From NCBI GenBank assembly GCA_907165275.2, contig OU015669.1, positions 4,114,501 through 4,178,500 of the forward strand: 64,000 nt of DNA, read 5' to 3'. A model generated the notes under the pieces. That model saw only the letters and a program-made list of their open reading frames with translations. It did not search any database and was not told the DNA's origin. Shown piece after piece: positions 1-64,000 of the stretch (its first letter is position 1; each line of letters opens with the position of its first letter). The stretch is from Zygaena filipendulae. Lineage: Eukaryota > Arthropoda > Insecta > Lepidoptera > Zygaenidae. Both the position numbers and the translations under genes were made by a program.

Positions 1-485
1 GAAAAGGGTTTTTTATTATCTGTATCACGCATGTGAAGAGAATTAAAGCGAACCGATTTAGAGACGAGACGGAGTTCGAGTTCGCAATTAAGTTGATATG
101 ATTATGATAGTTTAGTAATTAAAGTTAACCTGCAGCGAGTTTTTTGGCGGGAATCAAAGATGGCGGTTCGGTCATTTATTTTCATGTCGATAAAAAATTG
201 TTAAAAATGAATTTTGTTGTGTTATAAGGTTCTGTATTGGACAATAATTTTCACAGTGACGATTTTTTATGTGTTCAAGAAGATATATGACATTTCGAGC
301 TGATTTCTTCGGTTTCCTCCAAGAGCTCCGAGAAAGTTCTTGCAAGCTATAGTACCGTGGCTTGCAATTCCAAACCGTACAACGAAGCATTTTAATAGAA
401 AATACATTGATTTAATTAATTTTACTTGAAACTGGCTAAATGCATCATATGCGAAAGTCTATAAAAAAGAAGAAAGAAAAGAAAC

Positions 486-3400
486 CTGTAGCGAGATGGC
501 GGCCTGGCCGGGCGGCGAGAGCCAGCGGTTGCCGGCGCGGCCGCGGCCCGCCGCCTGCCGGCGCGCCACCGCGCCCACGCCGTGCGCCAGCGCGCCGCCC
601 GTCACGGCCATCGTCGACGACAGCACCTCGCTGTACACCACCAGCCGACCCAGCGACGACGCATCCAAGTTCTGCCACATTCACACATTATACAAACATC
701 CATGCGTGTTTTTTTTTTGTAATTATATAAGGTTGGGCTGTATTTTTCTGTATTTATATATATTTTTTACTATTTTTTAGGCAACCAAACAAAGATTCTT
801 TCTCTTTTCTCTTTTTCTTTCTTATTTAACTTGTGATGGTTGGGGATTCATGATTTCATAAGATTATTGTAACCATAACGTAAAATATATATTATTGTAG
901 TTTAGTGATAAGTGTCCAATTCATGAAGCAAGGCTGTAAGTTTATGAGCTGTGTTTAGAGACTTCGACCCCTGGAAAGTAGAACACAGTAACAGTCACTG
1001 TTTTTTCGTTTAGTTACAATGTGGCGTTATTTAAGAAAATCAAGTATATTAGTCTCACGTCGAAGTAGTCGACCGTGGAGAAGTTGTCCGGACACTCGTA
1101 CACGTAGACGGGCAGGAAGGTGTCGGAGGGCGGCTGGGCGGGCTGCTCGCCGCGCAGGCACCACTGCAGCGTGAGCGCGCCCAGCCGCTGCAGCCGGGGC
1201 TGCGCGTGCGCCTCGCCGCCCCCGCCCCCGCCCCCACCACACCGCTCCACTAGAGACAACTTGTGCTGCCCACACAAAAGGACGCGAATGTTACTCGAGA
1301 ATAAATATAGGTCGCACGGTACGGATGGAAGCGAAGATTCATTTTGCGTCACGCCGTCATTGGTGCGTCATCGAAGTTGCGCGCTTATTGGTTACTGATT
1401 TTTGGAACGAAAGAGCTTTAACTAAACTCTGAAACTAAGCGGCGCAGAAACTTTTGGTACCTTGTCTATTTTGAAATTACTTTTTTTTTAAATCATATTT
1501 ATTTTAAATATAAAATCAATTACATGTATATAAAAAATAATATAACAATAAAATTACTTAATTATTTAAGTCTGTGTTCAATTTTGATACCTACCAAAAT
1601 GAACCTCTATTCTATTCTAAACTACGTTCCAACCAAGTGTTACACTACACTCGCGCATTTTTATTAAGCAGGTACTGTATGTGAACGTAATACTAGCGAC
1701 ACTCGCTAAAAACATTTACCTATACATGTAAATTATAGCAAGAAAAATCTTGTGTGATCCTAATTTTACAAGTAATCAATCGATCCATCGATGATAATGA
1801 GGAATTATTTGTAATAATTTTTAGAAGATTAAACAGAAAGAAACAGATTAATTCTATACTCAAAAGTGAAATAAATTGAAGCCATCTCCTCATCATCATA
1901 GACCCATCGTTAATGAGAAATCGTGCGATACGAATGTGGAAAATAATAGCCAAATGTAATTAATTGATTTTTTAGACAAAAACAAATATTTAGTTGAAAA
2001 ATTACAAAAAAATTCAGTACATCAAGAAAATACGTTTCGAAAGTAAATAAAATAGCTAAATCTATGCACGTAATTAATTATCACCAAATTAATAAAGGAA
2101 TAGGTATATAAAGCGTAGTATTTGCTAGCACTACGAATAAATAAAATATATTGTAAATAATATTTTAGCAATATTTTGTGCTCGCAATATTTTTTTAAAT
2201 TAATAGTAGGTAGGAAAGTAGTTTCTGCGTGTTTTAATAAAAAAAATTACCACACATCAGATAAGCAAAAAGAAAGCTTAAAATAGAGATTCCAAATTAG
2301 ATTTTTTCTTTTGTTTTACCAGAACCGTACTGGCTGTTTTTAGGGTTTGTGAAATGCCAACTATGTATACGCATTCGGCTGAAGGGTTGTATTCATGTCT
2401 ATGTTATGAATAAAAAAAAAATTTGGAATGTCTATTTGTCGTGGAAGTAATAAAAAATGTGTAAACACAGTGTGAAGCGTGGCCGAATCGCGCTCACCGG
2501 CCATCACACCGTCACGTGGCCCGGGCCAGCGCCCGACGACGCCGGCCACGACCCCTATCAGACAACACGGCACTTTATACTTGTATACAATAAGGCTGGG
2601 TTTAGGGTGGCATCGCACTATGTGTTCTAGGACTAAAAAGCATCTTATGTGTGTGTTGCATTGTTGAAAGTAACTCCACCCGCTTTAGAAAGTCGGTCTT
2701 CTATTAAAAAAATTACAGAAAAATATGTAAAATAAAGTAGGTACTACTTAAATACAAATTTTTTGATGATACTAAAGTATTACAAAAAATATTAAAAAGT
2801 ACCTACAATTTAAAACCGTCGAAAGTGGTAGTTTTTTGCATACCCTAATCTGTTGAAACATTTTCATATTAAGTTTAAATGGTGCAGAATTATCATCAAA
2901 ATCATATTTACCTTATTTTACATTATACCTATTGATATATGCGTAGATTTTTTAAATTAAATATCAAGTACATATGACTTTTCATGGCTGCGGTGGCGCT
3001 AGTTTCACCCCTGTCCTTACATGGGCTCTTGCCTTAACTCCTCAGTAGGTACATCGTAGATAAAGTTTTTTTTTAAATTAATGAAAATCTAAACTTTTTG
3101 CACATGCTGACCTGCAGTAAAGCAAATTTTTCTGCAATGGTCTTTTACCATTTTCAACAATGTGACAAATCTGAACATGGTACATGAAAAGCATATGGTC
3201 GGATCTCAACATCCGACCAAACTACTTTTTAACACTAAAATCCTAAAATATTTAGTATTTTAGTGTCAAAAAGTAGTTTCAGTGTTAACACAAAGTTTCT
3301 GTTTTGTTTAACACTTTTTAATTGGTACTTATATAAATATGTAGTTATAATAAGTCCCCAGAGTCCAGAACACAGAGTAACATACTACGGTAAATATTTT

Positions 3401-6400
3401 GAGGTGAGAGTTGAGACATTGTGTTTGATCAATGGATGAAACCAGATGACGGTGGAACTAGGAAGCAGTCAAATCAACATAATAAAGACGATACATATAA
3501 TATTATAATATGGACATAGTATCTATCAACTTTACTATCATCTATGCTTTTTCGGTAATCTCACAATACAGGTGAATTGTAATCAAGAGATTCTGAATTT
3601 TAAATACTTCAACAATACGGTCTAAGTTGTATTAAAATTGTATGTTTCATGCAGTGTGCAATAGATATAGACGTACTATCATTACATGTGTTTAACATAC
3701 ATACATAAACAATTCATTATTATATTTTTGCTTATTACCTTAATCTAAAAAATAATGCATTATTTTTTTATAAAAATTCTTTAAAAATAATCTTTCATAA
3801 TTATTGTTGCGACAAAGTTGCATCGATATAACCCTTTGAGATTTTTAAATTTAAAACTAGTCTTTGTTGTTTCTTGTTACACAGTTATCTCTGCCTATTT
3901 TGTCAAAACCTTTCCCGGCACTCACACACAAATCCATGAAAAATTTATTTTTATTGAACCTTTAACACTTTGATTGATACATCAGTATAAAATACAATAT
4001 AGGTATATTTTAATGGGTCATAATATGACCTGAAAAAATAAATGGGTCTAATATAAGATTATCTGCATAGAAATGAAACAGATCAATATTTTTAACCCTA
4101 GAAAGATAATCTGCGTAAAATTGACGCATATGCGTTCGAAATATTGCTCTCCCGTTTTTAATTTTGCGAATCTGTTGCTGTGCTTTTAGGACATCTCTCA
4201 CGTTGCTTAGACCTTCCGTGAGGCGCATGTCTCACTGAGGTAAGTGTCATCAATTTGGAAATATAACTACCACGTGAGTCAAAATGACGCATGATTATCT
4301 TTTAAGTGATTTTTGAGATTTTCACCTAAATAGACATTCATGCTGTTTTTTTATCTGATGATACTTGTTACTTTGTTTTATGTATTATTTATATATTTTC
4401 GTAGATATCCTGATAAAATAACGCGATAATGGACAGTAGAATTTTGGGAGAAGATCGAATCATGAGCGTTTTTTTAGAGCGTGATGACGAAGCCGTCTGT
4501 GAGGACATGAGAGTGAAGACGAGGTGCAGAGTGACTTCGAAAAAGGTTTTATGACTAAGGAGAGAGAAGACAAGGCGACGTCCAGCAGAAACGAACCCTT
4601 ACACGAAGAAATGATTCAGCAACTGGCTTCTTTCTCGGCTTCTCATCGAATACTGAACTTGCCAAAGCGGACTGTTAGAGGCAAGGATTGCTGGTCGACT
4701 TTGAAGGTCACAAGACGTAACAGAGTATCAGCACTGAATATTGTTAGATGTCAAAGGAGTCCGACATGTATATGATCCTCTCAAGATTAAATTTTTTTTT
4801 ACTTATGAAATAATATCTATCGAAATTGTAAGATAGACAAATACCGAGATATCGTTGGAACGGAAATCTATGATTGTTGCTATATTTCATGACAAGAATG
4901 AATGAATCCGTGCTTTGATTGGCATCCTGATGATGACAGCAGTGAGGAAAAAATACGACGAAAAGCAAATGCATCGTGAAAATGCAAAAAAATCTATTTG
5001 CCGACAACATAATATACCTGGATATGGAAGAAAGTTGTATCTGACTTATTGGAATATAACTATATGTTCCTATCATGTGATGTATATAATGTCTTTATTA
5101 CTGAGTTAATAACTTAAAATGGCTGATAATTAGGAAAAAAAAGTTATTTGTGATAAAAGAAAAAATATTCCAAATTTTTGGTGATTTTTTAAGACGTTTT
5201 ATATGGTTCGGTCTTGTTTTTATATAATAAATACATATAAATATACTAATTATGGTATTTATCATTTTATCAGAGTGTAAAAAAATAATACTGGTAAAGT
5301 TTATTTAAATCAATAAATAAAAAATCACATTACTGCTACTTAAAACTTATGCGTCAATTTTACGCATGATTATCTTCTACGTACATCAAAATATGATTAT
5401 CTTTCTAGGGTTAAATAATTACTTTGTGGAGCATCTTTTTTTTTCATAAAAATAAATAATAGATTACATAGATCGAAATGTATGAAAGAGCCATTTCTTC
5501 ATGATTGGTCCCATAGGAAAAGGTTGCAGGTACGCAATGATGAACTGAGTTGCCTTTTAAAAATTTTTCAGAAAGCATTTAAAGAAATAGTGATGTTGAA
5601 GAAGTAGAATAGATCTACCTACTGAAAAATGAAATCTGAGGGCCTACCACCATTTCTTCCTATCAGAAATTTGTATCAGAAACTTTAATGTAAGCTTGTT
5701 TCAATCTTATTTGGAATAACACTGTTATAGAATATAGGGGTAAGGCCCTCTGAGCGATGTTCCAGCAATTTCTAGCTTAATGACGGTGTGGTATTGATTA
5801 TGTGGAAATATATGAATTATAATTTGTCAAGACTAACATCTTTAGCGACTTACAGTGAGTAAGCCACTATAAATATTAGTGTTAATGATATTATTAAGTC
5901 TCACGAAACTTTAAATTCAACATGCTTTTTATTATTGTATAATAGGCTAGTTAATTAAATTTTAGGTTTTAAACCGTCATGTAGATAAATAAAAATTATT
6001 GGACACGTATTTATTAACATTTTAGGTAATCAATAAATAACGGAGATACATTAAGTCGAATGGTCGCGTGACGTCACGCCGTGCTACAGTTTAAACGACT
6101 TTACGACGTGACGAGCCCCCACTCTTACACATTCAATGCGCTTTATCTGAGTATTTTTCATTAATTTGAAAACCCAAAAATATATCTGTCTATATTTTTT
6201 TAATTATCTAATAACTGACGGACTAAATAGAATTTTGTTTTTCATACCCCGCAAACATGCCTATTATATTTACTCACCACATGGTTTCCGAGGAAAAAGC
6301 CCCTCGTGTATTGGACGCGGGCGAGGTCGCGCGGGTCCCGCACGTGGAGCCCGAGCGTGTCGCCGAGTATCTTGTGGATTATCTCCAAGCGGGCCTCGTT

Positions 6401-9400
6401 GCTTTTGTAGCCCTCCTCGCCGAGGTAGTCGCTGGGGTCAGCCTCTAGGTGTATCTTTACAGAAAAAGAAAAAAACTATTAAAATAAACTATGAGCAACC
6501 TCCTGGAGCCGATTTTATATTATTTTTTTTCGACGATCAAAGTAGAGAGGCAGACCAACAATGCGCCCATGTGGTGGACACAAATAATGTAAGGTGTAGA
6601 TTATTATTTTGAATACTAGCTGTATATATTTTTTCGGTCATCCATATTTCCACCTTACTTGCTTGATAACAAGATAGAAAATTCGCCAGCAAAAAATAAT
6701 AGTTTCTGTTTTTTGTTTAAAATAGTTGCTTTAATTTTATATAATATTATGTTTCTTTTAATCTGGGTTTGCATATGTGTTGCGTTTTGCCTAAACGTGT
6801 TTACTCGTATACCTTTTAATTAAATAAATTGAATCAATTGATATTTTCTGTGGGAAAGTAGGAAGTATGTAGAATTATCTAAATCTGGGTTTGCATAATA
6901 TGTGTTGCGTTTTGGCTAAACGTGTTTACACGTATACCTTTTAATTAAATAAATTGAATCAATTTATTTTTTCTGTGGGAAAGTAGGAAGTATGTAGAAT
7001 TATCTAGATGTCAATGTCATTAGTCATTACATCTCTCATTAGTCATTACATCTCTTCTCTAACCTGTGAGAAAATGGCAATTCCTTTGTTGGTCAGGTCG
7101 ACCGCCTGCAAGAGAGAGGGCGTGCGCCACGTCTCCTCCGACGCTAGCACTTGGATGTCGAGCTCGTGGCCCGGGTGGCCGGTGTACTTCGATGGCCTGC
7201 CGAACACCAGAGCCCTAATAATCACTGACCGAAACGACAGTAGATATTATGCAGATTAAAAAAAAGATCGATAAATAAAAAAAAGTTCGAAGCGGGCAAC
7301 TTGTAGACACATTTACTCGTAATATCGAATATTTGTAGTGATTGTTTCTTACGATAGATTTCGCATGAAAACAAAAAGAAAAAAAAATCTAACATGTCCT
7401 ATTATATGTAATTTTTATGTAAATTGTATGTAAATTGATGATGGGAGAAATAAAGATAAAGATAATTAAAGATAATCTACCACAATGTTATAATGTATTA
7501 TCTACCATAATGTTGTAATGTATAAACGTATTATGAATCTTAAAGAAAAATATAGTTTGATAATTAAACTCTCCAAGCTGGAAATCAGACTTATTTGGCG
7601 ATTTTTAATCAGAGCATTAAAACATTGCAATGCAACGTGCATTATAATATTATTTACTTACTCAGAGCAACTAACAACTTTATTAGACATAGTTTACGCA
7701 AAAACAAATAGGAAATAATGAAAATAAATAATATGCATCTTTCCTACCATCCACAAAAAAATCATATAGCCATAAAAAAGCAACTATATGTTTTACGAAA
7801 CTGGCCAATAATAAAAAAAAAACTACATTAAAAATGTGCCAAAGCTAAAAATATAACTCTATACAGATATTATGCATACCAACAAATATTAGCATCCTGA
7901 CTTCCTCTGTAAAAGTCATCGACACAATAAATACACACATACATATATTCGCAATAGTATAGGTACACAAAACAATTATTATTGTACATTTTTCACATTT
8001 TGCGGGAGATAACAGATCGACTTTCCATCTCCATCTCAATAAAGAAAGTAATATATTGATTGGTACAATTTAAACTAAAAATTAAAGCTCTGTTGCACTG
8101 AAATCATTGTTTCAATAGAAACAATAATAGGTAAAATACATACATACGTGTAATAAATAATTCTTCATACGACTTACTGTCTATCACTCTCGGTGGAGAA
8201 TTGTTTCTTAGCAGGCGACGCCTGGTAGCAGAATATGTGGTGCTTCATTTTTACCGACTTCCATTTGTCGAACGAGAACTGGACTATTTCATTTTCGCGG
8301 ACCTGAATTAAATATAACCTATATTTACTTGGTTTACGAGTTTTATTTTGTTATTTTTAAGATACACGCTACGCTGTGAATTAGTCAAATGATTCAGTGC
8401 ATAGAATGCTCGTGAATGGCCATGATGACAAAGTATCAAATTCTATTTAGCCCGTCAGTTAGAGAGTAAAAAAATAATACACGTATTTTTTGCTTTTTTG
8501 ATTTATTGAGTGGGAGTGGGACGTCATAACTAAGTATAAAAGTACATCACAAGGAATTTCAACTCAATGTATCGCCGTAACTTTTTGATTAAGTAAAGTG
8601 CCCAATATTTTTTATTTAATCTACAAGACGGACTAAGAATTAAAATTTACGATTTAAGGGACGATGTGTCGGAATTCACCTAGAACCTTTCGCGGGGTAT
8701 GAAGAGGCATGAAATCGGTGGGAGGCGAGTGTCGCTTCTTTATATTCTAATAATCTGTATTGTTTGCCTCAGCGGTCTTGTAGTAGGGCAGCACGGTGTG
8801 CAGCAGGTCGGAGCAGAGCGCGAGCAGCCGCCCGCCGTCCAGCAGGTGCGCGAGCAGCAGCGGCGCGGCGCGGCCCACGCAGCCCGCCACCGCCACCAGC
8901 GCCGCGCGCCCGCGCCACGCGCCGCCCTCCAGCGCCTCGCGGGACACGCTGTACAGCGTGTACCTGGGCAATGGGCGTGCTACGGATGACGGATGTGGTT
9001 TGTCGGAGGCGGAGTTTTTAAAGGTTCGTCCGACTCGAAACCGGAATCGGAGTCGGAGCCGGAGGTGGCAGCACAAGAGAGATCACTGGTAAATCATCAG
9101 TATCATCAGCCACCCAGGTGAACCTACCACAGTTCACAGTCATGAAGTTCACATCATAATTGATGAAACTTAAAAATAAATAACTAATTATCTCCCCCCC
9201 CCCCCATATACACAAATTCACAAAATATAAAATTATCTTGTCTCATTAGTTATATCATAGCATTATGAAACTAGTGACAGGCAGGGCAGGTAGCCACTTT
9301 TAGATGCAACTGTTGGATGATTTAAAAGTTCACTCAAGTTCAATAAAAGTTCATTTATTTTTAACCAACTTCTAAAAAGGAGGAGGTTCTGCATTCGCCT

Positions 9401-11358
9401 GTATGTATGGTTTTTTTTATGTATTACACATTTGATTCTAACCTGATAATACGTAAATTACAATGTTTTTATAAAATTCTCACCTTTCACAATCCAAAAT
9501 TTTCCTAAGTGAGGCTTCTAAATTATCTCTAGCTGCTTCACTATCTGAATATATCAATACATTTGGAGACTTAGTATTTACTAATGGACGGGAACATTTT
9601 GCTGACTTTGGTGTACTTTTACCACATGGAGATGCTTTCTTACATTCTTCTTTTACTTGAGTACAGCCATCAATCTGTGGCTGCGGCTTCTTTGGACCTG
9701 TTGTACTAACTATTCTCTTATGTGTAGTTACTGATTTGATTTGACTTGATATGTTTAGTAATGATGCAGACAGCTGACTAGTACCTTTTTTCAAGTCGAG
9801 CTTCAAGCTAGACTTTTTTGGTGTTATATTATGTTGGATTTCAACTGTTACATTTTCAACAATTACTTTGCTATCATCAGACTCTTCAATGACTTTCTTC
9901 TCTGGTGATTTATCAGGTTTTTTTTGGGAAAATGCTGTGGTATTAGATTGTACAGTTGTATTTTCTACTATTGTTGGTTCTATTGTTGTTGGTTCTATTG
10001 TTGTAGGTTCTACTTTTGTAAATATTATGGTTGTGGGTTCTACTTTTGTTGGATCTCCTGTTGTTAGTTCCACTGGTTTATCGATTTCATCTTCAGCATT
10101 GAGTGACCTGCCAGTATTAACACTAACATCTGCAAGCGATACATTTCTTCTACTTATTGTTACTGTGTCTAGCAAATCACTGCTTCCATTCATATCTTTG
10201 GTAATACTTCTGCTATCAGACTTGATGTCTACAACCTTGGAGAGTTTTCTAAGCAGAGCTGCATGAACTGGCCACTGAAAAACACTTGGCAACTGTTTTA
10301 GATCATGATGAATTTCACTTTTTAAGCTTCTCATTGATGTATCAATTGCTTTGTTTGGTTCACCTGATAGCTGAACAGCTGAAAGAATTTAAAGATTATG
10401 ATAAAAGGCATAAATCATTATAAGACATAAGTAACTATTCATCAAACAAATTAACAACACTAACTTTGTATCCTGACTACAGGTAGTTTGTGGTCTATTA
10501 TGAATTCTCCACCAACAAAGTTGAAGCCCACCATACTGAGTATCTCAATATTGGTTTTCACAACTATAGCTAAGTGTGAACTTGCTTTCCATGCTACTGG
10601 CTCCCCAATTGTTTCCAGCTGTACTTGTAAAACAATAAAATAGTTATTGAATCATCTTAAAATGCAAATTAAATAAACAAAAAATTTATAGTATTTCATA
10701 CAGGGATAATGTCTTGATGGGAACTATCTTCATGTGGATCCATTTCACACTCTAGTAAGACTTCGAGGTCTAGATCAGAGATTGGAGAGAGGTCACTGGA
10801 GCCAAGAGGTAGACCACCAGCACAAGACACCCAATCATTAATCTCTATGCATTGTGTAGGTTTCATACTGCAAATCCTTGTAGCATTTGTATAGTCCAGT
10901 AAATCACACAAGTATGCATTCTTCGGATTTGTACACAGTTTGGAACTTAGTGTTGGGGTTTCTGCAATAATATTGGAATTGAAATTGAGTTTATGCCACT
11001 TTACATATTGCAAGTGTATTTGAATCCAAGCAGAAATATTGACACCACACATACCTACTTTGCAGAGATCACATCCATCTAAGTCATTTTGTAATATTTT
11101 TTCTAATAATAATAATATGATTGCATCAATTAAAACGTATGAGCTTAAGGCTACCAGTTACTACCTACATTATTCACAAAACAAAAAAGGTTCCATGGAT
11201 TCTTTACATGTTACAATATTACCTGCAGCATTTTCAGGAACTTTACAAAAAGCGACGCTTGTATTTCCCGTCAGAAACTCCAACAGCCGCGCTCTGAACG
11301 AGCGAATGCGCCAAGTTTTAATGAAAGTCATCGCTATATAAATTGGTGTAAACAACAT
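486..11358 (-). CDS. HLCS: Holocarboxylase synthetase / biotin-protein ligase, ten exons, 3' end outside window
   Basis: Exons in transcript order: 11358-11223, 10961-10702, 10618-10465, 10378-9484, 8963-8768, 8302-8178, 7214-7064, 6454-6278, 1265-1059, 671-486. They give 829 codons, all phases agree, and the frame is open at the left edge. The enzyme attaches biotin to carboxylases. The last exon carries the family signature AGRGRAGNRWLSPPG (about residues 808-822), the biotinyl-AMP binding loop. The end of exon 4 (SPNVLIYSDSE) plus exons 5-6 form the glutamine-amidotransferase-like N-terminal fold of animal HLCS. Exon 7 ends in TWRTPSLLQAV, typical of the linker before the catalytic part. 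The start is the ATG at 11358 (MLFTPIYIAMTF); an in-frame GTG lies seven codons upstream and is unlikely. Exon 4 has a low-complexity stretch rich in VEPTT. Exon 9 encodes eight consecutive glycines. Intron 5 uses a GC donor. The remaining catalytic exons and the C-terminal domain lie beyond position 1. Confidence 0.95.
3227..3290. repeat. Short hairpin
   Basis: AAACTACTTTTTAACACTAA (3227 on) pairs with the reverse complement ending at 3290 around an AT-rich loop. A smaller hairpin, GGTCGGATctcaacATCCGACC, sits just upstream at 3199-3220. Probably the remnant of a foldback element; no coding content. Confidence 0.6.
4096..5410 (+). mobile_element. piggyBac element, internally deleted and decayed
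   Basis: Both ends carry the piggyBac terminus: CCCTAGAAAGATAATC at 4096 and its inverse GATTATCTTTCTAGGG ending at 5410. TTAA target duplications flank it at 4092-4095 and 5411-5414. Subterminal motifs TGCGTAAAATTGACGCAT (left) and ATGCGTCAATTTTACGCATG (right) match the organisation of the cabbage-looper piggyBac. A transposase reading frame begins near 4429 (ATGGACAGTAGAATTTTGG) but is broken by frameshifts and stops; a piece of it is open at 4524-4775. Sequence resembling the early transposase runs to about 4950, then jumps to the cysteine-rich C-terminal region (AAATGCATCGTG near 4968). Most of the catalytic domain is therefore missing. At 1315 bp it is about half the roughly 2.5 kb of the full element. 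It cannot move on its own, but the ends look intact. Confidence 0.95.
5967..6226 (+). mobile_element. Miniature element, TTAGTCYGTC family, copy A
   Basis: Matches the copies at 8447-8636, 17526-17775 and, more weakly, 49995-50279. Shared features are an inner ATTGGACACGTATTT block, a GACGTCACG block, AATGCGCTTTATCT, and the right end CTGACGGACTAA. It has no coding capacity. It lies in the HLCS intron directly before the exon ending at 6278. Confidence 0.75.
6761..7006. repeat. Tandem duplication, two units of about 121 bp
   Basis: The block starting AATCTGGGTTTGCATA at 6761 and ending GTAGAATTATCTA is repeated from 6882 with a few substitutions. It lies inside HLCS intron 7 just before the donor of the exon at 7064. 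Confidence 0.85.
8447..8636 (-). mobile_element. Miniature element, TTAGTCYGTC family, copy B
   Basis: In reverse orientation it starts TTAGTCCGTCTTGTAG (at 8636) and ends CTGACGGGCTAA (at 8447), giving short terminal inverted repeats. It contains ATACATTGAGTTGAAATT and GACGTCCCAC. It sits in HLCS intron 5, the intron with the GC donor. Confidence 0.75.
9193..9207 (+). repeat. Poly-C tract
   Basis: About 13 cytosines in a row inside the HLCS intron between exons 5 and 4. Homopolymer length is uncertain in such tracts. Confidence 0.8.
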
Positions 11359-11696
11359 CGTCTCATAGAATTCTGTCACACCCTAGTCAATAACTAGTTA
11401 CGTGAACAAAATATATATTAGAAATAAAGGATTTATCTCATATTGTTACTATGAGTGAATTATTGATTCTTGAGTATATCTTCACTAGAATCCGAGTTAT
11501 CTAACACTGAAATGTTCGCAACAGTTTTAATAAACACTTTACAGACTACAACTTTATCGAACATAGCACACACAATTTTGCACAAAGCCTACCGTTTTTT
11601 ACATAATTATTACGGCTTACTTTACTTTTAAATGTGATAATAAAGTATATTGTTTAGATTTATTTCAACTTAGCTTTGCGAAAATTGTTTTGAGTT

Positions 11697-11782
11697 TTGA
11701 CATTTCAATTTTCTTTTTCACATGCATTTTTTTATTTGACATTTGACAAAGGTTTGACTGAAATCTGAATTGACATTTGACA
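11697..11782 (-). promoter_or_regulatory. Cluster of five TTGACA words upstream of HLCS
   Basis: TTGACA occurs at 11697, 11736, 11743, 11770 and 11777, several within the longer word ATTTGACA. The cluster lies about 340-425 bp upstream of the HLCS start codon. A similar cluster lies at a similar distance upstream of MED29. A regulatory role is inferred only from position and repetition. Confidence 0.35.
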
Positions 11783-11908
11783 GACAACGTTCCGTTCTTT
11801 AAATCTATAAATAAGCGGCGGCATCGAAACTCATCCGAATACCGAAACGTGCCGAGCCGAAACTTAAATGTATAGAGAAAAACGTTTAAATTATAAAGTT
11901 TTTACTAC

Positions 11909-12401
11909 CTATAGTATTTCCTTTTCTTTATTTTCTCGATGACAGTTCTAATTTGATAGTTGTAGTGTTGTGACCTCAGAAGAAAACTGAGGTTGTGACC
12001 AAATAAGTAATGATATCGATCGCATATGTTTTGAACAAAGACAAATACAACAAAAAAATTCAAATGGCCCACCGCTATGTTGTAATATAATTATATCATG
12101 TAATGAAATGTAATGTAAATGAAATTTGTACAAAATTATCCGGCAATAGTTTAGTTTCTTAAATTTTGTAAAAAGATATCGGTTTTGCTATTATCGTGTA
12201 ACGTTTATCGATAGCTCCATCCCTATCAGTTTCTCCGACTCTGCCACCTTGTACGTGTGTAAGCGTCATATTTTTATTAAATAATGTATACATACAATAT
12301 ACCTACATAATGTAAAAAAGACGCTCGTTCAAGTTTCGTTCAAGTTTCCACAGCTATAGCTGTCATCGAGAAAATAAAGAAATAGAAATAGTAATAGGGA
12401 A
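11909..12401. mobile_element. Inverted-repeat element with CTTTATTTTCTCGATGACAG arms
   Basis: The left arm ends TTTATTTTCTCGATGACAG at about 11946. The right arm (about 12361-12401) begins CTGTCATCGAGAAAATAAAG, its reverse complement, and both extend imperfectly outward. The interior has no coding evidence. Probably a miniature DNA element; its target duplication was not identified. Confidence 0.5.
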
Positions 12402-12599
12402 CGTGCACAACGACGGTGCTGCCAACTGGCGTCGCCAATCCGAATCTATTGATAGTTGCCATTCACATTTATGACAAGTAAACAGGATTAATTTTACTAG
12501 TGAAAATTATTATTCTAGCTAATCACAATTCATTGTTGTATTTCTGGATGTATCAACTATCAATACATCGACAAAAAATAACAAAAAATAAAACGGCAC

Positions 12600-12755
12600 A
12601 ACCGATCATCGTGAAATTTTGCATACAAGTTTTCAGGGGGTTTATTTTCCATTAGCTGTTTGAAGTTCCGGACAGTCCGGAGTTCAGGAATTCCGAAAAG
12701 CTAGTAGTAAATAAACCTCCTGAACACTTGTATGCAAAATTTCACGATGATCGGT
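12600..12755. repeat. Inverted duplication of repeat fragments
   Basis: ACCGATCATCGTGAAATTTT (12600 on) is mirrored by AAAATTTCACGATGATCGGT ending near 12755, with arms close to 48 bp around an off-centre spacer containing GGACAGTCCGG. The arms look like pieces of the CCGCGG-family repeat found elsewhere in the window. Confidence 0.7.
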
Positions 12756-13040
12756 TATGCCGTTCAGGCGTAAAAGCGTAACAAACAAGTAAACAAACAA
12801 AAACTCACTTTCGCATTTATAATATTAGTAAGGATTATTTTCTTATCGTAAACATTGGATATTTTAGTTTGTGCGACAATTTTACCAGTTTTCACAGCCT
12901 CATGTTCTTCTTTAGATCATCCTCCTCATCCTCATCTCTTCAACCTCCAATAGGTACATGGCCGGCCTCAAAAGCTTAAAAACCTTTTGACATATTTTGG
13001 CCACGCTGACGATCATTAATTATTATATTATTGATGATGA

Positions 13041-13200
13041 CTAGCTGTGCCTCGGGGTTTCACCCGTGATAATTTCGGAGTTCCCGCATGAATCCCGGGA
13101 TAAAAAGTACCCTATGTGCTTCTCTGTACCCCTGACAACGTGCACGTCAAATTTCATCCAAACCCGTTCAGCCGTTTTTGCGTGATTGAGTAAACGTATA
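13041..13200 (-). repeat. CCGCGG-family lepidopteran repeat
   Basis: Reverse-oriented copy starting CTAGCTGTGCCTCGGGG and running through CGGAGTTCCC, CCCTGACAACGTGCA and AACCCGTTCAGCCG. The same modules occur in about two dozen copies here. I recognise it as a very common dispersed lepidopteran repeat but do not assign a superfamily with certainty. Confidence 0.75.
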
Positions 13201-13282
13201 CGAGGATAAGAGCTCGAAAGCGCATTTTCATTCAAATTTATCGTCACTGCTCAGCTCCTATGTGTCTTAGCGTTCTATATTT

Positions 13283-13555
13283 ATTATTATAAATGATATT
13301 ATAATTATTATATAGCCTATAACCTGTCCAGGAGTATGGACTACAATCGTACCAAGTTTGCTTAAAATCCCTTCACTAGTATTTGACCCATGCGTGCACA
13401 TACAGACAGACAGACAGACAAAAAATTTACTGATTGCTTTTTTGGCATCAGTATCGATCACCATTCATCCTCCAATATTAATTTTGAATATATTATATTC
13501 AATGTACAGAATTGACCTCTACAGTTTTATTATAAGTATATATACCTAGATATAG
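13283..13555 (+). repeat. Dispersed repeat, copy 1 of 2
   Basis: Nearly identical to 39116-39370. Shared blocks are CAGGAGTATGGACTACAATC, CATGCGTGCACATACAGAC with a CAGA run, and GGCATCAGTATCGATCACCA. It has no coding capacity. Possibly the 3' part of a retroelement or a SINE. Confidence 0.75.
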
Positions 13556-13832
13556 ATAGACCGGAAGCCATATTTTATAACTTTTATCATACCTATTCAA
13601 AAATATAATATACCTAATTGAGGAGATAGTTTTATTTACATAATTATGAAAACAAAACTATCTCTTCAATTATTATCTTCCTTCCGAAAGCACGATGACA
13701 ACTTTAATAAGTTTCCTCTACTGTCCGCATAGTGTCTCTTTTGTCGATTTAGTGCTGCCACCTATAGTTCGTGCACGTCCCTATAGTACCTACTTTAGTA
13801 GGTTCTTGTCACATAACGATAGCGATAAATTT

Positions 13833-14176
13833 ATCCCATCAAAAACAAACTTGTAAAAAAGTCCAAGTCTCGCAACTCACTTCTTCTACAGTAAAAAGTT
13901 GTGAGATCAATGTAATCAATGTAATGTACATTGTGTTTCCACGTGATCGCCAAGCCAATCAATCTATTTAAAACATAAAAGGTTTTTAAATTTGATATGG
14001 TCACTATAAAATGTTATTAGATTAGCTTATAACATGATAACTTTAGACAGAAGGACCCTTAAGTAGGCACTGAATAAATTAACCGACTTGGTATTACATT
14101 GATCTCACAACTTTTTACTGTAGAAGAAGTGAGTTGCGAGACTTGGACTTTTTTACAAGTTTGTTTTTGATGGGAT
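13833..14176. repeat. Perfect 84-bp inverted repeat with 176-bp spacer
   Basis: The left arm (13833-13916) starts ATCCCATCAAAAACAAACTT. The right arm (14093-14176) is its exact reverse complement over all 84 bases by direct comparison. A transcript crossing it would form a long perfect hairpin. No coding potential and no match to the other families in the window. Confidence 0.9.
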
Positions 14177-14425
14177 CTCATTTCTTTTTGTAAATGGTCT
14201 TCCTCCTTTGAGCAATTTAGTCTACTTTAATAACTTGAAAGATTTTGGTACAACTTTATAATATATATAAACACATGCCCCATTCTTGCTTTTTCATTCC
14301 GTTGACCATTGTACCTTTGAACATAATTATGTCTAGGTAACTATGTATCTACACTTTATATCTAGGTAGGTAACTATAGCTACACTTATTATTATTATTT
14401 ATTAATATCTGGGCAACGGCTTAAA

Positions 14426-14858
14426 TAGCTGTTCCCCGCGGTTTAACCCACGTTAATTTCGGAGATCCCGTGGGTATTCTGAGATAAAAGTACTACCCTA
14501 TGACCTTTCCTGTACCCTTGACAACGTGTAGTATGCAATAATTAATTCACCCGCGTTGATATCAGAGTTCGCGCGGGAATTCCAGAAATGAATCCTAGCT
14601 AGATCGATTTATGGCCCCCGAAATCCCCTGTATACAAAATTTCATGAAAATCGTTGGAGCATTCAGATTAGGGTAATTTTATCTCGGAATTCCCGAAGGA
14701 TCTCCGAAATTAACGCTGGTGAAATCTCATGAAATTTTGCATGCACGTTGTCAGGGGTAAAGAAAACCTAGGGATATAGGGTACTAACTACTTTGCATCT
14801 CTGAATTCCCGCGGGATCTCCGAAATTAAAGCGGGTGAAACCGCGGGGAACAGCTAGT
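14426..14858. repeat. Cluster of CCGCGG-family repeat fragments
   Basis: A reverse copy (from TAGCTGTTCCCCGCGG at 14426), a second diverged reverse piece (about 14545-14670) and a forward copy ending CCGCGGGGAACAGCTAGT at 14858 lie side by side. The arrangement suggests repeated insertion into or next to pre-existing copies. Confidence 0.7.
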
Positions 14859-15107
14859 CTCATATATTTATATGGGATTACAAAGTTATTTGTGCAGTTG
14901 GTACATATAACTGCATATATAACTTTGTAATTCCATACATTTATATGGGATTACAAAGTTATTTATGCAGTTAGTGTATCTAGAAAACTGGACCGAAATT
15001 GCTAAATATTTTAATTTTTCCTTGATTTATACAATAAACACTAATTGTATTCTAAATTTCAAACTTCTATGTCTGCTAGAAGTGCCTTAGAATTTTGATG
15101 ATCGGTC

Positions 15108-15156
15108 AGTGAGTGAGTGAGTGAGTGAGTGAGTGAGTGAGTGAGTGAGTGAGTGA
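15108..15156 (+). repeat. (GTGA)n microsatellite
   Basis: About eleven uninterrupted GTGA units. Confidence 0.95.
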
Positions 15157-15848
15157 CCTACAAAATTAAGAAACTTTGACTAGTTATAATTCTTAAACTA
15201 CTGGTTCAAGTCGAATGAAATTTAAATTATACCGTCTTTATACAATACCTGCTTGTTTACTAAAAATTCAGGCTTCTAGTTTTATCCACAACGAAGTTAT
15301 AGGGGGTCGAAAATGGCCTAAATTGCTTCGAGAAAAGGATAGTACGGCCGTGCCGCTTTTGTTGCTCGACTTGGCGGGGGCACTGCCGTGCCCCCAGATT
15401 CCAAATATTGTTCGAAATTGAAATTGAAACCAACGCGTTACCATGGTTACCAATAACAGAGATGTTGCAAGTTTGCAGTTTTCTCCCGAGAAACAGTGAA
15501 ATTAAAATTTACTGACCTAGACTTAGCTTGACTTTGGATAGTATTATACATATTATCTGTGACTTTGGATTATTATTCATGTTTTTTTAATGTGTAAAAT
15601 GTGATTACTTACTTACCTCCTCCTAAGTAATTAATACATTTCTTCTTTTCCTTATTATGCAGTATCTGGTTCGAAGGACCATTTCATTCGGATAAGTCAG
15701 TGTCCAGTCGTCATACAATAAAGCACATTTAAATTATGTACCTACCTGAGATGTTAACTCCTTTTTTGACTAAATCCCGTTTTTGGTACCAAAATATTCG
15801 TAAAGAACTGGCTCTATTTAATGGTATAAAGAGGCACATCTAATAGGT

Positions 15849-16370
15849 ATATACACACCGGCAGAATTAGCGGAACATAAAAAGGCAGGGTATAGAAATA
15901 ATTACGTATATATATTAAAACAAATAATAATTAGACGTGAAGTAATAAATTAATATACATCTTTTAACACTTTAAAAGTTTGTAATTAAATTATTAAATT
16001 TTATTAAAATAATAATAAAAAAAAAACACTTTTTCTCTAATTTGTGGGCACACAAATAATGTTGCAAATTAAAGATTACTGTGATTTTAACACTAAATAA
16101 ATGAACGATTAATAACGTGTGTTTCCCCTTCGTGATTCAACTTTGATTTGCAACATTGTCTGTGTTCTCACAAACTAGAGATTTTTTATTTTTTTATTTT
16201 GTTTACTTTTAATAAAATTTAACTAAAAACTTCTTAAAGTCGATGTTAAAAGATGTATATTAGTTTATAACTTCATGCCTGATAATAATTTGTTTTAATA
16301 AATATATGTTATTATTTCTATACTCTGCCTTTTTATGTTCCGCTTATTCTGCCGCGGCCGGTGTGTATAT
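15849..16370. mobile_element. 520-bp palindromic miniature element
   Basis: The left end TATACACACCGGCAGAATTA continues into GCGGAACATAAAAAGGCAG. The right end is the near-perfect inverse (CTGCCTTTTTATGTTCCGC, then GCCGGTGTGTATA). Long inner arms also pair (ATACATCTTTTAACA with TGTTAAAAGATGTAT). No coding content; a non-autonomous DNA transposon of the foldback type. Confidence 0.75.
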
Positions 16371-16374
16371 GTAT

Positions 16375-16567
16375 AAAATTCTCGTGTCACACTCACAATG
16401 TTCGTTCCCATACTCCTCCGAAACGGCTTGACCGATTCTCATGAAATTTTATATGCATATTCAGTAAGCCTGAGAATCGGCTACTATCTATTTTTCATCC
16501 CCCTAAATGGAGTTCCTGCGGGAATTCCGAAACTCACGCGGGTGGAACCGCGGGGCACAGCTAGTAG
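16375..16567 (+). repeat. CCGCGG-family repeat
   Basis: Forward copy ending GGAACCGCGGGGCACAGCTA, followed by GTAG. Shares the GGAATTCCGAAACTCACGCG module with a fragment near 17115. Confidence 0.7.
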
Positions 16568-17525
16568 TATGTAAATCCTATAATATACAGAAATGAAATG
16601 AAATGAAATGAAACAGCAGAATGAAACAGAATGGTAAGTAGGTACATAATTATATATCAGTAGGTAAAGGTACCTTATACCTACCTACTTAGTTACTTGT
16701 AATACGATTTGTATTGAATGGTAATTAAATAAGAGGATACCTACGTATATGGTACCTACTTATTATGCCTACTTACCCATAGTCAAGTATCCAAGTACCT
16801 AGCGTAAACAATTGTCACATAATTTCTAATTTATTACGTTATTTATGTCAGATAAATGAATAGGTATACAGAGAAGAAAATTAAATATGAATTCAAAAAC
16901 TTTCCTCTATTATTGGTCTCTATGAGACAAGTTCAATTGGTTATATAGACTTATAGAGCTCCTAGGTCGCCAACCTATTCTACAATTACCTACCTAGGTG
17001 ATATCTATACCTAAGTATAGATAAAAATTCATCTTTATTTCCTTTGGTAATTCGCACATTCTTTTTTTGTTGTGTTTTTTATTGTAAGGATAAGGTTCTT
17101 ATGAATGAAGTTTGGAGTTCCTGCGGGAATTCCGAAACTCACGCGAGTGACTCTCCGAAACGGTTGGACCTATTTTGACGGGACTTTCACTGCTAATTAC
17201 TTATAGCTGATGTTAAAATTGCGAGGAAGAAGAACAATAATATTGAATGATTGAAAGATTTGATTGAGGGTGACTGTAAGATGTTTTGTTTTGAAACATT
17301 GACGATCGAGAGCCGACCAATAGGTAAATATACCAGCGAGGAGCTTCGACAATATTTTAGAAGAGATGCAAAGCAAGATGCAAACGAAAAATTGGAGTTA
17401 TGATCGGACGATATCGGATTGAACCACGTTAAGTGACCACGTGACATGACGGTTCATTTTTTTGTCAACTTGACTAAGGGGGCTGCGGCTGCTGTCGAAT
17501 TGGCTACTTGACAAAAAAATTTTTT

Positions 17526-17775
17526 TTAGTCTGTCGTGTAGATTAGTAAAAAATATTGGACACGTATTTTTTCTTTTTTTACGTACTCAAAAAATAACAG
17601 AGATACATTGAGTTGAAATTTCGCATGACGTCACAATTCTGTGCGGTTTGTATCATTGACGTCACGAGCCCCCCACCCTAAACTTTAATGCGCTTTATCT
17701 ATGTTCATTTTCATTAAATTGAAAAGGCAAAAAATACGTGTCTATTATTTTTTTATTTTCTAACTGACGGACTAA
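17526..17775 (+). mobile_element. Miniature element, TTAGTCYGTC family, copy C
   Basis: The clearest copy, 250 bp. The left end TTAGTCTGTCGTGTAG and right end CTGACGGACTAA are inverted repeats. It contains TTGGACACGTATTTTTT and its inverse AAAAAATACGTGTCTA, plus two GACGTCA words. Confidence 0.8.
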
Positions 17776-17844
17776 TTAGAATTTTGATATTCATACCTTG
17801 GAGAATACCCAATCGTACCATACCATATTACCATACGATTTGTT

Positions 17845-17995
17845 AGTTTGTTACGCTTTCACGCCACAACTACTCAACCGATCATGAAATTTTGCATAAA
17901 TAACCGTTGTAGATCCAAGGAATAGGGGACCAACTATTTATCCCGGAATTCCCGCAGGAACTCCCAAATTAGAACGGGTGAAACCGCGTGAAACA
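17845..17995 (+). repeat. CCGCGG-family repeat, diverged
   Basis: Forward copy with CAACCGATCATGAAATTTTG and CGGAATTCCCGCAGGAACTC. The terminal module is altered (GAAACCGCGTGAAACAG). Confidence 0.6.
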
Positions 17996-18695
17996 GAATA
18001 TAGTAAATTATAGTAGGTAACTGAATATGCTGTTAAAAATAATTCCAGTAGGTAGGTACTTAATCATACAGCATACAGATTTGCCTCTTTAGTTCCAGAT
18101 TCTGCCAGACAGAAAGTAATGGATTCTGCATGGATTTTTTCCATCCAGTCTGTCACTTAAAAAAAATCCAATGACATCAAAAAAGTAATTGAAAATAAGG
18201 TTTAGGCACGTAGCACAATGCTACAGACTACAGTACCTAGGTCTAACTTAGGTACTATAATTGCTATTATAAATTAAAAATAATTAGATATTACCTTATT
18301 TGGTCTGAGGATATTACATAATTAGAATGCCAGCCGTCACCGGATATAGTGCAATGATGTTATAATATCATTGGGATAGTGGGAACTTTTGGGCAAATGA
18401 TAGCTAAAGTGGTAAAAACTAAGTAGATAAAATGACAAAATTTCCACTTACTTACTAAAATTATTAAATAGCTAAAATGTGTACTATAATTATTCCAGTC
18501 GTCACTATGGATAGTGTGTTCAAATATTATCTGGTTCCCTTGTTGTCTGATAAATAAAACAGGTTGTGGCTACTATCTGAACTGCAGTTAGACAACGCAC
18601 ACCGGAGTGAATGCACGGAAGTTTTTCATTTACATTGACATAATTTTATCGGAAACTTTTTATTCGTTGTTTACATATTGAATAAAAACAGCAAA

Positions 18696-21600
18696 ATGGA
18701 ATTGAATTTTGTGGCGGCATTAATAAAACACGATGTGAATCACAATGTGAGAGAGTGCTTCAAATCCAGCAGGACTTTCGGTGAGTTAATCCTACCTAAT
18801 AACACTAATACGGTGTTAAAATGCTATAGTTATTCGTGACACCTAATACCAATCAAGGGAAGATCATGTTATTCATAGGTACTGCAACAAAGGGAAAACT
18901 ACTTATTAAAACTGATTAGGTACATACCTTTATGCATTATGGTCTTGTTAGGACAAATAATAATATAGATTCAACCAAAAGCATTAGGTACAATCAACTA
19001 AGTAGTTTGAGCATAGAAATCGATTAAAAGAAAAAAAAAAGATGGGAAGAAGCGATCCTGCGACAGGACGCGCAGGTAGAAAATAGAAACCTAATAGTTA
19101 TCAATTACCTAATACAAACTTCGTACACGTCAGTTCGTAGTTAGATATTATTTACTTATTTATTTTAGATTTTTTTTCCAACTATTCGAATAACAATGCT
19201 TGGTCCTTATTAAATATAAATGCGAGAAAAGTAGGACTTTTCCACGACTTTTGCTTAGTTAGGAGTCCCAAAATTTTCATTACGGTTAGTTACGGGTTTT
19301 CAGTATTGTGCTGCGAAAAAACATGGAAATAAAATTGTCTGGGGTAACGCCGCAGGCCACCTAAAATTTAAAAATTCAAAACAATTTCTAATTAATGCGC
19401 GAAGCAAAGCGCGAAGCTATCTTTATTAAAATTACTAAGTGGAATTATACGAAATTTTCACAAAATGAATTAAATTAATATAAGCAAACGTCTGAGGGAC
19501 ATAAATCAAAGAAGTCTAATGTGGTATTTTCCATATTATTAGTTAATATTTTAATGACTGCCATTTTATAATATTCAATCACGCAAAAACGGCTGAACGG
19601 ATTTGAATGAAATTTGGCATGCACGTTGTCAGGGGTACAGAGAAGGACATGGTGCTTTTTATCCCCGCGGGAACTCCGAAATTACCGCGGGTGAAACCGC
19701 GGGTCCGGGGCACAGCTAGTACAATAATAAAAAGCTGAAGGGTTTGTTTGGTTGAACCACGGGTTGAACGCGCTAATCTCAGGAACTACTGGGTTCGAAT
19801 TGAATAATATTTTTTTGTTGGACAGTCCATTTATCGAGAAAGGTATATAGGCTATTAGGTATTAACATCACGCTACGGCCTACGACTAATAGGAGCGCAG
19901 TATCAATGAAAAATATTACAAAAGACTGAAAAAAATATACCTTTTGGTAGATAGCTTCCGTTACGTATAACCCACGCTGCATAAACGGTTAAAGTTGTTT
20001 CCCTTTAAAAGTTCCCAATATTTTTAGGTTGACTCACTGTAACCTTTTTTATGGTATAGTTGATAGCTGTAATCGTTTTGAAATAATGCATTATTTGCGA
20101 AGGTGTTTTTACAAACATGGTATTAATCCTTATCCAAATAATGAATGATAATTTAAGGAAAAACACCTTAAATTAACGCGGATGAATCCGCGTGGCATAG
20201 CTGATCACTGCCTATACATACCTACTATGAAACAAAGTCTTCCGCCGCGTCTGTCCGTCTGACTGTTCGCAGAACTACTGAACGGATTTTCATACGGTTT
20301 TCACCAATAGAGTGGTTCATGAGGAAGGTTTAGGTACATAATTTGTCAAGGTTTTGTGTAAATTGGTTAAAATATAATGATAATAATAATTGGTAAAAGT
20401 GGAAAAAATGCATTTAATTATGCATACTATATGTAACGTGGTCAGTGGTACAGAGTAACTCTGAAATTAACGCGGGTGAAACCGCGGGGAACAGCTAGTA
20501 TTTTTAAAATAAATAAAAAGTAAAGTGTACCTAGGTACTTAGGTACTACTTATTCGACCGCAAAATTAATGTTTTCTTACTATTATGTACGTTCAACTGT
20601 CATTCAGAATTTCACTTTAGAATCCCTCACCTCATTATGCTCGGGAACTCCTCTCCGGATTTAAGAAAGTTAAGTTCCCATAGGAAAAATATTATTTAGT
20701 TCCCTTGTAATAAAATCTACTATTCCATCCTGATTCCCGTGTATTCGAAAAATGATTCTTGGATTTGTCGCCAAGAAGTTCTTGAGCAAAGTACTCAAGT
20801 GCTTTCGTCAAAGCTGGCAGTCCTGGCAGTAATGAGTTTTGAATTAGGAACATGAATGTGCTGCCATGTGCCGTGAAAAAAGACATCGAACGTATTGTAT
20901 TACCAAAGATAACACGATCACTACCTACATGGATTACCACAGTTACTATATAGCTCAATGTAGGTACTACGTATGAAAATATGGCACATGTAGGTACGAC
21001 AGGCTCACGAGTCACGGCTGTCTTTTGGAGAGGACTCTCTAGGAGAGGTACCTACTACTCTTTGGACCATTTGAATCGACCATTTGCTGCATTTTTACCT
21101 TCGCCTCTTCGACATTTATAATCCTTATTTCCTTAGCATAGGTATTACATACATTTTCCTTTCTGGGATAGGTATATGCATACGTCCTCCACGAACGACC
21201 TCTTCTGACACTTGCTCTAACGTGAACTTTCTTAGTCACTAATTTCATCTGGATTCTGGTGTAGGTATTAAAGTTTTCATTCATTAAATAATGCATCCTT
21301 TCCAATGACTGAACCATTTCGGTCTTTCTCTCCCTATTTTAACCACTACATAATCCTTTATCCTTTACAGTATCTCTCACTACACTATCTTTCATTATCT
21401 CAACACGCAGATATCTCCATTGCGTTAAATCCTTTCGCGCCGCCGTTACGTTACATGATATGCATATTATATAGTTCAATATATATAAATGTTATACTTA
21501 CTTACCTACTTAAAAATAATTTCTGTTCATTTGTCCCGCTAAAACTCGAGAATGGCTAGACCGATTTGGCTAATTTTGATCTTGAAATATTTGTGGATAT

Positions 21601-24600
21601 TCAGGGAAGGTTTAAGAAGTAAATTAGGCCACTTTGGAGTTCCTGCGGGAATTCTTTCACTCACGCGCGTAAATTCGTGGGCATAGCTTGTATGTTATAC
21701 ATATAACTAGTTATTTATAATCTTCCGCCGCGTCTGTCTGTCTGTTCGCGATAAACTCAAAAACTAATGAACGGATTTTCATGCGGCTTTCACCAATAGA
21801 TATAGTGATTCAAGAATTCAAGAGGAACGTTTAGGTATATAGTTTACCCTGTAATTCCCGCGGGAACTCCGATATTACCACTGATGAAACCGCGGGGGAC
21901 AGCTAGTAGTTAAATTTTTAACAGTTTGATAGTTTATCAGACTTCATCCGTCCCGACTCCCGAGTCCCGCGTCGCGCGTCGTTAGCAACACGTAGGTAGG
22001 TATTTAAATAGGTACAATCAGCATCAAAATAAACATTTGTAAAAATAATTAACTGAATCATGACACTAGGTAATATTATTATAGTAATTGCTATCTATAC
22101 CTACCTACTAAATCGTAGGTACGTTTTTACATCAATGAAAATAGTAGTAAAAGTACAAGCAGTAAAACTCTGAGGCACAGATAATGCCACCTATTATAAT
22201 ATATACCTACCTATACTGAGGTTTAACTACTGTTGATATCAATAAAAAAACAAGTAAAGAGTACCTACACTGGTTGTAATTTACAAAATATTCTATTGTT
22301 ATCTATCGTTAGATACGATTATTAAATTATCATTTATTTTATAAAATGTATAACAGGCAAGAGACCAATTATGGTGGTACTTACCTGGTTGCCTATTCAA
22401 CTGTAAACATTGCCCCTACTCTGCTTACATTATTCACTTCTCCTAACCGCCCATAATAAATAAATAAAATACCTACGCGAATTTTTTACTGTAGCAATAT
22501 CTGCTTTTAAGTCTCTAATAGATGTTGGCCCACTGCAATCAAGGCCAAGGATAGGTATTACCGCGATGCTGAGACCACCTGGCTTGCCTTGGCCATAAGG
22601 GAGTTAAAACAGTTTCTCTGGCGGCTTTAATCTTTCAAAAAGGCGAGTTTCACATAAAATCATCTACATTAGTCGTAGCTTAGATTCACATCGAATTTGG
22701 CCCACAGAAAATAGTAGAACTTTGTATCAATTTGCCCAATCGGCGTTTATCGAAGCTCGCCCGACAAACATTTATTAGCACCTTTAGGTCAAGATGATCC
22801 ACAAAAAATCTACGGGTATTTAGTAGATATTATGTTATTTAGTCAACTCATCCCGCGGGATAAGTTTGAAACGCGATCAGCTGACTAAAGAGCCCATAAT
22901 TATGTTTTAATGCAAAATCGCAATCAAATCACCACGACATTTATGATGTTATAAAATTAACATACTCAAGTACATTGACCCCAGTTTTGTGTTACCGAAT
23001 GTGTATCTGTGTGTACTCGTTATCTCTTGTTGATTTATTTTAATTGATGCCTCCTATTTGTTACTACCACGTTCGACTGCGACATATGTACAAATCAACG
23101 ATACGGAACTAGAACTAGGGTTTCGATCGGAAAAAGTATCTACCTAATCTATTGGTCGTCGCCATTTTGTAGGTATACCTGTACAGTGTACACTGAGCCT
23201 GTACATCGCCAGTTGCATTTTGTATTGCCTATTGTGTCGGAGAGAAAATGCGTTGTGGACTGTGGTGGGTGCTTGCGCATCGGAAATCTAGGGGAGACTG
23301 GGGTCAATAGAAACACGGGTCAATAGAAACAAGTACAATAACTACGAAACAAAAAAGGATAGGGGGGCGGTCCCTGAGGGGGGATGGATCTGCGTTTGTA
23401 TCAGAACCTGTGGAACTGTGCTAGCCGCGGCTCCGTGACCGTTGGACGTTATTACGCGAGTGTATTGCTTTTCCGGCACCAAAAGTAAGTATTTTTGATG
23501 TTTTTGTTTTGTGTATTAGGCAATATCCATTGGTAGTAGTTTAATACTATTTAACTGCCTGTTTGTATGGATATTCTTGTTGAATTTGTAGTGGTTTATG
23601 TAAACCTACCGTCTACCGTTATTTTTCTACGATTTTAAATATTCACCTTGACGTTGCTGGGTCAATTGAAACAAAATTTACCGGGTCAATTGAAACACGT
23701 TTTAATTGATCCTTGTATGTGGTTTTAAGCTTCTTTTTGCAGTAACACTTCTTTTTTGTTTTTAGATGCCGTGAAACCGTCCAAAAGCTACTAATCGCGG
23801 AAAGTGAAGTATAGATATCGTATAGATTGATCCGTTGTAACTGCATCACTATACAACGGATCAATCTAATACACCCTCAATGACCCTTGGTCCTGTTGTT
23901 GATCCATGTCATCCATCTAAAAGACAGTCAACAGTTTTCTAACCGGAATCAACTAGACCTTTTCCTATTGCTTCACCAAGGAAGCTGCCTGCAGGTGGTG
24001 GGAGAAAGAGGAAAAAGAAGAAATTAGGAAAAAATCGGAAAAGAGAAATCAGAAAAAACAGGCAAAGAACGAATTAGTAAGAAATTAGTAATAGTTGATC
24101 TTATTACTTATAAACATTTAAAAATTCTAAATGATTAAGCAAGAAGTACCATATGAAAATTTTGTTAAGTTAATAGCAATAAATGCTAGCTTTTTTTGTT
24201 AAGTTGATGGTAGAAACTACCTTTTACTGTGTTCTTATCAAAGACTGAGATTATTATGATTTAATTATGACTAAAAAATAAATTTTAATGATTATTACAA
24301 TAAATAAATATTTTATTTTTAGGCGTTTCAATAGACCCCATTCATTGTTTCAATTGACCCGCAATCAGGGTCAAATGAAACAATTTTCGAGGATTTTTAA
24401 AGCCCTTGTGATTTCGTATCTGATACCTATGGATAAAAATTAACATAGCAACTTTAAAGCCAAATAATCTAGCTATAGTCAGAACCCTTCACAAACCAGT
24501 ATTGATGGAAAATGTAGGCACTATGGCCGTTTTTTCGGAAAACGTTTCAATTGACCCCAGTCTCCCCTACGTGATATCCTTAGATGATATAATTTATGAT

Positions 24601-27600
24601 AAATTCATTATGTCAGCAAATAATCCTTCTTTCTAATTAGGTTACATTTTAAGATGAAAGAAAATAGATTAAACTAACGGCCGCACGAGTCGTTTTAATG
24701 ATTACTTAATTTTAAGTAATGATTTTTAAAAGAAAACTGTCGCAATTCAATTTGAGACGTTTATTAAATTAATGTTAATTTGCATTTAATTAAATATATT
24801 AAAGGCTAATTAACATTAATTTAATCAACGTCTCTAATTGCGGCAGTTTTTTTTTAAATCTTTACTTAAAATTAAGTAATCATTAAAACGACTCTTGAGT
24901 GCGGACATAAAGTCACAAGTTACTGAGTTATGACTAGGGGTACACAAGGTTGTATTCGGTAACCGAAGAAACATGGAACTCCGTTAGTTATACTCGACCG
25001 ACCGAGTATGCCTACATCGAACTCAAGAAATTAGGTTTGAATTAACTGTACGTAGGTAGGTTTACAATAAAAACTCGATCTTATTTCTTTGAACTGTGTT
25101 GTTTTAGGTCAAAATGACGCGGGTAGTTTGTGTATAGGTATAATAAAATTTCCATGCTTCTTTTAGTATTAGTTTAGTGCTTACAACGCAACCAAACGCA
25201 TCCGTTAAATGGAATACTTACAAAATATCTAAATGTGTCATGTAACGCGTAACGTAACGCAGCGAAATGTTTTTCCTGCAGCCCCGTGCAAAAACGTGTA
25301 CGTATAGGCACTTTAAGTATAACAAGTGATAGTTTACAACTAATTGTTAATACGAAACTAGGTACTTATACAAAACAAGACGCGACGACGACGCTCGCTA
25401 GCCTGCCGACCTTAAATTTATTTAGCATAAAACACAGATAAAAGAAAAAGATAAACTCGAAATTGAACAACAGTTATATTTAAAACGGCTTTGAAACTGC
25501 ACGCGCAATTGGTAGAGGTACCTATACCTATACCTAAACAAGTAAAAAAATCATAATTTTAACATTTTATCTTTAAATATTTTTATCTTTACAGTTTCCC
25601 GAAAAGAAGAAGTAATGGCGATAAAAAACAAATTTCCCTCCAAAATACCGGTAATTTGGAATTTCAGTTAGATAAAAACTGCCTAAGTGTTTCGAACTCG
25701 AACAAACAAGTGTTTCAAATACTACATTTCGTTTTGCAGTTACTGTTAGAGAAATATCACAAAGAAAAATCTTTACCCACCTTGGAAAAGAAAAAGTTTC
25801 TAGTTCCCGGTGATATAACGATGTCGCAGTTTTTAGTTGTCGTAAGAAAAAAAATGAAACTTAAACCAAATCAAGTAAGTTCTTACTCATTACAATTTGT
25901 TCTAAACACCAAAATGGATCGAAAAAAATAATTCAAATTCTAATTTTGAATTTGGTTTCTGGTGAAGAATTCACATATTCATTCATCCCTGCTCACGCCC
26001 AAGGCTGAATGAGAGTACAAACCACAGATAATAGTATCACGATAATATTACATGTAGTAGTAGCTAGTAGTAGTACTACAAATAGGAGTGGAAGTCTGTC
26101 GGCCGATATGATGATTGACATAATCATTAATCATCATCATCACAATTAAATACTTTAACATCTATTTTTGTCACACAATATGAATTTTGCACCTACCACC
26201 AGTCTCACTTGGTCAAAAGATTGACTGGAAAAGAATGTGCTCCTTAGCTTAATTCTAGTTTTCTATGTTCACTGTACAACTCACCGCCTGTGGTAATCGT
26301 TTGGCAAAAACCGCCAAATATTTTTGCTCATTTGCTTACTAATAATAATAATAATAATCCACTTCACGCCTTCAGGCTATCTATTTGATGATCAACAACA
26401 AATCGATGCTAAGTATGACGTTGACAATGAGTCAGGCATATCAGAGTTATTGTGACGAGGATGGTTTCCTATACGTGACGTACGCCTCACAAGAAGTCTT
26501 CGGTTATCAAGATGGTAAGCTCTTAACTAGATCCAACTCATACCTATCCAACCCGTCACTAACGCCACTTTCTAAAAAAATCGTAACGTGAATTCAATTT
26601 AATAAGAAACATCCTAGAGGGACATGTTAAAATACCTACCTACTATAACCACAAAAAATCTCTTCTCTTCTCGTACCTATCTTTTTTATATTGTATCGAG
26701 TTTAAATGTTGCAGAAGTATTGCAAAAAAAAATTGAATATCCTGCAAGGAGATAAAATTTTCTTTACCAAACAACATTTAACAAGTAACAAGTGGCGTTA
26801 GTATGACGGTACCTTATTAATTTGTACCTATACTGATTTTATTGCTGATAGTGTGGATACTTGCTGTTTTTAATCTTTACTTGTTTATGTGGGTAATATC
26901 GTGTGGTGTCTACCCATTAATTTTTCAGTTCATGTAATTTTCGAGTAAAATTATTACTTGCAAACCTTAATTAAAATTAATTGATTACCAAACATTTTAT
27001 TAAAATACATTTTTCCACAGTTATGCTCGGCGAAAAACAAGAATTAGAAGCAATAAAACATAGGTTCCCGAATAAAGTACCCGTGAGTATCTACCTACTT
27101 TCTTCTTCACCGCCAAATTTACCTATTAAGTAGGTGGGTAACTACTAGGGCCTGAATTTGAAAAAACACCTCTATTTTTACTATTTGTTTCAAATAGATA
27201 CTGTTGATCCATTTCAGTCATGGAAGCTTTAAAATTTATGACCCATCGACAGAAAACATTTGCTTAATTTTTTTTTTATATTTGTTTTTTATTATAGCTT
27301 TTCGTCGAGCGATACGTGAATGATAGGGATGTTCCGACACTGTCGAGAAAAAAATTCCTTGTTCCAAGAGAGCTGTCTTTGTCCCAGTTTTTGTACCTGA
27401 TCAGATCAAAAATGAAATTAAGAGATACACAGGTTCGTTGCAAATTATTTTTACCATTATGTTAGATTTAAAGTTATCTATTAGGTTTATAGGCTGTTAG
27501 ATTTTTTGCCTCTATCTTCAAGCTTTTTTAACCGACTTCCAAAAAGGAGGAGGTTCTGTGTTCCGTGTGTTCGGCTGTATGTACTGTATGTTTTTTTTGT

Positions 27601-29100
27601 ATGTTCACCGATTACTCGAAGACGGTTGGACCGATTTGGAAAATTGTTTTTTTTGTTTGTAAGGGTATGCTTCCAAGTTGGTTCCATTGCCACCAGATTG
27701 GAATCTGATAATGGGATCTTGGAGAAATATATAATACAAATATAATGATTTGAGTATTTTTTATAATAATAATAAAATTGTTTATTGCCATTAGAAAGGT
27801 GTACAAAAACATGAAATTAGCCAATTATAGGCAAAAGGAAGTGATTCAGCTTAAGCTGCTCCTGACCTAGGTCCCGAGCAGCGCTGGTTTTCAATAACTA
27901 AATCGTTCATTTGCTTTCAGAAAGCAAAATTTGAAAAAGTGGAACAGATGATGAAGACCACAGATGGTCATCGGAACTACTTAATAATACGCATTTCAAG
28001 GGTTCCGATTAGACCGTTTTTTAAAAATGGTTTTTTTTGTTTGAAAGGGTATACAATTACTTTTAAAGTTGGTCCCATTGTCACCAAGTCGGGATCTGAT
28101 GATGGGATCTTGGAGAAATCGAGGGAACTCTTCAAAAATTATAGGCGAAAATTATAATCATTTTATATAAATATAAAATATAGCGATTTGGATATTTTTT
28201 ATATCAAACCGTTTATTTGCTTTCGGAAAGCAAAATTTGAAGAAGTGGAACTGATGATGAAGACCACAGATGGTCATCGGAACTACTCAATAATAGGTAT
28301 ACCTATTTCACGGGTCCCGAGTCGTTAACTTTAGTATGGTTTCTAAACAATTTATGCTCGTCACAATGTATATGGCGAAGTGGGACCAGTGATGTATATG
28401 GTAATGTATATGGTGATGTACCAGGAGAACTCCTCAACAATTAACGGCCCTGCATCGGGAAAATCAATATTTTGTAAAAGGTGATGAATAGTTGAAATTA
28501 GGCTATCCTAATTTCACTCACTGAGTGAAAGAATAGAATTAAAAGCGAGAAATAAACAAAATATTAACAAAAAATATTACGTGTATTTTTGTCTTTTGGA
28601 TTAAATGGCTACCTGCCTATTTTGTTATTTATAGCTTTTTAGTATAGTGCATATTTTGGTGTTTTTGGAAGTTTGTTTTAATTTTTTTGTTAAAATTTTG
28701 TTTATTTCTCGTTTTTTAAAGCTTCTTATTCTTTCTCGGGCGCATCGCTGACAACCGCCGTGGCACGCTCGCTGCGCTCGCTCAATTCGTGCGTTGTGGT
28801 CCTACGTGCAAATTCAAACCTAACCTAGCTAGCGGCGGTCGCGTAGACATGAGATACTAGTGCGCATTAATTTGTTCGATGTGCAGTTCAATATTTCCCA
28901 AAATAATGAAGTTGTTCACGTTTTCTAACCGTATTTGATAATGCTAATACGTGCATGTCTATCTTCAGGCGTTGTACCTACTGGTGAACAACAAGGTGCT
29001 AATGAGCAACAGTATGACGATGGGGCAGGCGTACGAGATGTTTAGACACGACGACGGCTATCTGCACATCACTTACGCAGCGCAACAAGTATTTGGCTGA
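18696..29100 (+). CDS. Tandem Atg8/LC3-like protein: two ubiquitin-like Atg8 domains in one polypeptide
   Basis: Exons: 18696-18780, 25595-25650, 25740-25874, 26376-26514, 27021-27082, 27298-27432, 28969-29100. Together they encode 247 residues with consistent phases. Atg8 proteins are conjugated to phosphatidylethanolamine on autophagic membranes through a C-terminal glycine and dock cargo receptors. Domain 1 spans about residues 21-135 (FKSSRTF, KFPSKIP, PTLEKKKFLVPGD, CDEDGFLYVTYASQEVFG). Domain 2 spans about 139-247 (HRFPNKVP, PTLSRKKFLVPREL, DDGYLHITYAAQQVFG) and ends in the glycine directly before TGA. It is closer to the LC3 type than to GABARAP. By eye the two copies share about half their residues. 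Introns fall at homologous positions in both: after I/V-P, and after the Q that ends the central exon. A normal Atg8 is about 115-125 residues, so this is double length. Intron 1 is 6.8 kb and full of mobile elements; intron 2 is only 89 bp. The family is certain and the fusion is well supported by phase; expression is not shown. Confidence 0.9.
19573..19720 (+). repeat. CCGCGG-family repeat
   Basis: Forward copy: AAAACGGCTGAACGGATTTG, GCATGCACGTTGTCAGGGGT, ending CACAGCTAGT. Part of the tail is duplicated (CGCGGGTCCGGGG). Confidence 0.75.
20235..20500 (+). repeat. CCGCGG-family repeat
   Basis: Forward copy beginning CTTCCGCCGCGTCTGTCCGT and ending CCGCGGGGAACAGCTAGTA; the middle is diverged. 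Confidence 0.65.
21721..21907 (+). repeat. CCGCGG-family repeat
   Basis: Forward copy beginning CTTCCGCCGCGTCTGTCTGT and ending CGGGGGACAGCTAGT. A diverged fragment of the same family lies just upstream at about 21530-21690. Confidence 0.7.
23291..24567 (+). mobile_element. pogo/Tigger-like DNA transposon remnant with TA duplications
   Basis: Terminal inverted repeats GGGGAGACTGGGGTCAAT (left) and ATTGACCCCAGTCTCCCC (right) are flanked by TA on both sides (23289-23290 and 24568-24569). The motif GGGTCAATTGAAAC recurs inside (about 23659 and 23684). A small hairpin, AGATTGATCCGTTGTA, lies at 23824-23866. Near 23960-24080 one frame reads PFPIASPRKLPAGGGRKRKK, similar to the basic C-terminal tail of pogo-type transposases. 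The rest of a transposase is missing or unreadable. Superfamily assignment rests on the TA duplication and that tail. Confidence 0.7.
24678..24905. mobile_element. Palindromic miniature element, GGCCGCACTC family, copy 1
   Basis: The arms start CGGCCGCACGAGTCGTTTTA and end with the inverse (AAAACGACTCTTGAGTGCGG). They contain AATGATTACTTAATTTTAAG and its inverse, around a core with TTAATGTTAATTTGC / GCTAATTAACATTAA. Nearly the whole element folds back. Related copies are at 55501-55734 and, partially, at about 63104-63185. Confidence 0.8.
26336..26358 (+). repeat. (AAT)n microsatellite
   Basis: About seven AAT units, shortly upstream of the acceptor for the exon at 26376. Confidence 0.85.
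27525..28450 (+). repeat. Composite repeat, AACCGACTTCCAAAAAGGAG family with internal duplication
   Basis: Starts with the common lepidopteran motif AACCGACTTCCAAAAAGGAG GAGGTTCTG (a fragment also occurs near 9361). A block containing GATGATGAAGACCACAGATG appears twice (about 27905-28010 and 28200-28305), as does TGATGGGATCTTGGAGAAAT-like sequence. It lies in intron 6 of the tandem-Atg8 gene and has no coding evidence. Confidence 0.65.
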
Positions 29101-29431
29101 ACACCCTGTAAGTACCTAACTATTGTTAGATCGGTTTTCCAATCGATGTGGTGCAACACTTGTTCTGAGTCGGTGTGGTACAACACTACACGTGCGACGG
29201 GCAATACTAGCAGCGACGCGACACAATTTACTTCATAGAACAATGTTTAATTGATATCAAAGAGTACACCACTACAATTAATATTTCGTTGCACACGTCT
29301 ATTACACACGGTCATGGAGTACAGCAGAGAAAGAGAGCGCTACTACCGCGCGCGCGGTTGTTCTATGAAGTAAATTGTCATCTACTTATTACTATTTACC
29401 TACCATCTATAGGTACTCGTATACCTACCTT

Positions 29432-29705
29432 ACTAGCTGTTCCACGCGGTTTCACCCGCGTTAATTTCTGAGATCCGCGGGGATTTCGGGATAAAAATTA
29501 CCAAATTCAAATATACATTGCAGTAACAGTAGATAACACAAAGTAGAAAACATATTTACAAAAACACAAAAACATGGTCGTCTCTGTAGGTATCCCTGAA
29601 AACGTGTATACAAAAGTTCATGGTGAACGGTTAAGCCGTTAAGCCGTGTAAGCGTAACAAACAAACAAACTCACTTTTACATTTATAATACCTACCTAGT
29701 AAGGA
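29432..29705 (-). repeat. CCGCGG-family repeat
   Basis: Reverse copy: ACTAGCTGTTCCACGCGG at the left, and CACTTTTACATTTATAATAC plus a GTAAGGATT tail at the right, so it looks close to full length. Confidence 0.75.
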
Positions 29706-30874
29706 TTTGCTTTTTTTGGCTTTCGCATACAAATACCCATACATATTGAGCCAGTTTGAAATAGAATAGAATAAATGTGTTTGCTGTCTGCTTATATATT
29801 AGGGTTCAGCATCGTTTTTTCTGTTTAAAAGTATACAAAAAAATTTTCGAAGCTCTTGGAGGACACGGAAGAAGCTTATTGAAATGTCAAAATTATTATA
29901 TCTTCTTGCATAGATAAAAAACCGCCACTGAGAAAACTGACCGATACAGCACCTTTTTTAACAAATTTTTATCGACACGAAAGTTTATGACGATTTATGA
30001 CGGAATCACAAAATCGGGGCACGGGTGTAGGTAATATAAAACGAGAAAATTCAAGTTAAAATGTAACTAATAAAATTATGAATAAAAAAACGCAGAGTAA
30101 ATTAAATATAAAGGTTATTTTTAATATGCCGGTTATAGTAGACTAACTTCATCATAGTATCTACATACGTAGATACAACAGTCTCACGAAAGAAACTTGA
30201 AATTCACGAGAGGAGTACCTATGTACCTAGGTAATCGGTTTAAATACCTACTCTTTCACTTCTTTAACTTTATGTCCGGCTTTACACCAGTATGAGTAAA
30301 TATTATTATTCATGTTAGTTTGTTTTGCAAGGATATAGTAGTGATAAATCCATATTTATGAACTTATTATTTCAATAAACAACGATACGCGTAGCTATAA
30401 ATTACTTTTGTTCAAGATAGAAAGTATCTCGACCGGTTACTGGCCGACAGTGTTACATATTATTAATGGTCGACAGTTTGCGGACAGATAAAAAACTAGC
30501 AGAATGTATCTACTAACTTGCAACAATGTTGAATCTTTTGCAGTCAGCTCTATAGTAATTTTATTGACTTTTCTGCAAATAATGAACTGTTTTTACCGAT
30601 CCTGCCTATCAAATAATATAAATATAATCCTAAATCGGAAAATGTCGGACAAATCGGACGAAGTCAGTCCTAAAAATTACGGGTTGAAAAATATAGTGGT
30701 ACAAATACACCTTTAAGAAATGAAGAAAAACTATTTTGTAAGTAAATGATTCTGGAGGCTTTGATGTTGAAGTTATATTAAAACACGCCATGTATTTAGT
30801 GACAAAACAACTCTAGGTAGGCAAATGTATTTATTGATCGTGAGTACAAAATTGCTTTACGCTATCCATAGGTA

Positions 30875-31075
30875 TACCAATATTATAAATGCGAAAGTAA
30901 CTCGTGTCTATCTGTCCGTCCAGTCTGTCTGTTACCTTTACACGCCTCTCAATCAACCGATCATCATGAAATTTTGCGTACACGTTGTCAGGGGTTACAT
31001 AATAATATAGGGTACTTTTTATTCCGGAATCAGTACGGGAACTCTGAAATTAACACAGGTGTAACCGCGGGTAAG
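30875..31075 (+). repeat. CCGCGG-family repeat
   Basis: Forward copy beginning AATATTATAAATGCGAAAGT, with TGTCCGTCCAGTCTGTCTGT and a degraded tail GTAACCGCGGGT. Confidence 0.75.
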
Positions 31076-32324
31076 TAATAGGCCAAAGACATTCTATATA
31101 AATAGGCTGTAAGTGCTAATTACTTACCTACAGTAGGTAGGTACCTTAATTACTTTTCAGCCACCCAAATTTGTCGCAAAAATTTTCCTCGGGGCGCGAA
31201 AAACATCAATATTATCCACTAAATGCCACGGAATATGCAATTCAATGCAGTTGAATGCATTTAAAAATAATAACAAACATTTATCACTTGGTGTTTTAAT
31301 AGATTTAAAATAATTGAGAAGGTAATTACAGATTAATTACTGATTTACAGCTCCGATGACGATATTTAATTACCATTTACGTATTATCTGACTTTAACAT
31401 TGTATTGGATATGTTATTTTATTATCAACCTACAGAGACCTTACTATCGTGGGGAGAGGGATAGGCTATTACCAAAGACATTATACCTACCTACCTATAT
31501 TACGCTATTACCATCGGCATAGCATCGCCTCTTTTCCCCGGTGAAACTCGCACCGATATAATAATTACCTACCTATGTAGATGTTCATAGTACCTAAGTA
31601 GGTAGATACCTCTAAAGTTAATATCGGTAAATGTTGTTATTCTTAATAATTACCTATATTATCAATTATACTTTTAACATCGCGTGTGTCCCAATTTTTG
31701 TAGGTAGGTAGGTATCTACTTATATTTATTTACGATGACCGATAATTTTTTTTTCTCATGGAATTATTCGCTACAAATTACTCATTATCATTCGAGTAGG
31801 TAGTATACCGACACACTTGAATGATTAGAAACAGTCCGAAAAAGGCGATATACCTACCTATAGAAGATTTAAGCTACTGTTGAGAATCCTTAATATATCT
31901 ATCTACAACGTGTTAATGAATTAACTGAAAACCTGATGCACCCCATTTAAAAAAATAAACAATAATATGATAAAATATATTTTATGTCGAAAAAATTTTC
32001 ACTTTAAAAGTTATTCAACATTAGTTTGGAGGTGACCTATCTACGAAATTCTATGCGCTACGCCCGCGCCTACCGGTTCGAATTTTTTTGCTGCGGGCGG
32101 CGTACGCGCCATATATTGTATTATAAATAATTTAGACATAGGTTATAAACATAGTGCGATCGATTCCCTAGTTGATTCTGAGCAAACTACTTTTTAGTTT
32201 TCAGTTAATTCACATACTACCTATAATAAAAGAGTAGAATCCGCGATTCTGTATACATTGAATATTTTTACCTAAAATTGAGAGGGGTGATAAAAGAAGA
32301 GTAACCAAGCCAAAAAAAAAGTTT

Positions 32325-32695
32325 TTAAAATTATTTTGTCTGTCTGTCTGTTCGCGATAATCTCCTCATCTACTGAACAGATTGTCATGCGGTTTTCACG
32401 GGTAGATTAAGCTAACCCTGGAGCTACATATAGATAGGTTTTGTTTCATTTAAATCGGATGTTGGGAAAATAATTGTCATACAAAATCGTTTCATGCGGG
32501 TGAAACCACGGGCCACAGCTAGTCTAAAATATGCGAAAGTGAGTTTGTTTGTTTGTTTGCTGTGCTTTCAGGGCTTAGCGGCTCAATCGATCATCATGAA
32601 ATTTTGCATACATCGTTGTCAGGGGTAGATAGGTACAAAAGGGCATGGGGTATAGGTGCCTAATTTTTATCCCGGAATGAAACCACGGGTCTAGG
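32325..32695 (+). repeat. Two adjacent CCGCGG-family repeats
   Basis: The first copy runs from TGTCTGTCTGTCTGTTCGCG to CCACAGCTAGT (32522). The second starts ATGCGAAAGTGAGTTTGTTT and contains ATCATCATGAAATTTTGCAT. The second has lost the usual end. Confidence 0.7.
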
Positions 32696-35600
32696 CGGTT
32701 CTTAACGCCTCTAGAGTCTAGTTAACATAGCTTTTGAATTGTGATTGACCATCCGGTGGTTTCAATCCCTAATTTTCTATTCTAAGTTTCACCCGTGACA
32801 ATTTCGTAATTCCACCCACTGACGGTTGCCAATTCCTATCGGGATTCGGGATGAAAAGTATCCTGCGTCTTATCCTAAGGCATAAACTATACGTATACGT
32901 AACCAACACACAGCTGCCCCCCTAGCCAAGTTTACAATCTATACATCGCACAGAAAACTGAGAAACTAATCGCAGTTCTCGATTGAATTTCGTGACTCGC
33001 TAGAGAATTTTGTTCCAAAATAATAAATAGGTAGATACTTATTGATATCCCATTTTACTTTGGCATAATTATTATACCTACTCGCGCTTCCTATCGGTGA
33101 AAGAATCTTTATTATCAGTTCAGTACATACATAGTTAATAATTGCAGATACCACTGGATACTAACAAACACACAAACCCTCTTTATAATATTATTAGACG
33201 TTATCTAGGGAAAATCGTTTATTTACAAATACAGCAGAACTGCATTCATCGGTATTCCAACTGCATCATCCGATCAATAAAACAAATTATTTGTTTATAT
33301 ATTGCTTTATCTAAGTATATAACTATTTATTTAATTTTCATGATAAAGATAATTTTGACGAATAGGTAAGTAGGGAATTATTAATTAGTATTACATTTGA
33401 ACTATCGCTAAGACCCAATGAACAATAATAAACGGTTCATAATTTAATATGACAATGACTTGTGTTTTTAAGGCTCACTTGCAGCTCGCGGCTTCACTCG
33501 TGAGAATATCGTTATACAATACATTCGTTGATAGTACGAGTAAATCAGGCTTCAAGTAGGTACCTATACTTTGTACCTACTTACCTACTTTCACCTGCAT
33601 ACTAGATGCCGTAAAAATATGGTTAGGTAGGTACAATGTATTTTTCATCCCCCCACCTTGGAAATGGTATTTTTGATATCTGAGCGCAAAAGCCGTTTTT
33701 ATCCGCTTGAGCTTCAAGTAAATTTGAATTTAGAACATCGCGTGCACTAGATACCTATTGTGATTTCAAAACATCATTAAACCTATTTAATTCCATATCC
33801 ATGGTGCCGAATTCATCATACAATCTTTTTTTAAATTTGTTAAAAACTCAGCTCAGACTCTGAACCAAGTACACCTCCGTGTACTTTTGTTTTTAATTTG
33901 CTTTGCGCGAGTTATTTTGTTTTGATAAAAAATAAAATAATAAATAAAATAAAAAATAAACTGTCGTATTGTTATGAATAAGAAACTTGAATACTTACAA
34001 GTAAAAAAAAACGGAAATGAGTGATTCTAACAAAAATATTACACTCAACATAGGTAACTATAGCAACGTTAGCAATAGGTAGCAACGTTACTTCTTTTTT
34101 TTTTAAGTATATGTAAGTAGGTATCTACCTGTATTATTTGTTATACATAATATAAATATATTTCTGCGTAATAAAAGTATTTTGTGATTGTAAATGTTTT
34201 ATTTTGCATTTAGTCATTTCCTCGCTGAGGGGGGATGAAAAGTTACGTGTTGCACTCGAGTGCAAAAATTTTTCACCTTGTGCTCTTTTGATTCTCTCGC
34301 TAACGCTCAGGATTCTATTTTTGAATCACTCGCTTGCTCGGTCATCAAAGTTGAGCACGCGGTTAAAAAGCCACTTTGCACTCATGTATAACAAATAACT
34401 ATTGTGTCTTGCTCTTTTGCGTCGTGAAAATCGGACAAACATATTTGTATCAAAGTAGCTGCCTCCTGCATATGGTTTCACTCGCGATAATTTCGGAGTT
34501 CCGCCAGGAATTCCAGTATGAACTATACGTATAAACCTTCCTCTTGAATCAATCTATCTATTAGTGTAAACCGCATGAAATTCCCTTCAATCGTTTTTGA
34601 GTTTATCGCGAACATACACACAGACACACTGCAGACAGAGACGCAGCGGAGAAATTTTGTTTTATAATATTATGTAGGTACGGATAATAATGAGTATAGG
34701 TAAATTAGGTACCTAGTACCTTTGTGTATGTATGAGTGTATATTTATTTATTTAAACTTTTTGCACAATATGGTACAAAAGGCGGTCTTAATGCCAATGT
34801 GCCATTCTCTGCCAGTTAACCTTCAAGATATGCAGAAAATGCGTTTGGTGGTGCTTGTAAAGTCTTGATATAGAGTATAGGTATATTACGTATTTCGATA
34901 CAATTAGATAATGCAAGCATATGCATGCATGTATATGCAGATGGGTAACAAGTCAGTAACTGTTCAACTGTTCAATCAGCTGTCACTGAGACGGTACTAT
35001 TCCACACGATCGCTCGCCACTTGCTGTGTTTATTTAATTGTTAATTATTTATGCCACAATAATAGTGAGTTTATCAAGGGGTCGTGCGCGCAACTCGGAG
35101 GGGCATCCGAGTCAGGAAAGGGACCAGTGTATTCATATTCACTGATAACTTAAATTTATGCCCTTTACAAGCCGTATTATCTTTGAAGCCCCCCGCGGTG
35201 CTGTTGCTATAGGCGAGAATAGTGTGGGGCTTGTGGAGTAGGCGTATTATACTAGCTGTCCCCTGCTGTTTCACCCGCGTTAGTTTAAAAGTTCCCGCGG
35301 GTTCTCCGTAAATTTTACCTGTTTAGCGACATAAATGAAATAGATTTAATTTTGTCTTACTGCTTACCACCCTATGGAAAATTTTGCTAAATTATTCTAT
35401 AATCTTGCATATTTTTTGTTCCAGGTAATTAGGATGTTGGATTCACGATTATATGAAAATACTTTGTAAATACTTGGACAACTTAATACGTTCCTCGGAG
35501 CTGCCTTTATTGTTGTTGCTAAGACTGATAGTATTCTCCTTCATATTTAATTTTGTGATAATTTTAACTAATGATGATTTGATAAAATATAATGTATAAA

Positions 35601-36091
35601 TGCTTTATCTATTTTAATTTATGTATGTGGAAATTACTATAATTGTAGGTAGATACTAAATATATTTCATGATAGACTGCATGTAACTAGAGCCGTTTAC
35701 ATAAAAAAAGTATACCAAAAATTTGTATTGGTTACATTATTGTCAGCTAATATATTTCTTCCATCCTCGCAATAATACTTAATGATCTCAAAAGTATATT
35801 AAAAAAATCAAATGTATAATATTTAATGTTTAATTATTATCTAAGTATGTGACTCTATGATATGTGCCAATGTCAAGCATCATATTAACATATTTTGTAG
35901 ATTTTTTTTAAATAAGTTTAGATATTTTTTATTATGATTAATTAATTGTTATAATCCCGCGGTCGCGTCGCGTCGGCTAGACTAGAAGTTAAACGAAAGG
36001 CAAGCAGAGTGCACTGGCTGTTATTATTATCCTGATGCTGGAGTCGCATTCACCTCTCCAATAGGTATTCTCTAGACTAGAGTCTAGAGAG

Positions 36092-36292
36092 CAGTGGTGG
36101 GCAAAGTATTTTATCCGGCCCGCAGCAGACCTTCAAACTGTATAGTAATTTTTTGACGGTTATACATAGGTAAAGGAAGCAGTTAGACTAGTTAAGTCGC
36201 GCAGTTGCGATGCATTTTCTTGTTTAATTATGCCCTCCTTCGAAATTTCATAAACTTTCTGGCCCTTCATGAGAAAAGTTTTCCCACCACTG
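36092..36292 (+). mobile_element. hAT-like miniature element
   Basis: Inverted ends CAGTGGTGGGCAAA (left) and TTTTCCCACCACTG (right), the typical animal hAT terminus. Flanking octamers TCTAGAGA (left) and TCTAGAAT (right), one base outside each end, agree at six of eight positions. About 200 bp, no coding capacity. Confidence 0.65.
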
Positions 36293-36944
36293 CTCTAGAA
36301 TCTAGATTGTTTGAATGATCTGAATTGCACTGCTGTTTTACATAGTTAGGTGAGCGATAAATTAGTCTTCTTTAAGTAAGATACAATTAAAGTTCCTTAT
36401 GTGATGATATTAAATACGTTCACACCGATTTGGATTGTTTTATTTTAAATAGAAATAAAAACTGCGAGTGATCAAAATCATGCTTACTAGGCCGGTTCGC
36501 ACCTTGGTGATTAGTTATTATCGTGATTCGCGAGAGAGAAGTGCATCTCTAGTGCGGGTACTGTCTGTACCGTTTATCTGTTGCGATTAGAAAATTAATG
36601 TACGTTGGATAAAACACTAAATTATAAACGAAGGCATGTCTAAACGGTCAGTGACACGATTCTAGTGAAAACTATAAGTACAGAATTTAATATTACCTAT
36701 CCCTGCCTAATTTGTAAGTAAAATTGTAGACAGTCCTGTCTTCACTTTTACTAGGTGACGACTCTAGTTAGTTAAACACTTGCAAGTTAGTCATTATCAC
36801 CCAAACATCTGCACTCACTTATCAAAGTGAGGAATCGGCTTTAAAACTAACTATAAAAAGTTCATGAAAGAAAAGAAAAACAGTTAAAAATTATAAACCT
36901 TTATTATGTAGAAATATGAAATAATCCTAAATTATAAAAATACG

Positions 36945-37110
36945 AATGACGATTTGTTACGCTCTCACGCCTTAACTAATGGACCGATCATTATGAAATT
37001 CTGCATGCACGTTGTCAGGGGTATAGAAAAGGACATAGTAGGTACCAACTCCATATCGCGGAATTGTAAATAAATGAACATCGAAGAAACCGCCGGGAAC
37101 AGGTAGTATA
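36945..37110 (+). repeat. CCGCGG-family repeat
   Basis: Forward copy: TGTTACGCTCTCACGCCTTA, GCATGCACGTTGTCAGGGGT, degraded end CCGGGAACAGGTAGTA. It lies just downstream of the MED29 stop codon. Confidence 0.65.
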
Positions 37111-37199
37111 TATACCTAAATATAAATAAAACTTACTTGCTAATTACAATATAATATTAAATGTCTATGTGATTGTGCTGTCACTAGTCACTGTCACTT

Positions 37200-38459
37200 T
37201 CACTCCGTGGGTGAGATGTTCTGCGCAGCCGCCACGAGCGTGTCGTGTATGTCCTTCGCGTACGAGATCTGGAGGCGCACCGTGTTCAGGTACTGGGGGT
37301 AGCTCAGGGTCGTCTCCTATAGAACAATGTTTGACTTTAAAAAATGCTTTAAAACCTTATTTTATCTTACCAACCGCATTAGGTAGGTATAAACTATGCC
37401 CCGCAGTAATTTGGGAGTTCCCGTGGGAATTGCGGGATTAAAAGTACCCTATGTCACTCAGGACTACCGTAGCTTCCTATAAGTGAAAGAATATTCAAAA
37501 TCGGTTCAGTAGATCCACAGATTACCCCCTACGGCCTACAACGTCAAGAACTGTTAGTTTAGATGTAAGGATAACTTGACAGCTGCTATGCAAAAAAGAA
37601 ATGGCTCAGACGGGGGGCTTATTAGGTAACTTTTATTTCTATCGTTTTTCGGTTGTAATCAGAAACATGGCGGTTTTGCGACTACAATATCTAGCAAACA
37701 ACCAAAATAAACATACCTACTCCAAGAGTTGAAGTTGTCTCAACATGGTTAATTAATCACAAAAATGCAATTTTTCTGATTGAAACTGAAATATGAATGC
37801 AAAAAAAGTTACATAATTGATTTGCAGGCCACAACACATAGGCAATCATCATAGTTTAAATCCGGTGTTTGGTTTGACACCCAGTGTCCTGGGTGTTTTT
37901 ACCCTTACACACCCAGTACGACGACACGTACGTAAGTACATAAACATAAAACACCCTTATACCCGCGGCATTCGAATGTTTAAGAATTAAGGGTGTTTAC
38001 GGGTGTGTATCAGATGTTTATTTTTATTGGGTTTTAATAACCAAGCATCAGGTTATACCTGCTTGATCGCCCATCAATAGAGACCACAGAACTCGTAAAA
38101 TACTAAGATTAGGAGGAAATGTTAATTGAGCATATATGTATAATTGAAATACAATAAATAATTACTATCTACGATAAGTTTTCTCTATATATTTTTTTTT
38201 TCCAAATTGATTAGCTTTCATCGCAAAATGCTTGTGTGTGTGATTTATAGACTTCGAGTTATAAACACTATCACAGGTCGTTACTGTCGCCATTATTTTT
38301 TTACATAGCCCCTTAACAACCCGGTATATTATAGAGATTACTCTCAGTATATTTCCAACTATAATCATTTCTATTGATGCTGTTATTACAAAATTCCAGT
38401 TGATTCCAGTTTATTCTAGCCTACAGATAGACATATTGTGCACTTTTTGATATACATAT

Positions 38460-38506
<47 letters not shown>

Positions 38507-41500
38507 TCCCCGCGGTTTCATTTGCGATAATTTCGGAGTTCCCACGGGAATTCCGGGATAAAAAGTACCCAATGTCCTTCTCTGTAAGTCTTTCCCCCTG
38601 TCTTAGTGTTTACTATAGTGTGCAAGACTTCCTAGACAGAAAAGTTGACTATTAATTTGTGTTTATTCATTTCTTCATTGACATTAACATTTTGAAATTA
38701 CATTCGTTTTGACAAATAATTATTGTGATGAATTGATTGAATTTAATATATTTTGCATATCACTCAATGACTAGACATTAGGTTGTTGACGAGTGAAAGC
38801 CGTACCGAAAACACGCGTGTCACGTTTGTCTTCGTTATTTCAGTCACTTTTCAGCATCTATTTTGGACCCTGAGCAGGAAACTGGCTTTCAAGAGAGCCA
38901 TGTTTTAACTTGGGGAACAATCTAACATTGTCATTGGCGTTTCGCCATAATTGAAAAAGTAGATGAAGAGATTATTATTATTAAGAAACATTGTCATTGG
39001 CAAATTATAATTATAGACGCCATTATTAAAGAAGAAGAAGACTAGACATTAGAACTTGAATCAAAATTAACAATGTACCCATCTTTTAGAACAATGTCTT
39101 ATGCAAATAAATGATTATTATTATTATTATTATAGCCTACCTGCCCAGGAGTATGGACTACAATCGTACCAAGTTTGGTTAAAATCCTTTCACTAGTTTT
39201 TGACCCATGCGTGCACATACAGACAGACAGACAGACAAAAAATTTACTGATTGCATTTTTGGCATCAGTATCGATCACCATTCATCCTCCAATATTAATT
39301 TTGAATATTATATATTCAATGTACAGAATTGACCTCTCTACAGTTTTATTATAATTATAAGAAGATATAGATAAATTAATGCATACATGATACGATTAAT
39401 AATTGTCACTTTAAAATATTTAGTTTGATTAAAATGTGCATCCAATCTTTCGCGTGTTGAATTGGTTGACATTTATTACCAAAACTAGGCACTTCCTTAA
39501 AAAATTGTAATAACTCACTTGTGTAGTGGGTCCAGAATCGAGTCGAGACGTGATGACGGTGAGAGGTAGGTAGTGCGATGCTGACTGCGCTTGCTGTATA
39601 CAGGTTGTTGCTGTTCTCTAAAATATCGAAACATTAATCATCAATATTATACATCGCTTTTATAACTGACAGTGTAGGAAACTATATAATTAATTTAAAA
39701 AGTTACAGATAGTTTTTTTGGTCTTGCCTTTATAATCATAATCAAGGAGCTTGTGATTTTAATAAAAATTTGAAATGTATGTATGTATCAGGGACGTTGC
39801 GGATGCCGATTTTTTCACATTCGCGGGTGTCAATGCGGATGCGGATTTTCCAATTATCACATCCGCGGATTCGGATGTTTAACATCTTATAATATAAGAT
39901 CCGAATTCATATATCATTCATATACTACATTTATAATATAATATATAATATAATGAAGAATCGCTCCACCCGCTGCTGCAACTTCGCTGGTCGAACCCGC
40001 TTTCGGCGCCGCCACCGACCCTGACCGAGCGCGCTGGGCACCACCGCCTGCGGGCGGCCCGGGCTCTCTGGGCGAGTTGGCTTCTCTGAAGATTAAAACG
40101 CCAGTGCTACGGCACATACCCAAGGGGGCGCGAAGTATGGCGGCCGGGAGGTTGAGCGACATTATCAACAAGTGCGTTGATTGTAATGGGGAGGAAGAAT
40201 GGTATTCGCTTCTCTCATTTGCTTATACAGCTCTTAGGGTGCCGTCTAGGAACCTGCCCGGGAACATGACTACTAAAGTGAAGGCGAACATCTTGTCTTC
40301 TGAGAGCTCTAATTCTTTGGGCCTTAGCGATGGGCTGGAGAGCGCGGACGGCGTTTCAGGGTCCCGCTCCGTGCGAAAAATTCTGGAGGCGAAGGTTTTC
40401 GAGGGGGATCTGAGGGGAGCGGTGCGGCTGTTGGTCTCCGACGATTCTTTTGCACAACATGTTCCGGAGACGTTGGCCGAACTCGAGCGGAAGCACCCGG
40501 GCCCGTCACGTCCACATGACTTTCCAGCAGCACCGGATTCTCCACCGTCGGCAGCGACATGCACTGCGGATGAAGTGGCCGGAGCACTCGGGTCATTCTA
40601 CAGCGGTTCTGCGGCGGGTTTGGATGGGGTCCGTCCTGGTCATTTAAAGGAGTTAACGTCGGGATCCGCTGGTGATGCTGGGGTTCGGCTGTTGGATTCT
40701 CTGACCAGATTGTCGAATTTTATGCTGAGTGGTCGGATAAACTCGACGGTGTGCCCCTTCCTTTATGGTGGGTCACTTTGTGCGTTGGCAAAGAAAGGAG
40801 GAGGGATAAGGCCTATTGCTATAGGTAGCGTGTTTCGCCGGCTGACTGCCAAGTTAGCCTGTCGGGCTGTGAGGGAGGAGATTTCTAGTTATCTTAGGCC
40901 GCATCAGCTGGGTTTTGGGACGCGCTTGGGTTGTGAGGCGGCGATACACGCGACCCGGGCTTACGTAACGGACAATAGCAACTCGGATTCCGTTCTGATT
41001 AAACTGGACATACGTAATGCTTTTAACAGCCTTGAAAGAGACACTCTGTTGAGCGAGGCCATAGAACATATTCCCTCTCTCTATCCTTTCCTGTACCAGG
41101 TCTATCGTTTTCCTTCGAATCTTTATTATAACCACGAGCTCATTCTTTCACAGGTGGGAGCACAACAGGGGGATCCACTCGGACCTCTGGTCTTCAGCCT
41201 GGCGATACACAAGGCTATTTTAGATATTAAGTCGCCCCTTAACCTGTGGTACCTGGACGATGGCACCATTGGAGGGAAGCCGGAGGAATTGCGTCGGGAT
41301 CTCGAGACTCTTATCCCGCGTTTCAAGGAGTTGGGTCTCGAGGTGAATCCTTCCAAGTGCGAGTTTTTTCCTTGCTCTTCTGGAGCTAGAGCCCACTTTG
41401 CAGGATTCGGATCCCTTTTGCCTGGCCTCAGAGAAGTTTCTCCTGATAACTTTTACCTTCTAGGATCTCCTGTGTTCCTTGAGGCGGTACCGGAGGCATT

Positions 41501-44500
41501 GAAGTCTCGGGAAAATACCCTTCGGTCTGTCCGGGATCGCCTCGAGGGACTGTCCGCGCACGTCGCGCTGGTTTTGCTGCGTGTGTGCTTTGCCTTGCCC
41601 TCCGTTACGTACTTGCTCCGAACTGCGCCTACCTGGCTGTGCCCTGAAGAGGTTTCCTCCTTCGACAGAACATTGAAGTCCACAGTCGAGGCCATAATCA
41701 ATGTGCGTCTCGAGGAGGCGCAGTGGAGTTTGGCAGCCCAGCCCATCCGCTATGGGGGCCTCGGAGTGCGGCGCGTTGGCGACGTTAGTTTGCCGGCTTT
41801 CTTGGCATCGGCGCATGGGGTTGCGGACCTCGTCGCTATCATCCTTCGTTACAGCGGTGATGGGGTTAGCATACCTTTTGTGGCCCGTGCTCTGGAGGCG
41901 TGGTCGGATCTCAGTGAGGGGGCGGCTGTCCCAGCTTCTCCTCATGTACAGCGGGCCTGGGACGATGTGGTGGCGAAGTTGTCCCATGGAAGAATTCTGG
42001 AGGAAGCAACAGGGGCAGACTTGGCAAGACTGAAGGCAGTGGCACAGCCTGAGTCGGGGGCATGGTTGCATGCACTCCCGTCTCCTCACCTAGGCACCAT
42101 GCTGGACGACAGCTCCCTGCGTGTGGCGGTGGCTCTTCGCCTGGGCTGCAAGGTGTGCGAACCTCACAGATGCACCTGTGGCTCTATGGTGGAGGCCGAT
42201 GGCCATCACGCGCTGAGCTGTCGCCGGAGTGCGGGGAGGTTCTCGCGTCACCATGCCCTGAACGATATAATTCGCAGGGCCTTCGTGTCAGCTAATGTCC
42301 CCTGTTTGCTTGAGCCGCCGGGCCTAAGTAGATCAGACGGGAAGAGACCAGATGGGGTGACTCTGGTGCCATGGCGGAACGGCAAGTGCCTGATCTGGGA
42401 CGCTACCTGCGTCAGCACAGTAGCCGCCAGCCACTTGGGTCGCTCTACCCTCTTCCCGGCAGCTGCCGCAGAAGATGCTGCCAGCAGAAAGCGGCTTAAA
42501 TACGCGGAATTGGAGCCGCAATATAAATTCGTTCCAATCGCGGTAGAGACACTCGGCAGCTGGGGCGCGGACGCCAAGACATTGGTGCGCGAGTTAGGGA
42601 ACCGTATCAGAGACCAATGCGGTGACTCCCGTTCCGGCTCGTTCCTGGTGCAGAGGTTGGCCATGGCTATTCAGCGCGGGAATGCGGCCAGCCTCATGGG
42701 CACCTTTGCACCGGGAACGGTCAGGGGCGGGTTATTTGATATACATCAAATAGGATAGGATTGACAGTTAGTTATATAATACTAAGTTACCAATTGTTTA
42801 ATAACATTTAGTAATACGTATTAAAATACTATGAAGAATTAAAACAATGATTATTAACATTTTTATTAATGAAAATTATCATTAAGAATAATGCTCCTAT
42901 TTTAATTTAATTTTTCTTTAACTTCACTTCGGTCCTAATTTTCATTCGCCAGCCTCGCCAAATTTCTTTTTTATCGCAACTTGTATTACATCCGCATTGA
43001 TTAATGCGGATGCGGATGCAGATTTTATGTGGAAGCTCCGCATTTGCAGATGCGAATGCGAATACTCGCAACATTCCTGGTATGTATGTTTTGTTTTTTA
43101 TATGATTGGACAGATGCAAGATGTAGTAATTGTGATTATTACTTATATCACTTGTACAAGCAAACAACCTGTTAATTGACTTATTGAATGGAAATTTCCA
43201 GATTTTGCAAAACAATCTTGATAATTTGGTCACTTCAATATGAACAGCATTGAAACTATGACTGTTTAGATATATATTTATTAATTGGTGACAAGTAAAA
43301 CATAAGAGATAACTTTTTTATCATGTCAGATCGATAAAGCAATAGATATGAGAGTGAAAGGTTAATTGTTCACAACACAGTGATATAAATAATGTAACAG
43401 GGTAATGCAAATGCATACATGGACGATTTAACTTGAACTTTCCAAGATAAACATACCACACCCCTGGTGGACTAGCAATGGATTATTATTGCAATAGTAA
43501 TTCTTATTGGATCATTGGCTGATGTGGAAATTGTGACATTCCTTTAACTATTTGTACCTAGATAAAAAGTAACCTTAGTAACATGTTAATACAGAAACTC
43601 TACCAATGGACTGAATTTCATCTATTCAGCCATTTAAGTGTGATTCAATATCAAACATATTCACAAGTTTTTATGTATTTTGTTAATAGGGTAGTGAAAT
43701 GATAAACCAATCTCTAATGAATGAACTTACCAAATGTAATTCCATTTGATCACATAATGAGAAGAACTCTTCTAGATGTTTATCAAATCTTGGCACCGGA
43801 TTATCAATACCTTTTCTGAAAATAAAATAGGAAAACAATCTTTAGAAACTACCTATACCTACAGGTTAGGGGGTGTCCATTAATCACGCGAGGCTCGAAA
43901 GGGGGGAAGAGAGGGGAGGGCCCCCCGCCCTGGGGGTTCAGAAGAAATCACGAAATATCACAAGGAGGGGGGAGGGGGATATAAAGAGATATCAAGTGTA
44001 TTTATTTTTCGTATTTAAAGGTAATATTTTGAAAATTTCAATAAACTTTGTAGGTACCTACTAAAAAAATACACGTGATTTTGGGTAGGAGGGGGGGCGG
44101 GGGAGTCAAAAGTTAAAAACATGACGTGAGTCGTGATTAATGGACGCCCCCTTAGGGCAAATATTTTTTAAATTTATTTTACCATAAAATGTAACTTACT
44201 GTGAGTTTGAGTCTACATTTTGATTATAATGCAAAACTTGAGCTGCAGATTTCAATGTCAACTGAAACCAAATTTTTGTTTTATTGACATGTTGGGTACT
44301 AAAATAATAGCAATATGAGATTTAGATGTCCCGCAGATGGAAGTGAAAGTTGTTTGATTGTAGGTTCCACTTCAGAAACACTGATGACTTTGCAACAATA
44401 TTTACATGAAGTTGAACGTGTTCTATTAAAGTTCTTGTCTAGTTACAGTAGCTAGGATTTTCTGGTTTTGGACAAGTTATGGTGGCTTAGCTTTTATTTA

Positions 44501-44740
44501 CTTTGTTGACTGAATACAGTAATTCGAGCATACCGGTATAGATTCCCGCAAAGATCCCATCAGAGTCTTCACTTTTGATATATTGTCCATTTTGTCTTGC
44601 GGGGGTGGTTGCGGCGCTGGGGCAGGCTGCATTTGCTGCGGTGATGGTTGTTGCATGATCGGCCCTGGCACTGGCATTTGCATCCCCACGTTGGGATTAC
44701 CCCCTACATTACTCATTGCGTGCATGTTCATTTGATTCAT
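37200..44740 (-). CDS. MED29: Mediator complex subunit 29 (intersex), complete, five exons
   Basis: Exons in transcript order: 44740-44534, 44261-44200, 43815-43731, 39617-39519, 37316-37200; 189 residues with matching phases. MED29 is a subunit of the Mediator coactivator that links transcription factors to RNA polymerase II. In flies it is intersex, needed with doublesex in female somatic sex determination. The N-terminus is rich in Met, Pro and Gln (MQQPSPQQMQPAPAPQPPPQ). The conserved part follows: QDKMDNISKVKTLMGSLRES, LTLKSAAQVLHYNQ, PVPRFDKHLEEFFSLCDQME, then the highly conserved end YAKDIHDTLVAAAQNISP before TGA. Length fits the insect family. Intron 3 (39618-43730) contains the nested hAT/retroelement insertion, intron 2 a GGGGGTGTCCATTAATCACG miniature element, and intron 4 a dispersed repeat. 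Confidence 0.96.
38455..38505 (+). repeat. (TA)n-rich microsatellite
   Basis: ACATATAT units grading into about fifteen TA dinucleotides, immediately before a reverse CCGCGG-family copy (38503-38600). Confidence 0.85.
39116..39370 (+). repeat. Dispersed repeat, copy 2 of 2
   Basis: Matches 13283-13555 almost base for base (CAGGAGTATGGACTACAATC and following). Preceded by an (ATT)n tract. Lies in MED29 intron 4. Confidence 0.75.
39957..42758 (+). CDS. Reverse transcriptase with zinc knuckle and restriction-like endonuclease (retroelement ORF, N-terminus missing)
   Basis: The frame is open from 39957 to TAG at 42758. No ATG occurs before about 40137 (SMAAGRL), so the original N-terminus is absent; a TTG at 40077 would give 893 residues. 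Reverse transcriptase motifs occur in order: GLDGVRPGHLKEL, GGGIRPIAIGSVFRRL, motif A IKLDIRNAFNS, motif B VGAQQGDPLGPLVF, motif C YLDD (41250-41261), and GLEVNPSKCEF. A C-terminal cysteine/histidine cluster (CKVCEPHRCTCGS, HHALSC) is followed by GKRPDGVTLV and LIWDATC, fitting a PD-(D/E)XK endonuclease of the type in R2-like elements. YLDD is unusual, since most non-LTR elements carry Y/FADD. I know homologous orphan ORFs from insects and cnidarians but no accepted element name. There are no internal stops, so the insertion is recent. Confidence 0.9.
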   Translation, partial: RIAPPAAATSLVEPAFGAATDPDRARWAPPPAGGPGSLGELASLKIKTPVLRHIPKGARSMAAGRLSDIINKCVDCNGEEEWYSLLSFAYTALRVPSRNLPGNMTTKVKANILSSESSNSLGLSDGLESADGVSGSRSVRKILEAKVFEGDLRGAVRLLVSDDSFAQHVPETLAELERKHPGPSRPHDFPAAPDSPPSAATCTADEVAGALGSFYSGSAAGLDGVRPGHLKELTSGSAGDAGVRLLDSLTRLSNFMLSGRINSTVCPFLYGGSLCALAKKGGGIRPIAIGSVFRRLTAKLACRAVREEISSYLRPHQLGFGTRLGCEAAIHATRAYVTDNSNSDSVLIKLDIRNAFNSLERDTLLSEAIEHIPSLYPFLYQVYRFPSNLYYNHELILSQVGAQQGDPLGPLVFSLAIHKAILDIKSPLNLWYLDDGTIGGKPEELRRDLETLIPRFKELGLEVNPSKCEFFPCSSGARAHFAGFGSLLPGLREVSPDNFYLLGSPVFLEAVPEALKSRENTLRSVRDRLEGLSAHVALVLLRVCFALPSVTYLLRTAPTWLCPEEVSSFDRTLKSTVEAIINVRLEEAQWSLAAQPIRYGGLGVRRVGDVSLPAFLASAHGVADLVAIILRYSGDGVSIPFVARALEAWSDLSEGAAVPASPHVQRAWDDVVAKLSHGRILEEATGADLARLKAVAQPESGAWLHALPSPHLGTMLDDSSLRVAVALRLGCKVCEPHRCTCGSMVEADGHHALSCRRSAGRFSRHHALNDIIRRAFVSANVPCLLEPPGLSRSDGKRPDGVTLVPWRNGKCLIWDATCVSTVAASHLGRSTLFPAAAAEDAASRKRLKYAELEPQYKFVPIAVETLGSWGADAKTLVRELGNRIRDQCGDSRSGSFLVQRLAMAIQRGNAASLMGTFAPGTVRGGLFDIHQIG
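39962..42830 (+). mobile_element. 5'-truncated non-LTR-type retroelement nested in the hAT element
   Basis: The 9-bp word ATGAAGAAT lies directly before (39953-39961) and after (42831-42839) this segment, a good target-site duplication. The segment is sharply GC-richer than its surroundings. Its reading frame is already open at the left junction, which fits 5' truncation during target-primed reverse transcription. There is no poly-A tail at the 3' junction. About 2.87 kb. Confidence 0.75.
43869..44151 (+). mobile_element. Miniature element with GGGGGYGTCCATTAATCACG ends
   Basis: The left end GGGGGTGTCCATTAATCACG and right end CGTGATTAATGGACGCCCCC are inverted repeats differing at one position. 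The trinucleotide TTA is duplicated at both ends (43866-43868, 44152-44154). The interior is G-rich on the plus strand. It lies in MED29 intron 2 and has no coding capacity. A 3-bp TTA duplication would fit PIF/Harbinger-type elements. Confidence 0.8.
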
Positions 44741-45021
44741 TTAATTAGCTTTATAGAACAAAAGAATTATAATATGATTTATATATTATGTTTAGTATTA
44801 TTATGTATGTGACTTCAGTAACTAAGAAAATTGAGATTTGCGCAAAAGATCACTAGGTACGTGGCCAAATATTTCTTGTATCTAAACAATATTATTCCCT
44901 CTTAAAAAATCGTCTAATTACGAATCCTGGCAACAAAAATTAATTCCAAATTCCAATTTGTTTAAACAAAATAGTGGAAATAAATACATTTCTTGATTCT
45001 CAAGACTGATGTTCACCTTGC

Positions 45022-45121
45022 TTGACAGCACAAATTAACTAGACATACTTGACAGCTTGACACTTGTTTGTTGACACCACAAATTAACTAGACTTATGGT
45101 TGACACTTAACAGAGTTGACA
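45022..45121 (-). promoter_or_regulatory. Cluster of six TTGACA words upstream of MED29
   Basis: TTGACA occurs at 45022, 45049, 45057, 45071, 45100 and 45116. The 16-mer CACAAATTAACTAGAC is repeated at 45029 and 45078. The cluster lies about 280-380 bp upstream of the MED29 start, a distance close to that of the HLCS cluster. Regulatory meaning is inferred. Confidence 0.35.
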
Positions 45122-45305
45122 GTGGCTGACAATTTATGTCTTAACCATTTTTTTTTGTTAAACTTCCCCCCAATGGGAAGGCAAAGGAAACTAAGTTCAA
45201 CCTTAATATTCACTTATTCATTCCATCATCCATGGGCTAGGTACGTTCGTAATTAATTTTATTGTGTAAATATGTATATCTAGGGTTAGTAGTTTAATAA
45301 TGAGG

Positions 45306-46320
45306 GGTTGCTTTAGAAATTTGCATGTCGAAAATGAGGTTGAGAGGGAAAAGGGGCAGAGAGGGGGGAGGGACAACCCCCTGGTACCACTCCCCCCCGC
45401 GAAGATGGGTACTTTCCGAGATATAAAAGGTTGAAGTTTGAGGTTATGTCATTTTATACTTTCGTATTTACTAGGAGAGGGGGGGAAGGAAGTTGGAAAG
45501 TGGTAGGAAAGTATAGGGAGTCTTCCCCTACCTTCCTACCACTTGACAGGCTGTCCGGGGTCAGTCTGTCAAGTTAAGTGACGCTCGTCGCTTCGCTCTT
45601 CGCTTTATTGTTTGACATGTTCTACCTACCCAACCTAACCTATCGTGTCGAATACTTACATATCGATTAAGGCGCTTATTACACCTTGCAATTTCAAGAC
45701 ACCAATTTAGTGTTCTAAATCGGATCCAATTTAGGGTCGGTGAGTGAGAGAGAGAGAGAGAGAGTAAATTGTACTCTAAATCGACTGCTGTAGGGTAATA
45801 CTCTAGGTTACATTTTAATGTAGTGTGATCACTCGCTCTCTCTCTCAATTGGAACCAATTTAGGGACCAATTTAGGGTCGGTGAGTGAGAGAGAGAGCGA
45901 GTGATCACACTACATTAGGGTAGTCGATTTAGGGTACAATTTAGTGTAGTGTGATTACTCGCTCTCTCTCTCACTCACGGACCCTAAATTGTATCCGATT
46001 TAGAGCCCTAAATTGTGCTCTGAAATTGCAAAGTGTAATAAGCGCATTAATCGGACCCAGAATTATATCTCGGAAAGTATCTACTCATCTCCGCGGGGGG
46101 AGTGGTACCGGGGGAGGTTTGTCCGTTTGTCCTTCCCCCCATCACCTCTATTCCCCCTCTCAACCCCTATATATCTTCAAACGTATGTAAAAAAAAAACT
46201 ACGAGTCTCCGCGGGGTGAGGGGGGTATTTTCTGAAAGGGTAAACACACCCCTATAAAACACAACCCTTATAAATTCCAAATTCGATATGCAAATCTCTA
46301 AAGCCGACCCGAAATCTCGG
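45306..46320. mobile_element. Large nested palindromic element between MED29 and RAD51C
   Basis: The outer arms are diverged inverted repeats: GCTTTAGAAATTTGCATGTC near 45312 mirrors GATATGCAAATCTCTAAAGC near 46287, and GGTACCACTCCCCCCCGCG near 45384 mirrors CGCGGGGGGAGTGGTACC near 46093. An inner palindrome (about 45666-46056) has ends GCGCTTATTACAC and GTGTAATAAGCGC and carries GTGAGAGAGAG runs and TGTAGTGTGATCACTCGC. The inner part recurs at about 53410-53672. Non-coding; it fills the space between the two divergent genes. Confidence 0.7.
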
Positions 46321-46529
46321 ATATTGAAATTTTTTCACGTCAATCATATAGTGGAGTGGAGCAAACAATGTTCTCTTATTCATCTGTGGAGTGGAGCCAT
46401 AAAGACCGCGCGCGAATGTAGAGAATTTGAGATTTCTCAGCTTTCGAAATGCTTTTTATTTCTAGTTCTAAAAAAGCTTTAGTTTATTTAACTTTCAATT
46501 CAAATTATAAAATAAAGATTTAATGTAAA

Positions 46530-49500
46530 ATGAAACGAGTTAGTAAAATTCACAACGCTATAGAACTGTGGCAGGTGTGTACCTATTTATTTATTTGACC
46601 GGGATAGGGTTGGTATAGGGCTCAGAGTAATAAATATACGCATTAAAACAAGCAAGGAAATTAATATTCGAATAGTGTCGACTGCCGTGACATGGTTTTT
46701 TTACCTATTTATTTCCTTTAGCAAGAAACGAGTGCGCCAGCAATTCCCACATTTAGTCAACGTCTAGACAAAGTTCTGGGCAACAATGGAGTGCAATTGG
46801 GATGCTTTACAGAAATACTTGGTTTGCCAGGTTCAGGAAAAACGCAATTGTGGTTTGTATTTAGACATTGAACGTTCAACACATCATGGTTATATACTCT
46901 TTGACATCAACAACACTAACCGACATCCGACATTACATTAAATACAAGCCTCGACTCGAAACTTGCAATTCACATAATGTTGGTTACTGTAATGTTTATC
47001 GAAATGATTTTTGGGTCCCTAGTTAATAATCGATATGATAACATTGTCAAAACATTCTCGAGATTGCCGGCCCTGTCCTACTTAGGAAAAAAGACTATTT
47101 CCTGTAAAATTTTATAAGTGTAATAAATGGAAAAAAAAATCATCAATTGAATTAGAGGTAACTAATAATTCCTTTTTTTTATTTCCATTTGTCTGTCTAT
47201 CTTAAATAAACTACACCAGTGGGAGCCTGCAGCAACAGCAAGTTGAATACTAGTGAAAGTTAATATTCAAAGCTTAATAATCTTATACAAAACTTAATTT
47301 TTATTACAATCAATTAATTAATTACAAAAATTTTACAGAAAAAAGCATTTTTGCTTTTTGCAGATTTTACAATTCACCATGCAACTCTCTTTCTCTTTCT
47401 TTATAGAATCAAGTTGGTCCAGTTGCTTTGTGTGATGGGTTTGCCAATGCACAGCATTCAATTTATATTTATACATATTACATAGTTTAATTAGTCAAAT
47501 ATTTTTAGTTTACAACTATGTGCATCAGTTCAAATACCAAAGGAACTCGGTGGATTAAATGCGGAGGCTTTGTACATTGACACAAATACCAATTTTACAA
47601 TTAAAAGATTCAGAGGTAGGTACCTAATCAGATCTTTCTTCTAATAAACTAAAGGACAGATGTTTTCGATTATGAACTTAAAAGCTTTACTAATACTGGT
47701 ATTTTGATTTAAATTTAGTGCTAGCTTTACAACGGTTCCCCTCCCTACATTACTAGAATAATTTTTATTTCCTGGTTTCCGCTCGTTATCTACTGGCTAT
47801 GAGATGGCGCAGGTGAAGTTACCATGTTAGGTATGTGTCCGCACCTCGTTTGCGCTCCAGGATTTGCTACCGGTGTAGTGAAGATTAAATTATCCCCATA
47901 TTAAGACCATAGAATATCGATATTTACTGAAAGTGCCTATGCAGTTAATACCTGTTCTAATTAAAAACCATTATCTTATTAAGATAGATGTAAGCGGCAT
48001 ATAAAAATATCAAGCTCTGTGTATATTAATATTATTATTGCAAAAATTTGTTTCAAAATCTGTACCTACTTATTAAAACTTGAATTATTTCTCAGAAATA
48101 CTGATCTCTTCACTAACAAAATGTCAGCAGCTGCTAGAAGCGCCTCCGGAGATTTGTGAAGAGGATGCACTGAACAGGTTGCATTATGTCAATTCATTCG
48201 GAGTGGAGAAGTTTTGTGCCTTCATGTACGGCCTGCCTCAGTTTATTGTTGAACATCCTAATGTGTGTAGATTTGAATGTATTTAAGTTTAAAAACGAGG
48301 TTTACAGTGTTCAAACTCTGCTTTGTTTTCTCTGCCTAAACCAACTGGAGACAGGTGTGTGTTTAGTCAGAGTATTTAACCAAAAGGAGATGCTTTTGAT
48401 GAACGATCTCTTCTGCCAAAAGTGCCACAGCACGACTCATACCTGGATGTGTATCCTTTCTTTCTATATTGTAAATCCGAATGTTTGTTTTTACGTTTGC
48501 TTTCACTTCTGAAATGCTCAAAAATACTCACTGAAAAATAGCCAAATCACCTCAAGTAAATAATGGATGATGCCCCCTTACACGTTATCAGGGGTACAGA
48601 GACAGACATAGGGTACTTTTATACCGGAATTTGCGCGGTAAAAACCGCGGAGAACGGAATTTTCTGGAATATTTACTGCTTATAAATAACATTAAAGAAG
48701 CCCTGATTAAAAATATATTTTATACGTACCATTGTATCTTAGGAGCTTACTTTTACTGAAAGGGGAGGGAGGGCTTAAAATAAATTCTGCTTACGTAGGC
48801 ATACGAAAGTTCTTTGAGCAGGAGAGAAATTCAGTTCAAGTGGCGCCTTATCAAGACACGACGCTTTATGGTCATAGTGAATAAGGGCTCAGTTAATCGT
48901 TTAGAATTGAAAAACTTGAAGTATCAACAAAAGCGCTCTTAAATTATTTCGCAGGTCAAATTAATAGTAATAGACTCGATAACATTCCCTTTTAAAGAGG
49001 GTATAATATCTCCAAAGCAAAGGACTGGTCTCTTGTTCAGGATTATGGCGAATTTGCAAAGAGTGGCTGTTCAGGAGAGAATAGCTGTAAGTTTTTCATC
49101 TTTATTCTTCTATCGCTAGAAAGTCAAGATAAGTTACGTTGTTAAGTAGGTATTATAGTTTTATCCGGTGCCTCAAAAGGAAAAAAGAACCCTTATACGA
49201 TAATTTTGTTGACCATTCGTCTGTCTGTCAACAAATTTATTACCCACCCTTAAACCTAACCGCACCTTTGCATATACTACATGGTATATTCATGATTCAT
49301 CAGGCACGGTAGGTATCCCGGACGACGCGTGCGAGTGAGCCGAGACCCGAGGAACTGGGCGAAGTTTCCCTTTAGTTTTAATCTGTAGGTACTTTACAAG
49401 TAATCCACTCTCAAGAACTCGATGAGTCCGACCGGTTTGTCCGCAGGTGATTTTGACGAACGAGATGAGCACGCGGGTGGGTCTGAGCGGGGGGTCGTTG

Positions 49501-51143
49501 GTGGGCGCGCTGGGGGACGCGTGGGCGCATCGCTGCAACAAGCGGGTGCTGCTGAGTGCCCCCGCCGCTGCGGCAGCCGTGCGTCACGCCTTGATGCTGA
49601 AGAGCAACGACGGCCCTAACGATGCTGGGACATTCCAAGTATGTACTTACACATAGGTGTATCCAGTGTCAGAGGCAGACATTCATCATAATATTCATCC
49701 AAAATATCCATAATCTAAATCCTTAGTTCCTTACTAATATCCCTACTAATCCTACTAATATTAAAAATGTAAAAGTGTGGATGTTTGGATGTTTGTTACT
49801 CAATCACGCAAAACGGCTGAACGGATTTGGATGAAATTTGGCACGCACGTTGTCAGGGGTACAGAGAAGGACATAGGGTACTTTTTATTCTGGAATTCCC
49901 GCGGGAACTCCGAAATTGCCGCGGGTGAAACCGCGGGGAACAGCTAGTAATCCATGAATCACCCGAACGCGGTGTAACAAAAATGTATTTTTAATTAAAA
50001 AAATAATAGACACGTATATTTTGCTTTTTTAATTAAGAAAAATATACTTAGATAAAGCCATTAAAGTTAATGAGTGGGGCTTCGTGTCATAATATCATAT
50101 TAACTCGTAGTGACTGTACCGGATCGTGACGTCACGCGACATTTTGACTCAATGTAGGTATCGTCAATATTTTTTAGTTATCTACGTAAAAAAAATTAAA
50201 TAATTCGTGTTTAATTTTTTTATTATTGTACACGACGCGACCATTTTAAATATTGTAAAAACATAGGTATACGGACTAAAAACTAAAATTATTCATAAAA
50301 CTATAGCCTATCACTTCAACCCTGGTCCCTGAAAAGTGATGGCTAATGAAAGTCAACTGTGTAGGTATATTATATTGTGTATATTTCACGCCCAACCCTC
50401 CTCTATCACTTTGCTCGTTTCCACCTATTTAATTTACTTTAATGGCTTACGATCGATACAAACCGCATTTAGCTATTTATTGATCGAATGCATTTTATAT
50501 TGTACCTAGGTATATTATGTAGGTAGAGTGCCGCTGCCCACTTTCGTTCGACAGTTTGCGATTAATCTAGACATCGTTTCAACACTACTTCGATTTATAA
50601 AATCTTTGCGATAGGTATGGAATCCACGATTTGCTGTGATTGTCATGATTTGTCATTTAACACCTAATGATCTATGCCATAGTATATATTTGTTTATTGT
50701 ATGTCTATGCGCTTTTATTCACGATAAATTAGTTTCTATCTGATATTGGTCACTAGCGCTTGACGAGATTTCTTTACAACCATCTAACATTTTAAATTTT
50801 TAATTACAATGTACGAAATTCCGATGTAAAATATAGGATAACAAGAATGGTCTTTTAATACTTATAATATCATTGGTATGGCCCCATGAAATAAATGAAT
50901 TTAATTTGTCGTTTATAAATATGGATGACGTACGAAAATAAACTGGGAACTACCGAAAGAGATCAATATGTAATATGAGATCAGTATGGCTTTTTCGTAA
51001 TGACAGGTGATATCTAGTATTTGATATCGTGCCAGCTAATGGATCAATTTCATGTAACTTACATGTTTTACGTGGCAAGGCAAATGGTAAAAATAGATTT
51101 CTCATTTCAGATAACACGCGATGGGATAAGGGACGTTGATTGA
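46530..51143 (+). CDS. RAD51C: RAD51C-type recombinase paralogue (spindle-D class), complete, seven exons
   Basis: Exons: 46530-46574, 46722-46852, 47509-47615, 48096-48262, 48955-49086, 49447-49638, 51111-51143; 268 residues, all phases agree. RAD51C acts in RAD51 paralogue complexes that promote homologous recombination; the fly counterpart, spindle-D, works in meiotic double-strand break repair. Walker A is GLPGSGKT (residues 49-56), Walker B LIVID (about 153-157). Further family blocks are IPTFSQRLDKVLG, VQIPKELGGLNAEALYIDT, VILTNEMSTR, ALGDAWAH, and the short last exon ITRDGIRDVD. Length matches insect spindle-D rather than the longer vertebrate protein, because the N-terminal helix-hairpin-helix domain is reduced to about 20 residues (MKRVSKIHNAIELW). 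If the sixth intron were retained, the frame would end after five extra residues at 49656; the 33-nt final exon is preferred because it restores the conserved tail. Confidence 0.92.
49730..49948 (+). repeat. CCGCGG-family repeat, near-complete reference copy
   Basis: Forward copy with every module: CTACTAATATTAAAAATGTA, GTGGATGTTTGGATGTTTGT, AAACGGCTGAACGGATTTGG, CACGTTGTCAGGGGTACAGA, GGAATTCCCGCGGGAACTCC, CCGCGGGGAACAGCTAGT. Very similar to 61553-61747. It lies in the last intron of RAD51C. Confidence 0.85.
49995..50279 (+). mobile_element. Miniature element, TTAGTCYGTC family, copy D (diverged)
   Basis: Contains AATAATAGACACGTAT, GTGGGGC, GTGACGTCACGCGACATTTT and ends ACGGACTAAA. Orientation and ends are less clear than in copies A-C. 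Confidence 0.5.
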
Positions 51144-51438
51144 AACACAATTTGTGAACATACATACGTTGTTTAATAATAAAAAAAATTATAAGTAAAA
51201 TGTAAACAGTTTTGTAAACAGAACTACAGCACCAATAAATATCGATCTCAATTCACAAAATAGTTAAGCTTTTTTATTTACTATAACAATTTTATTATTC
51301 ATAAACAACAGTTATACAAACAATATATTAAAGGCAGTTTCAGATCGGAACTTTAGCGTCGCAGTGCAAGGCTTTTAAACATTCATAAACCATTTGTATT
51401 CTTAAAGTAGACTATCATGTATTGTATATTATGCTTAT

Positions 51439-51489
51439 TTAGGAAACGATCGTGAGTAAGACGCGTTTGTAGTCGCCTTTCGTATCATC
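51439..51489 (-). CDS. Annexin alternative terminal exon A (distal)
   Basis: After acceptor ATATTTTGCAG it reads [16 protein letters not shown] then stop, 51 nt, phase 0. Closest to exon D. Candidate polyadenylation signals on the minus strand lie near 51276-51297. Confidence 0.87.
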   Translation of the reverse strand, partial: DDTKGDYKRVLLTIVS

Positions 51490-54400
51490 CTGCAAAATAT
51501 TACATCATACACTGTAGTGATAGCGTTGTGTAGGTAAAACATGCAAAGCTCCATAGAACTCTTAATAAATATAAAAATTTAACATTCAATAAATTATTTT
51601 GCAGGATTAAGCGCAAAGTGTGACTAGCACATTCTTGAAGTCACCGGTTAGGTCTTCCTGTAAACAACAGTCAAAAACACAAATACTATATAAATGTTAG
51701 CGAAAACATAAATTAAACCAAAGAAACTGGCCCATAATTTCCTTTCAATAAATAAATAATAACATCAGAACATAATCCATGCTTTCGAGAAATATTAGGT
51801 ACGAGATTTCAAAGGAATGAGATTACTATACACTACGACTTAAGGCGCTAAGCTTAATATTTAATAGTATAGAAAAATAAATGTCTTTGATAAAGAAAAA
51901 TGCAATAACTATAGAATGTTGTTGGATTATATCTACTAAATGAAGTATACAAAGAGGTACTTATATGCGTATAATAAAAATATTTGGGATGCAAATACTT
52001 TTCCACACCGGCGCTATCTTATGTGATATAGTTGAAATAGCGTCATAATACTGAGTGTTTAACTACGTATTGTCTGGAGACGCTTTAGTAACACATTGTA
52101 GATAGAAGACAGCCGAGTGGACCTCCTAAGTCCTCCTGAAAATATTCAACAACTACTTTACAAAACACAATCTACCAGGCAACACGCCTGACCTGACCCC
52201 TCATGCAGAGTACATGAAGCGTTAGCATAGCAGAGACTAGACAGACTACAGTGCAAAGGCCAAAGACATTTGTTACATGACTGTGAGTGGAAGAAGCAAA
52301 ATATACAGATCTTTAGAAATTACATTAATAATAAAAACGACCCGAGATAATATACGAATTTCACATTCTGACACGCCTTAGAACTATGGTACACACTGGA
52401 GGCAAAACTAGCACATGTATTTCTTCATCTTAATAATAGCAAGTGTAAATATATAAATTGGAAAATTTTGTTGTCAGTGTACGAGTATTAATCCATAAGA
52501 GCCTAATTGACACAAATAATGAACTTAAATAATTTATTCGAAATCGTTGATGTCCTGAACACTTGTGACTCGGTTTCTATTCGACAATGGTCAATAAAGC
52601 TTTCTTGTAATCCCCTGAAGTGTCGCCCTGTAATCAAAACCATACTATTCTAAACTTTCTTGTTACCAAATTAAAAATTTAACAATTTATTCTAGTTGTC
52701 CCTGATTAAGTCCCATTTGAGTATATATTAATAAATTATAATACATATAAATTGAGTAATCAAGTATAGCTGCCAGAAAACAGACACGCAAAAAACCCCA
52801 GCTGAATTATAAAGTATCGTTAGTTAAACAAGTAACATACTAGATGAACGATTCACGTGAGTCACGCTATTTTACAAAGCCAGCTTTTTTACAATGTTCC
52901 CGAGTTGTCACACGTACCTATTATTGTCACCTGCCGCGAAACTAAAAAGTTGTTATAACTCTACACCTTTGATTGTTATGAAACAATTTCTTATACGTTT
53001 TAATATGGTGAAATCGTTTTGTTCATATTTCCAAACTGTTCTTATTCATAGTACCTAGATCTGTATATAGGTATAAAAAAAGAGATGAGGTTATAATATG
53101 AATTATGGACAGTAGTTATTAAAATATAAAAAATATTGGTTTATGAAAATGAATCATCACTTTGATTAGATTCATGCTTATGAAAGTGAATAAATATTTA
53201 GATAAAGAAATTACGGGTCAGTTTTTAGAAAAAGTTAAGTACATACTTGAATTAAGTAAATATATTATCAAAATTGGTAAGCTATATTTTATACATAACA
53301 ATAATCACCCAGTGCTATGTAGGTACAAATAAATCAATTCAAATCTAATCAGTAAACAGTTTATTGTTTTGTTAGACATGTTATTATTAACAATATTATC
53401 TACAGAGGCTTAAACGCTTCACTTTATAATTTGTCAGACACCAATCTAGGAAATCGAAGGTGTAATCGAAGTTAGAACAGTTGGTTCCGATTTAGGATCA
53501 GTGAGTGAGACAGAGCGCGAGTGATCACACTACATTAAAATGTACCCTAGAGTAGTCGATACAAATTAGTGTAGTGTGATCACTCGCTCTCTCTCTCTCT
53601 CTCTCTCACTCATTAATCCTAAATTGAATCTGATTTAGATTCCCTAAATTGGAAGTAGTGTAATAAGCCCATTGCTCATGGTTTATTGTCAAAAATGGTC
53701 CGATATGAGTCTAAAACACAGTAATATTCTGTATTCTATGCCGAAACCATTAACAGAAGGTAAGCCGCTATAGATATTATTTGTTAATAGTAACCGTTTC
53801 ACATAACATCTACTCAAGATGATTATTTTTTGAGAAGTTGTTAATTTGACTAACAGCAATTTACTAATCAGATAAGGCGATGGGTGTTAACACAACACAC
53901 ACGTATACAAGTACAATATTAGTTATCAATGTTAGATATGAATTTGTTAGTCTTAAAATAACATGGATATACCTAGATATAAAAGCGTATGAACTATGAA
54001 CACATAAAATTAGATTTATTTTAGGAATTCTCTTGTAAATTAATAAACCCGCGCTAGACGAGACTGTTTGTTCAATACTAGAGTTAACACTAGCGTCGAT
54101 TTTAAGAATCTTAGTAAGTTAAATAAAGCACAAAAATACTTAAAAATTCGTAGGTATTTACTCAGTAACCAAAACCGTATTAATACACAAGTCAAACATT
54201 ATAGTAACTTGCAGCGTTGTTTAGGTACGCAATTAACGATTGTCGATTTGGTCAAACTTAAGAATTTAATTGAATAATTACATAACTAAAATATTTTTGC
54301 GTACCCATATAAGTAATATAGTTTGCTGAAAGTTACTTATGTTTATTCCAGCACAAAATTTTCACAGAAAATTAATCAGGCTCAGGTATTTGAAAGGTGC

Positions 54401-57400
54401 AAATGTGATTTTTTAATAATTTGTTTCAAACAGACTGTATTTTATGTACCTACCTAAGTATTCATATGTAAGTATTAGAAAAAGCAATAGATACAAACAA
54501 AATCTAAGGAAACACGGTTTTTTTTTTAAACCATTTAATAAATTACTATTTGCATGAAATCATGTTCAGGTGAAATCAATTAACTTATATCGATCCCATT
54601 TTCGCTGATAGGCATCGATATGGTCTGAGTGAGTCACCACACTAAGATAATATTACCTATGGTAAATTATTACTAAGACTAACCAATGCACCTTTCAAGT
54701 GACCCCGTCAATTTTCTGCAAAAATGTATCAAGCGAAAATTTAAAAACACATAGGCCACTTACAGCGATCCACTGCTCCAAGGGCTTCCCGAACTTCTCC
54801 AGGAACGCCTGTTTGATGTCGCCGAGATCGATCTCGGAGCGACTGACTACGATTCTGATGAGAGTCTTGTCGTTGGTGCCAATGCCCTTCATCGAGTGGT
54901 ACAGACGTTCCGCGAAGAAACCCACCTTGCTCTTAACGCATTTTGCTAGAAAAATATATAATTCATTTCTTATTTCTCGTACCTATTGATGGGCTGTGGG
55001 TGGACACAGAGAATCGTTATATACCTACCTATACTTTACAGTTTGACTGAGCCGCTTTTTTGACCGTGAGTCCTGAAGCTTCTTAATGGTGCTAAACGAA
55101 TCAAAGCACACAGTCGAAAGCAGCTGTGGTCGAAAGCGTCCGAACTCGGTGTTAACTCACCATATAATAGAAACTTCTCCACAGATCAAAAAATATACCA
55201 TTTTTAAAATAGGTGTAGGTACCTATGCTAATAATATAATATGTAAGGATTATTGAACGGATATACGAATACTAATGATTAATTAAATGTAATATTACCT
55301 ACTTAGCTAACACGTGTATTATATATATCAGTAGGTATTTTAAGAAAAATATAGTGGGAAAATATTGTTCATATTAAATGTAAATAATTTACCACTACCG
55401 ACTTTGATGAGACAAGTGCATTAGGAAGGTAGAGGTACGTTATAAACTCCGACTACACATAGGTTAGGTTACGAACAAGAGTTAAAAAAAATAAGTTAAC
55501 GGCCGCACTCAGAGTCGACTTTAATGATTACTTAGTTAAGTATAGATTTTTAAAACAAAATTTCCGCAATCAGAGACGTTCAGTAAATTAATGTTAATTG
55601 GCATTTAATGAGATGTAACTTAATTAGTTAAATGCTAATTAACATTAATTTATTAAACTTGTCTGATCGCGGCAGTTTTGTTTTAAAAATCTATACTTAA
55701 CTAAGTAATCATTAAAGTCGACTCTGAGTGCGGCGGTAAGTAACTTAGCATTTTTGACAGTTGTTGAAGTAAAGGTACCTAATGCAATAGTAGTCTACAA
55801 AAATTTATCTTCGACGCCAATCGTACCTACCTTAAACATTACTTAGCTGATGGCAAATAAAAAAGCTAATGACACTTGACAAGGTCGGAACGAGGAAATT
55901 CGCTTCGAATTAGTATACACGTAAAATGACCTTGCCGTCACAATATCACAATACAGGGATTTGTGTTACATATACTTACTGGTATAACGAACTAAATACC
56001 TAATAGTTATGCGTTTTTAACTGTTTATATTTTATACTTGGCCGTGTGACCCGAATTTATCAATCATAAAGTGTCGTAAATTAAGCGGTTTTTTAATGAG
56101 TTGATCAAAAATCCTCGATAACTCTCTACCGTTTATTTTAATAACAAAATCACACTGTATAAACCTTGCGGAAAAAATCTTTCATGATCGGAAGTTTCAT
56201 GTAATGCCTCCACTACATTATCGCCGAGTACAGACGATTATGCGCGAGCACGATAGTGTAGAGGGGATACTCGGCTGTTCTCGCCGATCATCGTCTATGA
56301 TCGCCGTTGTCGGTTTTTGGGCACACATCAAAGGGAATCGCCTGTGATCGCGTTGAGGTGTCCACATTATCGGCGATCACACGATCAACGATCATCGGAT
56401 TCATCGGCGATAATGTAGTGCAGGCATAAAAATTAACGTCGGAAATCTCGAGGATTTAATAAACTTCGGGATTTAATAAACTTACCGATAGCGAGCATGC
56501 CTTTCTCGATACTGCCAGAGAATTCTTTCTTGATGGTTTCTTCGATATCTTTGCCGGTCATAGCCTCGTATTCGGCGAATATCTGCAACGATGACGTTAA
56601 TATTCAAACAGTCATCTATCTGATCAATCACAGTCTTGGTTAGATATGAATAATTCATCGTCTGCACACCACAATCAGTGGTATTATACAATACATCCAA
56701 CGCAAGGCTGCGACTTATGATGACTCATTTAAGGCGGTTTCCACCAATACACACTATTATAAAGAAGTTGCTTGAACTGAACTGAATCAAGTCTAAAAAT
56801 AGGTACTATCACTGATAGGAAGCTACAATATTTCTTAGTGTTCCTTTTGTTCCAGGTGTAACCACGGAGGACTCCAGGTGTAACTCCTAACTAATCTATT
56901 ATACTAATATAGTTTGTGAGTTCGTTTGTGACGTTGCAGGGGAAATCTCTGGATCTACTGAACCGATTCTGAAAATTCTTTCACTTATAGGTTGTGAATT
57001 GTGATATAGGGTACTTTTTATGCCGAAATTCCCACAGGAACTCCGAGATTACCGAGAGTGAAACTGCGGGGGACAGTTATAGTATTATTATAAATGCGAT
57101 TGTGAGTTTGTTTGTTACGCCTTACCTATACTCAACCGATCATTACGAAATTATGGATACACTGAATCACAGCAGGTACAGAAAAGGATATGGGGTACTT
57201 ATTATTATGATTTAGTTCTACATGAGGTTCTACATAAATGGACATAGATAAGCAATAGTGTGTTAACCCACACTGGAGAAATTTTGAGTAAATCGTCTTT
57301 TAAAAGTATAGCGCCATTTTGTGTCAACATTTTGTATGTTAAATATTTAGTTACATATTTAAGCAATGTAATAAGGTAAACACATAATTAGAAAACGTTC

Positions 57401-60400
57401 CCTAACTCAATAAATCGTTCTGAATCAATAACTTAAGTTTGTGGGTTAACATGTTATTGCTTATCTGCGTCCAAATAAAATATTTGAGATTTCCTTTTTT
57501 TATGGCGCTAGTTTCACCGTCGTGTCTTAAGTTACGTTTTTACCTGTCTCAACTGTTGGTAGGAGCGTGTGATGAGGATGGAATTGAAAACTGACTCCTC
57601 AGTGCCCCACTGGCCCTCGCCGGCGGCCGCCAGCGCCTCGGCGTCGGCCTTGGCAGCGCCTTCGTCGATGCCCTGGTTTTCGTCGCGGTTGGCCATGCAC
57701 AGCGACACGCACAGACGTTTGAAATGACCGGATGTGTCGCCTTTCAAATCCGACTCCAGACTCTTGCCGTACACTGTTGGAATAGAAGGAGTTTAGTATG
57801 AAAACTAATGAAAGGTCTGTAGTGTCGCCGGGTGATTTTAGTACACAAAACTATTCATCACGCACAAAAACATTCATTCATTGAAGCAACGAAATGAATT
57901 ACCATTTACATTACCGCCATTACGTTTTTACTTAGTCATTGTTTGAAAAATTCACAGTTTTGGGAATATTGTAGAAGATAATTAAATATCCGGGATGCCA
58001 GCAAAGAAAGTTTTGGGAAAGTTATTAAGAAGCATTTGCTCAACTTCCTTGGCAACCGTGGCGCGCCCGCTCTACATTGCCTCTCTAGTTAATATATTAT
58101 TTTATCTGTGTTGGAAAGTTTTAAAATTAGAATTGTAGTGTTGAATACTTTTTTTATTTGAAGCTCGGATTTCGTAAATGGAAATCACAAATCACAATAT
58201 TTTAAAGATAGATATTGTTATTAATACCATATCGTCGCGGCGCCTGTATCCACGACTCAAAATAACTTATTTATTAATAAGGTAAATAGGTACCTATATC
58301 AGGTTTTTAAATGTTTCAATAACAACTTATCTGGTTTAGATATTAAAGAGTCAAGTTCACCTTTGTTATTTCGCCCTTTAAAACCGAAAGGCTCACACAC
58401 GATTTGCTTACAAATTGTATTGTGTGATTAATTTACAGTTAAAAACCTTGATAATTACGAGGCAGGTGCTTTAATAAGTGTTAAATAGTAAGGTAACTTG
58501 TGCGTTAGCACAACTTAATATTTTCGAGTTAGGGTTTCGTCTTTGATTTGAACACGCATGATGCAAAGAGTTTCTCGAGGGTAAACAGAATTTAATTGAA
58601 AAAACTGCTGTCGTCAACTGCATGTTATAAAATAATACGGTGCCCGGTCGTTAGGTGCACAAAATGTGATGCTCACACTGCTCGTAGAAAGCGGATATGG
58701 TACGGATGCCGTAGTTGGAGAGTGTGCAGAGGATCTCGATGATGGCCTCCTCATCCGTCCCGAGGCCGGCCACCGCCTCGTGCAGCTCTTTGGCGTAGAA
58801 GTGCGGCAGCGGCGTCATCAGAGCCACAATCACGTTCTCCAGGTTGCCGCTCAGCTCACTCTTCAGTTCGCTGATCAGGTCCTGATGTGGATATAATTGT
58901 GTAGTACTTAGTAGTACTTAGTTATATTGGCTTAATACATATATTTTGATTTGTGATGGAAAAATTGTATAAATGTAATGTATTACCTAATACCTATTAT
59001 TATTGTAGCAAAAGTCTGTAAAACATATCCAATTAACCATTTAAAATTATTTTTAGAAGTAATAGAAAATACACTAATTTATTTCAATGACCTGCTGCAG
59101 TCGTAAAATATGAAATTTTGGTGTATAAAATATGATAAGGTGCGTATTAAACTACAATATTAATTAACTATTGGCCCGATGTTATCTTAGGTATAGACAA
59201 TTAGATGTAGTTTTTAATGCGTTATGTACGTAAATATCTACCTATCTATAATATTCAAATATAATTATTTACGTGTACCCGACTGCAAAATCTTTTTTTA
59301 AAGAAAATTTACTTACCTATTCTCAAAAAAGATCAAAATCGCTTACATGAGAATATTTAAAATCTAAAACATTTATAAAGTCGTCAATTAAGTAAAAGAT
59401 AGGAAACTCATTTAGATAGGTATGTAGGTACCAACATAATGTTATAACAGCGCATCAAAGAGCGCCTAATGAACATACTGTGTGTAAAACTAGAATTTGA
59501 AAATTAAATTTATTTCTATTTTTAAACAAATTCTGACACGAATAAAATAATCTAATACAGCTAATACTACTAAAGTATTATATTATTTATCTGTGCTAAT
59601 ACTGAATACATTATGCCCTTTTCTACCCTTACATTCTGCACATATAGGTACCTACCTAAATTAATATGTATACTCTTAGCTCAATACATAGGTATATCAA
59701 GGTAAATATAAATATCTAAATTGAAGATATATCATAATATAGTATACTTATGTACCTATAGCTAAATAGTTTCGAAAACGGTTAGTCTATTATTATAAAG
59801 AGGAAAGATTTGATTTTTTTGTTTGTTTGTTACGATTTAATTTAACTCAAAAACTACTGGACCGATTTCAAAAATTCTTTCACCATTAAAAAGCTACATT
59901 ATCCCTGAGTAACATAGGCTATATTGTAATCCGGAATTCCCGCGGGAACTCCAAAATTATCGTAGGTGAAACCGCGCGGGACTACTAGTAAATGATAAAA
60001 GTCACTTTGTTATTAAGATGAACATAAAATGAACGCTAGGTAAGCCGACGTCAATTTTATCAGAAAGTAAAGAAATAATAGATAATATCTCGATTCTCGA
60101 GTTTACAGCTAGTTACCGCTTTGCTGGCGCAGATTGTACCTATATTGCTTTTAATATGAAAACTTTCGTTGGTAACATAACATTTGCTACATTTTTATGA
60201 GATACCTAGGTAGGTACCTACCTACGGCATCGGTCTCTCTTCGTATTTCCTTATCTAGAACTTTGACCTCACTGATTTTGGGATTTACAGTAGGTAGGTA
60301 GTACCTACCTTTATCGTGAAAGTTTTGATATGAACCGATGAACCTATGAATGTGTATGAATGTAAATGCACTGCTAGAATATTATAAATTATTATTGTAA

Positions 60401-63400
60401 TTTGTAACTAGTCAGTCATCAGAGAAATTTTTAAATGCTCGTGACAATAGGTATGTTAAACCCCTTTTTAAGATAGTTATAGTTTTGCCATCGATCGATC
60501 CACAGAAAAGGTAATAAAATATGATTTGGATAAGTCTTTCTTTATGTCCATCTGTAGGTACATATAAATAAAAATGAAGGTCTATTTGTAATGTTACAAT
60601 AATAGCATTTTACTAAATGCATGTGAAAGTATAGATAGGTTATAACAACAAAAACTATTCTTAAAACTTTTTTGTCTGTTTGTTCTGGCTAATCTTGGAA
60701 GCGGTTGGGCCGATTTTGACGAAACTTTCACTAGTATATATTATGTTCGGATGAGTAACATAAGTGGCCTTTTATCAGATTTCCCGTGGGACGTCGCAGT
60801 ATATTCTTATGAGAATAAATGCTCTTTAACCCGAATTTCGAAACGCACGCGGATGAAACCGCGGGGCTCAGCTAGTAAACAAAATTATTGGTACTAAAAA
60901 GTATTAAACAGTATAACAGTACAGTAGGGTAATAAGTAAAAATTGTACCTACTTATATGTCTGAAAATAAAGATATTTAATTCAATTTTTTATTTTATAA
61001 CGGACTGTTACGATGCTTTTATGTTATGGTTTATCTATCGTCTATAGGTGAAGCGACATAGGCCGTGGAGGGATGTGATTTAAGTAAGTACTAGGTAAGT
61101 ACCTGCTTAGTAAGTCAGTAGGTACCAGGCGTAAAACACCTTTCTTGTCATGTCTTAAGTTCCGAACTTCATAGATATCCAGCGTTGCAAAGCGAATCGT
61201 GAATCAACATTGTATGATGACTAACAAGAACCTTCGGCGGAGAATTAGGTACTAGCCAAGGTCATCCGTGTGCAAGTCTAGCTATTATAAAGTCGGCGTT
61301 ATCAGCTACAAAGAGCCCATCGCATCAAACAAATATTGACTTTGATTTCATGGAATAAAGCCTAAAATTGAAGAGCACTCGTGATACCTGCGGCGCGCGG
61401 CGGAGTGGTGATTCAGTGATCTCACTAAACGCCATGCTTGTTGATCATGGCCGAAATATTCAACGTGGGACCGTAAGACCGGTCGGTTTCTAGAACTTTT
61501 GATGATTATGAAATAACGAGTTTAACAATAACGTGTGTTTAATATAATTATCCTACTAATATTATAAATGTGCAAGTGTGGATGTTTGGATGTTTGTTAC
61601 TCATCACGCAAAAACGGCCGAACGGATTTGGATGAAATTTGGCAAGCACGTTTTCAGGGGTACAGAGAAGGACATAGGGTTGTTTTTTATCCCGGAATTC
61701 CCGCGGGAACTTCGAAATTACCGCGGGTGAAACCGCGGGGCACAGCTATAAATAATAATGAAAGAATGCAAATAAAAATTATGATAAAAACATGTATCAA
61801 CACCTACCTACTCGTATAGGAATAAATACGTACCTGAGAGTACCTACTAGACTCATTGATTTACTAGTAGTGGTATATCAATGACTAGACTAGACTATGT
61901 AGGTAGGACTGTGACTTATGTAGGTATACCTACCTACTAGGTATTATTTAAAAACATAATTTCTATTCTAATACATATCAACTGAATTATTATCGCTCAG
62001 AAATCTAATTGGGTATACCATAAAATATGCTCTTATCAATAGGTACTAAGTAGGAGCCTATCAATACTAAGTAGGTAGGTAGGTAGGTATATATGTATGC
62101 ATAAACACCTGCTTTACAATTTAGTACTAAAAATATTTTTTTTAATATTTGCAAGCACCTATTGCTCAAGTTGTTTTAGACTTTAACTGCCCTAGATTAA
62201 AAGTTAAATATAATTCGAAAGTGTTCGTATGTTTGTACGAAATCAAACTAGATTTAGGTCAGCTTGCTTTAACTTAACTTTTTAAATAGTTACTTAGCAT
62301 TAACAACAAAAATAGGTACCTACATAGGTACCTAGAACTCGTTTTTAATATATTAAAATTATATTTGTACAAAAATACCGGAAAACAGCAAAAACCCTTG
62401 GCAGTTTTTTTTAATTTTAACAGCTTACCTTGCCGTAATTTGTCTTGAAGGTCTCAGCGATCTCCAGTCGCTGGACGATGCCCCTGCGGCAGAGTACGTC
62501 GATGATCGCCTTCTCATCAGTGCCGAAGCCCTTCATGGCCTTCCGCAGGGTCTCCGCATCGGCCGCCGCATCGAACGGCTCCGCTGGGTACACCGTGGGG
62601 GTGCACTGTGTGCAAACAAACAGTGTTAATCCCTACTAATTTTATAAATGTGAAAGTAACTCTGTCTGTCTGTCTGTACGCTTTTACGCCTTAACGGCAC
62701 AACAGATCATCATGAAAATTTTGTACACACGTTTTCAGAGGTAGGTACAGAGGAGGACATAGGGTGCGTTGCATTCCGCTATTCCAGCGGGATCTTCGAA
62801 ATTTCCGCGGGTGAAACCGCGGGGAACAGCTAGTCTAAACTAAGATTATAAAGGAGACTCAAAAACTACTGGACCGATTTCAAAAATTCTTCCACCATTA
62901 GAAAGTAACAAATATACACTGGGTTGGATGTTTGAGTTTGGATGAAGGGATAATCTCTGGAACTAATTAATTATAATGTAAACTTTAGTTCCTAAGATGT
63001 ATTTTAACCTTAAAATATTTTTTTTTCTATTCACCCCTTTTTGTATGGGTGACCAGCCCCACTAGCCAAATTGAAATTCTACAATCGTTAACGCATAGAA
63101 AACTAACGACCGCACTCATTATAATGATTACTTAATTTTTATTTTAAGTAGGTAACCCATTTTTTTCTGAAATCTAACGTAGGGTGTGATCGACCTTCCC
63201 ACGGTAAACAATCCACAGTCATAAGGTAGGTAGTCAATTTCTGTTGTATCAGTAGACACCATTATAGTATTATATTATCTGTGCCATTGTTATTCATTTT
63301 ATCTGTGAACCTCAGCTGTGAACCTTAAATAAAAAAAAATCGCTTTGATTGTATTAAACGCAACGCCAGTCGCAAATACGCAACTATAACGTACGAACTA

Positions 63401-63609
63401 ATCTAACTATAGTTATACGCTGTTTTTCGTGACTTAATTAATGCATATTTAGCTACTAATTGCCATTACCTACAATCGCGCCTCGAAAGCTACAACCTCG
63501 CCCGAAGAGATGACATCATCCCGTGAATAAGAATCGATAGTAGCCCGGTCTTTTATTTGTTGCCAAGTAGGCGGCTTACCTTGTACGGGTAGTACTGTTG
63601 GCCACTCAT
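51439..63609 (-). CDS. AnxB9: Annexin B9, six common exons plus four alternative terminal exons
   Basis: Common coding exons in transcript order: 63609-63580, 62605-62429, 58881-58677, 57773-57544, 56582-56486, 54945-54764. Each isoform then ends in one of four 51-nt exons. With the proximal exon the protein is 323 residues. Annexins bind acidic phospholipids in a calcium-dependent way and act in membrane traffic and the cortical cytoskeleton. Four annexin repeats are visible, each with the calcium-loop signature: KGFGTD (residues 35-40), AGLGTD (107-112), GQWGTE (191-196), KGIGTN (266-271). The short N-terminus [10 protein letters not shown] fits annexin B9. An acceptor at 63625 marks an upstream non-coding exon, so the promoter is outside the window. 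It is convergent with RAD51C. CCGCGG-family repeats in its introns are mostly plus-strand oriented, that is, antisense to the gene. Confidence 0.97.
51607..51657 (-). CDS. Annexin alternative terminal exon B
   Basis: After acceptor TTGTTTACAG it reads [16 protein letters not shown] then stop, 51 nt, phase 0. It keeps the GDFKN core of annexin repeat IV but ends in cysteine-alanine. Confidence 0.85.
   Translation of the reverse strand, partial: EDLTGDFKNVLVTLCA
52085..52135 (-). CDS. Annexin alternative terminal exon C (divergent)
   Basis: After acceptor ATATTTTCAG it reads [16 protein letters not shown] then stop. Same length and phase as the other three, but the GDY/GDF motif is replaced by GPL. 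It may be a functional variant or a decaying exon. Confidence 0.6.
   Translation of the reverse strand, partial: EDLGGPLGCLLSTMCY
52577..52627 (-). CDS. Annexin alternative terminal exon D (proximal, canonical)
   Basis: After acceptor TTTTGATTACAG it reads [16 protein letters not shown] then stop. This is the standard end of annexin repeat IV and resembles the fly annexin B9 tail. Phase 0, joining the exon ending KPLEQWIA at 54764. Confidence 0.9.
   Translation of the reverse strand, partial: GDTSGDYKKALLTIVE
53410..53672. mobile_element. Palindromic miniature element, second copy of the inner 45666-46056 family
   Basis: Carries GAGTGATCACACTACATTAA and its inverse TTAGTGTAGTGTGATCACTC, CTCTCTCTCTC runs, and the right end GTAGTGTAATAAGC. 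It lies in the annexin intron before the terminal exons. Confidence 0.75.
54068..54763 (-). other. Part of the annexin intron before terminal exon D, nothing recognised
   Basis: AT-rich sequence. A 69-codon open frame at 54068-54277 on the plus strand has no recognisable features. No repeat family from elsewhere in the window is evident. Confidence 0.5.
55501..55734. mobile_element. Palindromic miniature element, GGCCGCACTC family, copy 2
   Basis: The arms GGCCGCACTCAGAGTCGACT and AGTCGACTCTGAGTGCGGC are perfect inverse ends. The core has AATGTTAATTGGCATTTAAT and its near inverse. Copy 1 lies at 24678-24905. It is in annexin intron 5. Confidence 0.85.
56204..56427. mobile_element. Miniature element with ATGCCTCCACTACATTATCG ends
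   Basis: Left end ATGCCTCCACTACATTATCG; right end, read inward, ATGCCTGCACTACATTATCG. The interior is full of CGATCAT/ATGATCG words, suggesting further internal pairing. Non-coding, in annexin intron 5 about 60 bp from the exon at 56486. Confidence 0.8.
56905..57215 (+). repeat. Two adjacent CCGCGG-family repeats
   Basis: The first copy runs from TACTAATATAGTTTGTGAGT to AAACTGCGGGGGACAG. A second, 3'-truncated copy follows from TATTATAAATGCGATTGTGA. In annexin intron 4. Confidence 0.65.
59795..59988 (+). repeat. CCGCGG-family repeat
   Basis: Forward copy with CAAAAACTACTGGACCGATT, GGAATTCCCGCGGGAACTCC and end CCGCGCGGGACTACTAGT. Confidence 0.7.
60650..60877 (+). repeat. CCGCGG-family repeat, diverged
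   Basis: Forward copy ending AACCGCGGGGCTCAGCTAGT. The 5' portion (TGTCTGTTTGTTCTGGCTAA) differs from most copies. Confidence 0.65.
61553..61747 (+). repeat. CCGCGG-family repeat, well conserved
   Basis: Forward copy from CTACTAATATTATAAATGTG through AAACGGCCGAACGGATTTGG to CCGCGGGGCACAGCTA. Confidence 0.8.
62630..62834 (+). repeat. CCGCGG-family repeat, well conserved
   Basis: Forward copy from CCCTACTAATTTTATAAATG with a TGTC run to CCGCGGGGAACAGCTAGT. It begins about 25 bp upstream of annexin exon 2 on the opposite strand, inside intron 1. Confidence 0.8.
63104..63185. mobile_element. Partial GGCCGCACTC-family element, copy 3
   Basis: CGACCGCACTCATTATAATG ATTACTTAATTTT matches one arm of the elements at 24678 and 55501. 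The other arm is absent. Confidence 0.5.
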
Positions 63610-64000
63610 GATGCAGGTATCTTCCTAAAAAGAAAATTTTAATATAGACACACGGTTAGATGGAATTTGTACACTTTCAGATAGCGGGATAAAAATAAAA
63701 TTCCACTGCAATCACGGGTGACAGCGCCGGCTTTACTCGTACCTACCTACTTAACAAAATAAAGCCGGCCAACCGGTCACTTTTCTTATTCACATTAAAA
63801 ACTAGTATTTTGTCATAGTGGAAACGTCTGTTCGTTTTTGTATACAAATCCTGTTTGGTAACACACGATATTATAAATATAAGCGAAATAATTATGATAT
63901 GAAGGTGTACCTACTTGATTTCCTTTAACGACACACCCAAACCACACGGCGTGAATTCCGAAATAAACGCGGTTCGAGCGAGTGCGCGAGCCACTGTCGA

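Follow-up and report, generated by a model that had tools for sequence, protein, structure and literature searches.

A lepidopteran LC3-type Atg8 gene encoding two modules in tandem, and its possible role as a di-LC3 precursor

A seven-exon gene with two Atg8 modules

The window analysed here, a 64,000-nucleotide stretch of contig OU015669.1 from Zygaena filipendulae, carries a gene whose seven exons sum to 744 nt including the stop codon and yield, in a spliced translation, 247 residues with no internal stop (Table 1). All six introns are of the GT-AG type, and the phases are compatible at each junction. In the alignment of relatives, methionine occupies the aligned start in all 33 rows with a residue there, while 9 of the 42 rows have a gap.

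Table 1. Features of the tandem Atg8 gene, in window coordinates
Feature	Position	Strand	Content
Exon 1	18696..18780	+	Met start, 20-residue N-terminal extension, module 1 alpha-1 region; 28 codons plus one base; donor gtgagt, frame
Exon 2	25595..25650	+	Module 1 alpha-2 region (VSRKEEVMAIKNKFPSKIP); Pfam ATG8 match from residue 31
Exon 3	25740..25874	+	Module 1 core including FLVP block; ATG8 profile match in own-genome search
Exon 4	26376..26514	+	Module 1 end F134-G135, then linker start Y136-Q-D; ATG8 profile match
Linker, residues 136-144	26505..27037	+	Interrupted by intron 4 (26515-27020); proposed Atg4 cut G135/Y136
Exon 5	27021..27082	+	Rest of linker and module 2 alpha-2 region, no alpha-1; in phase with exon 4 and exon 1
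Exon 6	27298..27432	+	Module 2 core including FLVP block; ATG8 profile match
Exon 7	28969..29100	+	Module 2 end F246-G247, stop codon directly after; ATG8 profile match

The Pfam ATG8 profile (PF02991) matches this protein twice, exceeding the cut-off in both modules (E 4.3e-67 for the whole protein, 9.9e-37 for module 1 alone and 1.6e-30 for module 2 alone). A KFLVP block and a terminal FG occur in each module, and a putatively reactive C-terminal glycine following an aromatic residue is conserved in both (F134-G135 and F246-G247). Members of the Atg8 family usually have a single domain, although homology does not depend on this, and the Zygaena protein departs from that form by placing two domains in one frame.

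Exons 2-4 (56, 135 and 139 nt) and exons 5-7 (62, 135 and 132 nt) share matching boundaries and phases, a pattern that marks intragenic duplication of exons. This duplication is old, given that 53 of 112 aligned residues are identical between the modules. Module 2 lacks the contribution of exon 1, including the alpha-1 region, and therefore represents an Atg8 core and not a complete LC3. The initial annotation, which described seven exons, 247 residues and two complete Atg8 modules, is thus borne out by the frame, the GT-AG boundaries and the two Pfam matches in all respects except the completeness of the second module. The LC3 type of the gene, its wide occurrence in Lepidoptera and the presence of a further, single-domain Atg8 in the genome were not part of that annotation.

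Structure prediction, which had been proposed for both halves, is represented by a model of the Loxostege orthologue. Two folded ubiquitin-like (Ubl-like) modules are present, and LC3 structures top the Foldseek ranking. Residues 135-142 between the modules have a pLDDT below 50, and the junction linker is probably flexible to judge from this model. Module 1 possesses the alpha-1 region, yet no confident alpha-1 is modelled, and module 2 has alpha-2 only. At the positions that we take to form the LIR pocket and the Atg4 contacts in LC3B numbering, residues are mostly retained or conservatively replaced in both modules. In the Zygaena protein, module 1 has Leu at position 34, Met at 82 and Ser at 10; module 2 has Phe at position 34 and Gln at 117.

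Several comparisons bear on the class of the gene. Among the best 60 of 113 matches in a PDB sequence search, LC3C was the best solved structure (1.8e-37, module 1 region), and yeast Atg8, plant Atg8 and LGG-1 scored below it. In the tree, both modules cluster with LC3-named proteins, and the moth's own single-domain Atg8 sits on a very long branch. By sequence, the tandem gene is closer to LC3 than to GABARAP. Like members of the LC3 subfamily (LC3C; nematode LGG-2), it has the FLVP block, the Phe-Gly end and LC3 as top structure matches; unlike the known members, with their single domain and single reactive glycine, it has two modules per chain, the second without alpha-1. A search of the same genome for ATG8 found one other Atg8 locus, single-domain and apparently of GABARAP type. 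Since this sole other locus is read as GABARAP-type, the tandem appears to be the only LC3-type gene of the genome. Bombyx BmAtg8 and the moth's own single-domain Atg8 belong to the same superfamily as the tandem, but are single-domain and read as GABARAP-like; one Atg8 appears in the part of the silkworm ATG table considered here (PMC2693526). Atg4 (PF03416) matches the Zygaena genome at two places, one of them inside a 499-residue open frame.

Conservation and integrity of the tandem in Lepidoptera

Database comparison of the 247-residue protein, a check proposed at the outset, recovered the same tandem in 40 clusters at 64-76% identity, 37 of which bear moth or butterfly names. The recurrence of one architecture in 40 clusters of relatives excludes chance, and a two-LC3 gene seems widespread in moths and butterflies. 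In the public databases, 21 of the 37 named clusters are annotated 'uncharacterized protein'. The statement that no insect Atg8 of this form had been described stands for the literature searched and not for sequence records, as these were already public. Searches of open-licence literature, preprints excluded, for tandem Atg8/LC3 and for insect or lepidopteran LC3 gave no description of a tandem LC3 gene among the matches listed, judged by title and start of abstract.

In three entries (P0006, P0024 and P0029), on contigs of 1104, 1175 and 1779 bp, a single uninterrupted frame covers both modules, and a fourth (P0043) crosses the module junction on a contig of 1156 bp. The shortness of contigs that contain both modules points to spliced transcripts, presumably sequenced as cDNA. 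Together with the 40 clusters, these contigs confirm the original proposal of a single-gene fusion. Transcripts limited to single modules, the result named as refuting it, are contradicted by these four entries as far as the data go, P0183 being a possible exception. It is extremely improbable that two adjacent single-domain genes were mis-joined by gene prediction. Exons 2-4 and 5-7 would each encode a nearly complete Atg8 core, and translation could conceivably begin at the Met that stands at the beginning of exon 5. Within the 150 bases preceding exon 5, however, no start leads into the exon, stops occur in all three frames, and in the frame of exon 5 no ATG follows the last of these before the exon begins. 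The same join also recurs in the 40 clusters, and P0043 spans the junction. We reject the reading as two separate genes on the lack of a start within these 150 bases and on the both-module frames on short contigs.

A further alternative, which we regard as unlikely, is that the locus mainly produces single-module LC3s through alternative splicing or alternative starts. An LC3 containing module 2 would result from joining exon 1 to exon 5, module 1 followed by a short removable tail from reading into intron 4, and module 2 alone from a start at the exon 5 Met. The first of these products is open and in phase (exon 1 plus exons 5-7, 137 aa), and the second is open until a stop 28 residues past FG (exons 1-4 plus retained intron 4, which holds two ATTAAA signals in a raw count without chance control). 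The third finds a counterpart in P0183, a 110-residue second-module-only frame that begins at the linker Met on a 1404-bp contig. Isoforms X2 with differing N-termini are annotated as well (P0031-P0033). Against this, the linker Met is missing in 6 of 41 rows, and short contigs with both-module frames exist. Tandems make up all 36 rows that outrank the caddisfly in the module 1 search (best 120 of 4017), and P0183 is the sole second-module-only row among the 13 that outrank it in the module 2 search (best 120 of 975).

The junction itself is strongly conserved. The motif FGY[QKH][DH] occurs in 40 of 40 clusters (P0001-P0040), and F134, G135 and Y136 are invariant in all 41 lepidopteran rows, with variable residues at 131-133. 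Taken alone, FG invariance is weak evidence for cutting, as these rows show 42 invariant columns among the 105 of module 1. From the glycine to RFPNK the distance is 16-19 residues in all but one of the 41 rows; that one (P0037) looks like intron read-through. FG is the very end of module 2 in the Zygaena protein, as it is in 36 of 40 clusters. Invariant columns in the second module number 18 of 103, or 35 when P0035, P0039 and P0040, whose annotated ends are divergent, are excluded. The Operophtera entry (P0045), a scrambled partial model without the junction, was excluded from the junction counts.

Origin of the duplication

The caddisfly relative has one module. Both lepidopteran modules form one clade without it (support 97/80), but the test does not reject an alternative tree in which module 1 and the caddisfly are united (p-AU 0.50); the data are compatible with a duplication either before or after the caddisfly split. 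Module 2 is drawn as nested among module 1 rows; holding module 1 as a clade gives a likelihood higher by 1.54 (p-AU 0.55), and the nesting is therefore not meaningful. Rooting with the moth's own single-domain Atg8 was dropped because of its very long branch.

A ladybird (Coccinella) entry looks like an independent tandem with a similar junction, since its two modules pair together inside the beetles (97/97). A tree that places Coccinella module 2 with the second modules of Lepidoptera is 13.9 log units worse, albeit not formally rejected (p-AU 0.225). The Coccinella module 2 row has an unusual composition. This entry suggests a possible repeated origin of the arrangement. A frog entry (P0042) was considered as a third tandem and set aside: its first module lacks the glycine (FVK), and two genes may have been joined in it.

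Possible processing of the tandem protein

We favour the reading, with a probability of roughly 0.62, that this lepidopteran LC3-type Atg8 gene, with exons 2-4 duplicated, encodes a di-LC3 precursor that is probably cut by Atg4 into two LC3s at a 1:1 ratio. A head-to-tail precursor would be translated from one gene. Atg4 would cut it behind Gly135, within the probably flexible linker; the glycine of module 1 would thereby become available for lipidation through Atg7 and Atg3, and module 2 would be freed. Only module 1 would need cutting, because module 2 already ends at FG; its exposed glycine would require no trimming. Equal amounts of two different products would arise: module 1, with an N-terminal region of the usual kind, and module 2, which is shorter and lacks alpha-1. 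That Atg4 cuts the tandem, that both units are lipidated and that each has a role of its own are all inferred. In favour of this reading are the intact frame with its two ATG8 domains, the recurrence of the tandem in 40 clusters, the invariance of F134, G135 and Y136 next to variable residues, the low-confidence linker, the mostly retained contact positions and the Atg4 matches in the genome. We take the cut site, G135/Y136, from what is known of the Atg8 family. To our knowledge, Atg4 has no requirement for Tyr after Gly, and the caddisfly protein has Gly at the place of this Tyr. With only one other Atg8 locus, Zygaena filipendulae would seemingly have no monomeric LC3 if the tandem were left uncut. 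Counted against the precursor, besides the unexplained Tyr, are the missing alpha-1 of module 2, the changes at positions 117, 34, 82 and 10, and the second-module-only frame of P0183.

Head-to-tail ubiquitin-like units matured by dedicated proteases are familiar from polyubiquitin and ubiquitin-fusion genes. Polyubiquitin repeats are near identical, whereas the moth modules have diverged. The engineered probe GFP-LC3-RFP-LC3deltaG likewise has two LC3 units per chain; endogenous ATG4 cleaves it behind the first LC3 glycine, and the two products form in a 1:1 ratio (PMC5618514). Unlike the probe, which carries fluorescent proteins and has its second glycine deleted, the moth tandem keeps the second glycine.

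It is rather unlikely that the tandem remains joined as a covalent LC3 dimer, lipidated at module 2 through its exposed glycine. Module 1 would then serve as a second receptor-binding head that could gather membranes or clustered cargo receptors. Such a dimer would fit the availability of the module 2 glycine without processing, the mostly retained pocket positions in both modules, the joined state in 40 clusters and the narrow range of linker lengths. Yet a Phe-Gly ending module 1 within a low-confidence linker is what Atg4 recognises, Gly135 need not have been retained under selection for a permanent dimer, and the engineered LC3 tandem is cut in cells (PMC5618514). Where the initial annotation left function between a crosslinker and processing into two units, the evidence appears to favour processing over a permanent dimer.

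A combination of both states, with Atg4 acting as a switch, is distinctly unlikely. Uncut, the tandem would be lipidated via the second glycine as a two-headed membrane LC3; cut, it would yield a normal LC3 and a short-lived module 2. Residues of the Tyr class are destabilising at protein N-termini, and the cut module 2 would start with the invariant Tyr136, hence its short life under this reading. Atg4 activity would then select between dimeric and monomeric LC3 states.

In moths and butterflies with the tandem LC3 gene, the usual equation of one gene product with one tag unit fails, and lepidopteran LC3 may either be produced as a two-unit precursor or act as a dimer. Autophagy work already draws on silkworm and armyworm material, and the accounts of it, in the parts considered, mention a single Atg8.

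Gene structure and origin of the second module

The seven-exon gene of the initial annotation stands: all six introns are GT-AG with compatible phases, and a 744-nt frame encodes 247 residues in which Pfam ATG8 is found twice. Both modules had been called complete; module 1 (exons 1-4) includes the alpha-1 region, for which the Loxostege model below gives no confident helix, and module 2 (exons 5-7) is an Atg8 core lacking alpha-1. Boundaries and phases are identical between exons 2-4 and exons 5-7, suggesting that module 2 most likely originated by intragenic duplication of exons 2-4. Exon 1 supplies an extension of 20 residues as well as the alpha-1 region, and it lies outside the duplicated set. 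The modules are identical at 53 of 112 aligned residues.

A caddisfly (Arctopsyche) relative has a single module of 144 residues. In the tree, both lepidopteran modules group together to the exclusion of the caddisfly (97/80), but a topology in which the duplication predates the divergence of caddisflies is not rejected (p-AU 0.50). The ladybird Coccinella septempunctata carries an annotated double LC3 of 271 residues (P0041, LOC123319974), whose junction, as annotated, consists of FG followed almost immediately by a second module without alpha-1. As its modules are sister to each other within beetles (97/97), this tandem appears to be an independent duplication; grouping its module 2 with lepidopteran second modules is not formally rejected (p-AU 0.225).

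Distribution and probable transcripts

The tandem is not a local artefact, as a protein search with the 247-residue query revealed. This found 321 proteins, and a two-copy motif screen of the 120 listed selected 43, including 40 clusters with the same tandem (P0001-P0040; 64-76% identity, 70-100% query coverage). Thirty-seven have names of moths or butterflies (Lepidoptera), a few species twice; P0006, P0024, and P0029 are unnamed. The remaining three are the ladybird P0041, a frog protein (P0042), and Operophtera P0045, a scrambled partial model. Among matches outscoring the caddisfly protein, all 36 found with module 1 are tandems (best 120 of 4017), while module 2 gives 13, including P0183, P0043, and P0045 (best 120 of 975).

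Of the named clusters, 21 are entered as 'uncharacterized protein'; the rest are labelled hypothetical, unnamed, LC3B-like, LC3C-like, lgg-2-like, or autophagy-related protein 8. No description of a tandem Atg8/LC3 gene was found among the open-licence papers listed, and one may exist elsewhere. The portion covered of a silkworm ATG table has one Atg8, with a proposed loss of its last residue, Asn117 (PMC2693526), and a lepidopteran autophagy review, in the main text covered, uses ATG8 and never 'LC3' (PMC4124216).

Both modules occupy a single uninterrupted frame in P0006, P0024 (which comprises 13 contigs), and P0029, whose longest contigs measure 1104, 1779, and 1175 bp, respectively, and a 1156-bp contig of P0043 covers the junction. 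Because the same coding sequence takes 10.4 kb and six introns in the window, cDNA is the most likely source of these contigs, though a retrocopy is possible. Contigs carrying both modules contradict separate single-domain genes. The counter-example P0183, a module 2-only protein of 110 residues on a 1404-bp contig, starts at the linker Met and could reflect intron retention or a shorter transcript. Alternative splicing of the tandem gene is possible: exon 1 is also in phase with exon 5, read-through into intron 4 would add a 28-residue tail, this intron contains two ATTAAA signals, and Bombyx and Pieris isoforms are annotated with other N-termini.

Module junction and proposed processing

F134, G135, and Y136 are invariant in all 41 lepidopteran rows (P0001-P0040 and the window protein); residues 131-133 vary, and 136 is the sole invariant position of linker 136-144. 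This pattern is suggestive rather than decisive, as invariance extends to 42 of the 105 columns of module 1 in these rows. In 40 of 41 rows, 16-19 residues separate the glycine from RFPNK; P0037, which departs from this spacing, looks like an intron read through. Module 2 ends in glycine in the window protein and 36 of 40 clusters; in P0010 the sequence runs on with EVQSP, and the annotated ends of the other three are divergent.

A model of the Loxostege orthologue (35 sequences, mean pLDDT 71.9, pTM 0.45) predicts two folded modules, with low confidence at the N-terminus (1-21) and at 135-142; its low pTM leaves their mutual placement unfixed. Positions that we take to be the LIR pocket and Atg4 contacts (LC3B numbering) are mostly retained or conservatively replaced in both modules. 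The window protein has some exceptions: module 1 carries Ser at position 10 and Met at 82, whereas module 2 carries Phe at 34, Tyr at 108, and Gln at 117 and lacks the alpha-1 basic pair.

Atg4 matures Atg8 precursors by cutting behind their C-terminal glycine. According to the portions covered of two papers, an engineered tandem, GFP-LC3-RFP-LC3deltaG, is cut by ATG4 in cells after the first LC3 glycine (PMC5618514), and ATG4 is also able to remove LC3 from proteins (PMC6709618). The moth gene shares this layout but retains both glycines, and its own genome contains Atg4 matches at two places, L006 (Table) and one in pieces on C1. These parallels favour a precursor that would be cut by Atg4 into two non-identical LC3 units, both the cutting and the lipidation being proposed. 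As module 2 already ends at its glycine, the first site alone would, as a rule, need cutting. Of the two fates initially suggested, covalent dimer or processing into two units, the latter is thus preferred; an uncut, permanent dimer is possible, its second glycine being exposed already.

LC3 type and other loci

The closest solved structures are of LC3C (1.8e-37; best 60 of 113 in a PDB sequence search), and LC3 structures rank top in a fold search of the PDB with the Loxostege model. An ATG8 profile search of the 366-Mb genome (56 contigs) gives five places, four being tandem-gene exons and one a separate single-exon Atg8 of 117 residues, which we read as GABARAP-type. This search, which short exons can escape (as exons 2 and 5 did), showed no second LC3-type gene. 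An Aedes paper, in the portion covered, notes a single gene of each type (GABARAP and LC3) for both Apis and Tenebrio, and for Drosophila two genes, both GABARAP-type (PMC7215330).

Table. Positions of the tandem gene and other features (window coordinates, except L006)
Feature	Position	Strand	Observation	Reading
Repeat-rich frame	9480-10388	-	302-codon open frame, Thr/Glu/Pro-rich repeats; no match in Pfam search	Perhaps one exon of a longer gene
Tandem LC3 gene	18696-29100	+	Seven exons	
Intron 1 stretch	23289-24569		~1.28 kb between inverted repeats of 26 nt that are 96% complementary; motifs resembling GGTCAAT(A/T)GAAAC close to its ends	Resembles a non-autonomous DNA transposon
Intron 1 palindrome	24684-24897		Nested, arms 51 and 43 nt, about 90% complementary	MITE-like
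Intron 4	26515-27020		Between exons 4 and 5	
Reverse transcriptase frame	39957-42755	+	933 uninterrupted codons, RVT_1 domain (1.6e-19)	Probably a non-LTR retrotransposon
L006	G000:C14:7500923-7501756	-	Atg4 peptidase match covering 2-274 of the 276 profile positions, within a single 499-residue open frame	Could be an intronless gene or a retrocopy
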